From: Massilia rubra
GTDB lineage: Bacteria; Pseudomonadota; Gammaproteobacteria; Burkholderiales; Burkholderiaceae_D
Assembly: GCF_011682065.1 (NCBI RefSeq)
Contig: NZ_VUYU01000001.1
Span: forward strand, 62,001-126,000
Direction of reading: 5' to 3'
DNA length: 64,000 nucleotides
The position numbers were made by a program, and so were the translations under genes. Below, in pieces: positions 1-64,000 of this stretch. The notes below the pieces were generated by a model. The model saw only the letters and a program-made list of their open reading frames with translations, had not been told where the DNA came from and searched no databases. Each line of letters begins with the position of its first letter. The stretch's first letter is position 1.

Positions 1-1223
1 AGGCGGTCGACGCCGCGCTGGTGTTCCACGAAGGCGGCACCGCCAGCGCCTCGATCAAGCCGGTCTCGGTGGGGCGGGTGGTGATCAATTTCAGCCGCGC
101 CCAGATCGACAAGGCGCTCGCTTCCGAACTGATACGCAAGGTGATCGAAGTGCTGCTGCTCGACCTGATCCTGGTGGCGGCGCTGGCGCTGTCGCTGCGG
201 GTGGTGTTCGAGCCGCTCAAGCAATTGCGCGACGGCTTGTTCGACCTGGCCACGCGCGGCAGCGACGAGGTGGAGGAGTTGCCCGAGAACCGGCGCGACG
301 AGCTCGGCGAGGTGATCCGCGGCTTCAACCAGATCCAGCGCCGCCTGAAATCGACCATCGGGCGCATTCGCGAAGCCGAGGATGCGGCGCGCCGCTCGTC
401 CCAGCAGACCGCCCAGGCGATGCACGACTTGCGCCAGACCCAGGAATCGCTGCTCCAGGCGGAACGCTTGGCCTCGCTCGGGAGCCTGGTGGCCGGGGTC
501 GCGCACGAAATCAACACCCCGGTCGGGATCGCCCTGACCAGCGCCTCGGTGCTCAAGGCCGCCACCGACGAGCTGGAAATCGCCGTCAAGGGCGCCGGCC
601 TGAAAAAGTCCGACATCCTGCGGTACGTGGAAACGGCCAGCGAAAGCGCGCGCCTGATCATGAACAACGCCTACCGCGCGGCGCACCTGATCCACAGCTT
701 CAAGCAGATCGCGGTCGACCAGACCAGCGAGGCGCGCCGTCCCTTCGGACTGCACGAATACATCGAAGAAATCGTCTCCAGCCTCCAGCCCAAGCTCAAG
801 AAAACCCCGATCGCGCTGGTGTTGAACTGCCCGGACGACATCGTGCTCGACAGCTACCCCGGCGCGTTCGCCCAGGTCATCACCAACCTGACCCTCAATT
901 GCGTGGAGCATGCCTTCGAGGTCGATACCGCCGGCGAAATCATGATCAGCGCCCGCCTCGACGGCGAAGTGGTCGAACTGCACGTCAAGGATGACGGCAG
1001 GGGCATCGCTCCGGACGTACTCGACCGCATCTTCGACCCGTTTTTCACCACCCGGCGCGGGCAGGGCGGTACCGGGCTCGGCCTCAATATCGTGTACAAC
1101 CTGATCGTCAAGCAATTCCTCGGCACCATCGCCGTGAGCAGCACGCTGGGCCAGGGCACCCATTTCACCTTGCGCATTCCCAGGGTGACGCCGGTCGAAG
1201 GCGCGCCCGACGGCGCGGCGTAG
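1..1223 (+). CDS. Sensor histidine kinase, C-terminal part (gene starts before the window)
   Basis: The frame is open from the first base, so the true N-terminus lies upstream and about 400 residues are visible. Counted from the GTG at base 21, a membrane segment lies near residues 42-62, followed by a HAMP-like linker (about 63-115), a coiled coil and a HisKA dimerisation helix with the phospho-acceptor His near 162 in VAGVAHEINTP. An HATPase_c domain follows, with DDGRGI, a DPFFTTR box and GTGLGL. It should autophosphorylate on His at the inner membrane and pass phosphate to a response regulator, which is not in view. The signal it senses cannot be inferred because the periplasmic domain is missing. 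Confidence 0.9.
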   Translation, partial: AVDAALVFHEGGTASASIKPVSVGRVVINFSRAQIDKALASELIRKVIEVLLLDLILVAALALSLRVVFEPLKQLRDGLFDLATRGSDEVEELPENRRDELGEVIRGFNQIQRRLKSTIGRIREAEDAARRSSQQTAQAMHDLRQTQESLLQAERLASLGSLVAGVAHEINTPVGIALTSASVLKAATDELEIAVKGAGLKKSDILRYVETASESARLIMNNAYRAAHLIHSFKQIAVDQTSEARRPFGLHEYIEEIVSSLQPKLKKTPIALVLNCPDDIVLDSYPGAFAQVITNLTLNCVEHAFEVDTAGEIMISARLDGEVVELHVKDDGRGIAPDVLDRIFDPFFTTRRGQGGTGLGLNIVYNLIVKQFLGTIAVSSTLGQGTHFTLRIPRVTPVEGAPDGAA

Positions 1224-1346
1224 TCACCGTCCTTGCGTGCGCCCAAGCGCGAGCGCTCGTTTTATTGTACGCTTGCCATTCTTTCGACGCGCCGCCGTCC
1301 CGCGCGCCGCTTGCCTCCGTGACCCTTCCACATTCAAAGGACCATC

Positions 1347-1955
1347 ATGAAACTGTACTTCAGTCCCGGTGCTTGTTCGCTTTCTCCCCACATCGTCCTG
1401 CTCGAAGCAGGCTTGGCATTTACGACCGAAGCGGTCGATCTGCGCAAGAAGGTCACTGCCAGCGGAGCCGACTTCAGCGCCATCAATCCCAAGGGCTACG
1501 TGCCGGCCCTCGACACCGGGCGCGGCATGCTGCTGACCGAAGGTCCCGCCATCGTGCAATACCTGGCCGACCTGGCTCCCGAGAAAAAACTGGCGCCCGC
1601 CGCCGGCACCCCGGAACGCTATGCGCTGGCCGAGTGGCTCAACTTCATTTCCACCGAGCTGCACAAGAATTTCAGCCCGCTGTTCCGTCCCAACATCGGC
1701 GAAGAGCTGGTTAACTATGCGCACGGCAACCTGAGCACGCGCCTGGCCTATGTCGAACGCATGCTCGACGGACGCGACTACCTGACCGGCGCCCAGTTCA
1801 CGGTGGCCGATGCGTATTTGTTTACGGTGCTGAACTGGGCCGGCGTGCTCAAGTTCGACCTGTCCGGCTTTCCCCGGGTGCAAGCGTTCCAACAGCGCGT
1901 GAGCGAGCGGCCGATGGTGCGGCAGGCGCTGCGCGACGAAGGCTTGCTCAAGTAA
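1347..1955 (+). CDS. gstA: Beta-class glutathione S-transferase
   Basis: This 202-aa protein has the usual length of cytosolic bacterial GSTs. The N-terminal thioredoxin fold begins MKLYFSPGACSLS, with the beta-class Cys at residue 10, and carries the cis-Pro segment YVPAL and the glutathione gamma-glutamyl contact TEGPAIVQYL. The C-terminal all-helical domain contains FTVADAYLF, the usual capping box. It is predicted to conjugate or reduce electrophiles with glutathione in the cytoplasm. AAAGGACC lies just before the ATG and supports this start. It stands 123 bp after the kinase gene and 7 bp before the DUF1697 gene, so it may be cotranscribed with the latter. Confidence 0.92.
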   Translation: MKLYFSPGACSLSPHIVLLEAGLAFTTEAVDLRKKVTASGADFSAINPKGYVPALDTGRGMLLTEGPAIVQYLADLAPEKKLAPAAGTPERYALAEWLNFISTELHKNFSPLFRPNIGEELVNYAHGNLSTRLAYVERMLDGRDYLTGAQFTVADAYLFTVLNWAGVLKFDLSGFPRVQAFQQRVSERPMVRQALRDEGLLK

Positions 1956-1962
1956 GCGCCGG

Positions 1963-2517
1963 ATGAACGGCGCATGCTGTATCGCCCTGTTGCGCGGCAT
2001 TAACGTCGGGCGCGCCAAACGGATCGCCATGGCCGACCTGCGCCAGCTCGTTGGCGAACTGGGCTGTACGGATGTCCGCACTCTGCTCAACAGTGGCAAT
2101 GTGGTGTTCCGTGCGCCGCCCAAGTTGCGTGCGGCCATGGCCGCCCGCATCCAGGATGCGATGGTGGTCAAGCTGGGCGTGGTGGCAAGGGTGATGGTGC
2201 TCGGCAGCGATGACCTCGACCGCATCGTCGCCGCCAACCCCTTGCTGGCGGTGGCCACCGATAACGCGCGCCTGCTGGTGTTCGTGTTCAGCGATCCGCA
2301 GGCGCCGGCCTTGCTGGCGCCGCTGGCCGCGCGCGACTGGGCCCCGGACATGCTGGCCGTGGGCGAGCAAGCCGCGTATTTGTGGTGTCCGGACGGCGTA
2401 CTGGAAAGTAAAGTGGCGGGCGCGATGGGCAAGCTGCTCGGCGACGGCTTGACCGCGCGCAACTGGAATACCCTGTGTAAATTGCAGGCGCTGTGCGCCG
2501 AACCGCCCAAGGGCTGA
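1963..2517 (+). CDS. DUF1697 family protein
   Basis: The protein is 184 aa. Its N-terminus, ALLRGINVGRAKRIAMADLR followed by TLLNSGNVVF, is the characteristic opening of DUF1697 proteins, a widespread family of small cytosolic proteins without an established biochemical role. No signal peptide or membrane segment is visible. It starts 7 bp after the GST stop codon, which suggests one transcript. A strong bidirectional terminator follows 30 bp after its stop. Confidence 0.88.
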   Translation: MNGACCIALLRGINVGRAKRIAMADLRQLVGELGCTDVRTLLNSGNVVFRAPPKLRAAMAARIQDAMVVKLGVVARVMVLGSDDLDRIVAANPLLAVATDNARLLVFVFSDPQAPALLAPLAARDWAPDMLAVGEQAAYLWCPDGVLESKVAGAMGKLLGDGLTARNWNTLCKLQALCAEPPKG

Positions 2518-2545
2518 CCCGCCTGCCATGCGGGATCGGGCAGGC

Positions 2546-2578
2546 AAAAAAAATCCCGCGTTCGGCGGGATTTTTTTA
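2546..2578. terminator. Bidirectional intrinsic terminator
   Basis: An A-run, the stem ATCCCGC, the loop GTTCG, the stem GCGGGAT and a T-run form a symmetric hairpin. It lies between the converging DUF1697 gene (plus) and PEP-CTERM gene (minus) and can serve both. Confidence 0.9.
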
Positions 2579-2591
2579 TGCGATTCTTCGA

Positions 2592-2855
2592 TTACTGGAA
2601 TTTCTCGCCACTTTCGCGGCGTGCGCGGTAACCGATCAGCACCAGGCCGAGCAGCATCATGGCGAAGACTTCAGGCTCGGGCAATTCCGACATCTGCGGG
2701 GCTGGCATCGCGGCCATCTGCATGGCGTTCATCTGCGGGTGGCTGTCCATGGCGGCGGCGCCGGCCTGCTGGTTGTCCAATACCTCGATAGCGCTCGCTG
2801 GTGCGGCGGCCACCAGGGCGAGCATGAAAGCTGCTGCGACTGCGTATTTTTTCAC
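2592..2855 (-). CDS. Small PEP-CTERM sorting-domain protein
   Basis: The GTG start at 2855 is preceded by AGAGGAAA at good spacing and gives an 87-aa protein. It opens with a signal peptide (MKKYAVAAAFMLALVAAAPASA) and ends with a classic PEP-CTERM tripartite tail: LPEPE, a hydrophobic helix (VFAMMLLGLVLIG) and a basic cluster (YRARR). Such proteins are cut and anchored by exosortase and are associated with exopolysaccharide and biofilm surfaces; no exosortase is in this window. The short mature section between signal and tail is rich in Met (HPQMNAMQMAAMPAPQM), which leaves almost no room for a folded domain. An upstream in-frame start is possible but would place residues before the signal peptide. 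Confidence 0.85.
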   Translation of the reverse strand: MKKYAVAAAFMLALVAAAPASAIEVLDNQQAGAAAMDSHPQMNAMQMAAMPAPQMSELPEPEVFAMMLLGLVLIGYRARRESGEKFQ

Positions 2856-3079
2856 GGTGTTTCCTCTTCTTTTTGGTTTCCGCAAGAGCATGATTACTCA
2901 TGCTGCATTGCAACCAGATGAGCACTAAATGCGAATCATCCAGCCTTGTATTTAACCACGCTCGCCACCGAATTCAAAGCCATTCCGCTCTAAACGTCGT
3001 TTTTTTGATGTTTTATTGATCAGAGGAATTAACATTTCCCGGTAAATGCTGCGCTGCATCAAAACGCAAGGAAACTATC

Positions 3080-3105
3080 AAAAAGACACGAGGGTTGCCA
3101 CTCGT
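3080..3105 (-). terminator. Probable intrinsic terminator after the 45-aa small gene
   Basis: Read on the minus strand, ACGAGTGG - CAA - CCCTCGT forms a stem with one bulge and is followed after GTC by TTTTT. It begins at the last base of the small gene's stop codon. Confidence 0.5.
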
Positions 3106-3242
3106 TACACCTCGCTGTCGCGCGACAGCAAGCCGTGGCAGTAGGCGGTATCGGACAGGTCGACTGCGCCGGTCAGAGGGTCTTCGGCGGCGGCGGAGCG
3201 GGCGCCGAACAGGCTGGCGAAATAAGCGAAGAGACGACGCAT
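3105..3242 (-). CDS. Hypothetical 45-aa protein
   Basis: This short frame reads MRRLFAYFASLFGARSAAAE, then a polar tail ending HGLLSRDSEV. Support for a real gene is the strong G/C bias at third codon positions through nearly the whole frame, typical of genuine genes here, and the terminator-like hairpin immediately after the stop. The N-terminus is basic and hydrophobic and could be a short signal or amphipathic helix. A clear Shine-Dalgarno sequence is not visible, so the start is uncertain. I do not recognise a family. It could also be the remnant of a longer gene. Confidence 0.45.
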   Translation of the reverse strand: MRRLFAYFASLFGARSAAAEDPLTGAVDLSDTAYCHGLLSRDSEV

Positions 3243-3269
3243 GTCACTAATCCATTCGTGGGTTTTAAG

Positions 3270-3284
3270 GATCATCTAATGATC
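3270..3284. promoter_or_regulatory. Palindrome upstream of the 45-aa gene (possible operator)
   Basis: GATCAT-CTA-ATGATC is a perfect inverted repeat 28 bp before the small gene's start. Position suggests a regulator site; nothing identifies the regulator. Confidence 0.3.
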
Positions 3285-3694
3285 GCGATTTACCATCAAG
3301 GGCTGATACGAAATGTTACGAACATACCGGCATTTCCCAAGCGGGCCTTGAGCTGGCTCAGGTCCACCACAAGACGCATTGTCGAGTTGATCAGAGGTGT
3401 TGCGTCGCAAAATTTTTTCAGCAGATCAAGGTATACCTGGCATTTTTTTGGCGGTATAGTCTCCCTAATCCATTGCCTTCAAGCATTAAATTGATGGCAA
3501 AGGAGCACGCATGGGCCACATCGCCCGTCGTGCGGATGTACCGTCAGGCGACATCGATCGGCCACATGGTTTGCGGAAATTATCATGGTCACATATCGAA
3601 CGTCGCTGTCACTGCCGCTCCCCACCATTGCGCGGCAGAAGAACGATGTTTGCATAGTCAGTCCTTCCGCAGCCACCATTCATAGAGTAACCAC
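3285..3694. other. Intergenic region without a recognisable gene
   Basis: This stretch is lower in GC than its surroundings and has short frames on both strands with poor codon bias. It presumably holds the promoter of the FtsH-like gene. I see no RNA gene or repeat in it. Confidence 0.5.
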
Positions 3695-5659
3695 ATGCCC
3701 AATCTTGCCAAGCTCCAGCTCGCCCTCAAGAATGTCTACGTGCGCATCGGCGCCGGACTCCTGTTCGTCCTGCTCGTCGGCTTGGTCATCTACAACGCCG
3801 ACGTGGCGCAGGACACCAGCCCGCTGGTCCATTCGCAGGACATTTCGCGCATCACCGCGCTGGCCTCGCAGAAGGACAAGCTGGAATACCTGATGGTGGC
3901 CAAGCCGCTGTCGGAGTCGCCGCGCTACATCTTCAAGTTCAAGGGTGCGCCCCAGCTGCACGTGATCAAGGTGCCGAGCACCTCGCACCTGAGCCTGGAG
4001 CGCGAAGTGCTGCTCAAGAACGCGATTCCGTATTCGATCGCCAAGGAAGACTACCTGGCCTCGCACAAGGCGGTCCTGCTCGACGAAGGCCAGAACGCCG
4101 CCAGCGCCGAAGCGGTGGCTTTCCTGAAGCGCCACGCGCTCGATATCTTTTTGATCCTGCTGATTCTCTACGCGATCAAGTTCGGCATCCCCGGCATGGG
4201 CATGAGCGCCGCCGTCATCATGCCGGACAAGCTCAAAGGCAGCATGGATGACCTGATCGGCATGGACGACATCAAGCAGGAAGTGCTGCACCTGGAAGAC
4301 ATGATCCGCAACCGCAGCGAATACAAGTCGCACAATATCGACAAGCCGTTCAACGTGATGCTGACCGGCCCCGCCGGCACCGGCAAGACCAAGCTGGTTG
4401 GCTACCTGGCCAAGAAACTCAATGTGCCGCTGATCCAGGCCTCCGGCTCGGCGCTCGAATCGGGCTACGTGGGCGGTGGTTCCAAGGCCTTGAATGCCCT
4501 GTACCGCAAGGCCTGCGCGCGCGGCAGCTGCATCATCTTCCTGGACGAAGCGCAAACCCTGTTCATGCCGCGCGGCCGCGGCGAGAAGAAGTGGGAAGAC
4601 GACACCGCCAACACGCTGCTCGGCCTCCTGGACGGCGTCAAGAGCGACAAGGGCGCCGGCGTGATCTGGGTGGTGGCCTCGAACTTCGACGACGCGTCGG
4701 TCGAGATGGATGAAGCGATGCTGCGCCGTTTTTCGGTCAAGATCAACTTCCGCCTGCCGAACAAGGGCGAGCGCGGTGCGCTGCTCAAGAGCTTTTTGGG
4801 CCGCAAGAAGGAGGGCCTGGTCGACTGGAACGACCTCGATCTGGGCCAGGTCGCCGAAATGACCGCCAACCTCAGTCCCGCGCTGCTGGAAACCGTGGTC
4901 GAACGCGCCAGCATGATCTCGATCCAGGAAAAGGCGATCATCAACACCGACCTGATGTTCCGCGCATTCGAGCGCGCCACCCTGGGCTTGACCGACCGCG
5001 CCACCACCGCCGAAAAGCACAAGCAGCGCGAACGGGTGGCGCTGCACGAACTCGGGCACTTCTTCATGCAGATCGACCCGTACCTGCGCCAGGGCCTGAG
5101 CCTGGCCGAGGTGAAGGAAAAATCGCACCTGCTCAAGATCAGTACCGAGTCGGTGTCCAAATTGGGCGCGCTGGGGTATGTGCTGCAATCGGGCGATGAC
5201 GTGTCGCTGCGCACCCTGGAAGAACTGGAGCAGGACGTGATCCAGCTGTACGGCGGCGTGGCCGCCGAGGAGCTGTTTTACGGAGCGCGCGGGATTTCGG
5301 TGGGCAGCCAGAACGACATCGAGAAAGCGACCAAGATGCTCAATTTGATGGTCAATCGCCTGTCGATGTATTCGCACTCCAAGATCGATTACACGCAGTT
5401 GAAGAACGAAGGCAGCGGCGAGCACACGATCCGCCAGGTGGAAGAGAAATCCGATGAGCTCTACACGTACACCCTGGGGGCGATCCGCGATTACAAGGCG
5501 GTGATCGAGTCGCTGAAAGATACTTTGCTGGACCAGTACGTGCTGTCGAAAGACGCCGTGTTCGCGCTGCTGGAAGAGCGCCGCGACCTGCTGGCGTTTC
5601 ACGTGGCCGGCCAGCGCTTGGGCAATCTGAAGCTGTGTACCGAGGTGGCTGCGGTTTGA
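3695..5659 (+). CDS. FtsH-like membrane-bound AAA+ zinc metalloprotease (divergent paralogue)
   Basis: The 654-aa protein has the FtsH plan. One membrane helix lies near residues 17-34, a periplasmic section follows to about 147, a second helix spans about 149-165, then come an AAA+ module and a peptidase-like domain. Walker A is GPAGTGKT. Walker B is CIIFLDEAQ, where FtsH has DEID. The putative pore loop is GYVGGG. The second-region-of-homology segment is shortened (EAMLRRFS rather than the usual PGRFD). The protease site reads HELGH (FtsH usually HEAGH), and the likely third zinc ligand sits in GSQNDIEKAT, so proteolysis is plausible. It is expected to extract and degrade membrane or short-lived cytosolic proteins. 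The canonical housekeeping ftsH normally pairs with rlmE/folP, which are not here, so this is probably a specialised second copy. Confidence 0.85.
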   Translation: MPNLAKLQLALKNVYVRIGAGLLFVLLVGLVIYNADVAQDTSPLVHSQDISRITALASQKDKLEYLMVAKPLSESPRYIFKFKGAPQLHVIKVPSTSHLSLEREVLLKNAIPYSIAKEDYLASHKAVLLDEGQNAASAEAVAFLKRHALDIFLILLILYAIKFGIPGMGMSAAVIMPDKLKGSMDDLIGMDDIKQEVLHLEDMIRNRSEYKSHNIDKPFNVMLTGPAGTGKTKLVGYLAKKLNVPLIQASGSALESGYVGGGSKALNALYRKACARGSCIIFLDEAQTLFMPRGRGEKKWEDDTANTLLGLLDGVKSDKGAGVIWVVASNFDDASVEMDEAMLRRFSVKINFRLPNKGERGALLKSFLGRKKEGLVDWNDLDLGQVAEMTANLSPALLETVVERASMISIQEKAIINTDLMFRAFERATLGLTDRATTAEKHKQRERVALHELGHFFMQIDPYLRQGLSLAEVKEKSHLLKISTESVSKLGALGYVLQSGDDVSLRTLEELEQDVIQLYGGVAAEELFYGARGISVGSQNDIEKATKMLNLMVNRLSMYSHSKIDYTQLKNEGSGEHTIRQVEEKSDELYTYTLGAIRDYKAVIESLKDTLLDQYVLSKDAVFALLEERRDLLAFHVAGQRLGNLKLCTEVAAV

Positions 5660-5691
5660 ATACCCACGCCACACCTTAGTACCCTTGTATT

Positions 5692-5784
5692 AAAAACCGT
5701 CATTCCCGCGCAGGCGGGAATCCAAGGCATCTTCGGTTAGCGGCGGTGCCTTGGATTCCCGCCTGCGCGGGAATGACGGTTTTT
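5692..5784. repeat. REPIN-like element, copy 1
   Basis: Two perfect 38-nt inverted arms (5692-5729 and 5747-5784) enclose a 17-nt loop. Each arm itself contains a small REP hairpin, TTCCCGC-GCAG-GCGGGAA at 5703-5720 and its mirror at 5756-5773. The element sits between converging genes and may also act as a terminator. Related copies lie at 26483 and 55875. Confidence 0.85.
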
Positions 5785-5823
5785 GGTCTACGGTGCTAAG
5801 TGCTATTTAGCGAGCGGGTAGTT

Positions 5824-7548
5824 TTAATGCCCGCCGTTCACCGGCTTCACCGCCGCCAGATCCACGCTGATCCGCTCGACCATGCTGCGCGCCAGCTCCC
5901 TCTCCCCGACGAACACCTGGCTGCCGGTCTCCTTGCGCAGCAACTCCGCTTCTTCCTCGTTATGCGTGCGCACCAGCGTACGGATCCCCGGATTGAGCGC
6001 GCGCGCCGTTTCGATCATGGCGCGCACATGGAAGGTATCGGGCGTGGCAATCACCAGCAAGGCCGCGCGCGCGATGTGCGCCTGGATCAGCACCGCCGGT
6101 TCCGCCGCGTTGCCCGCCACCGCCGCAATATCGCGGCGGCGCAGCTGGTCGACCAGCTCGCGGTTCTGCTCCGCCACCACGATATGCACGCCCTGCGCCG
6201 TGAGCGCATCGGCGATCATCCGGCCAACCCGCCCGTACCCGACCAGCACCACCTGCCCGCTCAGGCGCTCTTGCGGCACCGACATCGGCAGCTCGGCCAG
6301 CGGATCGGTCGAGCGCTCCACCTTGCGCGCCGCGTCCGAGCGCGCGCGCAAGGCGCGCTGCAGCGGCTCGATCGCCTTGAACAGCAGCGGATTGAGCGCG
6401 ATCGAAATAATCGCCCCGGCCAGGATCAGGCTCTGGCCTTCTTTCGGCAGCAAGCCGAGCGACATGCCGAGCGCCGCCAGGATGAACGAAAATTCGCCGA
6501 TCTGCGCCAGGCTGGCCGACACCGTCAGCGCCGTATTGAGCGGATAGCGCAGCGCGATCACCAGCGCAAAGGCCACCAGCGACTTGCCGAACATGACCAC
6601 GGCCACCACCGCCAGCACGCGCAGCGGGCTCTCGACCAGCACCATCGGATCGGCCAGCATGCCCACCGACACAAAAAACAGCACCGAAAACGCATCGCGC
6701 AGCGGCAGCGATTCTTCGGCCGCGCGGTGGCTCAGGGGCGACTCGCGCAGCACCATCCCGGCAAAGAACGCGCCCAGCGCGAACGAGACGCCAAACAATT
6801 CCGACGAGCCGTAGGCAATGCCCACCGCGGTGGCGACCACGGCCAGCGTAAACAACTCGCGCGAACCGGTGCGCGCCACGCGCCACAAAAACCACGGGAA
6901 CAGCTTGCGCCCGACCACCAGCATGAAGACGATGAAAGCGGCCACCTGCCCCAGGGTGAGCCCCAGGGTTTTCCAGATGTTCGCGTCGGCGCCGGCGGCG
7001 ACGCCGTCCGGCCCTGTTCCGCCCAGCGCGCCGGCCAGCGCCGGCAGCATCACCAGCATCAGCACCGTCACCAGATCCTCGACCACCAGCCAGCCGACCG
7101 CGATGCGGCCGTTGATCGAATCGAGTATGCCCAAGTCCTCCAGCGCCCGCAGCAGCACCACCGTGCTGGCCACCGACAGCGCCAGCCCGAACACCAGGCC
7201 CGCGCCCAGGCTCCAGCCCCAAAAATACGCCATGCCGATGCCCATGCCGGTGGCCGCGCCGATCTGCAGCACCGCGCCAGGCACGGCGATGCCACGCACT
7301 TCCATCAGGTCGTCGAGCGAAAAGTGCAGGCCGACGCCGAACATCAGCAGCATCACGCCGATTTCGGCCAGTTGCCCGGCCAGCGCCACGTCGGCCACGA
7401 AGCCCGGCGTGGCCGGGCCGATCACGATCCCGGCGGCCAGGTAGCCGACCAGCGCCGGCAATTTGAAGCGCACGGCGATCATGCCGAATATGAGGCCGAA
7501 GCCCAACGCGGCGGCGATGGTGGTAATCAGGCTGATGTTGTGGTGCAT
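5824..7548 (-). CDS. ybaL: CPA2-family cation:proton antiporter with TrkA-N domain (YbaL/KefB type)
   Basis: The 574-aa protein has about 12 membrane segments (residues 8 to roughly 385) of the Na+/H+ exchanger fold, with typical family strings GYLAAGIVIGP and VGWLVVEDLVTVL. A cytosolic Rossmann TrkA-N domain follows from about residue 425 (VVLVGYGRVGRMIADAL). It probably exchanges K+ or Na+ for protons across the inner membrane, gated by a nucleotide or redox ligand at the Rossmann domain. The start is supported by GGAG seven bases or so upstream. It converges with the FtsH-like gene across a REPIN and is followed upstream by the TetR gene on the same strand. Family membership is certain; the ion is not. 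Confidence 0.88.
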   Translation of the reverse strand: MHHNISLITTIAAALGFGLIFGMIAVRFKLPALVGYLAAGIVIGPATPGFVADVALAGQLAEIGVMLLMFGVGLHFSLDDLMEVRGIAVPGAVLQIGAATGMGIGMAYFWGWSLGAGLVFGLALSVASTVVLLRALEDLGILDSINGRIAVGWLVVEDLVTVLMLVMLPALAGALGGTGPDGVAAGADANIWKTLGLTLGQVAAFIVFMLVVGRKLFPWFLWRVARTGSRELFTLAVVATAVGIAYGSSELFGVSFALGAFFAGMVLRESPLSHRAAEESLPLRDAFSVLFFVSVGMLADPMVLVESPLRVLAVVAVVMFGKSLVAFALVIALRYPLNTALTVSASLAQIGEFSFILAALGMSLGLLPKEGQSLILAGAIISIALNPLLFKAIEPLQRALRARSDAARKVERSTDPLAELPMSVPQERLSGQVVLVGYGRVGRMIADALTAQGVHIVVAEQNRELVDQLRRRDIAAVAGNAAEPAVLIQAHIARAALLVIATPDTFHVRAMIETARALNPGIRTLVRTHNEEEAELLRKETGSQVFVGERELARSMVERISVDLAAVKPVNGGH

Positions 7549-7611
7549 ACGGACGCTCTCCTCGTGATGGGCGGAGCCCCCAGTATAGTTTACATGGGCC
7601 TGTACAGACGC

Positions 7612-8247
7612 CTACGGAATGGTGGCCAGCGCCAGCAGCACCTTGCGCACCGAGGCGCGCACCGCCAGGAATTCCTCGCGGCGCCCGGTTTTATCGAGCC
7701 GGAACAGCATCAGGCCCTCGATCTGCGCCACCATCAGGATGGCGCGCTGGCGGTACTGCTCGTCGCCGATGGCGGGATTGAGGCCGCGAATGAGCTTGAA
7801 GATGGCCTTGCGCTCGCGCGCCATCATGGTATCCATCAGGTTCGAGGCGAAGGCGTTGCGCGAGGCCAGGGCCCAGATCTCGAAAAAGATTGCGTGCGTC
7901 ACCGGGTCGGTGATCTCGTCCAAAAACATGTCGCAGGTCGACAAAAACTGGTCCAGGCGCGGCTCGCTCGTCATGGCCGCCGAAATCGAATCCATCTTCG
8001 ACTGGAACACGTCCATCGTATAGAGCAGCAGCGCTTCGAGCAGCGCATCCTTGCTCTGGTAGTAGTGCTGCACGTTCGACAGGCTGATGCCCACCTCCGC
8101 CGCCACGCGCCGCATCGACAGCCCGGCATAGCCTTCGGCCGCCAGCAAGGTGCGCGCCACGCGCAAAATGTCGTGCGCCCGTCCCAATCCTTTTTCGGTG
8201 GTGACGGAGGCTTTGTGTTTGAGGGCGCTGGCGAGGGTCGGGGACAT
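7612..8247 (-). CDS. TetR/AcrR family transcriptional regulator
   Basis: The 211-aa protein carries an N-terminal TetR helix-turn-helix: ILRVARTLLAAEGYAGLSMRRVAAE, then VGISLSNVQHYYQSKDALLEALL. The helical C-terminal half (from about residue 75) would bind a ligand, plausibly an acyl-CoA. It is divergent from the thiolase/acyl-CoA dehydrogenase operon, and two copies of one palindrome lie between them. The simplest reading is a repressor of that operon and possibly of itself, released by a CoA intermediate. That role is inferred from position and from FadR/PsrA-like precedents. Confidence 0.88.
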   Translation of the reverse strand: MSPTLASALKHKASVTTEKGLGRAHDILRVARTLLAAEGYAGLSMRRVAAEVGISLSNVQHYYQSKDALLEALLLYTMDVFQSKMDSISAAMTSEPRLDQFLSTCDMFLDEITDPVTHAIFFEIWALASRNAFASNLMDTMMARERKAIFKLIRGLNPAIGDEQYRQRAILMVAQIEGLMLFRLDKTGRREEFLAVRASVRKVLLALATIP

Positions 8248-8279
8248 GGGCGCGATTATCGCATGGCGCTATGCAAAGC

Positions 8280-8324
8280 AGGTCGGCTGACCTATAATCG
8301 GCGCACTAGGTCGAGCGACCTAGT
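8280..8324. promoter_or_regulatory. Operon promoter with two matching TetR-type operators
   Basis: Two copies of AGGTCG-NN-YGACCT occur at 8280-8293 and 8308-8321, spaced 28 bp apart. The second is the core of a longer near-perfect palindrome, ACTAGGTCGAGCGACCTAGT (8305-8324). A consensus -10 box, TATAAT (8293-8298), overlaps the end of the first copy, so binding should block the operon promoter. The upstream -35 is weak. Confidence 0.75.
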
Positions 8325-8349
8325 TCATAAAAATATCCAGGAGACGCGC

Positions 8350-9534
8350 ATGAGCCGCAAAGTTTTTGTCACTGGCGTGGGCATGATCCCCTTCGCCAAG
8401 CCGGGCGCCAGCGCGCCTTATGACCAGATGGGCGCCTTGGCCGCGCGCCAGGCGCTCGACGATGCCGGCGTGGCCTACGACGACATCGAGCAGGCCTACG
8501 CCGGCTACGTGTATGGCGACTCCACCAGCGGCCAGAAGGCGCTGTACCAGGTCGGCATGAGCGGCATCCCGATCGTCAACGTCAACAACAACTGCTCGAC
8601 CGGCTCCACCGCGCTGTTTCTGGCGCGCCAGGCCATCGCCAGCGGCGCCGCCGAGTGCGTGCTGGTGCTCGGCTTCGAGCAAATGAGCCCGGGCGCGCTC
8701 GGCGCCGTGTTCGCCGACCGTCCCAGCCCGTTCGAGCCGTTCGACCGTGTTACCGATGAACTGGTCGGCATGCCCGAGCTGCCGCTGGCGTTGCGCTACT
8801 TCGGCGGCGCGGGCCTGGCCCACATGAACAAATACGGCACCCCGTTCGACGCCTTTGCCAAGATCCGCGCCAAGGCCAGCCGCCACGCCGTGAACAATCC
8901 GCTGGCGCTGTTCCGCAAGGAGGTCACGACCCAGGACGTGCTGGACGCACCCATGATCTGGCCGGGCGTGATGACGCGCCTGATGGCCTGTCCGCCGACC
9001 TGCGGCGCCGCTGCCGCCGTGCTGGTGTCGGAAGACTTCGCGAAAAAGCATGGCCTCAAGGCCGACGTGTATATCGCCGCGCAAGCCATGACCACCGACC
9101 GCGCCAGCACGTTTGACTCGGGCGACATGATGCGCCTGGTCGGCTACGACATGAGCCGCGATGCCGCCGCCAAGGTATACGCGCAGGCCGGCATCGGCCC
9201 CGACGAACTCGATGTCGTCGAACTGCACGACTGCTTCGCCCACAATGAGCTGATCACCTACGAAGCCCTGGGCCTGTGCCCCGAAGGCGGGGCCGACAAA
9301 TTCATCAACGATGGCGACAACACCTACGGCGGCAAGGTCGTCACCAATCCGTCCGGCGGCCTGCTCTCGAAAGGGCACCCGCTGGGCGCGACCGGCCTGG
9401 CCCAGTGCTTTGAGCTGACCCACCAGTTGCGCGGCAGCGCCGGCGCGCGCCAGGTCGACGGCGCGCGCATCGCGTTGCAGCACAACCTGGGCCTGGGCGG
9501 CGCCTGCGTGGTCACCATGTACCGGGGCGCATGA
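8350..9534 (+). CDS. Lipid-transfer protein / SCP-x-type thiolase
   Basis: The ATG at 8350 follows AGGAGA and gives 394 aa. The opening VFVTGVGMIPFAKPG, the active-site region NVNNNCSTGST with the nucleophilic Cys, and the C-terminal SKGHPLGATGLAQ mark the thiolase superfamily branch of SCP-x/lipid-transfer thiolases. It would cleave or condense acyl-CoA thioesters in the cytoplasm. Its stop overlaps the next start (ATGA), so it is translationally coupled to the acyl-CoA dehydrogenase. With that enzyme and the CaiB-family protein it suggests oxidation of a branched or cyclic acyl-CoA. The exact substrate cannot be told. Confidence 0.88.
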   Translation: MSRKVFVTGVGMIPFAKPGASAPYDQMGALAARQALDDAGVAYDDIEQAYAGYVYGDSTSGQKALYQVGMSGIPIVNVNNNCSTGSTALFLARQAIASGAAECVLVLGFEQMSPGALGAVFADRPSPFEPFDRVTDELVGMPELPLALRYFGGAGLAHMNKYGTPFDAFAKIRAKASRHAVNNPLALFRKEVTTQDVLDAPMIWPGVMTRLMACPPTCGAAAAVLVSEDFAKKHGLKADVYIAAQAMTTDRASTFDSGDMMRLVGYDMSRDAAAKVYAQAGIGPDELDVVELHDCFAHNELITYEALGLCPEGGADKFINDGDNTYGGKVVTNPSGGLLSKGHPLGATGLAQCFELTHQLRGSAGARQVDGARIALQHNLGLGGACVVTMYRGA

Positions 9535-10688
9535 TGGAGATGAACGTGTGCGGCGCCTCGCCCTGGATGACCCCCGAACTGGAAGGCTTTCGCGATAGCG
9601 TGCGCCGCTTCGCGGCCAGCGAAGTCGCGCCGCACCAGCAGCGCTGGCGCGAGCAGCAGCACGTCGACCGTGATCTGTGGCGCAAGGGCGGCGCCATGGG
9701 CATCCTGTGCGCCGACATCCCCGAGCAGTACGGCGGATCGGACGGCAGCTTTGCGCACCAGGCCATCGTGTTCGAAGAACTGGGCTACTGCGGCGACATG
9801 GCCTTCGGCATCCACGTGCACGCCATCGTCGCCCACTACCTGCTCAACCAGGGCACCGAGGCACAAAAACTCAAGTACCTGCCCAAGCTGGCCAGCGGCG
9901 AGATGGTGGCGGCGATCGCCATGTCGGAACCGGGCGCAGGCTCCGACCTGAAAGGCATCCGCACCACCGCCGTCAAGACGGTGGACGGCTACAAGGTCAA
10001 TGGCTCCAAGACCTTCATCTCGAACGGCTACCTGGCCGACCTGGTCGTCGTAGTGGTCAAGACCGATGCCGAAGCGGGCGCCAAGGGCGTTTCGCTGCTG
10101 TTGATGGAGACCAGGGACAACCCCGGCTTTCGCGTCGGCCGCATCCTGGAAAAAGTCGGGCAAAAGGGCCAGGACACGTGCGAGCTGTTTTTCGATGACG
10201 CCCATGTGGCGCTCGACAACGTACTCGGAGGCGTGGAGGGCCAGGGCTTTGCCCAGCTGATGACCGAGCTGCCCTACGAGCGCACCATCCTGGGCGTGGC
10301 CGGCGTGGCCGCGATCGAACGGGCGCTGCGTTTGACGATCGACTACACGCGCGAACGGCGCGCTTTCGGCCAGGCCCTGATCGAGATGCAGAACACGCGC
10401 TTCGTGCTGGCCGAAATCAAGACCGAGGCCACCATTGCGCGTATCTTCATCGACCGCTGCATCGATGAGACCATCAAGGGCAACATGGATACCGTGACCG
10501 CTTCCATGGCCAAATACTGGATCTCGGACCTGCAATGCAAGGTGATCGACCAGTGCGTGCAGCTCTTTGGCGGCTACGGCTACATGCTCGACTACCCGAT
10601 CGCCCAGATGTACGTGGACGCGCGCGTGCAGCGCATCTACGGCGGCGCCAATGAGATCATGAAAGAAATCATCGCCCGTTCACTGTAG
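9531..10688 (+). CDS. Acyl-CoA dehydrogenase
   Basis: The 385-aa flavoprotein has the family's standard length. Visible signatures are AIAMSEPGAGSDLKGIRTTA (substrate/FAD binding) and QLFGGYGYMLDYPIAQMYVDAR in the C-terminal helical domain. RRAFGQALIEMQNTRF is the usual second family pattern, and RIYGGANEIMKEIIAR is the typical end. It should introduce an alpha-beta double bond into an acyl-CoA and pass electrons to ETF. Its start overlaps the thiolase stop by four bases and it ends nine bases before the CaiB-family gene, so the three form one operon behind the TetR-controlled promoter. Confidence 0.93.
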   Translation: MMEMNVCGASPWMTPELEGFRDSVRRFAASEVAPHQQRWREQQHVDRDLWRKGGAMGILCADIPEQYGGSDGSFAHQAIVFEELGYCGDMAFGIHVHAIVAHYLLNQGTEAQKLKYLPKLASGEMVAAIAMSEPGAGSDLKGIRTTAVKTVDGYKVNGSKTFISNGYLADLVVVVVKTDAEAGAKGVSLLLMETRDNPGFRVGRILEKVGQKGQDTCELFFDDAHVALDNVLGGVEGQGFAQLMTELPYERTILGVAGVAAIERALRLTIDYTRERRAFGQALIEMQNTRFVLAEIKTEATIARIFIDRCIDETIKGNMDTVTASMAKYWISDLQCKVIDQCVQLFGGYGYMLDYPIAQMYVDARVQRIYGGANEIMKEIIARSL

Positions 10689-10697
10689 GAGAAGCGC

Positions 10698-11849
10698 ATG
10701 GCAGGACCGCTGGCAGGAATCAAGGTGATCGAAATGGCCGGCCTCGGACCCTGTCCGTTCGCCGCCATGATGTTGGCCGACATGGGCGCGCAAGTGATCC
10801 GCATCGAGCGCAAGAGCGCGCCCGGCGCGGCCACGCCGTTTCCCATGCTGGGAACGAAATACGACGTGCTGGCGCGCGGACGGCGCTCGCTGGCGCTGGA
10901 CCTCAAGCAGCCGGCCGCGCAAGCGATTGCGCTGGACCTGATCGCCAAAGCCGACGTGGTGCTCGAAGGCTTTCGCCCCGGCGTGATGGAGCGGCTCGGA
11001 CTCGGGCCGGACGCTTGCCTGGCGCGTAACGCCGCGCTGGTGTTCGGGCGCGTGACCGGCTGGGGCCAGAGCGGCCCGCTGGCGCAGGCGGCGGGGCACG
11101 ACATCAACTACATCGCGCTCACCGGCATGCTGCACGCGATGGGCCGCGCCGATGCGCCGCCGGCGCCGCCCCTGAACCTGGTGGGCGACTTTGGCGGGGG
11201 AGCGATGATGCTCGCCTTCGGCGTCGTCTGCGCGCTGCTGGAGGCGCGCGGCTCGGGCAAGGGCCAGGTGATCGACGCCGCCATGACCGACGGCGCGGCG
11301 CTCCTGGGCGCCATGATGTACGGCTTGCGCGCCCAGGGCGGCTGGAGCGGTGGGCGCGAAGCGAACCTGCTCGACGGCGGCGCCCATTTCTACGACACCT
11401 ACGCCTGCGCCGACGGCAAATTCGTCTCGGTGGGCGCGATCGAGCCGCAGTTCTACGCGCTGCTGCGCAAACTCGCCGGGGCCGAAGATCCCGCCTTCGA
11501 CGCGCAGATGGAGCCGGCCGGCTGGCCTGGGCTGAGCGAAAAACTGGCGGCCTTGTTTGCGCGGCGCACGCGCGATGAGTGGTGCGCGCTGCTGGAAGGG
11601 ACCGACGCCTGCTTCGCGCCCGTGCTCGACCTGGACGAAGCGCCCCGTCATCCGCACAACGCCGCGCGCGCCACCTTCGTGGAAGTCGACGGCGTGATGC
11701 AGCCGGCGCCGGCGCCGCGCTTTTCGCGCACCGTGCCGGAACTCGGTAGCGCACCGGCCTGGCCCGGCCAGCACAGCGCGGCGGTGCTGAAAGACTGGGG
11801 CTGGGATGATGATGCGATTGCCGCCCTGGCCGCGCAGGGCGTCATTTAA
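10698..11849 (+). CDS. CaiB/BaiF family CoA transferase / alpha-methylacyl-CoA racemase-like
   Basis: The 383-aa protein starts after AGGAGAAGCGC. The N-terminal [36 protein letters not shown] is a strong family III CoA-transferase pattern, and the [12 protein letters not shown] stretch with [17 protein letters not shown] resembles alpha-methylacyl-CoA racemase more than formyl-CoA transferase. A racemase would present (S)-2-methylacyl-CoA to the neighbouring dehydrogenase, which fits the operon. A CoA-transferase activating the substrate would also fit. It is the last gene of the operon. Confidence 0.85.
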
Positions 11850-11949
11850 GGAGCGTTCTTATCGATATGGCGCTTGTGTGGCCCGATTAACCAGCGCTTG
11901 GGGCGATCAGGAGTAAGATCGTCACAGTCAAACACCCTGCGGAGGCACT

Positions 11950-12282
11950 ATGCAAGATACCCTGAGCGGCCCTGAGTCCTTCCCGGACGACAGCACAGCC
12001 GAATCTGAAGCGATTCCGGGGCGCGACCTGTTCATCGTCGCCAAATTCTTCACGCCGACCGAAGCGCACCTGGCGCGCAGCTTCCTGGTCGCTTCCGGCA
12101 TTCCGGCGGTGGTGGCCGATGTCAACCACGCCCAGGCCGACCAGTTCCTGCTGCCGGCGATGGGCGGGGTGCGCGTGCTGGCGCCCCAGGAATACCTGGA
12201 ACAGGCGCAGCAACTGCTGGCCGCGCGCGAGCACGGCGACTTTGCCCTGAGCGACGATGCCGATGTGGGCCAGCCCGAGTAA
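11950..12282 (+). CDS. DUF2007 domain-containing protein
   Basis: The 110-aa protein follows GGAGGCACT. From residue 25 it reads DLFIVAKFFTPTEAHLARSFLVASGIPAVVAD, the pattern of DUF2007, small cytosolic proteins thought to be ligand-binding or signal-related because of a PII-like ferredoxin fold. The role is unknown. It is separated by 100 bp from the acyl-CoA operon and probably has its own promoter. A repeat element begins 10 bp after its stop. Confidence 0.8.
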   Translation: MQDTLSGPESFPDDSTAESEAIPGRDLFIVAKFFTPTEAHLARSFLVASGIPAVVADVNHAQADQFLLPAMGGVRVLAPQEYLEQAQQLLAAREHGDFALSDDADVGQPE

Positions 12283-12291
12283 ACGCGCGGG

Positions 12292-12454
12292 CTAAGTAAG
12301 TGTGCAGAAATTATTGTGATTTATAGCGAACAGAAGCGGATGCCTTGCAAGGCGCACGCCGCGACGCAGTGCGAGCACTGCTAGCGGTGGGCAGCACAGC
12401 AAGGCCCCGCTTATGGAAGCTGGAAATTACAAGAATTTATGCGCACTTACTTAG
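12292..12454. mobile_element. MITE-like inverted-repeat element (163 bp)
   Basis: The ends are inverted copies beginning CTAAGTAAGTG, matching at about 22 of 26 terminal positions, and weaker complementarity continues inward to about 55 bp on each side (for example AAGCGG and GCCTTGC). It contains no reading frame. Its right end supplies the stop codon of the lysR gene (TAA from 12451-12453). No clear target duplication is visible. Confidence 0.7.
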
Positions 12455-13365
12455 GCGTCGACGGTCGAGGTCCATCCCGGCAGGGCGCCGATGCGCGCCG
12501 CCAGGAAGTCCATGAACAGGCGCGAGCGCGCCGGCTGGTAGCGGCGCGACGGATACACCAGCGCTAGTTGCTGCGGCGTGCCGCTCCACGCGGGCAGCGC
12601 GCGCGCCAGCCGGCCCGCTTGCAGCATGTCGTGCACCAGCCAGTGCGGACACAGGCCGATTCCGGCGCCGGCCAGCAGGCTGTCGCGAATCGCCAGCGCG
12701 TTATTGACCCGATAGCGCCCGCGCGTCGTCACCGTTACCGCTTCCGCCCCGCGTTGCAGTGTCACTTCGTCGCCGTCCGCCAGCCAGGCAAAGCGAATGA
12801 AATCGTGCTGCGCCAGGTCGTCCGGCCGCTCAAGGCGAGCATGTGCCGCCAGGTAGGCCGGCGCCGCCACCAGCGAGCGTGGCGAGAGCGCAATCGACCG
12901 TGCTACCGAATCGGGCGGCAGCGGACCGCCCAGGCGCACCGCCACGTCCACGCCGTCGCCGACCAGGTCGACGAAACGGTCATTCAAAATCAGCTCGATC
13001 CCGATGTCCGGATGCAGCGCCAGGAACTCCTGCGCCAGCGCGTTCAGGTGAAACTGGCCCAGCGCCACCGGCGCGTTCACGCGCAGCAGGCCCGTTGCCT
13101 GGTGCGCGTGGCCGCGTACATCGGCCAGCGCATCCTCGTATTCGTCAAGCAGGCGGCGGGCGCGCTCATGAAAGCGCAAGCCTTCGGACGTCGCCAGCAG
13201 GCCCGTGGTGCTGCGATCGAGCAGGCGCACGCCCAGGTGGGCCTCGAGCGCGTTGATCGCCTTGCTGACCGTCGGCTGCGTGGTGCCGGCCTCGCGCGCT
13301 GCCGCCGACAGGCTGCCCAGGTCGACCGCGCGGGTGAACAGGCGCATCAAGCGCAAGGTATCCAT
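12451..13365 (-). CDS. LysR family transcriptional regulator
   Basis: The 304-aa protein opens MDTLRLMRLFTRAVDLGSLSAAAREAGTTQPTVSKAINALEAHLGVRLLDR, the LysR winged helix, followed by the two-lobed effector domain, which includes DVAVRLGGPLPPDSVARSI as in CrgA-like members. It is divergent from the SGNH hydrolase and a 15-bp palindrome fitting a T-N11-A box lies 12 bp upstream of its start. Autoregulation and control of the hydrolase are likely, though inferred. The stop codon lies inside the end of the MITE-like element, so the natural C-terminus may have been altered by its insertion. Confidence 0.9.
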   Translation of the reverse strand: MDTLRLMRLFTRAVDLGSLSAAAREAGTTQPTVSKAINALEAHLGVRLLDRSTTGLLATSEGLRFHERARRLLDEYEDALADVRGHAHQATGLLRVNAPVALGQFHLNALAQEFLALHPDIGIELILNDRFVDLVGDGVDVAVRLGGPLPPDSVARSIALSPRSLVAAPAYLAAHARLERPDDLAQHDFIRFAWLADGDEVTLQRGAEAVTVTTRGRYRVNNALAIRDSLLAGAGIGLCPHWLVHDMLQAGRLARALPAWSGTPQQLALVYPSRRYQPARSRLFMDFLAARIGALPGWTSTVDA

Positions 13366-13376
13366 CGTTGCTCCTT

Positions 13377-13391
13377 ATTCCAGATTGGAAT
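13377..13391. promoter_or_regulatory. LysR-type operator candidate
   Basis: ATTCCA-GAT-TGGAAT is a perfect palindrome containing the LysR T-N11-A spacing. It lies in the 108-bp divergent region, closest to the lysR start. Confidence 0.6.
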
Positions 13392-13473
13392 GGATGATAG
13401 TCGATCCGCCTGTCTATCGGCGCAATGCGGAATGGTCTACCTTTTGCCTTCACTTCATTCAAGGGGAAATGCC

Positions 13474-14718
13474 ATGTCGGGATTACGCGCGCTGCCGTTC
13501 TTGTTATTGTTTTCATTGCAGCTTGCCGCCGCCAGTGAGCCGCACTGGGTCGCCAGCTGGGGCGCCAGTGCGCAGGCGCGCTGGGACGACAGTTTCATCC
13601 TGCCGGTGGGCGTGCCGGCGTCGGTCGAACAGCAGTCGGTGCGTGACGTGGTGCGCCTGAGCGTGGGCGGCAAGCGCCTGCGCATCGTGCTGTCGAACCG
13701 CTACGGCGCCACGCCGCTGCAGGTGGGCGAGATGCGCGTTGCGCTGGCCGGCGACGGGGCCGCGCTGATGGGCAGGAGTCGGGCGGTCACCTTCGGCGGC
13801 AGTGCCAATGCCAGCGCGGCACCCGGTGCGGTGCTGGTCAGCGATCCGGTCGACCTGCCGGCCGGCGCGCTGGCGCGGCTGGCCATCACCACCTACTACC
13901 CGGCGCCCACGCCGGTGTCGACCTTTCACTGGGGCGGCCAGCAAACGCCGTATCTGGCGAACGGCAATGCCACAGCGGCGGCCGACCTGCCGGCGGCGGC
14001 GCGATTCGCTGGACGCGCTTTTTTGAACGCGGTGCTGGTCGAAGCGCCTGCCGCGACGCGCAGCGTGGTGGTGCTGGGCGACTCGATCACCGACGGTAAC
14101 GGCTCCTCGCCCGACCAGGACCGGCGCTGGACCGACGTGCTGGCGCAGCGGCTCGCCCCAAGTGGCGTGGGCGTCGTCAACGCCGGCATTTCGGGCGCGC
14201 GCCTGCTGGGAGAGCGCATGGGCGCCAATGCGCTGGCGCGCTTCGACCAGGATGTGCTGGCGCGGCCCGGCGTGGCCAGCGTGATCGTCATGATGGGGAT
14301 TAACGACATCGGCTGGCCCGGCAGCCCGTTCGCGCCGGGCGATGCCGCCGTCAGCGCGGAGCAGGTCATCGAGGCCTATCGCCAGCTGATCGCGCGCGCC
14401 CGCTCGCACAAGCTGCGCATCGTCGGCGCCACGCTGCTGCCGTTCGAGGGCGCGCTGGCCGGCACGCCCTACGAAGGCCATTACAGTCCCGCCAAGGAAG
14501 CAGTGCGCCAGCGCGTGAACCGCTGGATTGTGGGCAGTGGCCAGTTCGATGCGGTGTTCGATGCCGATGCCGTGCTGCGCGACCCGGCGCGGCCGTCGCG
14601 CATGCGGGCCGATTACGACTCGGGCGACCATCTGCATCCGGGCGACGCCGGCTACCGCGCGCTGGCAAAAGCGCTCGACTTGGGCCAGTTGATGGGGAAA
14701 AAGCGGGTGCGGCACTGA
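13474..14718 (+). CDS. Secreted SGNH/GDSL-family esterase
   Basis: The ATG at 13474 follows AAGGGGA and opens a signal peptide (MSGLRALPFLLLFSLQLAAA), giving 414 aa. The exported enzyme has an N-terminal beta-rich section (WVASWGASAQARWDD) and an SGNH hydrolase domain with block I VVVLGDSITDGNGS (catalytic Ser), block III MMGINDIGWPG and block V GDHLHPGDAGY (Asp and His). It resembles secreted GDSL lipases that de-esterify polysaccharides or lipids. Divergent from a LysR regulator. Substrate unknown. Confidence 0.88.
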   Translation: MSGLRALPFLLLFSLQLAAASEPHWVASWGASAQARWDDSFILPVGVPASVEQQSVRDVVRLSVGGKRLRIVLSNRYGATPLQVGEMRVALAGDGAALMGRSRAVTFGGSANASAAPGAVLVSDPVDLPAGALARLAITTYYPAPTPVSTFHWGGQQTPYLANGNATAAADLPAAARFAGRAFLNAVLVEAPAATRSVVVLGDSITDGNGSSPDQDRRWTDVLAQRLAPSGVGVVNAGISGARLLGERMGANALARFDQDVLARPGVASVIVMMGINDIGWPGSPFAPGDAAVSAEQVIEAYRQLIARARSHKLRIVGATLLPFEGALAGTPYEGHYSPAKEAVRQRVNRWIVGSGQFDAVFDADAVLRDPARPSRMRADYDSGDHLHPGDAGYRALAKALDLGQLMGKKRVRH

Positions 14719-14742
14719 ACCAGATGGCGGCGGGCGACGTCC

Positions 14743-14769
14743 AAGGAGGTGAGATCACCTGCCAAGGAG
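14743..14769 (+). promoter_or_regulatory. Tandem Shine-Dalgarno sequences with mini-hairpin
   Basis: AAGGAGGTGA at 14743-14752 is a full-length match to the 16S anti-SD but sits 23 bp before the start, and AGGTG-AGAT-CACCT can fold it. A second AAGGAG (14764-14769) is correctly spaced before the ATG at 14776. Confidence 0.5.
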
Positions 14770-14775
14770 TTGTCC

Positions 14776-14988
14776 ATGAACGATTTTTTTGACGCACGCA
14801 ACAAAAAGCTGATGCGCGACCTGCAAGCGGCCGCGCTCAATGTGCTCGACCATAACCAGACCGAAGCGCTGTGCATTCCCATCGACGGCACCGATCCAGT
14901 GCTGTACGTGTTCGTGGGCGACGCCGCCGCCCTGGCGCGGGTGTGCGCGATTATCGACAGCGAGGGTGGGCCGATGAATTTTACCTAG
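14776..14988 (+). CDS. Conserved-looking hypothetical protein, 70 aa
   Basis: The ATG at 14776 has a properly spaced AAGGAG. The protein is acidic to neutral and soluble, with an N-terminal amphipathic helix (FFDARNKKLMRDLQAAALNVL) and a C-terminal part, CIPIDGTDPVLYVFVGDAAALARVCAIIDSEG, with alternating strands and a helix. No signal peptide or membrane span. I do not recognise the family. It is followed by a strong terminator, so it ends the transcript and may be cotranscribed with the SGNH hydrolase 57 bp upstream. Confidence 0.7.
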   Translation: MNDFFDARNKKLMRDLQAAALNVLDHNQTEALCIPIDGTDPVLYVFVGDAAALARVCAIIDSEGGPMNFT

Positions 14989-15010
14989 CAAGCCACGCTG
15001 TCACGAACGT

Positions 15011-15047
15011 AAAAAAACCCCTGAGCGCTTGAGTTCTCAGGGGTTTT
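15011..15047. terminator. Bidirectional intrinsic terminator
   Basis: Stem AAAACCCCTGAG (15014-15025), 10-nt loop, stem CTCAGGGGTTTT (15036-15047), flanked by an A-run on the left. It ends the plus-strand 70-aa gene and the minus-strand tRNA. Confidence 0.9.
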
Positions 15048-15074
15048 AAGGCAAATCGCTATTTGCCGTGTTCG

Positions 15075-15151
15075 TGGTGGTGATAGGTGGACTTGAACCA
15101 CCGACCCCAGCATTATGAATGCTGTGCTCTAACCAACTGAGCTATATCACC
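15075..15151 (-). tRNA. tRNA-Met (anticodon CAT, elongator type)
   Basis: On the minus strand the acceptor arms GGTGATA/TATCACC pair fully. The D-arm region is AGCTCAGTTGGTTAGAGC, and the anticodon arm CAGCATT-CAT-AATGCTG has the CAT anticodon. The T arm contains GGTTCAAGTCC and the CCA end is encoded. It has a Watson-Crick G-C first acceptor pair, not the mismatched end of initiator tRNA. tRNA-Ile with a modified CAT anticodon is the alternative but the arm sequences look like elongator Met. Confidence 0.92.
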
Positions 15152-15202
15152 CGACAGACCAAGATTATAGAGATCTCATTTTTCCATGTCAAGGCTGTGC
15201 GA

Positions 15203-16147
15203 TTATTTTTTCTGCCGCGCCACAACCAACTCCAGCATCTCCCCGGCCGGATTGTCACTCAGACAATCAATTACCACCCGATCCGGCATCGAACGCAGCC
15301 AGGTCAGCTGGCGCTTGGCCAGCTGACGGGTGGCGATAATGCCGGTTTCGCGCAGGGCGGCGCGGTCGATCTTGCCATCGAGATAATCCCAAGCCTGTCG
15401 ATAGCCCACGCAGCGCATCGACGGCAAGCCGGCGTGCAGGTCGCCGCGCGCGCGCAGGCCCGCCACTTCGGCCACGATGCCGGCATCGTCGCGCGTGCCC
15501 AGCATCTGGTCGAAGCGGGTCGCGATGCGCGCGTGCAGCACGCTGCGGTCCGACGGCTCCAGCCCGAACGAGAGCAGGTCGAAGGGCAGCGCGGTTTTTT
15601 CGCGTTTGGCCAGCAGTTCCGACATCGGCTTGCCCGAAAGGGCGATGATTTCGAGCGCGCGGTTGATGCGCTGGGCGTCGTTGGGCGCGAGCCTGTCGGC
15701 CGTTGCGGGGTCGAGCGCGCGCAGCTTGTCGTGCATGCCGGGCCAGCCGATGATGGCCGCTTCGGCGTCGAGCTGCACGCGCAGGGCCGGATCGGCCACC
15801 GGCAGGTCGTCCAGGCCATCGGCCAGGCCTTTGAAGTACATCATGGTCCCGCCGACCAGCAGCGCCAGTTTGCCGCGCCCGTTGATCTCGGCCACCAGGC
15901 GCAGCGTATCGTCGCGGAACTGGGCCACCGAATACGATTCGGTCGGGTCGATGATGTCGATCAGGTGATGCGGCGCGCTGGCCAGTTCCTCTTGTGTCGG
16001 CTTGGCGGTGCCGATATCCATCTCGCGGTACACCAGCGCCGAATCGACGGAGATGATTTCGGCGGGGATGGCGCGCGCAATCGCCAGCGCGGCGGCGGTC
16101 TTGCCCGACGCGGTCGGACCCATGATGGCAACGGCGAACGGCTTCAT
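15203..16147 (-). CDS. miaA: tRNA dimethylallyltransferase MiaA
   Basis: The 314-aa protein begins [24 protein letters not shown] (P-loop), followed by [20 protein letters not shown] and the [11 protein letters not shown] box that are diagnostic of MiaA. It transfers an isopentenyl group from dimethylallyl diphosphate to A37 of tRNAs reading UNN codons. AAGGATCACGCC precedes the start. It is the third gene of a minus-strand operon after mutL and an MFS gene, a linkage (mutL-miaA) common in proteobacteria but here interrupted by the transporter. Confidence 0.97.
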
Positions 16148-16163
16148 GGCGTGATCCTTGGTT

Positions 16164-17390
16164 TCATTGCGTGACCCTCAGTGGCGTGGCGGTCAGGCGC
16201 ACGGACGCGAATACGGCCAGGCCGAGCGCGCACGATACCAGCGCCAGCGGATACAGCGTGCCGTCGAAGCTCGCGCCGACCACGCTGCCGACCGCGAACG
16301 CGACGCACATATATAAAGCCCCCATCAAGCCGGCGGCGGTGCCGGCCTGCTGCGGGAAGGGCGTGACCGAACCCGATTGCGACACCGGAAAATTGACGCC
16401 GTGCGCGCCCATCGTCATGAACAGGGACAGCACCACCACGCTCCAATGCGCCAGTCCCGCGCCGACGGCGGCCAGGAACACGGCGCCGGCGGCCAGCGAG
16501 ACGGTGCTGCCGATGCGCAGCGTGACCGCTGCGCCGAACAAAGGCAGCAGGCGGCGGCACACGATGGTGCCGGCCAGGTAGCCCGATACGCCAATCGCGA
16601 AGCAGTAGCCGAACCACTCGGTCGGCACGCCCAGCACGCGGATCAGCACCAGCGAGGAACCGGAAATGAAGGCGAAGATCGATCCGAACGACAGTGCGCC
16701 GGGCAGTGCGTGAGCCCAGAATTGGCGCGAACCGAGCACCAGCCGGTAGTTTTGCGCGAGGCCGCTCAAGTCGGTCGCCCTGGGGTTTTTATGCATGTTC
16801 GTCTCTGGCAGGCGCAGCACAACCGCCGCCAGCAGCAGCAACGACAGGACCGACAGCGCCACGAAGGCGGCGCGCCAGCCGAAGGCCACCTGCAGGTAGG
16901 AGCCGAGAATCGGCCCGGTGAGCGGCGCGAGCGAAATCCAGGAGCTGGCGCGCGCGATCACGCGCACGCTGTCGGCCGGCGGGTAGGCGTCGCGCACGAT
17001 CGCGCGCGCGACGATCACGCCCGAGCAGCAGCCCAGCGCCTGCAGGAAGCGCGCCACGATCAGCAAGGTGATATCGGGTGCGGCCGCGCACAGCAGGCTA
17101 GCCACCACGTACAGCGACAGGCCCCAGATCAGCACTGGGCGGCGTCCGAAGCGGTCCGACAGCGGGCCGACGATCAGCTGCGCGCCACCGAAGCCGATCA
17201 CGAACATCGACAAGGTCAGTTGCACGGTGGCGGCGGGCGCGCCGAAGCCGCTGGCCAGGCTGGGGAGCGACGCCAGGTACAAGTCGGTGGACAGGGGCTG
17301 CAGCATCAGCAGGCCGATGATCAGCAGAAGAACAGGCGCGTGCGCGTACGGCGCCAGCGGAGCGATGGTGTCGGGCTGGCGCATCGTCAT
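16164..17390 (-). CDS. MFS transporter, Bcr/CflA (drug resistance) type
   Basis: The start at 17390 overlaps the mutL stop as ATGA and yields 408 aa with 12 predicted membrane helices. Family marks are [57 protein letters not shown] at helices 1-3 and [10 protein letters not shown] after helix 4. These fit Bcr/CflA proton-driven efflux pumps, whose substrates include bicyclomycin and other small drugs. It is embedded between mutL and miaA with tight spacing, so it should be expressed with DNA-repair and tRNA-modification genes. The substrate is not predictable. Confidence 0.9.
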
Positions 17391-19255
17391 TGACCGCGCA
17401 GGAACAGCTTGTCGAGCGAGGAGATGTCGAGCTGCACCCAGGTTGGGCGGCCGTGGTTGCACTGGTCGGCGCGTTCTGTGCTTTCCATCTGGCGCAGCAG
17501 GGCGTTCATTTCGGGCTGGTTCAGGATGCGGTTGGCGCGCACCGCCGTGTGGCAGGCCAGGGTCCCAAGGAGCTCGTTGCGGCGCTCGATCAGCACGCGC
17601 GAGCCGCCGAATTCGCGCACGTCGCGCAGCACGTCGCGCGCCAGCGTTTGCGCGTCGGCGTTCTTGAGCAGGGCCGGCACCGAGCGCACCGCCAGCGTGG
17701 TGGGCGAGAGCGCCGCGATGTCGAAGCCGAGCGCCTGCAAGGTGTCGCGGTTTTCCTGGGCGGTGCCCACTTCGACCGCGTCGGCGAAAAAGGTGACCGG
17801 GATCAGCAGGGCCTGGACCTGCATCTCCTGGCCGCCGACCTGCGCGTCGAGCGCGTTTTTCAGCTGCTCGTACAGAATCCGTTCGTGCGCGGCGTGCATG
17901 TCGACCAGCACCAGGCCCTTGGTGTTCTGGGCCAGTATATAAATACCGTGCAGCTGGGCCAGGGCGAAGCCGAGCGGGTATTCATCGTTCGACATCGTCT
18001 GCGTCGGCGCGGTGTAGGGCGTGACCGGGGCGCTGGCCGCGCTGGACGAAGCAGCGAACAGCGCGCCGTAGCTGTCCATGGTCTGCGCCACGCCGGGACC
18101 GTCGTAGCGGCTGCCGGGCGGGTAGGGCGAGGGCGAATAGGTGGCCGAGAGCTGGGCGCCGAAACTGGTTTGCTCATGTTCGCGGCGCCATGACGACACG
18201 CCGCCCACCTCGGCCGCCATCTGCGGCGCCGGCGCGTTGCCGTGGTCCGTGGCCGAGGTTTTGGCCAGCGCGCGCTGCACCGCGTGGAACACAAACTGGT
18301 GCACCGCGCGGCTGTCGCGAAAACGCACCTCGATTTTCGACGGATGCACGTTGACATCGACCAGCGCCGGGTCGAGGTCGAGCGCCAGCACATAGGACGG
18401 GAAGCGGTCGCCATGCAGCACGTCCTGGTAGGCGGCGCGCACCGCGTGCACCAGCAGCTTGTCGCGCACATAGCGCCCGTTCACGTAGAAGAACTGGCCG
18501 TCGGCGCGCGCCTTGGAGGCGGTCGGAAGGCCGGCGTAGCCGTGCACGCGCAGGGGGCCGGCGTTTTCGTCGATGGCCAGGCGCGCCTCGGCGAAGTCGT
18601 TGCCGAGGATATGAGCGCTGCGGCGCGCCATCTCGCTCACGTTCCAGTGATCGATGGTGCGGCCGTTGTGCGACAGCGAAAACGCCACGTCCGGGCGCGC
18701 CAGCGCGATGCGGCGCACCACTTCCGCGCAATGGCCGTATTCGGTCTGTTCCGACTTGAGGAATTTACGCCGGGCCGGCGTATTGAAGTACAGGTCCTGG
18801 ACATCGATCGTGGTGCCGTGCGCGCCGGAGGCTGGCGCGACGGCGCCGAGATGGGAGCCGACGATTTCCCAGGCGTGCGGGGCGTCGGCGGTGCGCGAGG
18901 TGACCGAGACGGCGGCCACGGCCGCGATGGAAGCGAGCGCCTCGCCGCGAAAGCCGAGGGTTGCCACGTTTTCCAGGTCGGTCAGGGACGCGATTTTCGA
19001 CGTGGCGTGGCGGGCCAGGGCGAGCGGTAGCTGGTCGGGGGCGATGCCGCGGCCGTTATCGGTGATGGCGATGCGTTTCACGCCGCCTTCTTCCAGGCGC
19101 ACGGTGACCTGGGTGGCGCCGGCGTCGAGCGCGTTTTCGAGCAACTCCTTGACCACGGCGGACGGTCGCTCGACCACCTCGCCGGCGGCAATTTGCGAAA
19201 TCAGCTGGTCGGGGAGGGCCTGGATCGGGCGGTGCGCGGAAATAGGAGCGTTCAT
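17387..19255 (-). CDS. mutL: DNA mismatch repair protein MutL
   Basis: With the start at 19255 the protein is 622 aa. The N-terminal GHKL ATPase shows IAAGEVVERPSAVVKELLENALDAGAT, ITDNGRGI and TLGFRGEALASIAAV. The C-terminal dimerisation domain contains HAAHERILYE and ends ACHTAVRANR... QCNHGRPTWVQL. The C-terminal endonuclease motif DQHA(X)2E(X)4E seen in non-methyl-directed MutLs appears as DMHAAHERILYE, with the Asp replaced by a related arrangement, so nicking activity is uncertain. It couples MutS mismatch recognition to downstream repair. First gene of the mutL-MFS-miaA operon. Confidence 0.96.
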   Translation of the reverse strand: MNAPISAHRPIQALPDQLISQIAAGEVVERPSAVVKELLENALDAGATQVTVRLEEGGVKRIAITDNGRGIAPDQLPLALARHATSKIASLTDLENVATLGFRGEALASIAAVAAVSVTSRTADAPHAWEIVGSHLGAVAPASGAHGTTIDVQDLYFNTPARRKFLKSEQTEYGHCAEVVRRIALARPDVAFSLSHNGRTIDHWNVSEMARRSAHILGNDFAEARLAIDENAGPLRVHGYAGLPTASKARADGQFFYVNGRYVRDKLLVHAVRAAYQDVLHGDRFPSYVLALDLDPALVDVNVHPSKIEVRFRDSRAVHQFVFHAVQRALAKTSATDHGNAPAPQMAAEVGGVSSWRREHEQTSFGAQLSATYSPSPYPPGSRYDGPGVAQTMDSYGALFAASSSAASAPVTPYTAPTQTMSNDEYPLGFALAQLHGIYILAQNTKGLVLVDMHAAHERILYEQLKNALDAQVGGQEMQVQALLIPVTFFADAVEVGTAQENRDTLQALGFDIAALSPTTLAVRSVPALLKNADAQTLARDVLRDVREFGGSRVLIERRNELLGTLACHTAVRANRILNQPEMNALLRQMESTERADQCNHGRPTWVQLDISSLDKLFLRGQ

Positions 19256-19298
19256 GCGCGAATTATATCCCCAGTGTCCGCGAATGCCGCAGCGCGCC

Positions 19299-19500
19299 CC
19301 CAACTTCCCACCGGGGTCTGACCTCTGATTCGAAACATTGTAAAACCCCGGGCAGGGAAGTGTGAACGGAGCGCTGTTCTACAACCTGCGCGAACGCGTT
19401 TGTCGACTTGTGGCGTAGATGCTGCAAAACGGGAGCCCGTCACGCGTTTTCCAGATAAAAAGTTTCGAATCAGAGGTCAGACCCCGGTTGGGGAGCTTGG
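19299..19500. mobile_element. MITE-like element with long terminal inverted repeats (about 200 bp)
   Basis: The perfect inverted pair 19312-19336 and 19462-19486 is 25 bp per arm (core GGTCTGACCTCTGATTCG). It extends outward imperfectly to 19299 and 19500. The interior of about 125 bp has no convincing frame. It fills the space between mutL and the cyclophilin gene. Confidence 0.65.
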
Positions 19501-19527
19501 GCGGGGGGGCTGGCCTCGGTGTGGAGA

Positions 19528-20460
19528 TTATTGTTGTTCGCGCACGGGGATGGGGGCGTTGCAGAGGTCGATGTGGCCGGCGGCGACTTTGGTCCAGGGG
19601 CCGCCGCGGTTGCGCTGGGCTTCGACCGCCGCTTTGTAGGCGGCACTGTCGGTGCGCATGACTTCCCATTTGCTGCGCTCGGCCTCGGGCACGTCGGCCG
19701 CTACCTTGAACGAGGCGATCGGGACGTGCTGCTCTTTCTTTTCGTAGAAACCCATCGGCGCCGGCCCGCGCGGCAGCGTCGACAGCAGCGGCATGCCGGC
19801 AATCACCCGCCCCACCACCGTGATGTTGCGGTCCAGGTGGCGCGGGGCGTGCCCGATCACCACGTACAGGGAGGAGCCGCCGCCACTGTCGGCGCCATTG
19901 TCGCGCCCCACCCCAACCATGCCGTAGCAGTGGGCCAGCCAGGCCTGGCCGGTTTTCGGGTCGCGCGCCGATGGGAAACCGTTCGAGTGCCCTACCTGCC
20001 GCGCATAGCCGTCGCGGTCCGGCAGGCGCGTGAAACGGCTGTCGTTTTTCATCGGGACCGTGAATTCGGCGGGCAAGGTGGCCTTGGCGGCCTTCATCGG
20101 GCGCGGGTTCTTTTCATCCGGGTCGCCCCATTGCACTACCCAGTTGTCCTGCGAACGGATGATCGCCAGGCCGTCGAAGTAGTTCTCGCGGGCCAGCATT
20201 TTGATGTTGACGGCGTGCTGTGGAGCAAATGTGGGCGCCAGTTCGATGACCACCCGTCCGCCAGGCACCTCCATATATAGGGTATTGTCGGGATCGAGCG
20301 CGCGCCAGTCCGATGGCTTCGAGGCCTTGATCACGTCGGCCACGGTGTTCTTCGATGGCAGTTCCCTGGCTACCGCGGCGCCGTGCGCGGGCAACGCCAG
20401 GCCGCCGGCCAGCACGGCCGCGACGATGCCGGCCTTGTTTATTCGGTGTTGTACATCCAT
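19528..20460 (-). CDS. Periplasmic cyclophilin-type peptidyl-prolyl isomerase
   Basis: The start at 20460 follows GGAGACAACAG and gives 310 aa with a signal peptide ([23 protein letters not shown]). The cyclophilin domain (about residues 55-270) shows [32 protein letters not shown] and [13 protein letters not shown]. It is larger than PpiA because of inserted loops and a C-terminal extension with several charged residues (about 270-310). It should catalyse cis-trans proline isomerisation in the periplasm; whether all catalytic residues are kept is unclear, since the typical FHR motif reads [10 protein letters not shown]. It lies next to a repeat element. Confidence 0.82.
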
Positions 20461-20644
20461 CTGTTGTCTCCAGGTCGGTTGGCTCGCATGGCGTCCGCTG
20501 CGCCGCTCGACACAATTGTAAACCGCAAGATAGCTGGTCAGGAAACTTCTGACGCGGCGCAATTTTCTTGCGGGACCCCCTGTGGCGGATACAAATTTTG
20601 ACTCCGAGTGATGTTATTATGCGGCGCTACCTTTTAGGATATTT

Positions 20645-21289
20645 ATGGATCTGATGCAATTCTTCGACATGATTCTGCATGTCGATAAGACGCTGGGGGT
20701 GTTGCTGGCCCAATATGGCGTCTATGTGTACGCCGTCCTGTTTGCCATCGTGTTCTGCGAGACCGGCCTGGTGGTGTTGTTCTTCTTTCCTGGCGATACT
20801 CTTCTATTCATTGCGGGCGCAGCCTGCGCCACCGGCCAGCTCGACCCGTGGATCTTGACGGCCTTGCTGGTCACCGCCGCCGTCACCGGCAACACCCTCA
20901 ATTACTGGATCGGCGAAGCCATCGGGCAGCGCGTATTTACCCATAATTACCGCTGGCTCAACAAGGATGCCTTGCACCGCACCCACGATTTCTTTGAAAA
21001 GCATGGCGGCAAGACCATCATCCTGGCGCGTTTCGTGCCGGTCGTGCGCACCTTCGCTCCGTTCGTGGCGGGCGTGTCGGACATGACACATACCCGTTTC
21101 CAGCTCTATAACATCACCGGCGCGCTGTTGTGGGTGGTCAGCCTGGTCACGGCGGGCTTTTTCTTTGGCAACATGCCTATCGTGCGCGATAACCTGACCC
21201 TGATCGTGCTGCTCGGCGTGGGCGCGGCCATCATCCCGCTGCTGCTCGGCGGCGTGTACAAAGTCAGTCGAAAGATGCTCAGCCGTTAA
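20645..21289 (+). CDS. DedA family inner-membrane protein
   Basis: The 214-aa protein has the DedA signature: FAIVFCETGLVVLFFFPGDTLLFIAG, then GNTLNYWIGEAIGQRVF and KTIILARFVPVVRTFAPFVAGVSDMTHTRFQLYNITGALLWV. The ARFVPVVRTFAPFVAG loop and acidic residues E/D are those linked to proton-dependent flipping of undecaprenyl phosphate or phospholipids. Four to five membrane segments are predicted. Upstream it is divergent from the cyclophilin gene with about 180 bp between. Confidence 0.92.
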   Translation: MDLMQFFDMILHVDKTLGVLLAQYGVYVYAVLFAIVFCETGLVVLFFFPGDTLLFIAGAACATGQLDPWILTALLVTAAVTGNTLNYWIGEAIGQRVFTHNYRWLNKDALHRTHDFFEKHGGKTIILARFVPVVRTFAPFVAGVSDMTHTRFQLYNITGALLWVVSLVTAGFFFGNMPIVRDNLTLIVLLGVGAAIIPLLLGGVYKVSRKMLSR

Positions 21290-21398
21290 GCACTTCCCCC
21301 ATCGGCGCGACATTTTCGCGCCGATGTTGCTTTGTGGACTCAAGTTTCCGGGCATACCCGCCGATAACCAGACTGTATTTCTTACTTTCTGGAACATC

Positions 21399-22460
21399 AT
21401 GCGCAACTTGATCGCCCTCTTCGCTTGCACGCTGGCCATCTCGACGGCAAGCGCCAACGATCCTCACGCCGCCGCCAAACCGGCTGCCGCCACCCCTGCC
21501 GCCCCTGCCGCCAAGCCCGGCGCGTCCAAGGCCGAGCCAGTCAAACTGGCGGCGCTCGAGACGCCCAAGCCGGCGCCGCCGTCGGCCAAGGCCGCCGCCG
21601 CCCAGGCCCTGAGCGAAGCGGACGCCGAAGCCGAGCTGTCGGCCAAGATCGCGGCGCGCCTGGCCCTCATGCGCGCCAACCAGGCAGCCCGCCTGGCCGC
21701 CGCCGCCAAGGCGAAAAAGGTATCCGTGACGCGCCGCGAAGCGGTCAGCGCGATCACCCAGCCGGCGCCGGCGCGTCCCTTCCACAGCGACCACTGGTCG
21801 TACGAGGGCGAGACCGGCCCGGCCAACTGGGGCAAAATCAACGCGGCCTGGAGCAAGTGCGATACCGGCACGCGCCAGTCGCCGATCGACCTGCGCGATG
21901 GCATGAAGGTCGACCTCGAACAGATCACCTTCGATTACAAGCCGACGGGCTTCAACGTGGTCGATAACGGCCACACGGTGCAGGTGACGGTCGGCGGCGG
22001 CAATTTCATCACGGTGCAGAACCGCTCGTACGAACTGCTGCAGTTTCACTTCCATCGCCCGTCCGAGGAAAGGGTCAACGGCAAGGGTTTCGAGATGGTG
22101 GTGCACATGGTGCATAAAGACCCGGAGGGCAAGCTGGCGGTGCTGGCGGTGCTGCTCGAACGCGGCAAGGGGAACAATATGATCCAGACGGTGTGGAACA
22201 ACCTGCCGCTCGAAAAGCTCGACGTCGTCAATCCGAATGTGGTGCTGGACGTGGCCGAGATGCTGCCGCAGCGCCGCGATTACTTCACTTTCATGGGGTC
22301 GCTCACCACGCCGCCCTGCAACGAGGGCGTGCTGTGGCTCGTGATGAAGCAGCCGATGCAGGCCTCGCCGGCCCAGATGGCGCTGTTCTCGCGCATGTAT
22401 CCGCTCAACGCCCGGCCGATCCAGGCCAGCTCGGGACGCATGATCAAGGAATCGAACTAA
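21399..22460 (+). CDS. Periplasmic alpha-class carbonic anhydrase with long Ala/Pro-rich N-terminal region
   Basis: The start at 21399 opens the signal peptide MRNLIALFACTLAISTASA and gives 353 aa. Residues 20-130 are low-complexity, rich in Ala, Pro and Lys. The catalytic domain (about 130-353) shows HWSYEGETGPANWG, QSPIDL, LLQFHFHRPSEE (two zinc His), GFEMVVHMVH (third zinc His) and GSLTTPPCNEGVLW. It hydrates CO2 in the periplasm. The unusually long linker may tether the enzyme to the cell wall or outer membrane; this is a guess from composition. It converges with the yeaD gene. Confidence 0.92.
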   Translation: MRNLIALFACTLAISTASANDPHAAAKPAAATPAAPAAKPGASKAEPVKLAALETPKPAPPSAKAAAAQALSEADAEAELSAKIAARLALMRANQAARLAAAAKAKKVSVTRREAVSAITQPAPARPFHSDHWSYEGETGPANWGKINAAWSKCDTGTRQSPIDLRDGMKVDLEQITFDYKPTGFNVVDNGHTVQVTVGGGNFITVQNRSYELLQFHFHRPSEERVNGKGFEMVVHMVHKDPEGKLAVLAVLLERGKGNNMIQTVWNNLPLEKLDVVNPNVVLDVAEMLPQRRDYFTFMGSLTTPPCNEGVLWLVMKQPMQASPAQMALFSRMYPLNARPIQASSGRMIKESN

Positions 22461-22464
22461 GTTC

Positions 22465-23271
22465 TTATGGGTCGATGCACACCGTGTGCGCGCCGCGCCA
22501 GGCCGCGCCCGGGGCCAGGGTCAGCGGTGCGATCAGGGCCGGTTCGATGCACACGAAGCGCTGGTACTCGGCGTCGAGCATGTCGCCCAGCGCGGCCGCG
22601 TCGAGCGCACCCGGGTTCCACACCACCGCGTCGGTGAAGCCGCTTTGCGCAAGGCGCAGGGTGGAGTGGCCGTCGGTGAGCAGCATGCCGCCTTCGATGC
22701 CCTGGTAGATGCGGTCGAACTTGTCGTCGATGTGCAGCTCGCCTTCCTGCACGCCGCCGATGCGCACGCGCGCCAGCTCGCCGACCGCAAAGTAGCTGTG
22801 CAGCGCGGCCGAAAACGCAAACGCATCGGCGCCCGTGTTGCTCACCTCGAACGCCAGCGCCAGCACGCCGCCGTTCACATCCACCCGCAAGGTCAAGGCG
22901 AAGCCGTGCGGCCACGCTTGCGCCAGCGCGGGCGGCAGGTCGCCAGGCGCCAGGGCGAAGACGGCGAAGCCCGCGCCGCTCTCTTGCAAGCGCCAGGTGG
23001 CCACGCGCGCAAAGCCGTGGCGCATGCCGGCGCCGCGTTCGGCGAACTGTGGGAAGATCACCGGCACGCCGCCGCGAATCGGACGGCTGCCGTCAAGCCT
23101 GGATGCGGCGCTGCAGAACAGGCGCTCGGCGCCATCGGCGCCCTGCCACGACACCAGGTGCGCGCCGTACAAGGTGACGATGGCCTGGGCGCCGTCGGCG
23201 CCGCGGATGCGCACGGCCGGCAGTTGGCCGTAGTCGACCATCTCGATGGTGTTGTTCATGGAGTCGTTCAT
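22465..23271 (-). CDS. yeaD: D-hexose-6-phosphate mutarotase (YeaD-like aldose epimerase)
   Basis: The 268-aa protein matches the YeaD branch of the galactose mutarotase superfamily: LYGAHLVSWQ near the N-terminus, IRGGVPVIFPQF (substrate phosphate and sugar contacts), HGFAR with the catalytic His, and a later VVWNPG with the likely base. It should equilibrate anomers of glucose-6-phosphate-type sugars in the cytoplasm. Its start overlaps the amiC stop (ATGA), so it is the last gene of the tsaE-amiC-yeaD transcript. Confidence 0.88.
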   Translation of the reverse strand: MNDSMNNTIEMVDYGQLPAVRIRGADGAQAIVTLYGAHLVSWQGADGAERLFCSAASRLDGSRPIRGGVPVIFPQFAERGAGMRHGFARVATWRLQESGAGFAVFALAPGDLPPALAQAWPHGFALTLRVDVNGGVLALAFEVSNTGADAFAFSAALHSYFAVGELARVRIGGVQEGELHIDDKFDRIYQGIEGGMLLTDGHSTLRLAQSGFTDAVVWNPGALDAAALGDMLDAEYQRFVCIEPALIAPLTLAPGAAWRGAHTVCIDP

Positions 23272-24755
23272 GTTTGGCGGCCCTTGGCCAGCGGCGGATT
23301 GGCCGCGAAATAGCGCTTGATGCCCTTGGTGATGGCGGCCGCGATCTGGTCCTGGTAGCCATTGTCGCGCAGCTTGGCTTCTTCTTCGGGATTCGAAATG
23401 AAGGCCGTCTCGATCAGGATCGACGGGATGTCGGGCGCCTTGAGCACCGCGAAGCCGGCCTGTTCGACCGAGCCTTTGTGCAGCTTGGCGATGCCGCTGA
23501 TTTCGCCGAGCACCGCTTTGCCGAGCTTCATGGAGTCGTTGATCTGGGCCGTCGTCGACAGGTCCAGCAGCACGCTGGCGATCTGCTTGTCGTGGCTCTG
23601 GATGTTCACGCCGCCGATGGCGTCGGCCAGGTTTTCCTTGTTGGCGAGCCAGCGCGCGGCGGTCGAGGTGGCGCCTTTTTCGGACAGCACGAACACCGAT
23701 GAGCCGCGCGCGGTCGGCAGCATGAAGGCGTCGGCGTGGATCGAGACGAACAGGTCGGCCTGCACCTTGCGCGCTTTTTCGACGCGCACGCCGAGCGGCA
23801 CGAAGTAGTCGCCGTCGCGGGTGAGCATGACGCGCATGTTGGGCTGCTCCTCCAGCTTGAACTTGAGCCGCTTGGCGATGGCCAGCACAATGTCTTTTTC
23901 GCGCGTGCCCGAGGCGCCGATCGCGCCCGGGTCTTCGCCGCCGTGGCCGGGGTCGAGCGCGATGGTCATCATGCGCACCACCTTGCCGCCTTTGTCGTTC
24001 TTTTGCGCGGCCACGCGCGGCGGGTCGGGACGGATCGGGGCCGGGTCGGGAAGTTCGGGCTTGGGCGTCGGCACGGCCGGCTGGGCCAGTACCGGGCCGG
24101 CCGGCGGCAACGGCGCCGGCTGCTGCGCGGGCGGCACCACCACCACCACCGGCGGCGTGACCACCGCTGGCAGCGCTGGCGTGGCGGCAGGCGGCGTGGC
24201 GGCCACCGGCGGCGGCGTCGCGGCGATCGGCGGCTTGGGCGCGGGCGTCGGCAGTTCAGGGTTGCCGGGCGGCGCATCGGCGCGCGACCACTCGCCTTTT
24301 TCGATCATCGCCGCGATCGGGTCGACCGCCTTGACCGGATACAGGTCGAAAATCAGGCGGTGCTTGTAGTTGCCCACGGGCGCGAGCGTAAACACTTGCG
24401 GCTTGATTTCTTCTTTCAGGTCGAACACCAGGCGCACCACGTTGGGCCGGTTCTGGCCCACGCGCACCTGCTTGATGTACGGGTCGCCCGACTGGATCTT
24501 GGCCACCAGGCTTTTCAGGGTCGGATTGAGTTCGAGTCCTTCGATGTCGACCACGAGGCGCTGCGGGTCGGGCACGGTGAAGTGCGTGACTTTGAGGTCG
24601 CTGTCGTTTTCGAGCGTGACGCGGGTGTAATCGGCGGCCGGCCAGACACGCACCGCGAGAATTTGCGCGGCGCTAGCGGGCAGCACGGGAAAGACGGAAA
24701 GCAGCAGGGTGCCGCCAGCTTTCAGGATGGTGCGCCGGCTTATTGCTCCCGGCAT
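23268..24755 (-). CDS. amiC: N-acetylmuramoyl-L-alanine amidase, AmiC type
   Basis: The start at 24755 is fused to the tsaE stop as TGATG, giving 495 aa. It opens with a Tat-like signal (SRRTILKAGG then a hydrophobic stretch). An AMIN domain follows (about 30-135, ILAVRVWPAADYTRVTLE), then a Pro/Ala-rich linker (about 165-265) and an Amidase_3 domain with IALDPGHGGEDPGAIG, a later VSIHADAF and SILIETAFISN with the catalytic Glu. It cleaves the amide between MurNAc and the stem peptide during cell separation and is expected at the septum, directed by the AMIN domain. Export by Tat fits E. coli AmiA and AmiC. Confidence 0.94.
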   Translation of the reverse strand: MPGAISRRTILKAGGTLLLSVFPVLPASAAQILAVRVWPAADYTRVTLENDSDLKVTHFTVPDPQRLVVDIEGLELNPTLKSLVAKIQSGDPYIKQVRVGQNRPNVVRLVFDLKEEIKPQVFTLAPVGNYKHRLIFDLYPVKAVDPIAAMIEKGEWSRADAPPGNPELPTPAPKPPIAATPPPVAATPPAATPALPAVVTPPVVVVVPPAQQPAPLPPAGPVLAQPAVPTPKPELPDPAPIRPDPPRVAAQKNDKGGKVVRMMTIALDPGHGGEDPGAIGASGTREKDIVLAIAKRLKFKLEEQPNMRVMLTRDGDYFVPLGVRVEKARKVQADLFVSIHADAFMLPTARGSSVFVLSEKGATSTAARWLANKENLADAIGGVNIQSHDKQIASVLLDLSTTAQINDSMKLGKAVLGEISGIAKLHKGSVEQAGFAVLKAPDIPSILIETAFISNPEEEAKLRDNGYQDQIAAAITKGIKRYFAANPPLAKGRQT

Positions 24756-25240
24756 CAAAGGTTTGGTGCGAATGTAAGGCGGTCGAGGCATAGCAAACCC
24801 AGGTCAGACAACGCTTGCAATTCTACATCACGGCCGAGCCCGGCAACGTGAAGGAATACACGCAGGTCGGGGGGCGGCAGCACCGGATCGGCTTTTTCGG
24901 GCCATTCGACGATGCAAATGTTGTCACCGTTAAATTCTTCACGGAAACCGGCGTCCAGGAATTCTTCGGCGCTGGCCATGCGGTACAGGTCGAAATGGAT
25001 GACATTCACGGCGCGCCCGGCCAGTTCGATGCGGTACGGCTCGGACAAGGTGTAGGTCGGGCTCTTGACGCTGCCGGCGTGCCCGGCCGCGTGCAGCAGC
25101 GCGCGGGTGAGGGCGGTCTTGCCGGCGCCGAGGTCGCCATGCAGGTGGATGGACAGCCCCGGCAGCAGCGCGCGCGCCAGTGCGGCGCCCAGTGCGTTGG
25201 TGCCGGCTTCGTCATGGAGGTGGGCTTTGAAGTGCTGCAT
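24755..25240 (-). CDS. tsaE: tRNA threonylcarbamoyladenosine biosynthesis ATPase TsaE
   Basis: The start at 25240 gives 161 aa, the normal size. HLHGDLGAGKTALTRALL is the P-loop, SPTYTLSEPYR and VIHFDLYRMASAEEFLDAGFREEF are hallmark TsaE strings, and ICIVEWPEKAD completes the set. It is the ATPase of the t6A complex with TsaB and TsaD; tsaD is also in this window at 54787. It shares one base with the amiC start, indicating tight translational coupling, and is divergent from queG. Confidence 0.95.
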   Translation of the reverse strand: MQHFKAHLHDEAGTNALGAALARALLPGLSIHLHGDLGAGKTALTRALLHAAGHAGSVKSPTYTLSEPYRIELAGRAVNVIHFDLYRMASAEEFLDAGFREEFNGDNICIVEWPEKADPVLPPPDLRVFLHVAGLGRDVELQALSDLGLLCLDRLTFAPNL

Positions 25241-25295
25241 GGAATAGAATAGTCGCTGTGATGTTTGCCAGCCTTCGATTGTACTCCCGCCCAGC

Positions 25296-26390
25296 ATGCT
25301 TTCTTCCCCTGACCAACCCGATCTGTCCGCTTTAGCGCAGTCCATCAAGCTCTGGGGCCGCGAGCTCGGCTTTGGCGAGGTGCGCATCAGCGACGCCGAC
25401 CTGTCGCAGGCCGAAGCGGGCTTGCAAGCCTGGCTCGACGCCGGCCGCCATGGCGAGATGGATTACATGGCCAGCCATGGCATGAAGCGCGCCCGTCCGG
25501 CCGAACTGGTGCCGGGCACGGTGCGGGTCATCAGTGCGCGCATGGATTATTTGCCGCCCGCCACGCCGGACGACTGGCGCGAGCGCGAGGCGGCGCGCCT
25601 GCGCGACCCTGGCGCGGCCGTCATTTCGATCTATGCGCGCGGCCGCGATTACCATAAGGTGTTGCGCAGCCGCTTGCAGCAACTGGCCGAGCGCATCGAG
25701 CGCGAGACCGGGCAACTGGGTTTTCGGGTGTTTACCGATTCGGCGCCGGTGATGGAGCTGCCGCTGGCCGAAAAAGCCGGCATCGGCTGGCGCGGCAAGC
25801 ACACCTTGATCCTGAATCGTGATGCGGGGTCGATGTTTTTCATTGGCGAAATCCTGGTGGACGTGGCGTTGCCGGTCGATGCGCCGGCCAGCGCCCATTG
25901 CGGCCAGTGCAGCGCGTGCATCACAGCCTGCCCGACCCAGGCGATTTTGGCGCCCGGGCGGCTCGATGCGCGCCGCTGCATTTCGTACCTGACCATTGAG
26001 TTAAAAAGCAGCATCCCGGAAGAGCTGCGGGCGCTGATCGGCAACCGGGTGTATGGCTGCGATGATTGTCAGACCGCGTGCCCGTGGAATAAGTTCGCGC
26101 AAAAGGCGGTGGTGCCCGATTTTGATGAACGCAATGCGCTCGGCAGTGCCGATATGGTCAGTTTGTTCGCCTGGAGCGAGGAAGAGTTCGGGCGCAGGCT
26201 GGAGGGCAGTCCGATCCGGCGCATCGGGCACGAGCGCTGGCTGCGCAACCTGGCGGTGGGCCTGGGCAATGCCGCCGAGGGGCGCAAGGGCGATGCCGCC
26301 ATCGTGGCGGCCTTGCGGACGCGCGCGGACCATGACTCGCCGATGGTGCGCGAGCATGTGGCGTGGGCGCTGGGGCGGCATGCTCAATAG
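25296..26390 (+). CDS. queG: Epoxyqueuosine reductase QueG
   Basis: The 364-aa protein contains a cobalamin-binding N-terminal part (WLDAGRHGEMDYMASH) and two [4Fe-4S] cluster motifs, CGQCSACITACPTQAI and CDDCQTACPWN. The HEAT-like C-terminus carries the segment HERWLRNLAVGLGNA. It reduces epoxyqueuosine to queuosine in tRNA, the last step of the pathway. It is divergent from tsaE, an arrangement common in betaproteobacteria. A nested repeat element follows within 45 bp of its stop. Confidence 0.95.
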   Translation: MLSSPDQPDLSALAQSIKLWGRELGFGEVRISDADLSQAEAGLQAWLDAGRHGEMDYMASHGMKRARPAELVPGTVRVISARMDYLPPATPDDWREREAARLRDPGAAVISIYARGRDYHKVLRSRLQQLAERIERETGQLGFRVFTDSAPVMELPLAEKAGIGWRGKHTLILNRDAGSMFFIGEILVDVALPVDAPASAHCGQCSACITACPTQAILAPGRLDARRCISYLTIELKSSIPEELRALIGNRVYGCDDCQTACPWNKFAQKAVVPDFDERNALGSADMVSLFAWSEEEFGRRLEGSPIRRIGHERWLRNLAVGLGNAAEGRKGDAAIVAALRTRADHDSPMVREHVAWALGRHAQ

Positions 26391-26434
26391 CCCCCCGCCG
26401 TTCCTGGCACTGCCAGCAACGACTTCCCGCCTGA

Positions 26435-26607
26435 GAGGCTGTCTCAAAACGCTAAAATCACCGCTAGGCGGTAGACTCTTATCCGTCATTCCCGCGCAGG
26501 CGGGAATCCAAGTTCGCTGCTATGCCACGGAATGGGATTCCCGCCTGCGCGGGAATGACGGTGCTGGAGGTGGTAGTCGTTGAACGCGTCCCTTTTGAGA
26601 CAGCCTC
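26435..26607. mobile_element. MITE (173 bp) inserted into a REP hairpin and carrying a REPIN
   Basis: Perfect 15-bp terminal inverted repeats GAGGCTGTCTCAAAA (26435-26449) and its complement (26593-26607) are flanked by a CTGA duplication (26431-26434 and 26608-26611). Removing the element rejoins TTCCCGC-CTGA-GCGGGAA, a REP hairpin. The interior holds a complete REPIN. No transposase gene is present, so movement would need an enzyme supplied from elsewhere. Confidence 0.85.
26483..26561. repeat. REPIN-like element, copy 2 (inside the MITE)
   Basis: The left arm begins CCGTCATTCCCGCGCAGG (26483) and the right arm ends with its complement at 26561. Each arm has the TTCCCGC/GCGGGAA hairpin seen in copy 1, but the loop differs. 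Confidence 0.85.
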
Positions 26608-26663
26608 CTGAGCGGGAACGACGGTTTGGAATGTAACGATACAACCCTGTCAAATTCTGCTCC

Positions 26664-27038
26664 CTACAAGCGCTTCAAGCGCACCGCCGACCAGTCGCTG
26701 TCCATCGACGCCATCGCCACGCCCGTCACCCCGCGTTCCTTGGCCCACGCAAAAATGGTGTCGCGCGTGAGGTCGGTGGCCTTGGGCGCGCTCGGCTTGA
26801 GGTAAGCCACCCATAAGGACCCCTTCTCGCCCAGCCGCCGCAAGGCGGCAGGGAACCATTTTTCAAGCTCAGCCTGGTTCAGCGCGAAGACCAGCACCAC
26901 GTCGGCCGGCCCTTCTTCCTCGTTGATCAAGCTCTTCGGCAACTGTTCCATCATGGCCGGATGGACCGCGCCATTGAACACCGCCAGCGACCTGGCAGTC
27001 TTCAGGTACATCTTGTCGGCTATCGTCTTTTCACTCAT
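26664..27038 (-). CDS. DUF3052-like protein
   Basis: The 124-aa protein keeps the DUF3052 pattern: DVVLVFALNQAELEKWFPAALRRLGEKGSLWVAYLKPS in the middle and SMDSDWSAVRLKRL at the end (family DWS-x-x-RL). The fold is probably small alpha/beta. The function is unknown. It is cytosolic, with no signal peptide or membrane segment. It lies 33 bp downstream of the DUF2061 gene on the same strand, so a two-gene transcript is likely. Confidence 0.7.
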   Translation of the reverse strand: MSEKTIADKMYLKTARSLAVFNGAVHPAMMEQLPKSLINEEEGPADVVLVFALNQAELEKWFPAALRRLGEKGSLWVAYLKPSAPKATDLTRDTIFAWAKERGVTGVAMASMDSDWSAVRLKRL

Positions 27039-27071
27039 CGGATCGTACCCAGATTGAATTAGGAAGCGAAA

Positions 27072-27539
27072 TTATGCTACCAGTGTTTGACCGGGGTACG
27101 CACCATTGCGTTCATTTTCATTTTGATTATGTTGTTCGGTTTCTATGCGGACACCTTTGCCGCAGCGGTCCCACAGGCGGTCGTGCCAGGGCAGGACGAT
27201 GACGTTGAGCACCGGTTCGATCAGCGCGGCCAGGCCGCCAAAGGCGAGCGAGCCGCTGGCCCAGGCCATCACGCCGAACGCCACCGCAATGTGCAAGCCG
27301 GTCTGGCTGAGCTTTTCCAGGCCCAGCGCCAGCATCCGCCCGCGCGCGGTGCGCGCCAGCTGGCCCAAGGCGTGCCAGGCTTTCTCGTGCAGCGGCAGCA
27401 AGGCCACGTTGAGGATCGGCTCGATCACGGCGGCCAGGCCGCCCAGCGCGAGCGAGCCGGTCATCAGCCAGGTCAGCGCGAAGGCGATGACCATGTGGGT
27501 GGCGATCCTGCTGGTGGTTTGTGCGGCGGCCCTGACCAT
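27072..27539 (-). CDS. Membrane protein with two tandem DUF2061-like units
   Basis: The 155-aa protein has two similar halves, each with a hydrophobic pair of segments and the pattern G-x-L-A-x-G-G-L-A-x-x-x-E-P-x-L-N-V: VIAFALTWLMTGSLALGGLAAVIEPILNVALLPLHEKAW and IAVAFGVMAWASGSLAFGGLAALIEPVLNVIVLPWHDRLW. This matches DUF2061 topology, and the duplication is visible directly. The C-terminal tail is Asn/Glu-rich and polar. The function is unknown. Confidence 0.72.
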   Translation of the reverse strand: MVRAAAQTTSRIATHMVIAFALTWLMTGSLALGGLAAVIEPILNVALLPLHEKAWHALGQLARTARGRMLALGLEKLSQTGLHIAVAFGVMAWASGSLAFGGLAALIEPVLNVIVLPWHDRLWDRCGKGVRIETEQHNQNENERNGAYPGQTLVA

Positions 27540-27658
27540 GATGCTGTCCTTCGAATGCGTGCTCGATCAGTAAATGATAATCGTTCGCATTTAGAAAAGA
27601 CAGTCAATTGTGTCACTCGGGGCCATAGCGTGAGGCTATGCCGGCGCGTCCTGATGGC

Positions 27659-28243
27659 CTATTTCAGCAAGCCTGCCAGCTCGACCGCGGTTTTGACCTG
27701 CATCTTGTCGAAGATGTGGGCGCGGTGCACTTCCACCGTGCGCATGCTGATGCCGAGCTGGTCGGCGACGACCTTGTTCATCTTGCCGGCCAGGATCAGG
27801 TCGAGCACTTCGCGTTCGCGCGCCGACAGGCTGGCCAGGCGCGCCTGCACCAGCGCGCCGGCGCCGGCCTGGCGCGACAGGGCCAGCGCTTGTTCCACCC
27901 GGTCCATCAGGCGGTTGCCGTCGAACGGTTTTTCGAAGAAGTCGAAGGCGCCGCGCTTGAGGCTGTCGACCGCCATCGGCACGTCGCCGTGGCCGGTCAG
28001 GAAGATGACGGGCAGGCGCGCGGTCAGGCCGCGCGCGATCAACTGGTCGAATACGGCCACGCCGTTGATGTCGGGCATGCGCACGTCGAGCAGCAGGCAG
28101 TCGCCGTGGGCGTCGAAGCGGGCCGCGGCTTGATCAAGAAAAAGTTGGGCGCTGGCGTGCCCGCAAGCTTCGATACCGCGCGAGCGCGCCAGCCAGACGA
28201 GCGAGTCGCGCAGAACGTCCTCGTCATCGACGATATGCAACAT
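27659..28243 (-). CDS. dctR: FixJ/NarL-type response regulator, probably DctR
   Basis: The 194-aa protein has a receiver domain (LHIVDDEDVLRDSLVWL, phospho-acceptor Asp in LLLDVRMPDINGV, Lys in FFEKPFDG) and a LuxR-type helix-turn-helix near residues 135-190 (LSAREREVLDLILAGKMNKVVADQLGISMRTVEVHRAHI). It follows the DctS-like kinase by 25 bp on the same strand and faces the dctPQM operon. A role activating C4-dicarboxylate uptake is inferred from DctS-DctR in Rhodobacter and beta relatives. Confidence 0.88.
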   Translation of the reverse strand: MLHIVDDEDVLRDSLVWLARSRGIEACGHASAQLFLDQAAARFDAHGDCLLLDVRMPDINGVAVFDQLIARGLTARLPVIFLTGHGDVPMAVDSLKRGAFDFFEKPFDGNRLMDRVEQALALSRQAGAGALVQARLASLSAREREVLDLILAGKMNKVVADQLGISMRTVEVHRAHIFDKMQVKTAVELAGLLK

Positions 28244-28268
28244 GGGAGTCTCCGGTTTTTCGCGTAGT

Positions 28269-30260
28269 CTACCCCAGCGGGGCCGCTTGCGCCGGCAAGC
28301 TGAAGCTGAAGATGGTGCCGCCGTCCGGATTGGCGGCGTGTTTCAGGCTGCCGCCGTGGAATTCGACGGCGCTGCGGCACACCGACAAGCCCATCCCCAT
28401 GCCTTCGGCCTTGGTCGAGAAGAAGGGCGAAAACAGGCGTGCGGCCACCTCCGGCGCAATCCCGTGGCCCTGGTCGATCACGGCCACGCACACCTGGCCG
28501 TGCTCGCAACTGGCGGCGATGCGCAGCAGGCGCCGGCCGGGAGCGATGTCTTGCATGGCTTCGATGCCGTTGCGCGTCAGGTTCAGCAAGACTTGCTCGA
28601 GCATCATGCGGTCGGCGCTCACGCACGGCAGGTCGGGCGCGATGCTGGTCTCGACCATGACGTAGAACTTGCGCGCCTGCAGTTCGATCAGGGCGTAAAT
28701 GCCGTCGACCAGGGCATGCACGCCGATCCGCTGGCGCTGCGGTTCGCGCTTTTTGACGAACTCGTGGACGCTGCGGATGATCTGGCCGGCGCGCTGGGCT
28801 TGCAGGCTGGCCTGTTCCAGGGCCGGCTGCAACAGGCCGGCGTCGACGCTTTGTCCTTGGGCGCTGGCCCGTCCCAGCACGTTCAGGGCGCCGGTGGTGT
28901 AGCTGGCGATGGCCGCCAGCGGCTGGTTCAGCTCGTGCGCCAGCATCGAGGAAATCTCGCCCATGGTGGCCAGGCGCGCGCTGGCCTGCAATTTTTCCTG
29001 CTGCTGGCGGTTGAGTTCCTCGACGCGTTTCAGGTCCGATATATCGAGAATCGAACTCATCCAGCCGGTCTGGCGCGCCTCGCTGTCGACCAGCGGCGCT
29101 TCGAAAATGAGCACCGGCACGCGCACGCCGTCGCTGCGCTGGAAGATGGTTTCGAACTGCTCGGTCGCCTCGCCCGCCAGCACGGCGGCGAAGCGCTGCT
29201 GGTAGACCGCCATCGCTTCCGGCGCCCAGTAGGGCATGGGCGGGGTCTTGCCCAGCAGTTCCTCGGCCGGCAAGCCGACCATCTTGCAAAACGCCGGGTT
29301 GACGTAGGTGACCCGGCCTTCCAGGTCGCGCGCGCGCAGGCCGGTGACCAGCGAATTTTCCATGGCGGTGCGAAACGCCATCTGCTGGCGCAACGCGCCT
29401 TCGGCCGCCAGGCGGCGCGCGATGTGGCGCCACAGCGCCATCAGGCTGGCCAACAGGCCCAGCGCCAGCAGCACCACCGAGCCGACCAGCAGATTGGGCA
29501 GCAGGCGCGGTTCGCTCTTGACGCTGTCGGTGGCCAGCATGAGCGTGGCGCCGGTCAGGTCGAGCGCGCGTTTGTGGGTGTACACGCCGCGCCCGGGACC
29601 GGCGGCGGCGCGCTTGGCCAGCACGCCGTCGTCGCGGTCGACCAGGGAAATGGCGTTATCCTGCGCGAACCACCAGGGCACGGTTTCGTCGAGCAGGATT
29701 TTCAGGTCGACCGTGGCCACCAGGCTGCCCACGTAGGCGCCGTCGCGAAACAGCGGCAGGTGGTAGTCGAGCAGGTGCTGGCCGGGCAGGGCGCCGGCGT
29801 ACGGTTCGGCGTAGCGCCCGAGGCGCCCGGCGCGCGCCATCTCGGCGGCGTCCCGGGCCGGCGCGCGCAGGGCCGGCGCGCCGGGCGCGGCGCTGGCCGC
29901 CTGCAGGCGCAGGCCAGGGTCGAACCAGCGCACCTGCTCGAGCTCGTGGCTGAGCTTGAGCATCTGGGCCAGGCGCGCCTGCAGCGCGGCTGCGGCCAGC
30001 TTGCCCTCGGCCAGTTCGGCGCCGAGCGCGGCCAGCGCTTCTTCGTTGCGGGTCAGCTCGAAACGGATGGTTTGCTCGACCCACAGTGTGTCGGCAATCA
30101 ATTGTTCCTGGCGTTCGGTGGTTTCCATCTGGCGCGCCTGCCACGGCAGCCAGAACAGTACCGCTAAAAACAACAGTACCAACAGTACCGGCAACAGCCA
30201 GCGCCAGGGGCCGCCAAGTACAAAGGGAGGCCTTGCGGGCCGCGCGGTTGAAGTCATCAT
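28269..30260 (-). CDS. dctS: DctS-like sensor histidine kinase
   Basis: The ATG at 30260 gives 663 aa. A first membrane helix lies near residues 15-38, then a periplasmic sensing region of about 230 residues and a second helix near 275-300. A PAS domain (about 315-430) follows, then HisKA with His in SSMLAHELNQPLAAIASYTTGALNVL and HATPase with DQGHGI and GMGMGLSV. The HELNQPLAAI box is the DctB/DctS type. It is likely to detect external C4-dicarboxylates and phosphorylate the neighbouring regulator. The frame stays open far upstream, antisense to dctP, but the start at 30260 is the one with a signal-anchor helix. Confidence 0.88.
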   Translation of the reverse strand: MMTSTARPARPPFVLGGPWRWLLPVLLVLLFLAVLFWLPWQARQMETTERQEQLIADTLWVEQTIRFELTRNEEALAALGAELAEGKLAAAALQARLAQMLKLSHELEQVRWFDPGLRLQAASAAPGAPALRAPARDAAEMARAGRLGRYAEPYAGALPGQHLLDYHLPLFRDGAYVGSLVATVDLKILLDETVPWWFAQDNAISLVDRDDGVLAKRAAAGPGRGVYTHKRALDLTGATLMLATDSVKSEPRLLPNLLVGSVVLLALGLLASLMALWRHIARRLAAEGALRQQMAFRTAMENSLVTGLRARDLEGRVTYVNPAFCKMVGLPAEELLGKTPPMPYWAPEAMAVYQQRFAAVLAGEATEQFETIFQRSDGVRVPVLIFEAPLVDSEARQTGWMSSILDISDLKRVEELNRQQQEKLQASARLATMGEISSMLAHELNQPLAAIASYTTGALNVLGRASAQGQSVDAGLLQPALEQASLQAQRAGQIIRSVHEFVKKREPQRQRIGVHALVDGIYALIELQARKFYVMVETSIAPDLPCVSADRMMLEQVLLNLTRNGIEAMQDIAPGRRLLRIAASCEHGQVCVAVIDQGHGIAPEVAARLFSPFFSTKAEGMGMGLSVCRSAVEFHGGSLKHAANPDGGTIFSFSLPAQAAPLG

Positions 30261-30294
30261 CACACCTTGTCCGTAATAGTCGGTCCTGGCTATT

Positions 30295-30306
30295 GTGGAT
30301 ATCCAC
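30295..30306. promoter_or_regulatory. Palindrome in the dctS-dctP divergent promoter
   Basis: GTGGATATCCAC is a perfect 12-bp palindrome midway between the two divergent starts and is a candidate DctR site. A second small palindrome, CCGC-ATT-GCGG, lies at 30336-30346. Confidence 0.45.
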
Positions 30307-30383
30307 TGTTGCAGTGCAGAATGTAGGTCGGGATTCCGCATTGCGGTCAAGAAACGTTGGTTTTCGTAAATATGGAGATAAGT

Positions 30384-31376
30384 ATGAAAATGAAGTCGTT
30401 CGTCGTCGCGCTCGCCGCCACACTCAGTTTGAATGCATGGGCGCAAGCGCCGATCGTGATCAAGTTCAGCCATGTCGTGGCAACCGATACCCCCAAAGGC
30501 CAGGCCGCCGAGCGCTTCAAGGAGTTGGCCGAGAAAGCCACCAAGGGCCGCGTCAAGGTGGAAGTCTACCCGAACAGCCAGCTCTACAAGGACAAGGAAG
30601 AGCTCGAAGCCCTGCAACTGGGCGCGGTGCAGATGCTGGCTCCCTCGCTGGCCAAGTTCGGTCCGCTGGGCGTGAAAGAATTCGAAGCGTTCGACCTGCC
30701 ATACATTTTCCCGACCAAGGCCGCGCTGTACAGCGTGACCGAAGGCCCGATCGGCAAGAGCTTGCTGCAAAAGCTCGAGCCAAAAGGCATTACCGGCCTG
30801 GCGTACTGGGATAACGGCTTCAAGGTGATGTCGGCCAACAAGCAGTTGCGCGTGCCGGCCGATTTCCGTGGCCAGAAGCTGCGCATCCAGTCGTCCAAGG
30901 TGCTCGACGCGCAGATGCGCGCACTCGGCGCCAATCCGCAGGTGCTGGCCTTCTCCGAGGTGTACCAGGCGCTCCAGACCGGCGTGGTCGACGGCACCGA
31001 GAATCCGCCGTCGAACATGTTCACCCAGAAAATGCACGAAGTGCAGAAGCACGTGACCCTGTCCAACCACGGCTACCTGGGCTATGCCGTCATCGTCAAC
31101 AAGAAGTTCTGGGATGGCTTGCCGGCCGATATACGCACCAGCCTGACGACCGCGATGCGCGACGCCACCACGTTCGAAAAAGCCATCGCCCAGCGCGATA
31201 ACGACATGGCGCTGGAAGCGATCAAGAAAACCGGCAAGACCGCCATCTACACGCCAACCGCCGCCGAACAGGCCGAATGGCGCAAGGTGTTGTTGCCAGT
31301 GCACAAACAGATGGAAAGCCGTATCGGCGCCGAGCTGATCGGTTCGATCAACAAGACCGCCGCCGCAGCGAAGTAA
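30384..31376 (+). CDS. dctP: TRAP transporter solute-binding protein DctP
   Basis: The ATG at 30384 follows TATGGAGATAAGT and gives 330 aa with a signal peptide (MKMKSFVVALAATLSLNAWA). The mature protein shows IVIKFSHVVATDTPKGQAAERFKELAEKATKGRVKVEVYPNSQL and FSEVYQALQTGVVDGTENPPSN, the core TRAP substrate-binding patterns. It should bind C4-dicarboxylates (malate, succinate, fumarate) in the periplasm and hand them to DctQM. The specificity is inferred from the DctSR neighbours. Confidence 0.95.
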   Translation: MKMKSFVVALAATLSLNAWAQAPIVIKFSHVVATDTPKGQAAERFKELAEKATKGRVKVEVYPNSQLYKDKEELEALQLGAVQMLAPSLAKFGPLGVKEFEAFDLPYIFPTKAALYSVTEGPIGKSLLQKLEPKGITGLAYWDNGFKVMSANKQLRVPADFRGQKLRIQSSKVLDAQMRALGANPQVLAFSEVYQALQTGVVDGTENPPSNMFTQKMHEVQKHVTLSNHGYLGYAVIVNKKFWDGLPADIRTSLTTAMRDATTFEKAIAQRDNDMALEAIKKTGKTAIYTPTAAEQAEWRKVLLPVHKQMESRIGAELIGSINKTAAAAK

Positions 31377-31389
31377 GCACGCAGGTCCC

Positions 31390-31420
31390 GGGCGGGCGCC
31401 GCGCCATGCGGCGCCCGCCC
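31390..31420 (+). promoter_or_regulatory. Strong intergenic hairpin between dctP and dctQ
   Basis: GGGCGGGCGCCGC (31390-31402), loop of five, and its perfect complement (31408-31420) form a 13-bp all-G/C stem with no T-run. Such stems often protect the upstream mRNA and let the binding protein be made in excess of the permease. Confidence 0.7.
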
Positions 31421-31477
31421 GCACGCATTTCCCCATTCCCCTTTCCTTAATTTACAGATTCAACATAAGGATTCGAC

Positions 31478-32047
31478 ATGAAATTTCTCGACCATCTGGA
31501 AGAGTGGATCATTGCGAGCCTGATGGGCGCAGCCACGCTCGTTGTGTTCGTCGCGGTGGTCCACCGCTACCTGTCCGGCCTGCCCATTCCCGTGGTGCAG
31601 GACTGGCTGATTCAAATCAATACCAGCTGGGCCCAGGAACTGTGCATCTACATGTTCGTCTGGATGGCCAAGTTCGGCGCGGCCTACGGCGTGCGCACCG
31701 GCATCCACGTCGGCATCGATGTGCTGATCAACCGCCTGGACACCCCGTGGCGCAACAAGTTCATCGTGTTCGGCCTCCTGGCCGGCGCGACCTTTACCGC
31801 CATCGTCGGCACCCTGGGCGCCAATTTCGTCTGGCACATGGCGCACACCGACCAGACCTCGTCCGACCTCGAAGTGCCGATGTGGCTGGTGTACCTGGCG
31901 GTGCCGCTCGGGTCCTACCTGATGTGCTTCCGCTTCATCCAGGTGGCCGTGCATTTCATCCGCACCGGCGAGCTGCCCAAGCATGACCACGGCCATGTCG
32001 AAGGCCTGGAAGACGAGATCGCCGCGGCGAAAGGCGGTGCCGCATGA
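31478..32047 (+). CDS. dctQ: TRAP transporter small permease DctQ
   Basis: The 189-aa protein has four membrane segments and the small-subunit pattern, for example NTSWAQELCIYMFVWMAKFGAAYGVRTGIHVGIDVLI. It forms the membrane complex with DctM and docks DctP. AAGGATTCGAC precedes the start. Its stop overlaps the dctM start by ATGA. Confidence 0.92.
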   Translation: MKFLDHLEEWIIASLMGAATLVVFVAVVHRYLSGLPIPVVQDWLIQINTSWAQELCIYMFVWMAKFGAAYGVRTGIHVGIDVLINRLDTPWRNKFIVFGLLAGATFTAIVGTLGANFVWHMAHTDQTSSDLEVPMWLVYLAVPLGSYLMCFRFIQVAVHFIRTGELPKHDHGHVEGLEDEIAAAKGGAA

Positions 32048-33324
32048 GCGCCCTCATCATCTTCAGCCTGCTGATCGTCCTGATGCTCACGGGCATGCCG
32101 ATTTCGATCTCGCTCGGCCTGACCGTCCTGACCTTCCTGTTCACCATGACCGACGTGCCGATCCAGTCGGTCGCGCTCAAGCTGTTTACCGGCATCGAAA
32201 AGTTCGAAATCATGGCGATTCCGTTCTTCATTTTGGCCGGCAATTTCCTCACGCACGGCGGGGTGGCGCGGCGCATGATCAACTTCGCCACCTCGATGGT
32301 CGGCCACTGGCACGGCGGCCTGGCGCTGGCCGGCGTGGTGGCGTGCGCGCTGTTCGCGGCGGTGTCCGGTTCCAGCCCGGCGACGGTGGTGGCGATCGGC
32401 TCGATCATCCTGCCGGCCATGGTGCGCCAGGGCTATCCGCGCGGCTTCGGCGCCGGCGTCGTCACGACCTCGGGCGCGCTCGGGATCTTGATTCCGCCAT
32501 CGATCGTGATGGTGATGTATTCGGTCACCACCAATACCTCGGTCGGCCAGCTGTTCATGGCCGGCGTGGTGCCGGGCCTCATGCTGGCCAGCCTGCTGGG
32601 CCTGACCACCTGGTTCCTGGCGCGCAAGCATAACTATCCGCGCATGCCGAAGGCGAGCTGGGGCGAGCGCTGGCTGGCCTTCCGCAAGAGCGCCTGGGGC
32701 TTGCTGCTGATTGTCATCGTGATGGGCGGGATTTATTCGGGCAAGTTCACCCCGACCGAAGCGGCCGCGATGGCGGCGGTGTACGCCTTCATCATCGCCG
32801 TGTTCGTCTACAAGGACTTGAAGCTCAAGCAAGTGGCCAAGGTGCTGCTCGATTCGGCGTCGATGTCGGCCATGCTGCTGTACATCATCACCAACGCGAT
32901 GCTGTTCTCCTTCCTGATGACCAGCGAAGGCATTCCGCAAGCGATGGCGGCCTGGATTACCGGCCAGGGCCTCGGCGTGGTCAGCTTCTTGCTGGTGGTG
33001 AATATCTTGCTGCTGTTGGCGGGCAACGTGATGGAACCGTCGTCGATCGTGTTGATCATGGCGCCGATCCTGTTCCCGGTGGCGATGAAGCTGGGCATCG
33101 ATCCGGTGCACTTCGGCATCTTGATCATCGTCAACATGGAAGTGGGGATGTGCCATCCACCGGTCGGGCTCAATCTGTACGTGGCCTCGGGCATTACCAA
33201 GATGGGCATTTCGGAGTTGACGGTAGCGGTGATGCCGTGGCTGTTGACGATGCTCGGCTTCCTGGTGATCGTGACCTACGTACCACAGATCTCGCTGTGG
33301 CTGCCTAATTTAATTTACAAGTGA
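32044..33324 (+). CDS. dctM: TRAP transporter large permease DctM
   Basis: The 426-aa protein has the expected dozen membrane segments. Typical stretches are FFILAGNFLTHGGVARRMINFA, AAVSGSSPATVVAIGSIILPAM, TSGALGILIPPSIVMVMY and GMCHPPVGLNLYVASGI. It performs Na+-driven uptake of the bound dicarboxylate across the inner membrane. Translationally coupled to dctQ. Confidence 0.95.
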   Translation: MSALIIFSLLIVLMLTGMPISISLGLTVLTFLFTMTDVPIQSVALKLFTGIEKFEIMAIPFFILAGNFLTHGGVARRMINFATSMVGHWHGGLALAGVVACALFAAVSGSSPATVVAIGSIILPAMVRQGYPRGFGAGVVTTSGALGILIPPSIVMVMYSVTTNTSVGQLFMAGVVPGLMLASLLGLTTWFLARKHNYPRMPKASWGERWLAFRKSAWGLLLIVIVMGGIYSGKFTPTEAAAMAAVYAFIIAVFVYKDLKLKQVAKVLLDSASMSAMLLYIITNAMLFSFLMTSEGIPQAMAAWITGQGLGVVSFLLVVNILLLLAGNVMEPSSIVLIMAPILFPVAMKLGIDPVHFGILIIVNMEVGMCHPPVGLNLYVASGITKMGISELTVAVMPWLLTMLGFLVIVTYVPQISLWLPNLIYK

Positions 33325-33379
33325 AATATATTTTCCCCCACCGTGAAAAAAAAGCCACATTTTCTTAAATCAAATAAGT

Positions 33380-33582
33380 TATGATGGGCACCGATCCAGC
33401 ACCATACTGGTGCGGATGGGGGCGAACGGATTGCAGGTTGGGGGAGTGGGAAGATAGAAGAAACGGTAGTCCATACCGGAGAAATATCGAGGAGACACGC
33501 GTTTTACAGAATGCTGTTGGCATGTCCAAACAGCCGGGAACGTGAATAAAATTTGGAACGCACCGCGAGGTGCGTTTTTTTT
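33380..33582 (+). ncRNA. Candidate structured small RNA (about 190 nt), with -10 box and terminator
   Basis: A consensus-like -10 (TATGAT, 33380-33385) predicts a start near 33391. The transcript would hold a stem with ATCC-A-GCACC around ATACT (33394-33418 region), a hairpin CGGTA-GTCCA-TACCG and a hairpin CTGTTGG-CATGT-CCAAACAG. It ends in a textbook terminator. There is no coding frame with good codon bias. It is either an independent RNA or a leader/attenuator of ogt, whose start is 58 bp further on. The -35 region is weak. Several GGA motifs are present, but I do not identify a family. Confidence 0.5.
33558..33582 (+). terminator. Intrinsic terminator
   Basis: ACGCACC-GCGA-GGTGCGT followed by eight T residues. 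It ends the candidate small RNA (and any dctPQM read-through). Confidence 0.9.
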
Positions 33583-33640
33583 CGTCTGCCGGAAAGCGCG
33601 GCGGATTGGTTTGACGCCGTCTGCGCATATACTCTCGTGT

Positions 33641-34162
33641 ATGAACCCTCAAGCAGAGAACATCTTTTCCGCCATCGTGGAGGCGCCCTTCGGCGCGGTC
33701 GGCATCCGCACCGACGCGGGCCGCGTGCGCGAACTGGTGTACCTGCCGCCCCATTTCGGTGCGAAAGAGGCGCTTGACCCGGTCGCCGCGCTGGCCGCGC
33801 AGCAGGTCGGGCAATACCTGCGCGATCCCGATTTCCGCTTCAGTTTGCCGTTGCTGGACGCCGGCAGCGTCTTCCAGCGCAAGGTGTGGGAAGCGATCGC
33901 GTCAATCCCGCGCGGCACCGTGCGCACCTACGGCCAGGTCGCCAAGTACATCGGCTCGGCCCCGCGCGCGGTGGGGCAGGCGTGCGGCGCCAACTGGTTT
34001 CCGATCATCATTCCGTGCCACCGGGTCACCGCCGCGGGCGGGCTGGGCGGCTTTTCGAACCATGACGATGAAAATGGTTTCCACCTGGGCGTCAAGCGCT
34101 GGCTGCTCGCGCACGAAGGGGCCGGCAAGGGACCATGGCAACAGCAATCAATCTTCAACTGA
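33641..34162 (+). CDS. ogt: Methylated-DNA-[protein]-cysteine S-methyltransferase
   Basis: The ATG at 33641 gives 173 aa. The DNA-binding and active-site region shows FQRKVWEAIASIPRGTVRTYGQVAKYIGSAPRAVGQACGANWFPIIIPCHRVTAAGGLGGFS. PCHRV carries the alkyl-accepting Cys. It directly removes methyl groups from O6-methylguanine and O4-methylthymine. A further in-frame start at 33542 lies in the terminator hairpin region and would add an unlikely leader. The xerD start lies 28 bp inside its 3' end. Confidence 0.92.
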   Translation: MNPQAENIFSAIVEAPFGAVGIRTDAGRVRELVYLPPHFGAKEALDPVAALAAQQVGQYLRDPDFRFSLPLLDAGSVFQRKVWEAIASIPRGTVRTYGQVAKYIGSAPRAVGQACGANWFPIIIPCHRVTAAGGLGGFSNHDDENGFHLGVKRWLLAHEGAGKGPWQQQSIFN

Positions 34163-35040
34163 TCGACGCCTTCTGCGACCAGCTGTGGCTCGAGCAGGGC
34201 CTGGCCAAGAATTCGATCGACGCCTACCGGCGCGACCTGCGCCTGTTCGCGCGCTGGCTCGAAGTGACACGCCCGGCGCTGGCCAGCCTGCACGCGGTCG
34301 GCGCCGGCGAGCTGGAAGCGTATTTTTCCGACCGCCATGCCGAGTCCAAGCCGAGCACGGCCAACCGGCGCCTGTCGGTGCTCAAGCGCTTTTACCAACT
34401 GGCGCTGCGCAACAAGGACGTCACGGCCGATCCGTGTTTGCAGATGGCGTCGGCAAAGCAGCCGCAGCGTTTCGTGCATACCCTGACCGAAGCGCAGGTG
34501 GAAGCCTTGCTGCAGGCGCCCGACGTGAGCACGCCGCTCGGACTGCGCGAGCGCACCATGCTCGAAGTGATGTATGCGAGCGGCCTGCGGGTGTCGGAGC
34601 TGGTGACCTTGAAAATGATGGAGCTGAGCCTGAACGATGGCGTGCTGCGCATCACCGGCAAGGGCAGTAAAACGCGGCTGGTGCCGTTTGGCCAGGAAGC
34701 GCGCCGGTGGATCGACCGCTACCTGAAAGAAGCGCGTGGCGTCATCCTGAACGGCCAGGTGGACGATGCGCTGTTCGTGACCGGGCGCGGGGGACCGATG
34801 ACGCGCCAGATGTTCTGGATCCTGATCAAGAAGCATGCGGGCACGGCGGGCATCACGGCGCCCTTGTCGCCGCACACCTTGCGCCACGCGTTCGCCACGC
34901 ATTTGCTCAATCACGGGGCCGACTTGCGCGTTGTGCAACTTCTGCTGGGACATGCCGATATTTCGACGACCCAGATTTACACCCATGTTGCGCGCGAGCG
35001 CATGAAGCGACTGCACGCCGAGCATCACCCACGTGGTTAA
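34135..35040 (+). CDS. xerD: Site-specific tyrosine recombinase XerD
   Basis: The 301-aa protein has the N-terminal SAM-like core-binding domain (about 8-95) and a C-terminal catalytic domain. The catalytic residues are visible: Arg in ASGLRVSEL, Lys in GKGSKTRLVP, His-x-x-Arg in SPHTLRHAFATHLL, His in LLGHADISTTQ and the nucleophile Tyr in QIYTHV. With XerC it resolves chromosome dimers at dif. It overlaps ogt by 28 bp, so the two are probably cotranscribed. Confidence 0.95.
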   Translation: MATAINLQLIDAFCDQLWLEQGLAKNSIDAYRRDLRLFARWLEVTRPALASLHAVGAGELEAYFSDRHAESKPSTANRRLSVLKRFYQLALRNKDVTADPCLQMASAKQPQRFVHTLTEAQVEALLQAPDVSTPLGLRERTMLEVMYASGLRVSELVTLKMMELSLNDGVLRITGKGSKTRLVPFGQEARRWIDRYLKEARGVILNGQVDDALFVTGRGGPMTRQMFWILIKKHAGTAGITAPLSPHTLRHAFATHLLNHGADLRVVQLLLGHADISTTQIYTHVARERMKRLHAEHHPRG

Positions 35041-35117
35041 TTCAAATGCCGAACGCATAACTGCGTCATAATGCTGTCTTACTACCCCCCTTTCTTTTAT
35101 AACCCAAGAGGTGATCC

Positions 35118-35282
35118 ATGGCTAAAACTAATTTCCAGTACGAAAAGCGGCAGAGGGAATTAGAGAAAAAGAAAAAGGCGGACGAGAAGGCCAAGCGCAA
35201 GCTGGAAGCCAAAACGACGCCTGGCGGTGAAGACAATGAGGCGGCCGATGAGGATGACACCGAGGAAGCGAAGCCCGAATAG
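35118..35282 (+). CDS. Small highly charged hypothetical protein, 54 aa
   Basis: The ATG at 35118, after AGAGGTGATCC, opens MAKTNFQYEKRQRELEKKKK, continues with a Lys-rich helix (ADEKAKRKLEAK) and ends in an acidic tail (EDNEAADEDDTEEAKPE). The first half should form a long basic alpha-helix or coiled coil. Codon bias and spacing support a real gene. Similar small Lys-rich proteins with an MAKTNFQYEKRQ start are known to me in betaproteobacteria without an assigned function. Confidence 0.75.
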   Translation: MAKTNFQYEKRQRELEKKKKADEKAKRKLEAKTTPGGEDNEAADEDDTEEAKPE

Positions 35283-35376
35283 GCAAGGCGTCCTCCCGGC
35301 CACTGGCGCAGGCAGGCGCGGCCAGGTTCGCGCCGGAACCGGCAGCCGGCCTTGCGCAAGCAAGCGATCGGCAAAC

Positions 35377-35835
35377 CTACTTTTTGTTCACCTGGCGCGT
35401 GGTGTCATGGTACTGCCAGAGCACATTGACGATCTTCCACTCGCTGCGCTGGTTCTTGTACAGGTGCATATAGTCGATCCACTCGTCGGCGCTCAGCTTG
35501 ACGGTTGCCACACGCTGGTCGACATCGAGGATCTTGATGTCCACCCGCGGCTGCGCCGGAAATTTTGTACCGTCCCGGTTGTAGGTCCTGGCGACCTTGA
35601 CCATGGCGTCGAAATCGGTCTGCATGATGAATTCCGTGCCGTCGGCCGCCTGCCAGTAGGTGCGCTTGGCGAGCTTGGGATCGAGGCCGCGTTCCATGCG
35701 CGCCGGATCGACCTTGTGTTGCGACTCGATATAGTCGCGTACCGCGCGCTCGATCAAGGCATTATCGGTGGCATCGGCCGCCTGCGCCATCAGCGGCGCT
35801 GTGGCGCACAGCAGAAACAGTAAAGAGCGTTGCAT
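35377..35835 (-). CDS. Periplasmic NTF2-like (lumazine-binding-like) protein
   Basis: The start at 35835 gives 152 aa with a signal peptide (MQRSLLFLLCATAPLMAQA). The mature part reads NALIERAVRDYIESQHKVDPARMERGLDPKLAKRTYW and ends DEWIDYMHLYKNQRSEWKIVNVLWQY, the cone-like NTF2/SnoaL superfamily pattern grouped with putative lumazine-binding proteins. Ligand and role unknown. It lies downstream of the RND permease gene on the same strand, 95 bp away. Confidence 0.8.
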   Translation of the reverse strand: MQRSLLFLLCATAPLMAQAADATDNALIERAVRDYIESQHKVDPARMERGLDPKLAKRTYWQAADGTEFIMQTDFDAMVKVARTYNRDGTKFPAQPRVDIKILDVDQRVATVKLSADEWIDYMHLYKNQRSEWKIVNVLWQYHDTTRQVNKK

Positions 35836-35930
35836 GTGTATCCTTCGGTTGTGGGCGGGATGCGCATGGGAAGCTCGGACCGGTTCCCATGCCATCGACG
35901 CTTGTTGCGATTCAAAAATGGCGCGGCTGC

Positions 35931-38900
35931 TCAAACGCCGACCGCGACCTTGTCTTCTTCATGCTGGCCCTCATGCTCGTCCTGTTGATCACCCTTGAAC
36001 CAGCGCGCCGCGCGCTTGCCCAGGCTGTCGAGGTAGGTGTACGCCACCGGCACCACCACCAAAGTCAGCAGGGTTGAGGTAATCACCCCGCCGATCACCG
36101 CGCGTCCCATCGGCGCCTGCGATTCGCCGCCGTCGCCCATGCCGATCGCCATCGGCAGCATCCCGAAGATCATCGCCAGGGTCGTCATCAAAATTGGCCG
36201 CAGGCGCACCTGCCCCGCTTCCAGGATCGCATCGTGCTGGTTCTTGCCCTCTCGCTGGCCGTGATTGGTGAAGTCGACCAGCAAAATCGCGTTCTTGGTC
36301 ACCAGCCCCATCAGCATCACGATACCGATCACCGAGAAAATATTCAAGGTGCTGCCCGTCACCAGCAGGGCAATCAGCACCCCGATCATCGACAAGGGCA
36401 GCGACACCATGATCGCGATCGGCTGCAGGAAGCTGCCGAACTGCGAGGCCAGCACCAGGTAAATGAAGATCACCGCGATCCCCAGCGCCGCGCCGGCCGC
36501 GCCCATGGTTTCGGCCATCTGCTCGGCGTCGCCGCCGACGTCGAAACGCACGCCGTCGGGCAGCGTGATGCTCTTCATGGCCAGCTTGACGTCGCCGTCC
36601 ACGTCGCCGGTCGGACGCCCTTCGGCGCTGGCGTAGATCGCCACCCGCCGTTCCAGCGCCTGGCGCTTGAGCACCTGCGGGCTGGTCGAAGGCACGAATT
36701 CGACCACCTGGCGCAGCGGCACCATTACCGGATTGCCATCGGCATCGCGCTTGGTCGAGGCCACCGACAGGTCGGCCAGGTCGGCCACCTTCTGGCGCCC
36801 CGACTTGGGCAGCTGCACATTGACGTCGTAATTCTGTCCGTCCGGCGCCAGCCAGCGGCTGATCTGGTCGCCCGCCACGAAGGGTCGCAGCGCCAGCCCG
36901 ATCTGCTGGGTCGACAGCCCCAGGTCGCTGGCCAGCTCGTTGTTGATCTTGACGATGGTGGCCGGGTTGGCGCCTTCCTGGCTGTATTCCAGGTCGGCGA
37001 TGCCCTTAATGGCGCGCATCTTGTCCATCAACTGGTGCGCCACGGCGTCGAGATTGGCTTCATCCTGGCCCAGGATCGCGATGAAGATCGGCTTCCAGCC
37101 GACCGACATGGTGATCCCGGCGACCGCTTGCAGGCGCTCGCGGATCAGGCGTTCGACTTCCTTCTGCGAGCGCCGCTTGTTCTTGTTCCGGTCGGTCAGT
37201 TTCAGGTTCATCTGGGCCGTGTGGCGCCCGTTGTCGGTGCCCACGGTGGTGATCGCGCTGTCGATGTCCTTGAACTCCTTGAGCGCCGCTTCGACCTGCT
37301 GCATCTTCTGGTCGGTGTATTCCAGGCTCGACCCGACCGGGGCCTTGAATTCCATGTGGATATAGCCGTCGTCGGTTTCGGGGAACATCTCGCCGCCGAT
37401 CAGCGGCATCAGGGCCAAGCTGCCGACGAACAGGGCGGCGGCCAGCGCCAGGGTGGCCTTGCGCCAGCGCAGCGCCAGTTCCAGCACCTTGCCGTACCAG
37501 AGGTGCAGGCGTTCGATGCCATGCTCGATTCTCTCCATGCCGCGCCCGAGCCAGGGCAGGTACTTGAACCGGTCCTTGACCGGGTCGCGCCACACCGACG
37601 AGAGCATCGGGTCGAGCGTGAAGCTGACGAACAGCGACACCATCACCGCCACCGCCACCGTGATCCCGAACTGCAGGAAGAAGCGCCCGATGATGCCTTC
37701 CATGAAAGCGACCGGCACGAACACGGCCACGATCGCAAACGTGGTGGCCATCACCGCCAGCCCGATTTCGTTGGTGCCGTCGTTGGCGGCCTGGTGGTGG
37801 CTCTTGCCCATGCCGAGGTGGCGCACGATGTTTTCGCGCACCACGATGGCGTCGTCGATCAACAGGCCGATGCACAGCGACAGCGCCATCAGCGTGAGAA
37901 AGTTGAGCGTGAAACCGAAGAACTTCATGGCGATGAAGCTGGCCATCACCGAAATCGGCAACGTCAACCCGGTGATGATGGTGCTGCGCCACGAGTGCAG
38001 GAACAGGAACACGATCAGCATGGTCAGCAGCGCGCCTTCCATGATGGTGCGCTTGACGTTGTCGAGCTGCTTTTGCACGCGGTCGGACTGGTCTTCGACG
38101 ATGTTAAGGTGTATATCGGCCGGCAAGGTGGCGCCGAGCGCCGTCACCGCCTTCTTGACCGCGGTGCCCACTTCGACCACGTTGGCGTCCTGGATCTTGG
38201 TCACTTCGAGCGTGATGGCGCGCTTGCCGTTGATGCGCGAGATCGAAGTTTCTTCCTGCTCGCCGTCGATCACGTCGGCCACCTGGTCGAGGTACACCGG
38301 GCCGCTGGCGCGGCGCGCCACGATGATCTTGTTGAAACCGCGCGCATCCTTGATCTTGCCTTCGATGCGCACCAGCCGTTCGGCCGCGCCGTAGGCGATA
38401 TTGCCGGCCGGCAGATTGGTGTTGGTGCTCTGGATCGCGCGCAGCACTTCGTCCACGCCGATGTTCTGGCTGGTCAGGCCATCGGGCCGGATGTGCACCA
38501 GGATCTGGCGGTTGGTGGTGCCGTGCACGCGCACCTGGCCCACGCCCGCCACGCCTTGCAGGCGCTTGGTGATGACCTGCTCGGTCAGGGTCGACAGTTC
38601 GCGCAGCTTGCGGGTGTCGGACATGAGCGACAGTTCGACGATGGCGCGGCTGTTGTCGCCTTCTTCACGGGCGATGAACGGTTCCTTGGCTTCCTTCGGA
38701 AAGCCGGGGCGCGCCAGCCCGATCTTGTCGCGCATGTCGGTCATGGCCTTGTCCATATTGGTCGACAGGTGGAATTCGACCTGCACCCCGGCCCGGCCTT
38801 CCCAGGAATTGCTGCGGATTTTCTTCACGCCGCTGACGGTGTTGATGGCGTCTTCGAGCGGGCGGGTGATGTCGTTCTCGACCTGTTCGGGCGAGGCGCC

Positions 38901-39056
38901 GGGGTAGTTGACCTGCACGTAGGCCACCGGAATGGCGACATTGGGCATGCTTTCCACGCCCAGCCGACGGTACGAGAACAGGCCGAGCACGACCAGCGCC
39001 ACCATGACCATGGTGGCGAACACCGGATTCTTGATACTGGTTGTTGTGATCCACAT
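35931..39056 (-). CDS. RND-family efflux permease (AcrB/HAE1 type)
   Basis: The 1041-aa protein is the normal length and has twelve membrane segments with two large periplasmic loops. It begins MWITTTSIKNPVFATMVMVALVVLGLFSYRRLGVESMPNVAIPVAYVQVNYPGASPEQVE. The helix-4 proton-relay segment LSLCIGLLIDDAIVVRENI and the helix-10 to -12 strings VTKNAILLVDFTNHG and IGMGDGGESQAPMGRAVIGG are typical. It should export hydrophobic drugs or metabolites using the proton gradient. The partner adaptor gene lies 4 bp upstream; no TolC-like channel gene is present, so a shared outer-membrane channel from elsewhere is expected. Confidence 0.94.
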   Translation of the reverse strand: MWITTTSIKNPVFATMVMVALVVLGLFSYRRLGVESMPNVAIPVAYVQVNYPGASPEQVENDITRPLEDAINTVSGVKKIRSNSWEGRAGVQVEFHLSTNMDKAMTDMRDKIGLARPGFPKEAKEPFIAREEGDNSRAIVELSLMSDTRKLRELSTLTEQVITKRLQGVAGVGQVRVHGTTNRQILVHIRPDGLTSQNIGVDEVLRAIQSTNTNLPAGNIAYGAAERLVRIEGKIKDARGFNKIIVARRASGPVYLDQVADVIDGEQEETSISRINGKRAITLEVTKIQDANVVEVGTAVKKAVTALGATLPADIHLNIVEDQSDRVQKQLDNVKRTIMEGALLTMLIVFLFLHSWRSTIITGLTLPISVMASFIAMKFFGFTLNFLTLMALSLCIGLLIDDAIVVRENIVRHLGMGKSHHQAANDGTNEIGLAVMATTFAIVAVFVPVAFMEGIIGRFFLQFGITVAVAVMVSLFVSFTLDPMLSSVWRDPVKDRFKYLPWLGRGMERIEHGIERLHLWYGKVLELALRWRKATLALAAALFVGSLALMPLIGGEMFPETDDGYIHMEFKAPVGSSLEYTDQKMQQVEAALKEFKDIDSAITTVGTDNGRHTAQMNLKLTDRNKNKRRSQKEVERLIRERLQAVAGITMSVGWKPIFIAILGQDEANLDAVAHQLMDKMRAIKGIADLEYSQEGANPATIVKINNELASDLGLSTQQIGLALRPFVAGDQISRWLAPDGQNYDVNVQLPKSGRQKVADLADLSVASTKRDADGNPVMVPLRQVVEFVPSTSPQVLKRQALERRVAIYASAEGRPTGDVDGDVKLAMKSITLPDGVRFDVGGDAEQMAETMGAAGAALGIAVIFIYLVLASQFGSFLQPIAIMVSLPLSMIGVLIALLVTGSTLNIFSVIGIVMLMGLVTKNAILLVDFTNHGQREGKNQHDAILEAGQVRLRPILMTTLAMIFGMLPMAIGMGDGGESQAPMGRAVIGGVITSTLLTLVVVPVAYTYLDSLGKRAARWFKGDQQDEHEGQHEEDKVAVGV

Positions 39057-39060
39057 GGTG

Positions 39061-40284
39061 TCAGCCTTTCGGGGCGGCGGGGGCCGCTGGCGCCGTGTTG
39101 GCGGCGGCGGTGGCGGCCGGCTCGCTGAGCTTGACCTGGCTGCCCGGCTTGACCGCGTCCAGCCTGGCGGTGATCACGCGCGCGCCCGGTTCGATGCCTT
39201 CGGTCACTTCGACCATGCCTTCATCTTCGTTGCGCAGGCCCAGGGTGACCGGGCGCGAGACCACCTTGCCGGCTTCGACGACGTAGACCACGTCCTTCTC
39301 CTTGTCCTTGCGCAGGGCCGCGAACGGCAGCAGCGGGCGCACGGCCGACTTTTGCGTGGTGATCGATCCCTTGGCGAACATGCCGCCGCGCAGGGCGCTA
39401 TCGGCATTGTCGACACTGATATAGACCAGCATCGCGCGCGAACCGGTTTCGGTGGTCGGGTTAATGCGCGTCACCTTGCCGGCAAAGGTGCGGGCCGGGT
39501 AGCCGTCGACCCGGAAGTTCACTTCATGGCCGATTTTTACGCGCGGAATGTCGGAGGCCGGCACCTGCGCCTCGAGCGTCAATTGGCGCAGGTTGACGAT
39601 GGAAAACGCCGGCATGTCGGGCGAGAGCTTGTCGCCGGCCTGCACGTGGCGCTTGCTGACCACCCCGGCCAGCGGCGCGCGGATGACCGTGTCGTTCAAG
39701 GCGATGCGCGCCAGGTCGACCTGGGCCTGGGCCGCGCGCACGCTGGCGCGCGCCAGCGCCACGCTGTTGTCGGTGGTGTCGTACGCGTTTTGCGAAATGT
39801 ATTTTTGCGCCAGCAAAGCGCCGCTGTTGGCATTGTTCTTGGTGGCCATCGACAGGCGCGCGCTGGCCTCGTCGAGCGCGGCTTGCTGCTGCGCCAGGCG
39901 CGCTTTCTGGTCGGCCTGGTCGAGGCGCGCCAGGACCTGCCCGGCGGCCACGTTCATGCCTTCCTGCACGGTCGTTTCCAGCACTTGGCCGGAGACCTTG
40001 GACTTGACGGTGGCCTGGGTCAGCGGCGCCAGCGAGCCGGACAGCGGCATGTTCACGCTCAGGGCGGCGCTAGCGACCGCCGTTACGTCGGCGCGCGCCA
40101 GCTCGTACACCGGTGGCGCCTTGGCGGCCGGTTTTTCAGTCGCCTCGGCCGGCTTGGGGCCGGCCAGGGCGAACCAGGCGCCGGCGCTGGCGGCGACGAC
40201 CAGTACGCCGAGCGCGGGGGCGCGCCAGCGTGGCTTGCGAAGGGGAATCTGGGCCGGCGCGCTGGGCAAGGTCTCGAGTTTCAT
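39061..40284 (-). CDS. RND efflux periplasmic adaptor (membrane-fusion protein)
   Basis: The 407-aa protein has an N-terminal membrane anchor near residues 24-43 (ALGVLVVAASAGAWFALAG). A lipoyl/barrel-sandwich half-motif follows (TVKSKVSGQVLETTVQEGMNVAAGQVLARLD), then a coiled-coil hairpin rich in Ala and Gln (about 125-200), the returning APLAGVVSKRHVQAGDKLSPDMP, and a beta-barrel and membrane-proximal domain. The C-terminus is Ala/Pro-rich. It bridges the RND pump to an outer-membrane channel. First gene of the two-gene operon. Confidence 0.93.
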   Translation of the reverse strand: MKLETLPSAPAQIPLRKPRWRAPALGVLVVAASAGAWFALAGPKPAEATEKPAAKAPPVYELARADVTAVASAALSVNMPLSGSLAPLTQATVKSKVSGQVLETTVQEGMNVAAGQVLARLDQADQKARLAQQQAALDEASARLSMATKNNANSGALLAQKYISQNAYDTTDNSVALARASVRAAQAQVDLARIALNDTVIRAPLAGVVSKRHVQAGDKLSPDMPAFSIVNLRQLTLEAQVPASDIPRVKIGHEVNFRVDGYPARTFAGKVTRINPTTETGSRAMLVYISVDNADSALRGGMFAKGSITTQKSAVRPLLPFAALRKDKEKDVVYVVEAGKVVSRPVTLGLRNEDEGMVEVTEGIEPGARVITARLDAVKPGSQVKLSEPAATAAANTAPAAPAAPKG

Positions 40285-40625
40285 GGTGGCTTGGTCTTCT
40301 TCTGGTCGGACGGGTGGCTGGAGGCGATTCGGGAGCGCCGCCGCTCCGTCCTGGGTGCAGGATGGAGGCAGGTGCGCATGTTGTCACTATAGAAAATGCG
40401 CGCCGCGCGCGCACCCCGAATGCGACAGACCGCCGTTCCGGCACGACGAACTGCAAAAAAACCCGACAAAGCGCAAATTTTGCGAATAAGAAACAATTCT
40501 CCCGGCCTTGGCTTTGCGTGCGCGCAAACGGAACCGAACCCGCGTGGTCAGAATGGGTCTAACTATTGATTCACGATACGGACCGGCCAGCCGCCGGCCT
40601 TGCTTAATGAGATGAAGGGATTACC
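40285..40625. promoter_or_regulatory. Divergent intergenic region between the RND operon and the GGDEF-EAL gene
   Basis: About 340 bp with no gene. Near the adaptor start the minus strand carries a plausible -10 (CTATAGT, about 40387-40393). The middle is A-rich (AATTTTGCGAATAAGAAACAATT). I see no repeat or RNA gene. Confidence 0.4.
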
Positions 40626-43106
40626 GTGAGTGCTGACACCCCTGCCCAAGCGGGCAGTTTCGAGCCGGAAGGACCAGGACGCGAAGCGCTCGACGTCCTG
40701 TACCGTTTCGTCGCTGCCCTTGAACTGGCGCCGACGGTGGCCGTGCACAGTACCGACCGCAACGGCATCGTGCGCTACTGGAACCATACCTGCGCCGACG
40801 TGTTCGGCGTTACCGCCGCCGAGGCGGTCGGGCGTCCCCTGACCAGCCTGGCCTCGCACCTGGAGCGCGAGGAAGACTTCAAAAACACCCTCGAATCGGT
40901 GTGGAAGACCGGGCGCACGGCGCCGCCGCGCGACTGGCACATCCGGCGCCTCGACGGCGCCGAGCGCTGGCTGTACTCGACCCACTTCCCGGTGCTGCGC
41001 GACGGCGTGCCGCAGCAATTGTTCTGCATGGAAGTCGACATCAGCAAGCGCAAGGTCGATGAAGCCGAGCTGATCGAGGCGGGCGCCAACTTCCGCCAGT
41101 TGTTCGAACGCTCGACCGACGCCATCGTGCTCATCAAGGGCAACAGCATCGTCGATGTCAATCCGGCCGCCGTGGCGCTGTTCCGCTGCGTCGGCAAGCA
41201 AGACATCGTCGGCAAGACCCTGCTCGATTTTTCGCCCGAGGTGCAGGCCACCGGCGAAACTTCGGTGGTGGCCGACGCCGCCGTGACCGCGCGCGCCTTC
41301 ATCGACGGCAACTATCGCTACGAGTGGGAATACGCGCTGCCCGATGGCATCCATTTCTGGGCCGAGGTGCTGCTCACCTCGGTGACCCTGGACCATGAAT
41401 TCCTGTCCTATGCGGTGCTGCGCGACATTTCCCCGCGCAAGACGGCCGAGCATGCGCTGGCCATGGCCGCGCGCGTGTTCGAAAATTCGCGCGACGCCAT
41501 CCTGATCACCGACCGCCACTACCGGGTGATCGCCGTCAACCAGGCGTTCACGACGCTGACCGGCATCGAGGCGGGCGAGGTGATGGGCGGCGAAGTGCCG
41601 GGCTTGCGTTCGGGCATGCACGAACCCTCGTTCTACCAGCAGATCTGGGATTATGTCGCCGTCCACGACCACTGGGAAGGCGAAGTTTGCTGCGTGCGGC
41701 GCGAGGACGACGATTACCCCGTGTGGGTGGCGGTCACGGCGATCCGCGACAGCGCCGAGCAGGTCTCCAATTACATGGCGATCATGACCGACATCACCGA
41801 GCGCAAGCGTGCCGAGGAACAGACCCGCCACCTGGCCGAACACGACTTCCTGACCGACCTGCCGAACCGCGTGCTGTTCCTCGACCGCCTGCACCAGGCG
41901 CTGGTGTCGGCGCGGCGCCAGCACAACAAGGTGGCGGTCATGTTCCTCGACCTGGACCGCTTCAAGGGCATCAACGACAGTTTCGGCCACCACGTGGGCG
42001 ACGCCGTGCTCAAGGAAGTGGCCACGCGCCTGACCGGCTGCGTGCGCGGGGTCGATACGGTCAGCCGCCAGGGCGGCGACGAGTTCGTGGTGATCCTGGC
42101 CGACATCGGCGGGGTCGACCAGGCCGCCCACGTGGCCACCAGCGTCATGCACGCGGTGGCGCAGCCGGTGCGCAGCAATGGCCACACGATCAGCCTGTCG
42201 GTCTCGATCGGCATCGCGATCTGCCCGGACGACGGGCTCGACGTCGATACCCTGTTGCAACATGCCGACGTGGCCATGTATCACGCCAAGCAGAACGGGC
42301 GCAACGCCTTCAGTTTTTTCAACGCCGACATGAACGCGCATGTCATCGAGCGGGTGCAGATCGAGAACGAATTGCGGCACGCGCTGTCGAACCAGGAGTT
42401 TTTGCTCGAATACCAGCCCGAGGTCAACATCGCCACCGGCCTGACCATCGGCGTCGAAGCGCTGTTGCGCTGGCGCCATCCGCAGCGCGGGCTGCTCATG
42501 CCGCACCAGTTCATTCCTGTGGCCGAAGAATGCGGGCTGATGGTGCCGATCGGCGAGTGGGTGCTGCGCCAGGCCTGTTCGCAGGCGCGCGCGTGGCGCG
42601 ATGAAGGCTGTCCGGTGGTGGTGGCGGTCAATTTGTCGGGCGCGCAGTTCCTGCACGGCGGGCTGGTGCACAGCGTCGATGAAGCGCTGCGCCTGTCCGG
42701 GCTGGCGCCCGAGTTCCTCGACCTGGAAATCACCGAAAGCGTCATCATGCGCGGCGACGAGGCGACCGTGGCCACCGTCGCCGCCCTGCGCGAGCGCGGG
42801 GTGCAACTGACGATCGACGACTTCGGCACCGGCTATTCGAGCTTGAACTTCCTGCGCCGCTACCCATTGACCAAGCTGAAGATCGACCGCTCCTTCGTGG
42901 ACGAGATTCCGGAATACGATACCACGGCCAACCTGATTCCCGCCATCATCGCGGTGGCGCGCAGCCTCAAGCTGCGCGTGATCGCCGAGGGGGTCGAGAC
43001 GGCCGAGCAGCTGATGTTTTTACAGCAGCACGGCTGCGACGATTACCAGGGCTATTACGCCAGCATGGCCTCGACCGAGCCGGACCTCAAGCCGCGCCCT
43101 CGTTAA
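40626..43106 (+). CDS. PAS-PAS-PAS-GGDEF-EAL cyclic-di-GMP signalling protein
   Basis: A GTG start at 40626 after GATGAAGGG gives 826 aa. Three PAS-like units occupy about residues 35-150, 155-275 and 285-400. The GGDEF domain (about 405-560) has an intact active site (SRQGGDEFVVIL) and the RxxD inhibitory site (RGVD) five residues earlier. The EAL domain (about 575-815) has EALLRW, the catalytic loop DDFGTGYSSLNFLRRYPL and KIDRSFV. Both synthesis and hydrolysis of c-di-GMP are therefore possible. There is no membrane segment, so it senses a cytoplasmic signal. The last residues overlap the convergent nuclease gene by 20 bp. Confidence 0.93.
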   Translation: MSADTPAQAGSFEPEGPGREALDVLYRFVAALELAPTVAVHSTDRNGIVRYWNHTCADVFGVTAAEAVGRPLTSLASHLEREEDFKNTLESVWKTGRTAPPRDWHIRRLDGAERWLYSTHFPVLRDGVPQQLFCMEVDISKRKVDEAELIEAGANFRQLFERSTDAIVLIKGNSIVDVNPAAVALFRCVGKQDIVGKTLLDFSPEVQATGETSVVADAAVTARAFIDGNYRYEWEYALPDGIHFWAEVLLTSVTLDHEFLSYAVLRDISPRKTAEHALAMAARVFENSRDAILITDRHYRVIAVNQAFTTLTGIEAGEVMGGEVPGLRSGMHEPSFYQQIWDYVAVHDHWEGEVCCVRREDDDYPVWVAVTAIRDSAEQVSNYMAIMTDITERKRAEEQTRHLAEHDFLTDLPNRVLFLDRLHQALVSARRQHNKVAVMFLDLDRFKGINDSFGHHVGDAVLKEVATRLTGCVRGVDTVSRQGGDEFVVILADIGGVDQAAHVATSVMHAVAQPVRSNGHTISLSVSIGIAICPDDGLDVDTLLQHADVAMYHAKQNGRNAFSFFNADMNAHVIERVQIENELRHALSNQEFLLEYQPEVNIATGLTIGVEALLRWRHPQRGLLMPHQFIPVAEECGLMVPIGEWVLRQACSQARAWRDEGCPVVVAVNLSGAQFLHGGLVHSVDEALRLSGLAPEFLDLEITESVIMRGDEATVATVAALRERGVQLTIDDFGTGYSSLNFLRRYPLTKLKIDRSFVDEIPEYDTTANLIPAIIAVARSLKLRVIAEGVETAEQLMFLQQHGCDDYQGYYASMASTEPDLKPRPR

Positions 43107-44061
43107 CCCCGCGCGGGCCGTCGAACAGGCGGATGCGCGCCAGCACCTGGCCGTGGTCGGACGCCTCGGGCAGCTCCAGCACCACGTGGTCGTTCAGGTA
43201 GACCACGTCCACCACTTCGCCGATGGCGTTGGGCAAGGCGGCATTGAATTCTTCCGACACCAGAATGTGGTCGATGGTCGTGTAGTGGCTGTCGTGCACG
43301 ATGGAAAAGCCCACGTGGCGCAGATGGTCTTGCCGCTGCTGCAACTGGTAGGCGTCGAACATGCGGTCGCCCAGGGTGTTGCCGTTGCCTAGCACGAGCA
43401 TGGTGGTGACCGCGTCGGCCACGTCGTTGAAGTCGCCCAGCACCACGCGCGGACGGCGTTTTTCCTTGGCTAATTGACTCAGGAACACGCGCAGGGCGGC
43501 GGCCTCGGTGCCGCGCCGGATCAGCGAGCGCAGGCAGGCCAGCGCGTACAGTTGCGCATCTTCGCTATTGTCGCCGTTGCGGTAGTCGGGCCGCTTGGAC
43601 TTGAGGTGCACCACCACCACATCGACCGTACAGTCGGGCGAGACGATCACCGGCACATGGATCACGGCGCGCGAAAAGCGGTCGGCCTCGCGGCTGCCGG
43701 GCGGCAGCGCCACGCCCTCGGGAAATGCCAGGTGCGCCACGCCGGGCGCGGCCAGCGGCAGGCGCGACACCAGCGCCACGCTCGGCGTGAGGCGTTCGGC
43801 GGCCGGATCGGGATCGAAGCCGACGTGGAAGGCGTTGCGGTAGCGGCGGGTGCGCGCCAGCGCCTCAAGCAGGGCGGCTTGCGAAAAAATCTCCTGGAAA
43901 CCGATCACGTCGGCGTCGAGCAGGTCGATCTGGCGCGCCGTCCAGTCCAGCTTGGCCTCGTACTCCTCCGGGGTGGAGGGCAAGAGATTGTCGTACAGCT
44001 TCACGCCCGGTGGGGCGAGGTTGTACAGGTTAAACGTGGCAAAGCGAATTTCTTGCTGCAT
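43087..44061 (-). CDS. Endonuclease/exonuclease/phosphatase family protein (first copy)
   Basis: The 324-aa protein has the EEP fold motifs: FATFNLYNL at the N-terminus, GFQEIFS with the metal-binding Glu, VVVHLKSKRPDYR, LGDFNDVADA and the C-terminal SDHGQVLARI with the catalytic Asp-His. Without a signal peptide it should be cytosolic, acting on a phosphodiester. DNA, RNA and lipid substrates are all possible in this superfamily. It converges on and overlaps the GGDEF-EAL gene by 20 bp. Confidence 0.85.
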   Translation of the reverse strand: MQQEIRFATFNLYNLAPPGVKLYDNLLPSTPEEYEAKLDWTARQIDLLDADVIGFQEIFSQAALLEALARTRRYRNAFHVGFDPDPAAERLTPSVALVSRLPLAAPGVAHLAFPEGVALPPGSREADRFSRAVIHVPVIVSPDCTVDVVVVHLKSKRPDYRNGDNSEDAQLYALACLRSLIRRGTEAAALRVFLSQLAKEKRRPRVVLGDFNDVADAVTTMLVLGNGNTLGDRMFDAYQLQQRQDHLRHVGFSIVHDSHYTTIDHILVSEEFNAALPNAIGEVVDVVYLNDHVVLELPEASDHGQVLARIRLFDGPRGVNEGAA

Positions 44062-44099
44062 AATAAGAAACTCCTCATTGAACGTTTAGCGTATCACGC

Positions 44100-44591
44100 A
44101 TGGCCAAGAAAGAGCATATTTCCGAAACACCGGCGACGCAGTTCCTGCGCAAGCACCGGGTCGATTTCTCGGAACACCCGTATCCGTATGAAGAACATGG
44201 CGGCACCTCGGTGTCGGCGCGCGAGCTCGGCGTGCCCGAACATTCGGTGGTCAAGACCTTGGTGATGCAGGACGAGGCGGCCAAGCCGCTGATCGTGCTG
44301 ATGCATGGCGACTGCAAGGTCTCGACCAAGAACCTGGCGCGCGCGATCCCCTGCAAGTCGGTCGAGCCGTGCAAGCCGGAGGTGGCGCAGCGCCATTCCG
44401 GTTACCAGATCGGCGGCACCTCGCCGTTCGGCACCAGGAAGGCCTTGCCGGTGTATGTGGAGCAAGGCATCCTGGCGCTGGAAAAGATCTATATCAATGG
44501 CGGGCGGCGCGGCTACCTGGTCGGCATCGCGCCGCAGGTGCTGGTGACGCTGCTGGCGGCGCGGCCGGTGCTGTGTGCGCTGGAAGAATAG
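44100..44591 (+). CDS. ybaK: Cys-tRNA(Pro) deacylase YbaK
   Basis: The 163-aa protein carries YbaK/EbsC family strings: TPATQFLRKHRVDFSEHPYPYEEHGGTSVSARELG, VVKTLVM and GYQIGGTSPFGTRKALPVYVEQGILALEKIYINGGRRGYLVGI. It hydrolyses misacylated Cys-tRNA(Pro) to keep translation accurate. It is divergent from the EEP gene. An 81-bp stretch of this gene recurs, degraded, at 47365-47445. Confidence 0.94.
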   Translation: MAKKEHISETPATQFLRKHRVDFSEHPYPYEEHGGTSVSARELGVPEHSVVKTLVMQDEAAKPLIVLMHGDCKVSTKNLARAIPCKSVEPCKPEVAQRHSGYQIGGTSPFGTRKALPVYVEQGILALEKIYINGGRRGYLVGIAPQVLVTLLAARPVLCALEE

Positions 44592-44831
44592 GCCGATACT
44601 GCGTCATGGTCGGCCGCACCCGGCAATGAAATACTTTCATTATTGGCATTGCGGCCCGCCGCCATCGTTGTGAAAACGTCCAATTATCACAAAAATACGT
44701 GGTTTTATTGCAAATAGTTCATGGAAATGTGAAAAATCGCATGCTCAAAAGTTAGCGCGGTCCAGTCCGGCAGGATAATACGCACCCAAGTTGCATATAT
44801 ATAGATCCTGAAACGCTGAACCGGAGTTGAT
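44592..44831. promoter_or_regulatory. AT-rich upstream region of the metzincin gene
   Basis: The stretch after ybaK is clearly richer in A+T than its neighbours, particularly 44680-44740 (CAAAAATACGTGG, TTATTGCAAATAG). It probably holds the promoter of the secreted protein. No repeat or RNA is visible. Confidence 0.4.
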
Positions 44832-47279
44832 ATGAGACGTCTGTTGAACTACCTGGCAATCCTTGCCCTCACCAGCGGGGTGTTGACCGGATGCGGCGAT
44901 AACACCGGCGCATCCGGCCCCGGCCGCGCAGCAGGGGCGGACACGCCGCCTGTCGTCAGCGCCGCTGCCGCCGCTGCTCCCGATGTCGCAGTGGCCGGCG
45001 TGATGAGCGGAGGCGGCGCCAACGTCGCCGGCACCGCTGCCAACGCCACCGCCACCGCCGAGCCTGGCGTCGCCCCGATCGCCAACGCCACCACCATGGG
45101 CGTGGCCGCCGCTGCCTCGACCACGCAATGGACATTCTGCGCCAACGAAAACAGCAGTTGCGTTTTCAATGGCAACCAGACCGTGCGCTATGGCGCGGGC
45201 GATCGCTTCGTCAGCAAGACGCTTGGCTGGGGCGCCGCGTGCAACAGCGCCACCTTCGGCGATCCGGCGCCGGGCGTAGCCAAGCATTGCGACGTCACCA
45301 GCACCTGGAAAGCGTGCAGCGTCGAGGGCGCCCAGTGCGCCTTTACCGATACGCGCACCGTGCGCTTCGGTTCCGGCACCAGCTTCATGAGCAAGACGGC
45401 GACCGGCGGCGTCGCCTGCAACAGCAATGTCTTCGGCGATCCGACGCCAGGCATCGCCAAGCGCTGCGACAGCGCCCCCGTCACATGGACCTTGTGCGCC
45501 ACCGAAGGCGGCCGCTGCAATTTCAGCGGCACCAATGCGGTGCTGTTCGGGGCGGAGGGCAAGTATTACACCTATACCAAGACCGATGGCGTCGATTGCG
45601 CCGTGGGTCCCGCCATGGCCAACCCGGCCCCGGGCCTGGTGAAAAACTGCTATATCCCCGGCGCACCGGTTGCCGACGCCACGCCACCTGCTGTCGGCGA
45701 TCCACGCATCGGCAGCATCCAGTTGGCGCAATCGCAGCTGTTCGACAGCAGCGACAGCGCCCTGATCCTGATTAACAGCAAGGCGGTGATGGTCAAGGTC
45801 AATGCCCTGAGCAACAATCCAGCGGTGGCCAAGCCGGACGGCAAAATCCAGGTCAAGGATGCGAACGGCAATGTGCTGCGCGAGATCGCCTTGAGCAAAC
45901 CTGCCGGTGCGCTGCCTGCCAGCGTGCCTGTCGTGCCCGACAGGAACACCTCGTACATCGGCATCGTGCCCGCCGACCTGGTGCGTCCCGGCCTGCGCTT
46001 GAGCGTGGTCCTGTCGAATGGCCAGAGCATGACCATCAATCCAAGGGTGGGCGGCGGCGTGCCGATGGACCTGATCGTGATTCCGGTCCAGATCGGTAGC
46101 TCGGTCGGCAAGGTCGTCAGCAATCTGCGCGACTTCGTGCAGGACCGCATTCCGGTGTCGGTCGTGAACCAGAGCGGCCGCGCGCCGTATGTCTCGTCGC
46201 GCGTGACCCGCCTGCCAGCCACCGAGGCCGAATGGAGTACCGCGTTCGGCAAGATCCTGGGCGAAATCGGCGATTTGCACCGCCTGGAAGGCGCCAACAA
46301 TCGCCAGCATTACTTCGGCATCATTCCGAAAGCCAGTTACGGCCTGGCCGGCCTGGCCTATGTGCCGGGCAATGCCGGCGTGGCCGCCGATATTCCGTCG
46401 ATGAGCGAAGACGGCTTGCGCGGCACCGTCGTCCACGAACTGGGCCACAACTACCGCCTGAACCACGCCGCTTGCGGCGGCGCCGGCTCGCCGGACCCGA
46501 AGTATCCCTACCCGAACGCGCAACTGGGCACGGGCAACCATTACACCTGGGGCTATCTGTTCAGCCGTGGGGCGTTCTTCGATCCGCGCAGCCCGAATCT
46601 GCATGACATCATGAGTTATTGCGGAGGCAGCACCTTTTCGGACTACAACACCCATCTGATGCAGGCATTCCTGACCCCGGCCGACGCCCTCAGGACGTCG
46701 GCGGCGAGCGCCGCAGCGCAGGACCTGGTGCTGATCAGCGGCCAGATCAGCGGCGACAAGGCAAGCCTGTCGCCACTGAAATCGTTCGTCGGCCGTGCCA
46801 GCCTGCCGGCCAGGGGCGAGTACACCTTGCGCATCGTGACCGCCAAAGGCACGCTCGCGTATCCGTTCGCCACGTTGGTGGTCGACCATGCCGACGAAGC
46901 GGCAGCGCTCAACTTCAGCTTCGCGATTCCGAATCCGGGTCCGATCGTCAGTATCTCGGTGCTCAAGGGCACGGCCAACCTGATGCAGGCGAGCGCCCGT
47001 CCGGTTGCGGAGAACAGTGCCCAGGGCCAGGCAGCGGTGGTGCGGGTGCGCGAGCAAGCCGGCACGGTGCAACTGAACTGGGATCGCGCGAGCTATCCGT
47101 ACCTGACCGTGACCGTGGTCAACGATGCCGGGCGCTCGACCCTGGCGCAGGATCTGCAAGGGGGGAGTGCGGTCTTGTCGCTGGGTGCGTTGCCGGCCGG
47201 TGGCGCGTTCGAATTGAGCCTGTCCGATGGCGTCAATTCGGTGCTCGTCAAGCAGTCGCGCGCAAGCGGGGCCCAGTAA
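44832..47279 (+). CDS. Secreted metzincin-like lipoprotein (M66-type) with three Cys-rich repeats
   Basis: The 815-aa protein opens with a lipoprotein signal (MRRLLNYLAILALTSGVLTGC, lipid Cys at 21) and an Ala/Gly-rich stretch to about 95. Three repeats of about 56 aa then share WxxCAxExxxC, a G-S/A-G turn and GDPxPGxxKxC (about 97-270). The peptidase region has the zinc motif HELGHNYRLNH (about 536-546) and a Met-turn LHDIMSYC (about 590), as in M66/StcE-like metzincins, but the family's usual Gly in HExxHxxGxxH is Arg. Beta-sandwich-like material fills the C-terminus. It is probably an exported surface protease, substrate unknown. The three repeats are visible directly and may bind carbohydrate, which is a guess. 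Confidence 0.8.
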   Translation: MRRLLNYLAILALTSGVLTGCGDNTGASGPGRAAGADTPPVVSAAAAAAPDVAVAGVMSGGGANVAGTAANATATAEPGVAPIANATTMGVAAAASTTQWTFCANENSSCVFNGNQTVRYGAGDRFVSKTLGWGAACNSATFGDPAPGVAKHCDVTSTWKACSVEGAQCAFTDTRTVRFGSGTSFMSKTATGGVACNSNVFGDPTPGIAKRCDSAPVTWTLCATEGGRCNFSGTNAVLFGAEGKYYTYTKTDGVDCAVGPAMANPAPGLVKNCYIPGAPVADATPPAVGDPRIGSIQLAQSQLFDSSDSALILINSKAVMVKVNALSNNPAVAKPDGKIQVKDANGNVLREIALSKPAGALPASVPVVPDRNTSYIGIVPADLVRPGLRLSVVLSNGQSMTINPRVGGGVPMDLIVIPVQIGSSVGKVVSNLRDFVQDRIPVSVVNQSGRAPYVSSRVTRLPATEAEWSTAFGKILGEIGDLHRLEGANNRQHYFGIIPKASYGLAGLAYVPGNAGVAADIPSMSEDGLRGTVVHELGHNYRLNHAACGGAGSPDPKYPYPNAQLGTGNHYTWGYLFSRGAFFDPRSPNLHDIMSYCGGSTFSDYNTHLMQAFLTPADALRTSAASAAAQDLVLISGQISGDKASLSPLKSFVGRASLPARGEYTLRIVTAKGTLAYPFATLVVDHADEAAALNFSFAIPNPGPIVSISVLKGTANLMQASARPVAENSAQGQAAVVRVREQAGTVQLNWDRASYPYLTVTVVNDAGRSTLAQDLQGGSAVLSLGALPAGGAFELSLSDGVNSVLVKQSRASGAQ

Positions 47280-47303
47280 GGGGCGATTAACCCGTCGTAA
47301 CAG

Positions 47304-47332
47304 AAAACGGCCCACACGGGCCGTTTTGTTTT
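47304..47332 (+). terminator. Intrinsic terminator
   Basis: AAAACGGCCC-ACAC-GGGCCGTTTT followed by GTTTTT, 24 bp after the metzincin stop. Confidence 0.9.
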
Positions 47333-47356
47333 TGCATGTCGAGCGACGAGCTAGCG

Positions 47357-47445
47357 GTGCTGCCGCAGGACGAGGCGGCCAGGCCGCTGATCGAGCTGAT
47401 GCACGGCGACTGCAAGGCTTCGACCAGGAACCTGGCGCGCGCGCT
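47357..47445 (+). pseudogene. Truncated, degenerate copy of a ybaK segment
   Basis: Bases 47365-47445 match 44267-44347 of ybaK at 74 of 81 positions by my count, in the same orientation. The translated match keeps DEAARPLIELMHGDCKASTRNLARA. An ATG at 47336 leads into it in frame and the frame stops at 47497, giving at most 53 aa, with no N-terminal or C-terminal ybaK sequence. It is therefore a relic or partial duplication, not a working gene. It lies between the metzincin terminator and the terD 3' end. Confidence 0.8.
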
Positions 47446-47468
47446 CAGTTGCGCGCTGGCCCGGCCCG

Positions 47469-48719
47469 TCAGGAGTATCTGTACGAACTGCCGTTGAAGC
47501 CATCAAAGCCTTTTCCCTTGAATACCATCGGGCCGTCCATGGTGACGAGCACGCGCTCGCCGTCCCACTGCAGCCAAGGCGTATTCTCGCTGCCCGGCTC
47601 CGAGGTCTGGCCCGACGGCCCCAGCGAAATCTGGTCGCCGTCGATAATCGCCGTGCCGATCACGTAGGTGTACACGCTGCTGCTCGTGGCCGCCTTGCTG
47701 CTGTTGAAGTCGAAGGCGCATTCAACCACTTGCTCGCCGTATTCCATGCGCATGATTGGCTTGAGCGAGGCCACCGACACCGAGCCATTGCCCACCGCCG
47801 AGTAGACGCTGAACACCAGCGCCACGCGTCCGCCCGAGAGCTGGGCGAGGGCCGGATTGACCTCGACCGTTTCGGTGGCCGGCTGCTTGGCGGAGGCCAC
47901 CTGGACGTCGCCCATGTGATGCACGTAGGGCGCCTTGTCGAAGGCGCCGGCGCGGTCGGGGGCGGTGATGAAGTTCATTCGGCCGTCGGGCAGCAGCACG
48001 CCGACGCGCAGGTCGAGGTCGTCGTTGTTGCTATTGCTGTCGCCGTTGTCCCGCCAGGTGGCGCGCACCACCAGTTTTTTGGGCGCGCCCGCGCCTTTGA
48101 CCAGCGAGACCACATGCCGCTCGCCGGGCTTGGTCAGGGTGACCTTGGACAGCGACACCTTGGGCGCGGCGGGCGCCGGCGCCGGCGCGGGTGCAGCCGG
48201 CGCCTTGGCGCCGGTATCTTCCGCGCCGCCGTAATGGGCGAGCAGGGCCGACAGGCCGCCGGCGAAGCCCTGGCCCACGGCGCCGTAGCGCCAGGCGCCG
48301 TCGCGCAGGTACAGTTCACCGACGATGACCGCTTTTTCGGTGTCGAAATCGGCGCCGGAAAAAGCGAAGCGCGCCGAACCCAGGGTCATCGCGCTGTGCC
48401 CGAGGCGCTTCATGTCGCCCTCGCCATCGATGGAGGCGGCGAACACCAGGCGCTCGATGCTGGCCGGCAGCCTGGCCAGGTCGATCGCGAAGATGCTGGC
48501 GTCGCCGCGCGTGTCGTACTTGACGGCATCGGCCGGACTGGCTTTCTGGTTGAAAAAGATCATGAAGCGCTCGTCCGACAGGCGGCTGTTGGCGTCCAGC
48601 CCGAAGCAGGCAACGTCGATCACCAGCCCGGCCGGCGCCATCTCCACTGTGACGTTGAAGGGGCCGGAGCAGCCTATGTCGGCCAGCTTCCCTTTTTGTC
48701 CGCGTCCTATCTCGTTCAT
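47469..48719 (-). CDS. TerD-family stress protein with C-terminal extension
   Basis: The ATG at 48719 is spaced 6 bases after GAGG and gives 416 aa. The N-terminal domain (about 1-180) is TerD-like: GLDANSRLSDERFMIFFNQKASPADAVKYDTRGDASIFAIDLARLPASIERLVFAASIDGEGDM. A Pro/Ala linker (about 188-205) leads to a second beta-rich domain of about 210 aa with a DNGDSNSNNDDLDLRVGVLLPDGRM acidic loop that could bind calcium. Other TerD proteins bind calcium, and their genes are associated with tellurite, oxidative and phage stress. The gene stands alone here, with no terABCEZ neighbours. Confidence 0.85.
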   Translation of the reverse strand: MNEIGRGQKGKLADIGCSGPFNVTVEMAPAGLVIDVACFGLDANSRLSDERFMIFFNQKASPADAVKYDTRGDASIFAIDLARLPASIERLVFAASIDGEGDMKRLGHSAMTLGSARFAFSGADFDTEKAVIVGELYLRDGAWRYGAVGQGFAGGLSALLAHYGGAEDTGAKAPAAPAPAPAPAAPKVSLSKVTLTKPGERHVVSLVKGAGAPKKLVVRATWRDNGDSNSNNDDLDLRVGVLLPDGRMNFITAPDRAGAFDKAPYVHHMGDVQVASAKQPATETVEVNPALAQLSGGRVALVFSVYSAVGNGSVSVASLKPIMRMEYGEQVVECAFDFNSSKAATSSSVYTYVIGTAIIDGDQISLGPSGQTSEPGSENTPWLQWDGERVLVTMDGPMVFKGKGFDGFNGSSYRYS

Positions 48720-49009
48720 GTTCATCCTCAAAAAGTGGTGGCGCCAACGGTCACGCCTTGTGGCGGTGAGCGGGCGCTGCATGCGGGAATTATAGCGTGC
48801 AAAGAAGCCAATATTGCACGCATCATCGTTTCTTTTGCGCAATAGGAATGCGCTCCGCGCGGGGTCCCGCTGTCGCTGCGCGCCAACTGCCGACGGGGTG
48901 GAAGCGATGTTGGCGAGGGCATGCGTCCCGGCCGGGGGTGATCGGGCCGCGACTATGGTGTATATTCACGCCCGGCGCGTGGCGCCTGTTCACAACACGA
49001 GAGACAACA
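48720..49009. other. Intergenic region between terD and plsY
   Basis: About 290 bp holding the divergent promoters of terD and plsY. No frame with good codon bias, repeat or RNA was seen. Confidence 0.4.
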
Positions 49010-49627
49010 ATGAATACAGCAATTTTCGCCATCGTCGCCTACCTGATCGGCTCGATTTCCTTCGCCGTGGTGATGAGCCGCGTGTACGGCCTGTCCGATC
49101 CGCGCACCTACGGTTCCAAAAATCCGGGCGCGACCAATGTGCTGCGCAGCGGCAACAAGGGCGCGGCGATCGCCACCCTGATCGGCGACGCCGCCAAAGG
49201 CTGGTTCGCGGTGTGGCTGGCGATTTTGCTGGCGCCCAAGTTTGGCGTGGGCACGGCCGGCATCGCGCTGGTGGCCATTGCGGTGTTCCTGGGGCACCTG
49301 TGGCCGGTGTTCTTCCGCTTCGTGGGCGGCAAGGGCGTGGCGACCGCGCTCGGCGTGCTGCTCGGGATTAACATCTGGCTGGGCCTGGCCACCGCGCTGG
49401 TGTGGCTGGCGGTGGCTTACACCTTCCGTTATTCGTCGCTGGCGGCGCTGGTGGCGTCGGTGTTCGCACCGCTGTATTTCGGGGTCATGTTCGGCATCAA
49501 TGAACTGTTTTTCGCCGTCCTGGCGATGAGTTCGCTGCTGCTGTACCGCCACAACCAGAACATCGCCAACTTGATGGCCGGCAAGGAAAGCAAGATCGGC
49601 AGCAAATCGGGCGAGGCCAAAAAATAG
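49010..49627 (+). CDS. plsY: Acyl-phosphate:glycerol-3-phosphate acyltransferase PlsY
   Basis: The ATG at 49010 follows GAGACAAC and gives 205 aa. The family strings are [68 protein letters not shown] and [18 protein letters not shown]. PlsY is an integral inner-membrane enzyme that acylates glycerol-3-phosphate with acyl-phosphate to start phospholipid synthesis. A longer upstream reading would add about 70 unlikely residues before the first membrane helix. Confidence 0.96.
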
Positions 49628-49690
49628 GGTGTGCAAGTGGGTTTTGCCGCTTGGGGCTAGAATGGAACGCCCGACTGACAGGAGCCCCTG

Positions 49691-50362
49691 GTGACCAAGC
49701 TGAAAATTGATTTTGTATCCGACATCTCCTGCCCCTGGTGCGTGATTGGCCTCAAGTCGCTGGAACAGGCGATTGGCCGCCTGGACGGCGTGGCCAGCGC
49801 CGAACTGCACTTCCAACCGTTTGAACTCAATCCGCGCATGGTGGCCGAAGGCCAGGATATCGGCGAACACCTGAGCGAAAAATACGGCGCCACGCCGGAG
49901 CAGGGCGCGCAGACGCGCGAGATGATCCGCGCACGCGGGGCCGAGCTGGGCTTTGCCTTCGACATGGGTGCGCGCAGCCGCATCTACAACACCTTCGACG
50001 CGCACCGTTTGCTGCACTGGGCCGAGCCGCAGGGGCGCCAGCGCGAACTGAAAATGGCCTTGTTCGAAGCGTACTTCACCAAGGGCGACAGTCCCGGCGA
50101 CCATGCCGTGCTGGCGCGGGTGGCGGGCGAAGTGGGCCTGGACGCGGCGGCGGCCGCCGAGGTGCTCGCCAGCGGCGCGTATGCCGCCGAGGTGCGCGAG
50201 CGCGAGCAGTTCTACCAGCGGCAGGGCATCCATTCGGTGCCGGCGATCATCATCAACGACCGTCATTTGATTTCCGGTGGACAGCCGCCGGACGTGTTCG
50301 AACAGGCGCTGCGCCAGATCGCGGCCGAGTCCACAGACAACCTCACTTCAACGGAGCAATAA
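49691..50362 (+). CDS. DsbA-family oxidoreductase, FrnE type
   Basis: A GTG start at 49691 gives 223 aa. The thioredoxin-like motif is CPWCVIG near residue 14 (IDFVSDISCPWCVIGLKSLEQAI), followed by the helical insert typical of FrnE/2-hydroxychromene isomerase-like proteins and GIHSVPAIIINDRHLISGGQPPDVF near the cis-Pro loop. No signal peptide is seen, so it acts in the cytoplasm, probably as a disulfide isomerase or reductase in redox stress. It runs into the DUF427 gene with 1 bp between. Confidence 0.88.
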   Translation: MTKLKIDFVSDISCPWCVIGLKSLEQAIGRLDGVASAELHFQPFELNPRMVAEGQDIGEHLSEKYGATPEQGAQTREMIRARGAELGFAFDMGARSRIYNTFDAHRLLHWAEPQGRQRELKMALFEAYFTKGDSPGDHAVLARVAGEVGLDAAAAAEVLASGAYAAEVREREQFYQRQGIHSVPAIIINDRHLISGGQPPDVFEQALRQIAAESTDNLTSTEQ

Positions 50363-50363
50363 G

Positions 50364-50654
50364 ATGCCTACAGCCAGCTGGAATGGCGCCGTGATCGCCG
50401 AAGCATCGGATGATCAGGTGCAGATCGTTGAAAATAATGTGTATTTCCCGATGTCGGCGGTGAAGCAGGAATATTTGCAGCCGAGCGCGACCGAGACCAA
50501 GTGCCCGTGGAAGGGGACGGCGAACTATTTCAGTTTGCTGGTTGATGGTGAAACCAATCGCGACGCGGTGTGGACCTACCGCGCGCCGTTCGATGCGGCC
50601 AGGCAGATTGCGGGGCACGTGGCGTTCTGGAAGGGTGTGACCGTTCAGCGTTGA
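50364..50654 (+). CDS. DUF427 domain-containing protein
   Basis: The 96-aa protein shows the DUF427 beta-rich pattern: SWNGAVIAEASDDQVQIVENNVYFPMSAV, TKCPWKGTANYFSLLVDG, and AVWTYRAPFDAARQIAGHVAFW. The function is unknown. It is a small cytosolic protein cotranscribed with the FrnE-like gene, from which it is one base apart. Confidence 0.88.
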   Translation: MPTASWNGAVIAEASDDQVQIVENNVYFPMSAVKQEYLQPSATETKCPWKGTANYFSLLVDGETNRDAVWTYRAPFDAARQIAGHVAFWKGVTVQR

Positions 50655-50670
50655 CCTGAAAACCGTCGTC

Positions 50671-50685
50671 TCCGGCATTGCCGGA
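50671..50685. terminator. Hairpin after DUF427 (probable weak terminator)
   Basis: TCCGGC-ATT-GCCGGA is a perfect short hairpin flanked by AAAAC (50659 region) and GTTTT (50696 region). A T-run is weak, so termination is uncertain. Confidence 0.4.
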
Positions 50686-50709
50686 AGCGACTTCCCGTTT
50701 TGGTGCGCC

Positions 50710-50724
50710 GCACAATAACGGTGC
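50710..50724. promoter_or_regulatory. NtrC-like binding site
   Basis: GCACA-ATAAC-GGTGC fits the NtrC consensus GCACY-N5-RGTGC with one deviation. Its centre lies about 73 bp upstream of the -24 element, a usual enhancer distance. Confidence 0.7.
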
Positions 50725-50787
50725 CCAAAACCACCCATCGCGGCGCCCCATGCCGTTCAATTCCCTCTCCCTCACTCTCGTTTCCCG

Positions 50788-50804
50788 CTGGCACGCCGCT
50801 TGCT
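50788..50804 (+). promoter_or_regulatory. Sigma-54 (-24/-12) promoter of the nitrate uptake operon
   Basis: CTGGCACGCCGCTTGCT matches the sigma-54 consensus (TGGCACG-N4-TTGCW). The GG (50790-50791) and GC (50802-50803) are separated by exactly ten bases. Transcription would begin near 50815, about 43 bp before the ATG at 50858. Confidence 0.85.
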
Positions 50805-50857
50805 GATGCTGTTGGTAAGGGCGCACGTCCGCGCCTCGCTTGCCAAACGAGGGAACC

Positions 50858-52096
50858 ATGACCACCGACCGCACCACCAAGCTGACCCGCCGCACCCTGC
50901 TCAAGGCTGGCGCCGCCGTCTCGTTGACCGGCCTTGCCAGCGGCGGCGTGTTTGCCGCCGGTTCCGACAAACCCGAAAAAGAAGAGATCAAGGTCGGCTT
51001 CATCCCCCTGACCGACTGCGCCTCCGTGGTCATGGCCTCGGTGCTCGGCTTCGATAAAAAATACGGCATCAAGATCGTCCTGAGCAAGGAATCGTCCTGG
51101 GCCAGCGTACGCGACAAACTGGTCAACGGCGAACTCGACGCCGCGCACGTGCTCTACGGCCTGCTGTATGGCGTCCAGATGGGCGTGGGCGGCGCCAGAA
51201 AGGACATGGCGGTGTTGATGAACCTGAACCACAACGGCCAGGCCATCACCCTCTCCAAAAAAGTGGCCGACAAAGGCGGCGTGGACGGCGCCTCCCTCGC
51301 CAAGCTGATGCAAACGGACAAGCGCGAGTATGCCTTCGCCCAGACTTTTCCGACCGGCACCCACGCCATGTGGCTGTACTACTGGCTGGCCACCTACGGC
51401 ATCAACCCGCTCAAGGACGCCAAGGTGATCACCGTGCCGCCGCCGCAGATGGTGGCCAACATGCGGGTCGGCAATATGGACGGCTTTTGCGTGGGCGAGC
51501 CGTGGAACCACCGCGCCATCGTGGACGGGGTCGGCATCACCGCCGCCACCACCCAGGACATCTGGAAAGACCATCCCGAAAAAACCCTCGGTACCACGCT
51601 CGAGTGGGCCACAAAATACCCGAACAGCGCGCGCGCCCTGATCGCCGCCGTGCTGGAGGCGAGCAAGTGGATCGACGCCGGCCTCGTCAACAAGGCCAGG
51701 ATGGCTGCCACTATCGCCGACAAGTCCTACGTGAACACCTCGGTCGATGTGATCAACCAGCGCATCCTGGGGCGCTACCAGAACGGCCTGGGCAAGACAT
51801 GGGACGATCCGGACTGCATGAAGTTCTACAACGACGGCGCGGTCAACTATCCGTATTTGTCGGACGGCATGTGGTTCATGACCCAGCACAAGCGCTGGGG
51901 CTTGCTCAAGGCCGAGCCCGATTACCTGGCCACCGCCACCAGGGTCAACCAGATCGCCCTGTACACCGAGGCCGCCGCCATGGCCAAAGTAAGCGTGCCG
52001 AAGTCGCCGCTGCGCACGGTAAAAATGCTCGACGGAACGGTCTGGGATGGCAAGAATCCCAAGGCCTACGCCGATTCCTTCAAGATCAAAGCCTGA
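50858..52096 (+). CDS. nrtA: Nitrate/nitrite-type ABC transporter substrate-binding protein (NrtA/CmpA family)
   Basis: The ATG at 50858 after GGGAACC gives 412 aa with a Tat signal (TRRTLLKAGAAVSLTGLASG). The mature protein has IKVGFIPLTDCASVVMASVLGF, then ELDAAHVLYGLLYGVQMGVGG, YYWLATYGINP and VGEPWNHRAIVDGVG, which is the NrtA/CmpA/NasF pattern. It should bind nitrate or nitrite (bicarbonate is the alternative in CmpA) in the periplasm. Tat export is common in this family. First gene of an operon with permease and ATPase, preceded by a sigma-54 promoter that argues for nitrogen, not carbon, control. Confidence 0.88.
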   Translation: MTTDRTTKLTRRTLLKAGAAVSLTGLASGGVFAAGSDKPEKEEIKVGFIPLTDCASVVMASVLGFDKKYGIKIVLSKESSWASVRDKLVNGELDAAHVLYGLLYGVQMGVGGARKDMAVLMNLNHNGQAITLSKKVADKGGVDGASLAKLMQTDKREYAFAQTFPTGTHAMWLYYWLATYGINPLKDAKVITVPPPQMVANMRVGNMDGFCVGEPWNHRAIVDGVGITAATTQDIWKDHPEKTLGTTLEWATKYPNSARALIAAVLEASKWIDAGLVNKARMAATIADKSYVNTSVDVINQRILGRYQNGLGKTWDDPDCMKFYNDGAVNYPYLSDGMWFMTQHKRWGLLKAEPDYLATATRVNQIALYTEAAAMAKVSVPKSPLRTVKMLDGTVWDGKNPKAYADSFKIKA

Positions 52097-52107
52097 ACCG
52101 GGAGCCC

Positions 52108-53013
52108 ATGATGAGTGCCGTACTGGAATCGATGAACGCGGAGGCCGCCCCGCTGGCGGCGCCCACGCCGGAAAAACGTGCGCGCAGCGAGCGCCTCGCC
52201 AGCCAGGGCGTGATTTTGAGCAATGGAAAGCCGCGCCTGCGCGCCTTCTTGCTGGCCGTGCTGCCGCCGCTGCTGGGGCTGGGCTTGCTGGTGCTGCTGT
52301 GGCAGATTTTGTCGCTCAACAACAGCAGCTTTCCTTCGCCCGCCGTCACCTTCGCCGAAGCGCTGCGCATGTTCGCCGACCCGTTCTACCGCAACGGCCC
52401 CAACGACCAGGGCATCGGCTGGAATATCCTGGCCTCGCTCAAGCGGGTGGCGCTCGGTTTCGGCTTGGCGGCGGCGGTCGGGATTCCGCTCGGCTTCCTG
52501 ATCGGGCGTTTCAGCTTTCTGGCGGGCATGTTCAACCCGATCATCAGCCTGCTCAAGCCGGTCTCGCCGCTGGCCTGGCTGCCGATTGGCTTGCTGGTGT
52601 TCAAGTCGGCCGATCCGGCGGCGATCTGGTCGATCTTCATCTGCTCGATCTGGCCGATGATCGTCAACACCGCCGCCGGCGTGCAGCGCGTGCCGCAGGA
52701 CTACATGAACGTGGCGCGCGTGCTGCAACTGTCGGAGTGGAAAATTTTCACCAGGATCTTGCTGCCCTCGGTGTTGCCGCACATGCTGACCGGCGTGCGC
52801 CTGGCCATCGGCACCGCCTGGCTGGTGATCGTCGCGGCCGAAATGCTGACCGGCGGCGTCGGTATCGGCTTCTGGGTGTGGGACGAGTGGAACAACCTGA
52901 ACGTGCCGCACATCATCATCGCAATCGTCGTCATCGGCGTGGTCGGGCTGCTGCTCGAACTTGCCCTGGTGACGCTGGCCAAGGCCTTTACCTATGAAGA
53001 AGCGGGGACCTGA
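52108..53013 (+). CDS. nrtB: Nitrate-type ABC transporter permease
   Basis: The ATG at 52108 follows GGGAGCCC and gives 301 aa. An N-terminal cytosolic stretch (about 1-45) precedes six membrane segments. SLKRVALGFGLAAAVGIPLGFLIGRF and the EAA-like loop MNVARVLQLSEWKIFTRILLPSVLPHMLTGVRLAIGTAWLVIVAAEML are diagnostic of NrtB/SsuC/TauC-type permeases. It forms the membrane channel with the ATPase. In the operon it lies 12 bp after nrtA. Confidence 0.92.
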   Translation: MMSAVLESMNAEAAPLAAPTPEKRARSERLASQGVILSNGKPRLRAFLLAVLPPLLGLGLLVLLWQILSLNNSSFPSPAVTFAEALRMFADPFYRNGPNDQGIGWNILASLKRVALGFGLAAAVGIPLGFLIGRFSFLAGMFNPIISLLKPVSPLAWLPIGLLVFKSADPAAIWSIFICSIWPMIVNTAAGVQRVPQDYMNVARVLQLSEWKIFTRILLPSVLPHMLTGVRLAIGTAWLVIVAAEMLTGGVGIGFWVWDEWNNLNVPHIIIAIVVIGVVGLLLELALVTLAKAFTYEEAGT

Positions 53014-53014
53014 C

Positions 53015-53812
53015 ATGAACAAGAAATTCATTGAAGTGCAGCACGCCGAGATGGTGTTCGAGACCCGCAAGGGCCGCTTTCACGCGCTCAGCAACGTCAA
53101 CCTGACGGTGGCGCAGGGCGAGTTCGTCACCCTGATCGGCCACTCGGGTTGCGGCAAGTCGACCCTGCTCAACCTGTTGGCGGGCTTGACCAAGGCTAGC
53201 GACGGCGCCCTGATCTGCGCCGGGCGCGAGATTGCCGGACCATCGCCCGAGCGCGGCGTGGTGTTCCAGAATCACTCGCTGTTGCCATGGCTGAGCTGCT
53301 TCGAGAATGTGTACCTGGCGGTCGAGCGCGTGTTCGCGAGCAAGGAGTCAGGCAGCCAGATGCGCGAGCGCACCACGGCGGCGCTGGCGCTGGTGGGGCT
53401 GGACGCGGCGGCCCGCAAGCGGCCGAACGAAATCTCGGGCGGCATGAAACAGCGCGTCGGCATTGCCCGCGCGCTGTCGATGGAGCCGAAGGTGCTGCTG
53501 ATGGACGAGCCCTTCGGCGCGCTCGACGCCCTCACGCGCGCGCACCTGCAAGATGAATTGCTGCGCATCGTGGTCCGCACCGGCTCCACCGTGGTGATGG
53601 TGACCCACGACGTGGACGAGGCGGTGCTGCTGTCGGACCGCATCGTGATGATGAGCAACGGGCCGGCCGCCACCATCGGCGACATCGTGCGGGTAGCGCT
53701 GGCACGCCCGCGCGAGCGGCTGGCGCTGGCGCATGACCGGCAGTACATGGACTACCGCACGCGCGTGCTGGAGTTTTTGTATCAGCGCCAGGCACGGCCG
53801 CAGGCGGCGTAG
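53015..53812 (+). CDS. nrtD: Nitrate-type ABC transporter ATPase
   Basis: The ATG at 53015 directly follows the permease stop and gives 265 aa; an earlier in-frame ATG at 52994 is possible. It has Walker A LIGHSGCGKSTLL, Q-loop FQNHSLLPW, signature ISGGMKQRVGIARAL, Walker B VLLMDEPFGALD and the His switch VTHDVDEA. Size and lack of a C-terminal NrtA-like domain identify it as an NrtD-type ATPase. It powers import through the permease. Confidence 0.92.
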   Translation: MNKKFIEVQHAEMVFETRKGRFHALSNVNLTVAQGEFVTLIGHSGCGKSTLLNLLAGLTKASDGALICAGREIAGPSPERGVVFQNHSLLPWLSCFENVYLAVERVFASKESGSQMRERTTAALALVGLDAAARKRPNEISGGMKQRVGIARALSMEPKVLLMDEPFGALDALTRAHLQDELLRIVVRTGSTVVMVTHDVDEAVLLSDRIVMMSNGPAATIGDIVRVALARPRERLALAHDRQYMDYRTRVLEFLYQRQARPQAA

Positions 53813-53833
53813 GGCAGGCGGCGCCGCAGCCTG

Positions 53834-54679
53834 TCAGGCGATATCGAGCACGATCGGTTGATGGTCCGAGGCCGCCGTTTCCGACTGCACTTCCACCTCC
53901 GTCACGCGCTGCGCCAGATCGTTCGTGACGAAAAAGTAGTCGAAGCAATCGGCCCGCTCCGGCCACTTGAAGCCATGCAAGCCGGCGGTGGGCGCGCGCG
54001 CGATCTCCGGATGGCGCAGGCGCCAGGCGTCCACCAGCGGCAGCGCGATGTTGTCGTCGGGCGTGATCAATTCCTGGTAGTCGGGCGAATCGGGCGTGAA
54101 GTTGAAGTCGCCGCAATAGATCGCGGAACCGGGGCGGAAACCGAGCTGGTAGGGCGAATCCATGCTCGGGTCCGGTTGAAAGATACGCGCCCGTTCGCAC
54201 GCTTCCCAATGCAGGTACTTGAGATGCCGCACCTGCGCCATGCGCTGCAGCGGCGAGTAATATTCGAGGTGCGTGGTCAGCACGCGCACCTTGCCGCCGG
54301 GGGCGTCGATGACGGCTTCGATCAACCCGCGCGGCATGCCGGCCGGACTGTTCGGATCGGGCGGCCACGGCAGCAGGTAGCGGTGCACCTGGTTGATGCG
54401 GTATTTGGAGAGCAACATATTGCCGAACTGGCGCGGCAGGTTGTTCTGGTAGATTTCGCTGGTCGGTTCGATCACCGGCTGGTAGCCACCAAAGGCGCCC
54501 GCCAACTGGCGGAACTGGTTGGATGTCGCGTTGCCTTCGAGCTCAGCATGATTTGACGCAACTTCTTGCAGGCAAATCACATCGGGATTTAATTTGCGCA
54601 ACACATCGATGATGGCGTGAATGCGGATCCTGCCATCCTTGCCGCAACCCCAGTGAATATTCCAGCTAACAACACGCAT
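53834..54679 (-). CDS. Endonuclease/exonuclease/phosphatase family protein (second copy)
   Basis: The 281-aa protein has the EEP motifs VVSWNIHWG near the N-terminus, VICLQEVA with the metal-binding Glu, VLTTHLEYYSPL, YCGDFNFTP and the C-terminal SDHQPIVLDI. No signal peptide. Similar to but clearly not a recent duplicate of the protein at 43087. Substrate unknown; DNA repair and phosphoinositide phosphatases share the fold. It converges with the nitrate operon. Confidence 0.85.
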   Translation of the reverse strand: MRVVSWNIHWGCGKDGRIRIHAIIDVLRKLNPDVICLQEVASNHAELEGNATSNQFRQLAGAFGGYQPVIEPTSEIYQNNLPRQFGNMLLSKYRINQVHRYLLPWPPDPNSPAGMPRGLIEAVIDAPGGKVRVLTTHLEYYSPLQRMAQVRHLKYLHWEACERARIFQPDPSMDSPYQLGFRPGSAIYCGDFNFTPDSPDYQELITPDDNIALPLVDAWRLRHPEIARAPTAGLHGFKWPERADCFDYFFVTNDLAQRVTEVEVQSETAASDHQPIVLDIA

Positions 54680-54786
54680 ACAGCACCTCCGGAAAAACAG
54701 AACCGGGCGAGTGTGCCATTCTTTGGAAAAATACGGTACACGGTAGGATCGTCATCCGCTCCGCACGTGCGCCGCGCGGGTGTTGG

Positions 54787-55827
54787 TCAGACCACCTTGA
54801 TCTCGTCGAGCGGCCAGCGCGGGCGCACATTGAAGCCGTAGTCGCGCGTGGCCGCGTCGGGGTTGATTTGCAGGCGCATGGCGCCGGCAAAGGCGATCAT
54901 GGCGCCGTTATCGGTGCAAAATTCCAGCTCCGGATAGAACACGCGGAATTTCTTGGCCGACGCCGCCGCGTTGAGCGAGGCGCGCAGCTGCGAGTTGGCG
55001 CCCACGCCGCCGGCGATCACCAGCCGTTTGAGGCCCGTGTGGCGCAGCGCGCTGACGCACTTGGCGGTCAAGACATCGACGATGGCGTCGACGAAGCCGC
55101 GCGCGATATTGGCCTTGTCCTGTTCGCAGATATTGGCGATGACTTTTTCTTCGTGGTTCTTCACCACCGTCAGCACGGCCGTTTTCAGGCCCGAGAAGCT
55201 GAAGTTGAAGTCTTTCGAGTGCAGCATGGGACGCGGCAGCTTGTAGGCCAGCGGATCGCCGAATTCGGCCAGGCGTGAAATCGCCGGGCCGCCGGGGTAG
55301 CCCAGGCCGAGCAGCTTGGCCGACTTGTCGAACGCCTCGCCGGCCGCGTCGTCCAGCGTTTCTCCGAGCAGGGTGTACTGGCCGACGCCATCGACCCGCA
55401 TCAACTGCGTATGGCCGCCCGAAACGAGCAGCGCGATGAAGGGGAACTGCGGCGGATCGGAGGCCAGCAGCGGCGAGAGCAGGTGGCCTTCGAGGTGGTG
55501 CACGCCGAGCACCGGCTTGTCGAGCGCCAGCGCAAGGCTGCACGCGATCGACGAGCCGACCAGCAGCGCACCGGCCAGGCCCGGGCCCTGGGTGTAGGCG
55601 ATGGCGTCGATGTCGGCCATGGCCACGCCGGCGCGCGAGAGGGTTTCTTCGAGCAGCGGGATGGCGCGCCGGATATGGTCGCGCGAGGCCAGTTCCGGCA
55701 CCACGCCGCCATATTCTTCGTGCATGGCGACCTGCGAATGCAGGGCGTGGGAGAGCAAGCCGCGTTGCGTGTCGTACAACGCAAGGCCGGTTTCATCGCA
55801 GGAGGATTCGACGCCGAGAACAATCAT
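54787..55827 (-). CDS. tsaD: tRNA N6-adenosine threonylcarbamoyltransferase TsaD
   Basis: The start at 55827 ([19 protein letters not shown]) gives 346 aa. The ASKHA-fold strings include [28 protein letters not shown]-like [29 protein letters not shown] with zinc His residues, [10 protein letters not shown] and [14 protein letters not shown]. It transfers the threonylcarbamoyl group to A37 in t6A synthesis with TsaB and TsaE. A REPIN lies between it and the DAHP synthase gene. Confidence 0.97.
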
Positions 55828-55874
55828 GGAGGGTATGGAAGATAAGGGGGAATGCGCCATTGTAAAGCACTGCC

Positions 55875-55965
55875 CCGTCGTTCCCGCGCAGGCGGGAACC
55901 CAAGTCCGTCGATAAGCCGTTAGCTGCGCTACGTCCTTGGGTTCCCGCCTGCGCGGGAACGACGG
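55875..55965. repeat. REPIN-like element, copy 3
   Basis: Arms 55875-55904 and 55936-55965 are inverted repeats with a 31-nt loop, and each holds the hairpin TTCCCGC/GCGGGAA. Compared with copy 1, the TCATTCC positions read TCGTTCC. Confidence 0.85.
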
Positions 55966-55981
55966 CTCTGAGGGGGGGGCT

Positions 55982-57043
55982 TTAAGGACGCTGCAACAGC
56001 TCCGCGTGCGCGGCGCGCAGCATCTTCTCGGTCGCATCCCAGTCGATGCAGCCGTCGGTGACCGAACAACCATACTTCAACTGCGTCAGATCCGCCGGGA
56101 TCTTCTGGTTGCCGCCGACGATATTCGACTCGATCATCACGCCCACCAGCGATTTGTTCCCGTGCCGGATCTGCTGCACCACGTCCGACATCACCAGCGG
56201 CTGCAACTCCGGCTTCTTGTAGCTGTTCGCATGCGAGCAGTCGACCACCAGGTTGGCCGGCAGCTTGGCTTTTTCAAGCGCCTGCTCCGCAATCGCGATC
56301 GACACCGAATCGTAATTCGGACGTCCATCGCCGCCGCGCAGCACCACGTGCCCGTAGGCGTTGCCGCTGGTGCGCACGATCGACACCGTGCCCTGGCCGT
56401 TGATGCCCAGGAACGAGTGCGGATGCGCCGACGACAAAATGGCGTTGATCGCGATGCTGATGTCGCCATCGGTGCCGTTCTTGAAACCGACCGGCGTCGA
56501 CAAACCCGACGACATCTCGCGGTGCGTCTGCGATTCGGTGGTGCGCGCGCCGATCGCGGTCCAGGCGATCAGGTCGCCCAGGTACTGCGGCGAAATCGGG
56601 TCCAGCGCTTCGGTGGCGGTGGGCAGGCCCATTTCGCAGACGTCCAGCAGGAAGCGGCGCGCCTTTTCCATGCCTTCGTCGACGCGGAAGGAATCGTCCA
56701 TGTGCGGGTCGTTGATATAGCCCTTCCAGCCGGTCGTGGTGCGCGGCTTTTCGAAATACACGCGCATCACCAGCAGCATGGTGTCGGCCACTTCGGCCTG
56801 CAGCGCCTTGAGGCGGTGCGCATAGTCGATGCCGGCCACCGGGTCGTGGATCGAGCACGGGCCCACGACGACGAACAGGCGCTTGTCCTTGCGGTCGATG
56901 ATGTCGCGCAGGGCGGCGCGGCCCTGCATGACCGTGGCGAACGCGCTGTCGGTCAGGGGGAGGCGCTTGTGCAGCTCTTCCGGGGTCGGCATGGTCGCGA
57001 ACGACGTGACGTTGGTATTTTCGATGTCTGGAGTAGTAATCAT
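55982..57043 (-). CDS. aroG: 3-deoxy-7-phosphoheptulonate (DAHP) synthase
   Basis: The start at 57043 gives 353 aa, as in E. coli AroG/F/H. The visible family strings are [96 protein letters not shown] and [15 protein letters not shown]. It condenses erythrose-4-phosphate with PEP, the first step to aromatic amino acids. Which amino acid inhibits it cannot be told from sequence by eye. Confidence 0.95.
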
Positions 57044-57215
57044 GAAGGCTGCTTTTTCTCGTGTTTTTCGGCGTGGATACGGGAGTTTAGCCCGAATCGG
57101 GCACTCTTGCACAAGCTGCATCAAAAGCCGGCCCGATTGCGACGGTGCGTGTCATCAACGAGTCATCTCGCCCGTTTAAGCTTGCCGGCTTCTCAACTGC
57201 CTATCACGAGCTGTC

Positions 57216-58904
57216 ATGACCCAACCGAATTCGCGCCGCAAGTTCCTTCGCAACCTCTCTCTCGGGACCGTCGCGGCGTCCGGCGTCGCACTGGCCGGCT
57301 GCGGCGGCAGCGATGGCGGCGATATCGATGTCCGCTTCGCGCACGGCGTCGCCAGCGGCGATCCGCTGAGCGACCGCGTCATCGTCTGGACCCGCATCGG
57401 CACCGCCGCCAGCGGCGATATCGACGTCAGTTGGGAGCTCTCCGAAGACAGCAACTTCGCCGTCATCGCCGCCAAAGGCAGCACCAGCACCGGCCCGGCG
57501 CGCGACTACACCGTCAAGGTCGACGTGACCGGGCTGGCCGCGAATCGCGCCTATTACTACCGCTTCGTGGCGTACGGCGTGGTCTCGCCGGTCGGCCGCA
57601 CCAAGACGATCGGCAGCGGCAACCTGGCGCAGGTCAAGCTGGCGGTGTTCAGCTGCACCAACTACCCGGCAGGCTACTTCCACGTCTACGCCGAAGCGGC
57701 AAAACTGAACGACATCGACGCCGCCATCCATTTGGGCGACTATATCTACGAATACGCCAAGGACGGTTACGCCGCCAAGGACGCCGAGGCGATGGGCCGC
57801 GTGTCGGTGCCGGCCAACGAGATCATTACCCTGAGCGACTACCGGCGCCGCTATGCCCAGTACCGCGCCGACAAGGACCTGCAGGCGCTGCACGCGCGCA
57901 TGCCCTTCATCACCGTGTGGGACGATCACGAACTGGCCAACGACACCTGGCGCGAAGGTGCGGAGAACCACGACCCGGCCACCGAAGGCCTGTTCCTGGC
58001 GCGCCGCCAGATGGCGATCCAGGCCTACAACGAGTGGATGCCGATCCGCCTGCCGGACGCCAGCAAGCCCGATCGCATCTACCGTTCCTTCGACTTCGGC
58101 AACCTGCTGTCGCTGCACATGCTCGACACGCGCGTGATCGGGCGCGACAAGCAGCTCGCTTACCCAAGCTACGTCGGCGCCGGCGGCGCGTTCAACGGCG
58201 CCGCGTTCGCGGCCGATGCGGGCAACCCGGCGCGCCAGCTGATGGGCCTTGAGCAAACCACCTGGCTCAAAGGCCAGCTGACCAAGTCGAGCGCCACCTG
58301 GCAGATGCTGGGCCAGCAGGTGCTGATGGCGCGCATGAACCTGCCGGCGCCGCTGGTGCTGGGCGCAATCGGCTTCGGCGCCTACGTCGCGCTGCTGGCC
58401 AAAGCGAAGAGCGCGCCGGCCAGCTTGAGCGCGGCCGAACAGCAGATCCTGGCCCAGCCATCGGTGCCATACAACCTCGATGCGTGGGACGGCTACCAGG
58501 CCGCGCGCGAAACCGTGCTGGCCACCGCCAAAGCGCTGAACAAGAACCTGGTGGTGCTGGCCGGCGACACGCACAACGCATGGGCCAGCGACCTGGCCGA
58601 CATGAACGGGCAGGCGGTCGGGGTGGAGTTCGGGGTGTCGTCGGTGACCTCGCCGGGTTTTGAAGAGATTTTCAAGAACGAGGATCCGGCGCTGGTGGCG
58701 GCCGGCCTGGAACAGATCATCGGGCCGCTGGTGTACGCGGAAACGAAGTCGCGCGGCTTCATGGTGGTGACGGTGACGCCGCTGGACGCGCGCGCCGAGT
58801 ACCGTTTTGTGAGCACGGTCAAGTCGACCAGCTACACGGTCGTGCCAGGCAAGGTCCTCAAGACGCTGCCGGGCGCCGCCAACCGCAAGCTGATCGCAGC
58901 ATAG
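57216..58904 (+). CDS. phoD: Alkaline phosphatase D (PhoD), Tat-exported lipoprotein
   Basis: The 562-aa protein begins with a Tat signal (SRRKFLRNLSLGTVAASGVALAGC) that ends in a lipobox-like LAGC, so a Tat-exported lipoprotein is likely. FAHGVASGDPLSDRVIVWTRI, FSCTNYPAGYFHVYAEAA, AIHLGDYIYEYA, FITVWDDHELANDTWREG and VVLAGDTHNAW are PhoD family strings, the last three carrying metal ligands. It hydrolyses phosphodiesters and monoesters outside the cytoplasm, usually under phosphate limitation. A Pho box was not located. Confidence 0.92.
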   Translation: MTQPNSRRKFLRNLSLGTVAASGVALAGCGGSDGGDIDVRFAHGVASGDPLSDRVIVWTRIGTAASGDIDVSWELSEDSNFAVIAAKGSTSTGPARDYTVKVDVTGLAANRAYYYRFVAYGVVSPVGRTKTIGSGNLAQVKLAVFSCTNYPAGYFHVYAEAAKLNDIDAAIHLGDYIYEYAKDGYAAKDAEAMGRVSVPANEIITLSDYRRRYAQYRADKDLQALHARMPFITVWDDHELANDTWREGAENHDPATEGLFLARRQMAIQAYNEWMPIRLPDASKPDRIYRSFDFGNLLSLHMLDTRVIGRDKQLAYPSYVGAGGAFNGAAFAADAGNPARQLMGLEQTTWLKGQLTKSSATWQMLGQQVLMARMNLPAPLVLGAIGFGAYVALLAKAKSAPASLSAAEQQILAQPSVPYNLDAWDGYQAARETVLATAKALNKNLVVLAGDTHNAWASDLADMNGQAVGVEFGVSSVTSPGFEEIFKNEDPALVAAGLEQIIGPLVYAETKSRGFMVVTVTPLDARAEYRFVSTVKSTSYTVVPGKVLKTLPGAANRKLIAA

Positions 58905-58912
58905 CGCCGGAC

Positions 58913-58956
58913 AAAAAAGGGGGACGAGGCGCACGGTGGAATGCGGCTCCGTCCCC
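58913..58956 (-). terminator. Intrinsic terminator of the DUF4331-HupE operon
   Basis: On the minus strand GGGGACGGAG pairs with CTCGTCCCC across a GC-rich stem, followed by TTTTTT (complement of 58913-58918). It lies 20 bp after the HupE-like stop. Confidence 0.75.
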
Positions 58957-58975
58957 AAAACCACGCACTAACGCA

Positions 58976-60100
58976 CTACACGGGCAGCACCTTCATGTCG
59001 AAGGCGCGCTCGAACAGCCATACGCCGGCGATCAGGGCGATGACGACCGAGCCGGTGCTCATCAACTGGCGGTAGAACCAGGTGCGGCGCGTCAGGAAGG
59101 CCAGCGGCAGGAACGCCGCCACGATCGCCAGCTGCCCCAGTTCCACGCCGACGTTAAAACCGGCCAGGCTTAGCACCAGCGCACCTTGCGGCAGTCCCAG
59201 GTCGGCCAGCACGCCGGCAAAGCCGAAGCCGTGAATCAGGCCGAACGCAAACGCCGCCAATGGCCGCCGTCCGCGAAACAGCGGGTAAAGGTTATTCACC
59301 GCCGCCAGCACCACCGAGGCCGCAATCGCCGACTCCACCCAGCGCGACGGCAGCGACAGCACCTGCAGGCTGGCCAGGGTCAATGTCAGCGAATGCGCCA
59401 GCGTGAACGCGGTTACCACCTTGAGCACGTCGATAAAGGCGGCCCTGAGGGTTTGCGCCTGTTTCATCGCGAGCGGGGCGATCACCGCCGGCAGCAGCAG
59501 CGAGAGCAGGAACAGGATATGGTCGAAGCCGATCCAGATATGCCAGACGCCGTGCTTGACGTAGTCGGCGAACTGGGCGAACTTGCCCGCTGCGCGCAGC
59601 GGCAGGTCCTGGCGCGCCGCCTCGGGGCTGAAGATGGCCGTCGATGTGGCGCCATCATGTTCCAGCTTGACCAGGCCCTTGTGCTGCGGATCGAGGTCGG
59701 CGAACAGGCGGTAGCTAACGCCCAGGGCCGCGCCGGCGGCGGGGCAGGTGGCGCGAAAACGCAGCACCGTGTAGGCGCCATCGGTGTGATTGTCGATCAA
59801 CTGCTCGCCGGCGACGATGGGGCAGGGGGCGTCGCCGCTGGTGAGCGCCAGGCGCGCCAGCGCGTAGTTGGCGATGGCGTCGTGCTGGCTGCGGATTTCA
59901 TCCCAGGTCAGCGCGCCGTCGCCGTCCTGGTCGAGATTCAAAGCAAATTCCAGGTCGCGCAGGGCGATGTCCCATTGGCCGCTGATCTGCTGTCCGGCGA
60001 CCTTGAGGGTCAGGTAGCTGTCGCTCGGCTTGTGGGCGCGCGCCGGCGCGGCCACCAGGGCCAGGGCCAGCGTCAGGAGGGCCAGGAAGCCGCGGCCCAT
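58976..60100 (-). CDS. HupE/UreJ_2-family membrane protein with an EF-hand
   Basis: An ATG at 60100 overlaps the TPR gene stop as TGATG and gives 374 aa. A signal peptide (residues 1-22) is followed by a periplasmic domain. This includes a perfect 12-residue EF-hand loop, DQDGDGALTWDE at residues 57-68 (Asp 57, 59, 61, Gly 62, Leu 64, Glu 68). From about 180 there are 6-7 membrane helices with the HupE/UreJ marks HGVWHIWIGFDHILFLLSLL and FGLIHGFGFAGVLADLGLP. HupE and UreJ relatives move nickel or cobalt; the metal here is not known. Last gene of the four-gene operon. Confidence 0.85.
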   Translation of the reverse strand: MGRGFLALLTLALALVAAPARAHKPSDSYLTLKVAGQQISGQWDIALRDLEFALNLDQDGDGALTWDEIRSQHDAIANYALARLALTSGDAPCPIVAGEQLIDNHTDGAYTVLRFRATCPAAGAALGVSYRLFADLDPQHKGLVKLEHDGATSTAIFSPEAARQDLPLRAAGKFAQFADYVKHGVWHIWIGFDHILFLLSLLLPAVIAPLAMKQAQTLRAAFIDVLKVVTAFTLAHSLTLTLASLQVLSLPSRWVESAIAASVVLAAVNNLYPLFRGRRPLAAFAFGLIHGFGFAGVLADLGLPQGALVLSLAGFNVGVELGQLAIVAAFLPLAFLTRRTWFYRQLMSTGSVVIALIAGVWLFERAFDMKVLPV

Positions 60101-61296
60101 CACGTGCCCGCCCTGATCTGCTTGACCAGGCGCGCCACGGCCACGTCTTCCAGCGCATGTTTCGCGACCCAGTCGATGACCGGTGCGGCGGCGGCCTTGT
60201 CGCCCGCCTTGGCGGCCGCTTCGAGCAGAATGATCATGTCGGCCGATTCCTTTTGCACCGCCCAGTTTTGCTGCGCCAGCGCCAGTGCGGTGTTGGCGTT
60301 AGCGCGGATGTGCAGTTCGTAGCGCGCCTGTTCGCGCTGGTGGACGGTGTCGCCGCGCCGCATGGCGGCCTCAAAACGTGCCTTCAGTTCGGCGTCGGCA
60401 TTGCGCAGCGCGTCGCCCGCACCCGCGCCACCCTGGCGCAGGGCCAGCGCATGGCGCAGCAGCAGGGCGTCGATGCGGGTGTGGTCCTTGACGAGTGCAA
60501 TGACCTCGGGCGCGCGCCGCTGGTCCAGCAAAAAATCGGCGTAGGCGCCGAGCAGGTAGCTGTCGCGCGCGTCCAGCGCCAGCGCGCGCTTGAAGCGTTC
60601 TTCGGCGGCCCTGGCGTCGCCGCGCCGCTGCGCCATTTCGCCCAGCAGGGTCAGGACCCAGACCTGCATGCCGGCGTCGGCTTCCTGGTTGCGGCGCAGG
60701 GTCATCTCGAGCAGCGCTTCGCTTTTGGCTGCACGTCCGGTCATGGCGCCCACATTCGCCACGCAGGTAATCGTCACCAGTTCGGTCGACAGCGACGACA
60801 GGCGCGCGCAGCTCGCGGTGGCGGCCTGGTAGTCGCCGCGCACGGTCTGCACGATGGCGCGCGTGAGCCAGGCTTGCGGATTGGCCGGGTCGGCGACGAC
60901 GATGGCGTCCAGGTCGCGCAGCGCTTCGGCGAAGTGGTGGGTGCTTTGCAGCAGGATGGCGCGCAGCAGGCGCACCTCGGGCGGGGGCGCCGCCATCGAC
61001 CACCACGGCGCCAGCGCGGCCTGGGCGTAGCCGAAGTAGCGCGGATCGGTTTCCTGGCGCGCTACCGCGATGTAGCGCTGCGCGGTGCGGCTGGCCAGCG
61101 CCAGGTCGCTCGGGCTGGCGGCCAGTTGCGCGCGCAAGGTGGCCAGTTCGCGCTGGACCGGGTCGGCGCGGCGCGGCAGGCGCTCGAGCACGGTGCTGCC
61201 GCTGGCCGGAATGTGCGGCGCGGCCTGCGCCAGCGGCGCCAGGAGCGCGTACGCCAGCAGCGCCGGTGCGGTAAGGCGTGCGAATCGTGTCGGCAT
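60100..61296 (-). CDS. Periplasmic tetratricopeptide-repeat protein
   Basis: The 398-aa protein has a signal peptide (MPTRFARLTAPALLAYALLAPLAQA) and at least four TPR-like helical pairs, for example FAEALRDLDAIVVADPANPQAWLTRAIVQTVRGDYQAA and DARAAEERFKRALALDARDSYLLGAYADFLLDQRR. TPR proteins scaffold other proteins. It is coupled by TGATG to the HupE-like gene and lies 90 bp downstream of the small lipoprotein gene, so it should hold partners in the envelope. Confidence 0.82.
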   Translation of the reverse strand: MPTRFARLTAPALLAYALLAPLAQAAPHIPASGSTVLERLPRRADPVQRELATLRAQLAASPSDLALASRTAQRYIAVARQETDPRYFGYAQAALAPWWSMAAPPPEVRLLRAILLQSTHHFAEALRDLDAIVVADPANPQAWLTRAIVQTVRGDYQAATASCARLSSLSTELVTITCVANVGAMTGRAAKSEALLEMTLRRNQEADAGMQVWVLTLLGEMAQRRGDARAAEERFKRALALDARDSYLLGAYADFLLDQRRAPEVIALVKDHTRIDALLLRHALALRQGGAGAGDALRNADAELKARFEAAMRRGDTVHQREQARYELHIRANANTALALAQQNWAVQKESADMIILLEAAAKAGDKAAAAPVIDWVAKHALEDVAVARLVKQIRAGT

Positions 61297-61386
61297 GGTG
61301 TGTTCCCGGTGCGTGAGAATTATTCTGTTTTTTTGGGTACGACTCCGGCCGGAAAGCTGCTTCCCGGCCGGATGGACTGCAAGTGC

Positions 61387-61626
61387 TTACAAGGCCGACG
61401 GTTCCGTGTCTTCCGGCGCGGTGCTGGCGATGGCGTCGATGGCGACCGCTTCGCTGTCGTCCGGCATGGCCGCCACGGTCGTCTTCACGGTGGTGAAAAA
61501 GGCGTCGGCGACCGGGCCGGTTGGTGGCGGCGGTGGCGTCAGCACGTCCGGCGGCGACGAGGTTTGCGTGTCGCTGCCGCAGGCGGTCAGCAACAGCATG
61601 GCGCAGATCAGACTGAGTTTTTTCAT
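61387..61626 (-). CDS. Small Pro-rich lipoprotein, 79 aa
   Basis: The protein begins MKKLSLICAMLLLTAC, with a lipobox LTAC and lipidated Cys at residue 16. The mature part starts SDTQTSSPPDVLTPPPPPTGPV and ends acidic (DDSEAVAIDAIASTAPEDTEPSAL). No domain recognised. It sits between the DUF4331 and TPR genes in the same orientation. Confidence 0.72.
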   Translation of the reverse strand: MKKLSLICAMLLLTACGSDTQTSSPPDVLTPPPPPTGPVADAFFTTVKTTVAAMPDDSEAVAIDAIASTAPEDTEPSAL

Positions 61627-61647
61627 GGTGCTCTCCTGATGTGGTGA

Positions 61648-63153
61648 TTACTTCTGTGGCGAACCAGGGATCGGCGATTTGAGGTACGGGAAGGCGGTGC
61701 CCACCATCGTCTCATCCAGATACGCGCCATCGGTAAAGCGTAGCGCGCCGGCCGGGGCGTCGGCTGGTGCGCAGCCGATGTTGATGGTGCACAGCTTGCC
61801 CATGACGACGCGCAGCGCAACGTCGACCACGTCGTCGCCCGGACGGCGGCCGTTCGGGAAGCCAGCGTTGTCGCCTTCAATCACGCCGAGGCGTTTTTGC
61901 GCGCCCGGCGCGGTTGGTGCGATCGAGGTATTCAAGCGCAGCATCTCGGACGCGGTGACGGTCTTCGGCTGGTTCACGCCCTTGATCCCGGTCAGGAAGG
62001 TGGCCACCAGGTCGTTGCGCGGGAAGTTGGTCGGGGCCTTGGCGCCGGCGCTGCCGTACAAAATCTCGACCAGGGCGGGCAGGGTCGGGTTGGTGACGTA
62101 GTCGGCGAACTGGCCGTCGGCCGCTGGCTTGCTGTGGTTGAAACGGTCCTTGTCTTTCAGGCCGATGACGACTTCATTGACCAGTGGCATGCCCAGGCGC
62201 GATACCTGGACCCAGGCGCCGCCTTCTTTCGAGACGTCGGCGTCCGACTTCGGCGTGGGGTTGATCAGGCGGCCCTGGCGCAGGCTGGCCGTGGTCCAGG
62301 CGCCGATGACCGGGTCGCCGGCGGTCGCGTTGAGCAGGCACGAGGTCGGCACTTCCATGCTCAGGGTGGTTACGTTCTTGTTGGCCAGGTCATCCTTCGC
62401 GCCTTTTTCGGCGTTGGCGCTGAACTCGACGGCCGGGGCCTTGATGTTGATCAGGTCGAACGTTTCGCCGAGGTTGACGACGAACGGATCCTTGCGCTGG
62501 CCGACGAACAGCTTGCCCGGCGCCGTGCAGCCGGGGATGGTGACGTTGTACAGGTGGCGGGCGGCGTAGGCGTCGTAGTTGGGAATCGACTTGTTGCCGA
62601 TGTTGTCCAGCGGCTTGTCGAAGGTGGCGCCGCCACCGTCGGCATTGGCGACGACGGCGCGGGCGCCGCTGCGACGGTCGCCGCGCACCACGGTGACGGT
62701 GAAGGTTTCGCGCACATTGGCGCCGGCGGCGTTGGCGTCGGCGATCGGGCCGCCGTTGATCACGAGCGGAATCGAGACTTTTTTACCGCCCACGGTCAGC
62801 TGCGTATCTTTATTGGTATTCTTGAAGCGGAACTGGAAGGTGATGTCTTCCTTGGCATCGCCGTTATTATCGACATGGATTTCGTAGAGCGCGTCCGGGT
62901 CCATCATGAAGTAATTCGGGCCGCCGTAGGCATCCTGCAGCGGCACATAATTGGCGATCAGCGTTGTAAAATCGCTGCGGCCGGCCTGGTAACTGCGGAA
63001 CATGTAAAAGTCGGTGGCATCGATCTTCGGATTGCGCGTGATGAAAGGCGCTTCCCGGTGGCTCGATGCGAATGCCGACGGCGCGAATGCGCAGGCCAGC
63101 AGGTTGCCTGCCAGTACCGCGCCGATGGTCGCCCGTAATCTCATCTGATTCAT
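61648..63153 (-). CDS. Exported DUF4331 family protein
   Basis: The start at 63153 follows GGAGAGCAAC and gives 501 aa with a signal peptide (MRLRATIGAVLAGNLLACAFAPSAFAS). The mature part opens HREAPFITRNPKIDATDFYMFRSYQ, which is characteristic of DUF4331, and DPDALYEIHVDNNGDAKEDITFQFRF follows, an acidic stretch that could bind calcium. A later box reads FPNGRRPGDDVVDVALRVVMG. DUF4331 proteins are exported and of unknown function. First gene of the operon, divergent from ybiB. Confidence 0.88.
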   Translation of the reverse strand: MNQMRLRATIGAVLAGNLLACAFAPSAFASSHREAPFITRNPKIDATDFYMFRSYQAGRSDFTTLIANYVPLQDAYGGPNYFMMDPDALYEIHVDNNGDAKEDITFQFRFKNTNKDTQLTVGGKKVSIPLVINGGPIADANAAGANVRETFTVTVVRGDRRSGARAVVANADGGGATFDKPLDNIGNKSIPNYDAYAARHLYNVTIPGCTAPGKLFVGQRKDPFVVNLGETFDLINIKAPAVEFSANAEKGAKDDLANKNVTTLSMEVPTSCLLNATAGDPVIGAWTTASLRQGRLINPTPKSDADVSKEGGAWVQVSRLGMPLVNEVVIGLKDKDRFNHSKPAADGQFADYVTNPTLPALVEILYGSAGAKAPTNFPRNDLVATFLTGIKGVNQPKTVTASEMLRLNTSIAPTAPGAQKRLGVIEGDNAGFPNGRRPGDDVVDVALRVVMGKLCTINIGCAPADAPAGALRFTDGAYLDETMVGTAFPYLKSPIPGSPQK

Positions 63154-63273
63154 GTTGCTCTCCTCGTTATAGGTTTTCACACTGATGTGCATGCAGATAT
63201 ACGCGGCGGCTTCGTCGCCGGATTCACTTTATGCCAAATAAATCTTTATGAATGCAGTGTTAAGCTGAACCCC

Positions 63274-64000
63274 ATGAACAAAACAACCGAACCATTCCTG
63301 GCCGCCACTTTCATCAAAGAAATCGGGCGTGGCAAAAAAGGGGCGCGCAGCATGACGCGCGAAAACGCGCAGGCGCTGTACGGCGCGATGCTCGACGGCA
63401 GGGTGTCCGACCTGGAACTGGGCGGCATTTTGCTGGCGATGCGCATCAAGGGCGAGTCGGTGGACGAGATCGCCGGCTTCCTGGACGCGGCCGAGGCCTC
63501 GTTCGAGGCGCTGGTGGCGCCGGCGGGTGCGTACGCGCCGGTGCTCATTCCCACCTACAACGGTTCGCGCAAGATGGCCAACCTGACCCCGCTGCTGGCG
63601 CTGCTGCTGGCGCGCGAAGGCGTGCCGGTGCTGGTGCATGGCGTGAGCAGCGATCCGGGCAGGGTGACAAGCTTCGAAATTCTTCGTGAGATGGGATTCG
63701 AGGCGGCCGCTTCGGCAGGCGACGTGCAGGCCGCGTTCGCGGCGGGCAAGCCGGCTTTCATGCCGATCGAGACGCTGGCCCCGAAGATGGCGCAGTTGCT
63801 GTCGCTGCGCCGCATCCTGGGCGTGCGCAACTCGACGCATACCCTGGTCAAGATCTTGCAGCCGTTTGCCGGGCCGGCGCTGCGGCTGGTTTCGTACACG
63901 CATCCGGAATACCTGGAGATGCTGGGTGAATACTTCACGACCATTGCGCGCGAAGGGCGGGGCGACGCTTTCCTGATGCGCGGCACCGAAGGTGAAACCG
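63274..64000 (+). CDS. ybiB: DNA-binding protein YbiB (TrpD2 family), N-terminal part
   Basis: From ATG 63274 the frame is open to the end of the window (242 codons seen). FLAATFIKEIGRGKKGARSMTRENAQALYGAMLDGRVSDLELGGILLAMRIKGESVDEIAGFLDAAEASFEAL is the anthranilate-phosphoribosyltransferase-like N-terminal helical domain. YNGSRKMANLTPLLALLLAREGVPVLVHG starts the catalytic-like domain. YbiB/TrpD2 proteins bind nucleic acids and are not true TrpD enzymes. The C-terminus is outside the window. Confidence 0.9.
   Translation, partial: MNKTTEPFLAATFIKEIGRGKKGARSMTRENAQALYGAMLDGRVSDLELGGILLAMRIKGESVDEIAGFLDAAEASFEALVAPAGAYAPVLIPTYNGSRKMANLTPLLALLLAREGVPVLVHGVSSDPGRVTSFEILREMGFEAAASAGDVQAAFAAGKPAFMPIETLAPKMAQLLSLRRILGVRNSTHTLVKILQPFAGPALRLVSYTHPEYLEMLGEYFTTIAREGRGDAFLMRGTEGET

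Follow-up and report, generated by a model that had tools for sequence, protein, structure and literature searches.

A probable IS1182-type MITE in REP hairpin loops of Massilia rubra that carries a REPIN

Within the 64,000-nucleotide stretch of Massilia rubra DNA analyzed here (the window), a 173-bp non-coding MITE (26435–26607) splits a REP hairpin and itself holds a REPIN, which raises the question of whether such nesting is an accident of one locus or reflects how the element chooses its targets. The original prediction described inverted ends and a CTGA duplication marking a clean insertion, and regarded the nesting of the two kinds of repeat as uncommon. The features of the locus are as follows:

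26424–26430, + strand: left half-stem of the target REP hairpin, TTCCCGC (read from the sequence)
26431–26434, + strand: left copy of the CTGA target duplication, equal to the REP hairpin loop (read from the sequence)
26435–26449, + strand: left terminal inverted repeat GAGGCTGTCTCAAAA, identical to both ends of L141, an element assigned to the IS1182 family
26435–26482, + strand: left arm of the MITE, 48 bp, identical among copies at 46–48 of 48–49 aligned positions
26483–26561, no strand assigned: internal REPIN, 79 bp, two CGTC-tagged REP hairpins and a spacer, inverted relative to the arms (copies C54, C52, C96a and C41 serving as the reference for orientation)
26562–26607, + strand: right arm of the MITE, 46 bp, with the right terminal inverted repeat (26593–26607) at its end
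26608–26611, + strand: right copy of the CTGA target duplication (read from the sequence)
26612–26618, + strand: right half-stem of the target REP hairpin, GCGGGAA (read from the sequence)

The ends of the element, GAGGCTGTCTCAAAA and TTTTGAGACAGCCTC, are terminal inverted repeats that agree at 15/15 positions and, with CTGA on either side, confirm the insertion as first proposed. Joining the two half-stems through one CTGA gives TTCCCGCCTGAGCGGGAA, so that excision does restore a REP hairpin. The REP hairpins to which this one had been likened, at 5703 and 55881, are present, each with a second, inverted REP 53–61 bases further on, and the REPIN within the insert is complete, as claimed, with hairpin cores at 26491–26504 and 26540–26553. 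The MITE lies between convergent frames, as its left neighbor is a plus-strand ORF (25296–26390, putative queG) and its right neighbor a minus-strand ORF (26664–27038).

The single-strand fold of 26420–26630 has a predicted free energy of −120.7 kcal/mol (z = −8.7, with 0/200 shuffles as stable), and in the predicted RNA fold pairing persists between the two outer half-stems of the REP and between the two terminal repeats, and the internal REPIN forms a hairpin of its own within them. Because the half-stems and terminal repeats are predicted to be still able to pair, the locus would retain a hairpin despite being split. We note that a second palindromic repeat, of the GTTCC.GGCACTGCC.G.AAC type, adjoins the REP at the window site (26401–26422), at the C48 copy (L010, left flank of the element) and at the orthologous site of the relative G012 (L223); the REP and this palindrome may form a composite repeat.

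Copies of the element and the history of its REPIN

The exact 15-mer end occurs 8 times in the M. rubra genome (a 7.57-Mb draft in 118 contigs), compared to 0 occurrences of the reversed control. At up to three mismatches, the counts (43 and 31) were no higher than those of the controls (46 and 44), and end matches were therefore limited to at most one mismatch. A search with the complete 173-mer, in which the best 40 of 175 candidates were scored and diverged copies may thus have been missed, returned at least seven copies: five of full length (C30, which is the window copy, C48, C54, C52 and C96a), one nearly so (C41, matched at 4–171 of 173), and one truncated (C96b, at L015, matched at 3–127 of 173). 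Taken together with the empty reversed control, these further copies rule out that the inverted ends are a coincidence, which the original prediction would have accepted had there been neither another copy nor an empty-site allele; both were found. The six full-length or near full-length copies measure 173–177 bp and have no transposase gene. Their right arms are 46 bp long in C30, C48 and C54 and 49 bp long in C52, C96a and C41, and C30 and C48 differ from each other at 1 of 173 positions. The flanks differ from copy to copy.

All six of these copies share one 79-bp REPIN, which occupies the same position between the same arms and is 76–79/79 identical among them once orientation is allowed for; none of the six is without it. 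Since the REPIN is common to six of six, it was on board before the MITE spread, and of the two orders of events originally offered, a REPIN already held or one gained later, the former is the better supported and the latter is rejected. In C30 and C48 the REPIN is inverted relative to the arms, and either of them matches C52 at 68/80 positions in the same orientation and at 79/79 when flipped. As C30 and C48 are nearly identical, it is simplest to assume a single inversion in an ancestor common to both, such that the REPIN would have entered the MITE once and later been flipped in that ancestor.

The internal part has the defining structure of a REPIN, in that it consists of two inverted REPs with a short spacer, in a unit that is also found elsewhere. 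A stand-alone REPIN (G000:C32:91924–92003, L016) matches it at 80/80 positions without any arms, and other REPIN-length matches outside the MITE copies reach 86% or less, among the matches listed. The REPs are CGTC-tagged, with CCGTCAT or CCGTCGT 5′ of the stem in 39/82 distinct contexts, a count in which every hairpin was taken from both sides. Four Y1_Tnp matches, two of them near complete, are present in the genome, and the loci around these four, some of which end at contig ends, have no CCCGC-N4-GCGGG hairpin. A RAYT gene flanked by the same REPs, a further mark of REPINs, was thus not seen, in agreement with CGTC REPs having been reported without a dedicated transposase in the part of PMC3733652 available. 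Among plasmid records, 8 match the REPIN part with at most ~8 bases of arm included, and no phage record matched the element.

Insertion sites and their MITE-free counterparts

If the MITE had entered a REP in the window by chance, its other copies should rarely be found in such sequences. Instead, each of the five copies whose ends are intact interrupts a REP hairpin precisely at its 4-nt loop, and the loop is duplicated, giving the pattern CCCGC-[4 nt]-element-[same 4 nt]-GCGGG in each case. The duplicated tetranucleotides are CTGA, GCAG, GAAG, GTAG and GCAG; that four different ones occur, each matching on both sides of its copy, means that the duplications were made locally. Exact 4-bp duplications are therefore present in 5/6 copies that have both ends, the sixth being C41, which has REP halves on both sides with unequal tetranucleotides (GAAG/CTGC) and hence no matching duplication. 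In the truncated copy C96b, the left arm adjoins a REP half and is followed by a REPIN with another spacer, a structure that would be expected if the sequence from the first internal REP to the matching half-REP past the right end had been deleted.

REP halves thus adjoin 7/7 of the copies found, and the palindrome stem score at six of them is 7–9 of 10, compared to a mean of 2.7 at random sites. The genome contains 236 hairpins of the form TTCCCGCNNNNGCGGGAA with at most one mismatch (control: 2), corresponding to a chance of ~3e-5 that a random insertion hits one. While the true number of targets is above 236, because some of the targets used (those with CTCCCGC and CCCCGC stems) fall outside the TTCCCGCNNNNGCGGGAA pattern, even several-fold more would still give only ~1e-4 per random insertion. 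With 7/7 copies adjoining REP halves and 5/5 being loop-exact, the nesting of MITE and REP looks to be a matter of target choice and not of rare coincidence; the nested arrangement originally described is real, and more orderly than was then supposed.

Orthologous loci in relatives, anchored via the neighboring genes, provide the empty sites that the original prediction had proposed to look for. For C54, the two flanks joined together match an unbroken REPIN of G016 at 99/111 positions (the loop of which is GCAG), and for C96a the joined flanks match an unbroken REPIN of G012 at 72/82, both being MITE-free REPIN alleles; the comparison of C52 with G002 aligns in the right flank only (47/54). 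At the window site, next to the putative queG, the six close relatives differ: G002 has a lone REP (loop CTTC), a MITE-free REP allele, G016 a REPIN, G014 and G004 no REP, and G009 a longer gap without a REP, and in G012 the REP is interrupted by an insert of ~60 bp other than the MITE. Within the stretches read, at least one CCCGC-N4-GCGGG hairpin is present in 2/4 of the relatives' loci for C54, 3/5 for C96a, 3/6 for C41, 1/6 for C52, 3/4 for C48 and 0/3 for C96b, for which the 3 loci of relatives are thus without a REP. An exact-string test of 30 of the relatives' loci detected neither an arm nor an end of the MITE.

Two further observations concern the REPs at these loci. In G012, the REP that is split at the window site is the first of a REPIN (L223, minus strand, about 565–500), and the ~60 bp insert lies in its loop and lacks MITE ends; given that this insert is not the MITE, REP loops may more generally be hot spots for insertion. 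In addition, the C96a-site orthologue of G014 (L238) has tandem half-REP copies of the CCGTCGCC.CCGCGCAGAAAA type 5′ of a full REP, as if from replication slippage.

Terminal repeats, transposase and competing explanations

A search for a full-length element with the same ends had also been proposed as a check, and it succeeded in part. The 15-mer forms both ends of L141 (1.8 kb) and one end of L147, the other end of which has 1 mismatch. Both are from Bacteroidota MAGs and have a 526-codon open frame, and the L141 protein scores 439.5 bits against NF033551 (cut-off 270) with the Pfam domains DDE_Tnp_1_6 and DUF772, by which sequence criteria it is a member of the IS1182 family. Counting against an IS1182 reading, L141 and L147 have no 4-bp duplication. 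The exact 15-mer was found at no fewer than 112 loci in a contig scan across genomes, many of them in Bacteroidota and Bacillota, of which L141 and L147 were taken further; as many of the exact matches in other genomes resemble, by eye, terminator hairpins, the 15-mer by itself says little. No full-length element with the MITE arms was found in 391 other genomes sampled from a larger group of the family: in this sample, with the best 2 candidates per genome listed, the arms match 1/392 genomes, namely M. rubra itself. The exact end occurs in 3/392 (M. rubra and two others, once each) and in none of the 16 genus relatives.

Within M. rubra, a full IS1182 transposase was not seen in the 118-contig draft. 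There is one PF13751 match, in a 300-aa frame (25.4 bits, cut-off 25.1), and there are 8 NF033551 matches, the best of which, at 70 bits, is far below the cut-off of 270; two of these putative transposase fragments touch or nearly touch contig ends (C31 and C85). Across the genus, NF033551 matches are present in at least 13/17 genomes and exceed the cut-off in at least 6/17. From at least 14 over-cut-off rows, 10 were scored, together with two rows of G001 just under the cut-off (C182 and C169); two further over-cut-off rows are second pieces of the same elements, and those left unscored are G011:3050972 (L216, one end found), G011:3047369, G004:C203 (L154/L217, no ends found) and G010:C260 (L155, ends of another type). 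The weaker rows L158, L159, L160, L162, L167, L169, L172 and L175 have no GAGG/CAGG-type ends.

Exact 4-bp duplications flank 11/12 of the scored elements, two of them being GGCC (G011c and G005), a self-palindrome that could belong to the ends. The mean stem score of the 12 is 6.0 of 10, compared to 2.7 for randomly chosen sites of the window; among 100000 random draws of 12 sites, none attains 6.0 (Mann–Whitney p = 1.4e-8), and a score of at least 6 is found in 7/12 elements vs 715/20000 random sites. We note that the 12 are partly dependent: the contexts of C182 and C169, both of G001, resemble each other, and the elements of G011 and G005, with stem scores of only 4–6, form one group with an apparently common palindrome. 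Two of the 12, L156 (G001), in GTTCCCGC[TTTC]GCGGGAAC and with ends similar to those of the MITE, and L157 (G012), in GTTCCCGC[GTAG]GCGGGAAC, occupy loops of the same REP kind as the MITE targets. Another IS1182 group, with CAGGCCGTGTAAAAA ends (L153, L165, L177 and L215 in G011, L152 in G005), lies in an apparently different palindrome (TCTGC..GGCC..GCGGA), with 4-bp duplications in 4/5, two of them the ambiguous GGCC.

Taking these observations into account, we consider it highly probable that the window holds an IS1182-type MITE that targets REP loops and carries its own target as cargo, with membership in the IS1182 family being suggested by the ends, the duplication length and the target. 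Against this reading stand the lack of a full transposase in the draft and of a parent element in the sampled genomes, the missing duplications at L141, L147 and C41, and the REP-free loci of relatives at the C96b site. An IS1182-family DDE transposase would move the MITE in trans, recognizing the palindrome, perhaps extruded as a cruciform, and the MITE ends would be joined across the 4-nt loop such that the loop is duplicated and the stem split. The inner and outer REPs could then act as direct repeats for partial deletions of the element, as the one truncated copy, C96b, suggests. On the same truncated copy we base the hypothesis that the internal REPIN either keeps a REP at the site or provides direct repeats for deletion.

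That a different kind of transposase moves the MITE is improbable. REP targeting has been reported for members of the IS3, IS110, IS4, IS256 and IS5 families in the available part of PMC1525189, and the weak transposase fragments of M. rubra may be IS5-like, but the MITE ends equal those of an IS1182 element, and the IS1182-type elements of the genus likewise show 4-bp duplications and palindromic targets, which for two of them are REPs of the same kind. We give still less credit to a spread of the copies by homologous recombination between REPs (gene conversion) rather than transposition. The MITE does sit in REPs and contain two of them, and the truncated copy at L015 has the structure expected of a REP–REP deletion; however, the junctions are at the terminal repeats and not in internal REP homology, the flanks differ among copies, and the duplications differ among copies yet match within each of the five intact ones, which conversion would not yield.

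It is scarcely conceivable that the element is instead a composite REP cluster (BIME-like) which a REP-associated tyrosine transposase spread together with its outer repeats. The two near-complete Y1_Tnp genes and the 80/80 match of the stand-alone C32 REPIN to the internal one would fit such a cluster, but the REP hairpin was not seen in the loci retrieved around the four Y1_Tnp matches, and REP-associated tyrosine transposases are not known for short exact duplications with 15-bp ends. Building on the preferred reading of an IS1182-type MITE, it is also conceivable, if rather doubtful, that the MITE acts as a carrier for a class of REPINs without a transposase of their own: homing to REP loops, it would introduce a REPIN between direct REP repeats, and REP–REP deletion would then exchange the REP or REPIN present at the site for the one brought in by the MITE. 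Were this the case, REPIN spacers would be replaced across the genome, and the C96b copy and the C32 REPIN (L016) would be products or sources of such exchange.

Relation to known systems

Each component of this arrangement is known: REP-targeting insertion sequences, palindrome-targeting IS1182 elements, an IS1182-type MITE, and REPINs. One close match is MITEPye1 of Paracoccus yeei, a MITE with IS1182-like ends and 4-bp repeats (PMC11578231, available in part), and because it has been published, an IS1182-type MITE is not in itself new. Like the window MITE, MITEPye1 is non-autonomous and intergenic, has terminal repeats of the IS1182 type and 4-bp direct repeats, and has a long predicted RNA stem-loop, with its authors inferring mobilization by IS1182. 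It differs in its 18 bp terminal repeats, a comparison made here by description, and the accessible text contains no word beginning with "palindrom" and names neither a REP target nor an internal REPIN.

The IS1182 family, as represented by IS1272 and by L141, L156 and L157, shares with the MITE the type of terminal repeat and the palindromic targets, whereas the MITE has no transposase gene and is 173–177 bp long. According to the portion of PMC5678879 available, IS1272 targets stem-loops and replaces them on insertion, leaving no duplication, unlike the MITE, which duplicates the loop. The same source, however, sets out an alternative pathway (c) with attack at the 5′ of the loops, for which a loop duplication is predicted, and this pathway fits the loop duplication of the MITE.

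Insertion into REPs is likewise shared with IS1397, IS621, ISKpn1, ISPpu9, ISPpu10 and ISRm22, and for some of these every copy lies in REPs (ISPpu9 7/7 and ISPpu10 7/7), as described in PMC1525189, the main text of which does not contain the terms "IS1182" and "MITE". In contrast to the insertion sequences in the part of that work available, the MITE is non-autonomous and carries its own target. Its internal part resembles REPINs, as far as the accessible text of PMC3116915 describes them, in having two inverted REPs and a spacer, and the internal REPs resemble the CGTC REPs in the accessible text of PMC3733652 in having CCGTC 5′ of the stem; unlike known REPINs, the internal REPIN travels inside a MITE with DDE-type ends. 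In the open-access literature searched, including the available parts of PMC10433421 and PMC6053426, we found no report of an IS1182-type MITE that occupies the loop of a REP or contains a REPIN.

The M. rubra family offers a set of naturally occurring insertions, for which relatives supply MITE-free alleles, and these insertions point to IS1182-type ends being directed by structure to the exact loop of their target. The family also combines a MITE and a REPIN, which are different types of genomic repeat, in a single element in which the cargo is the target. The movement and turnover of CGTC-type REPs were left open in the available part of PMC3733652, and this MITE family makes one route for them testable.
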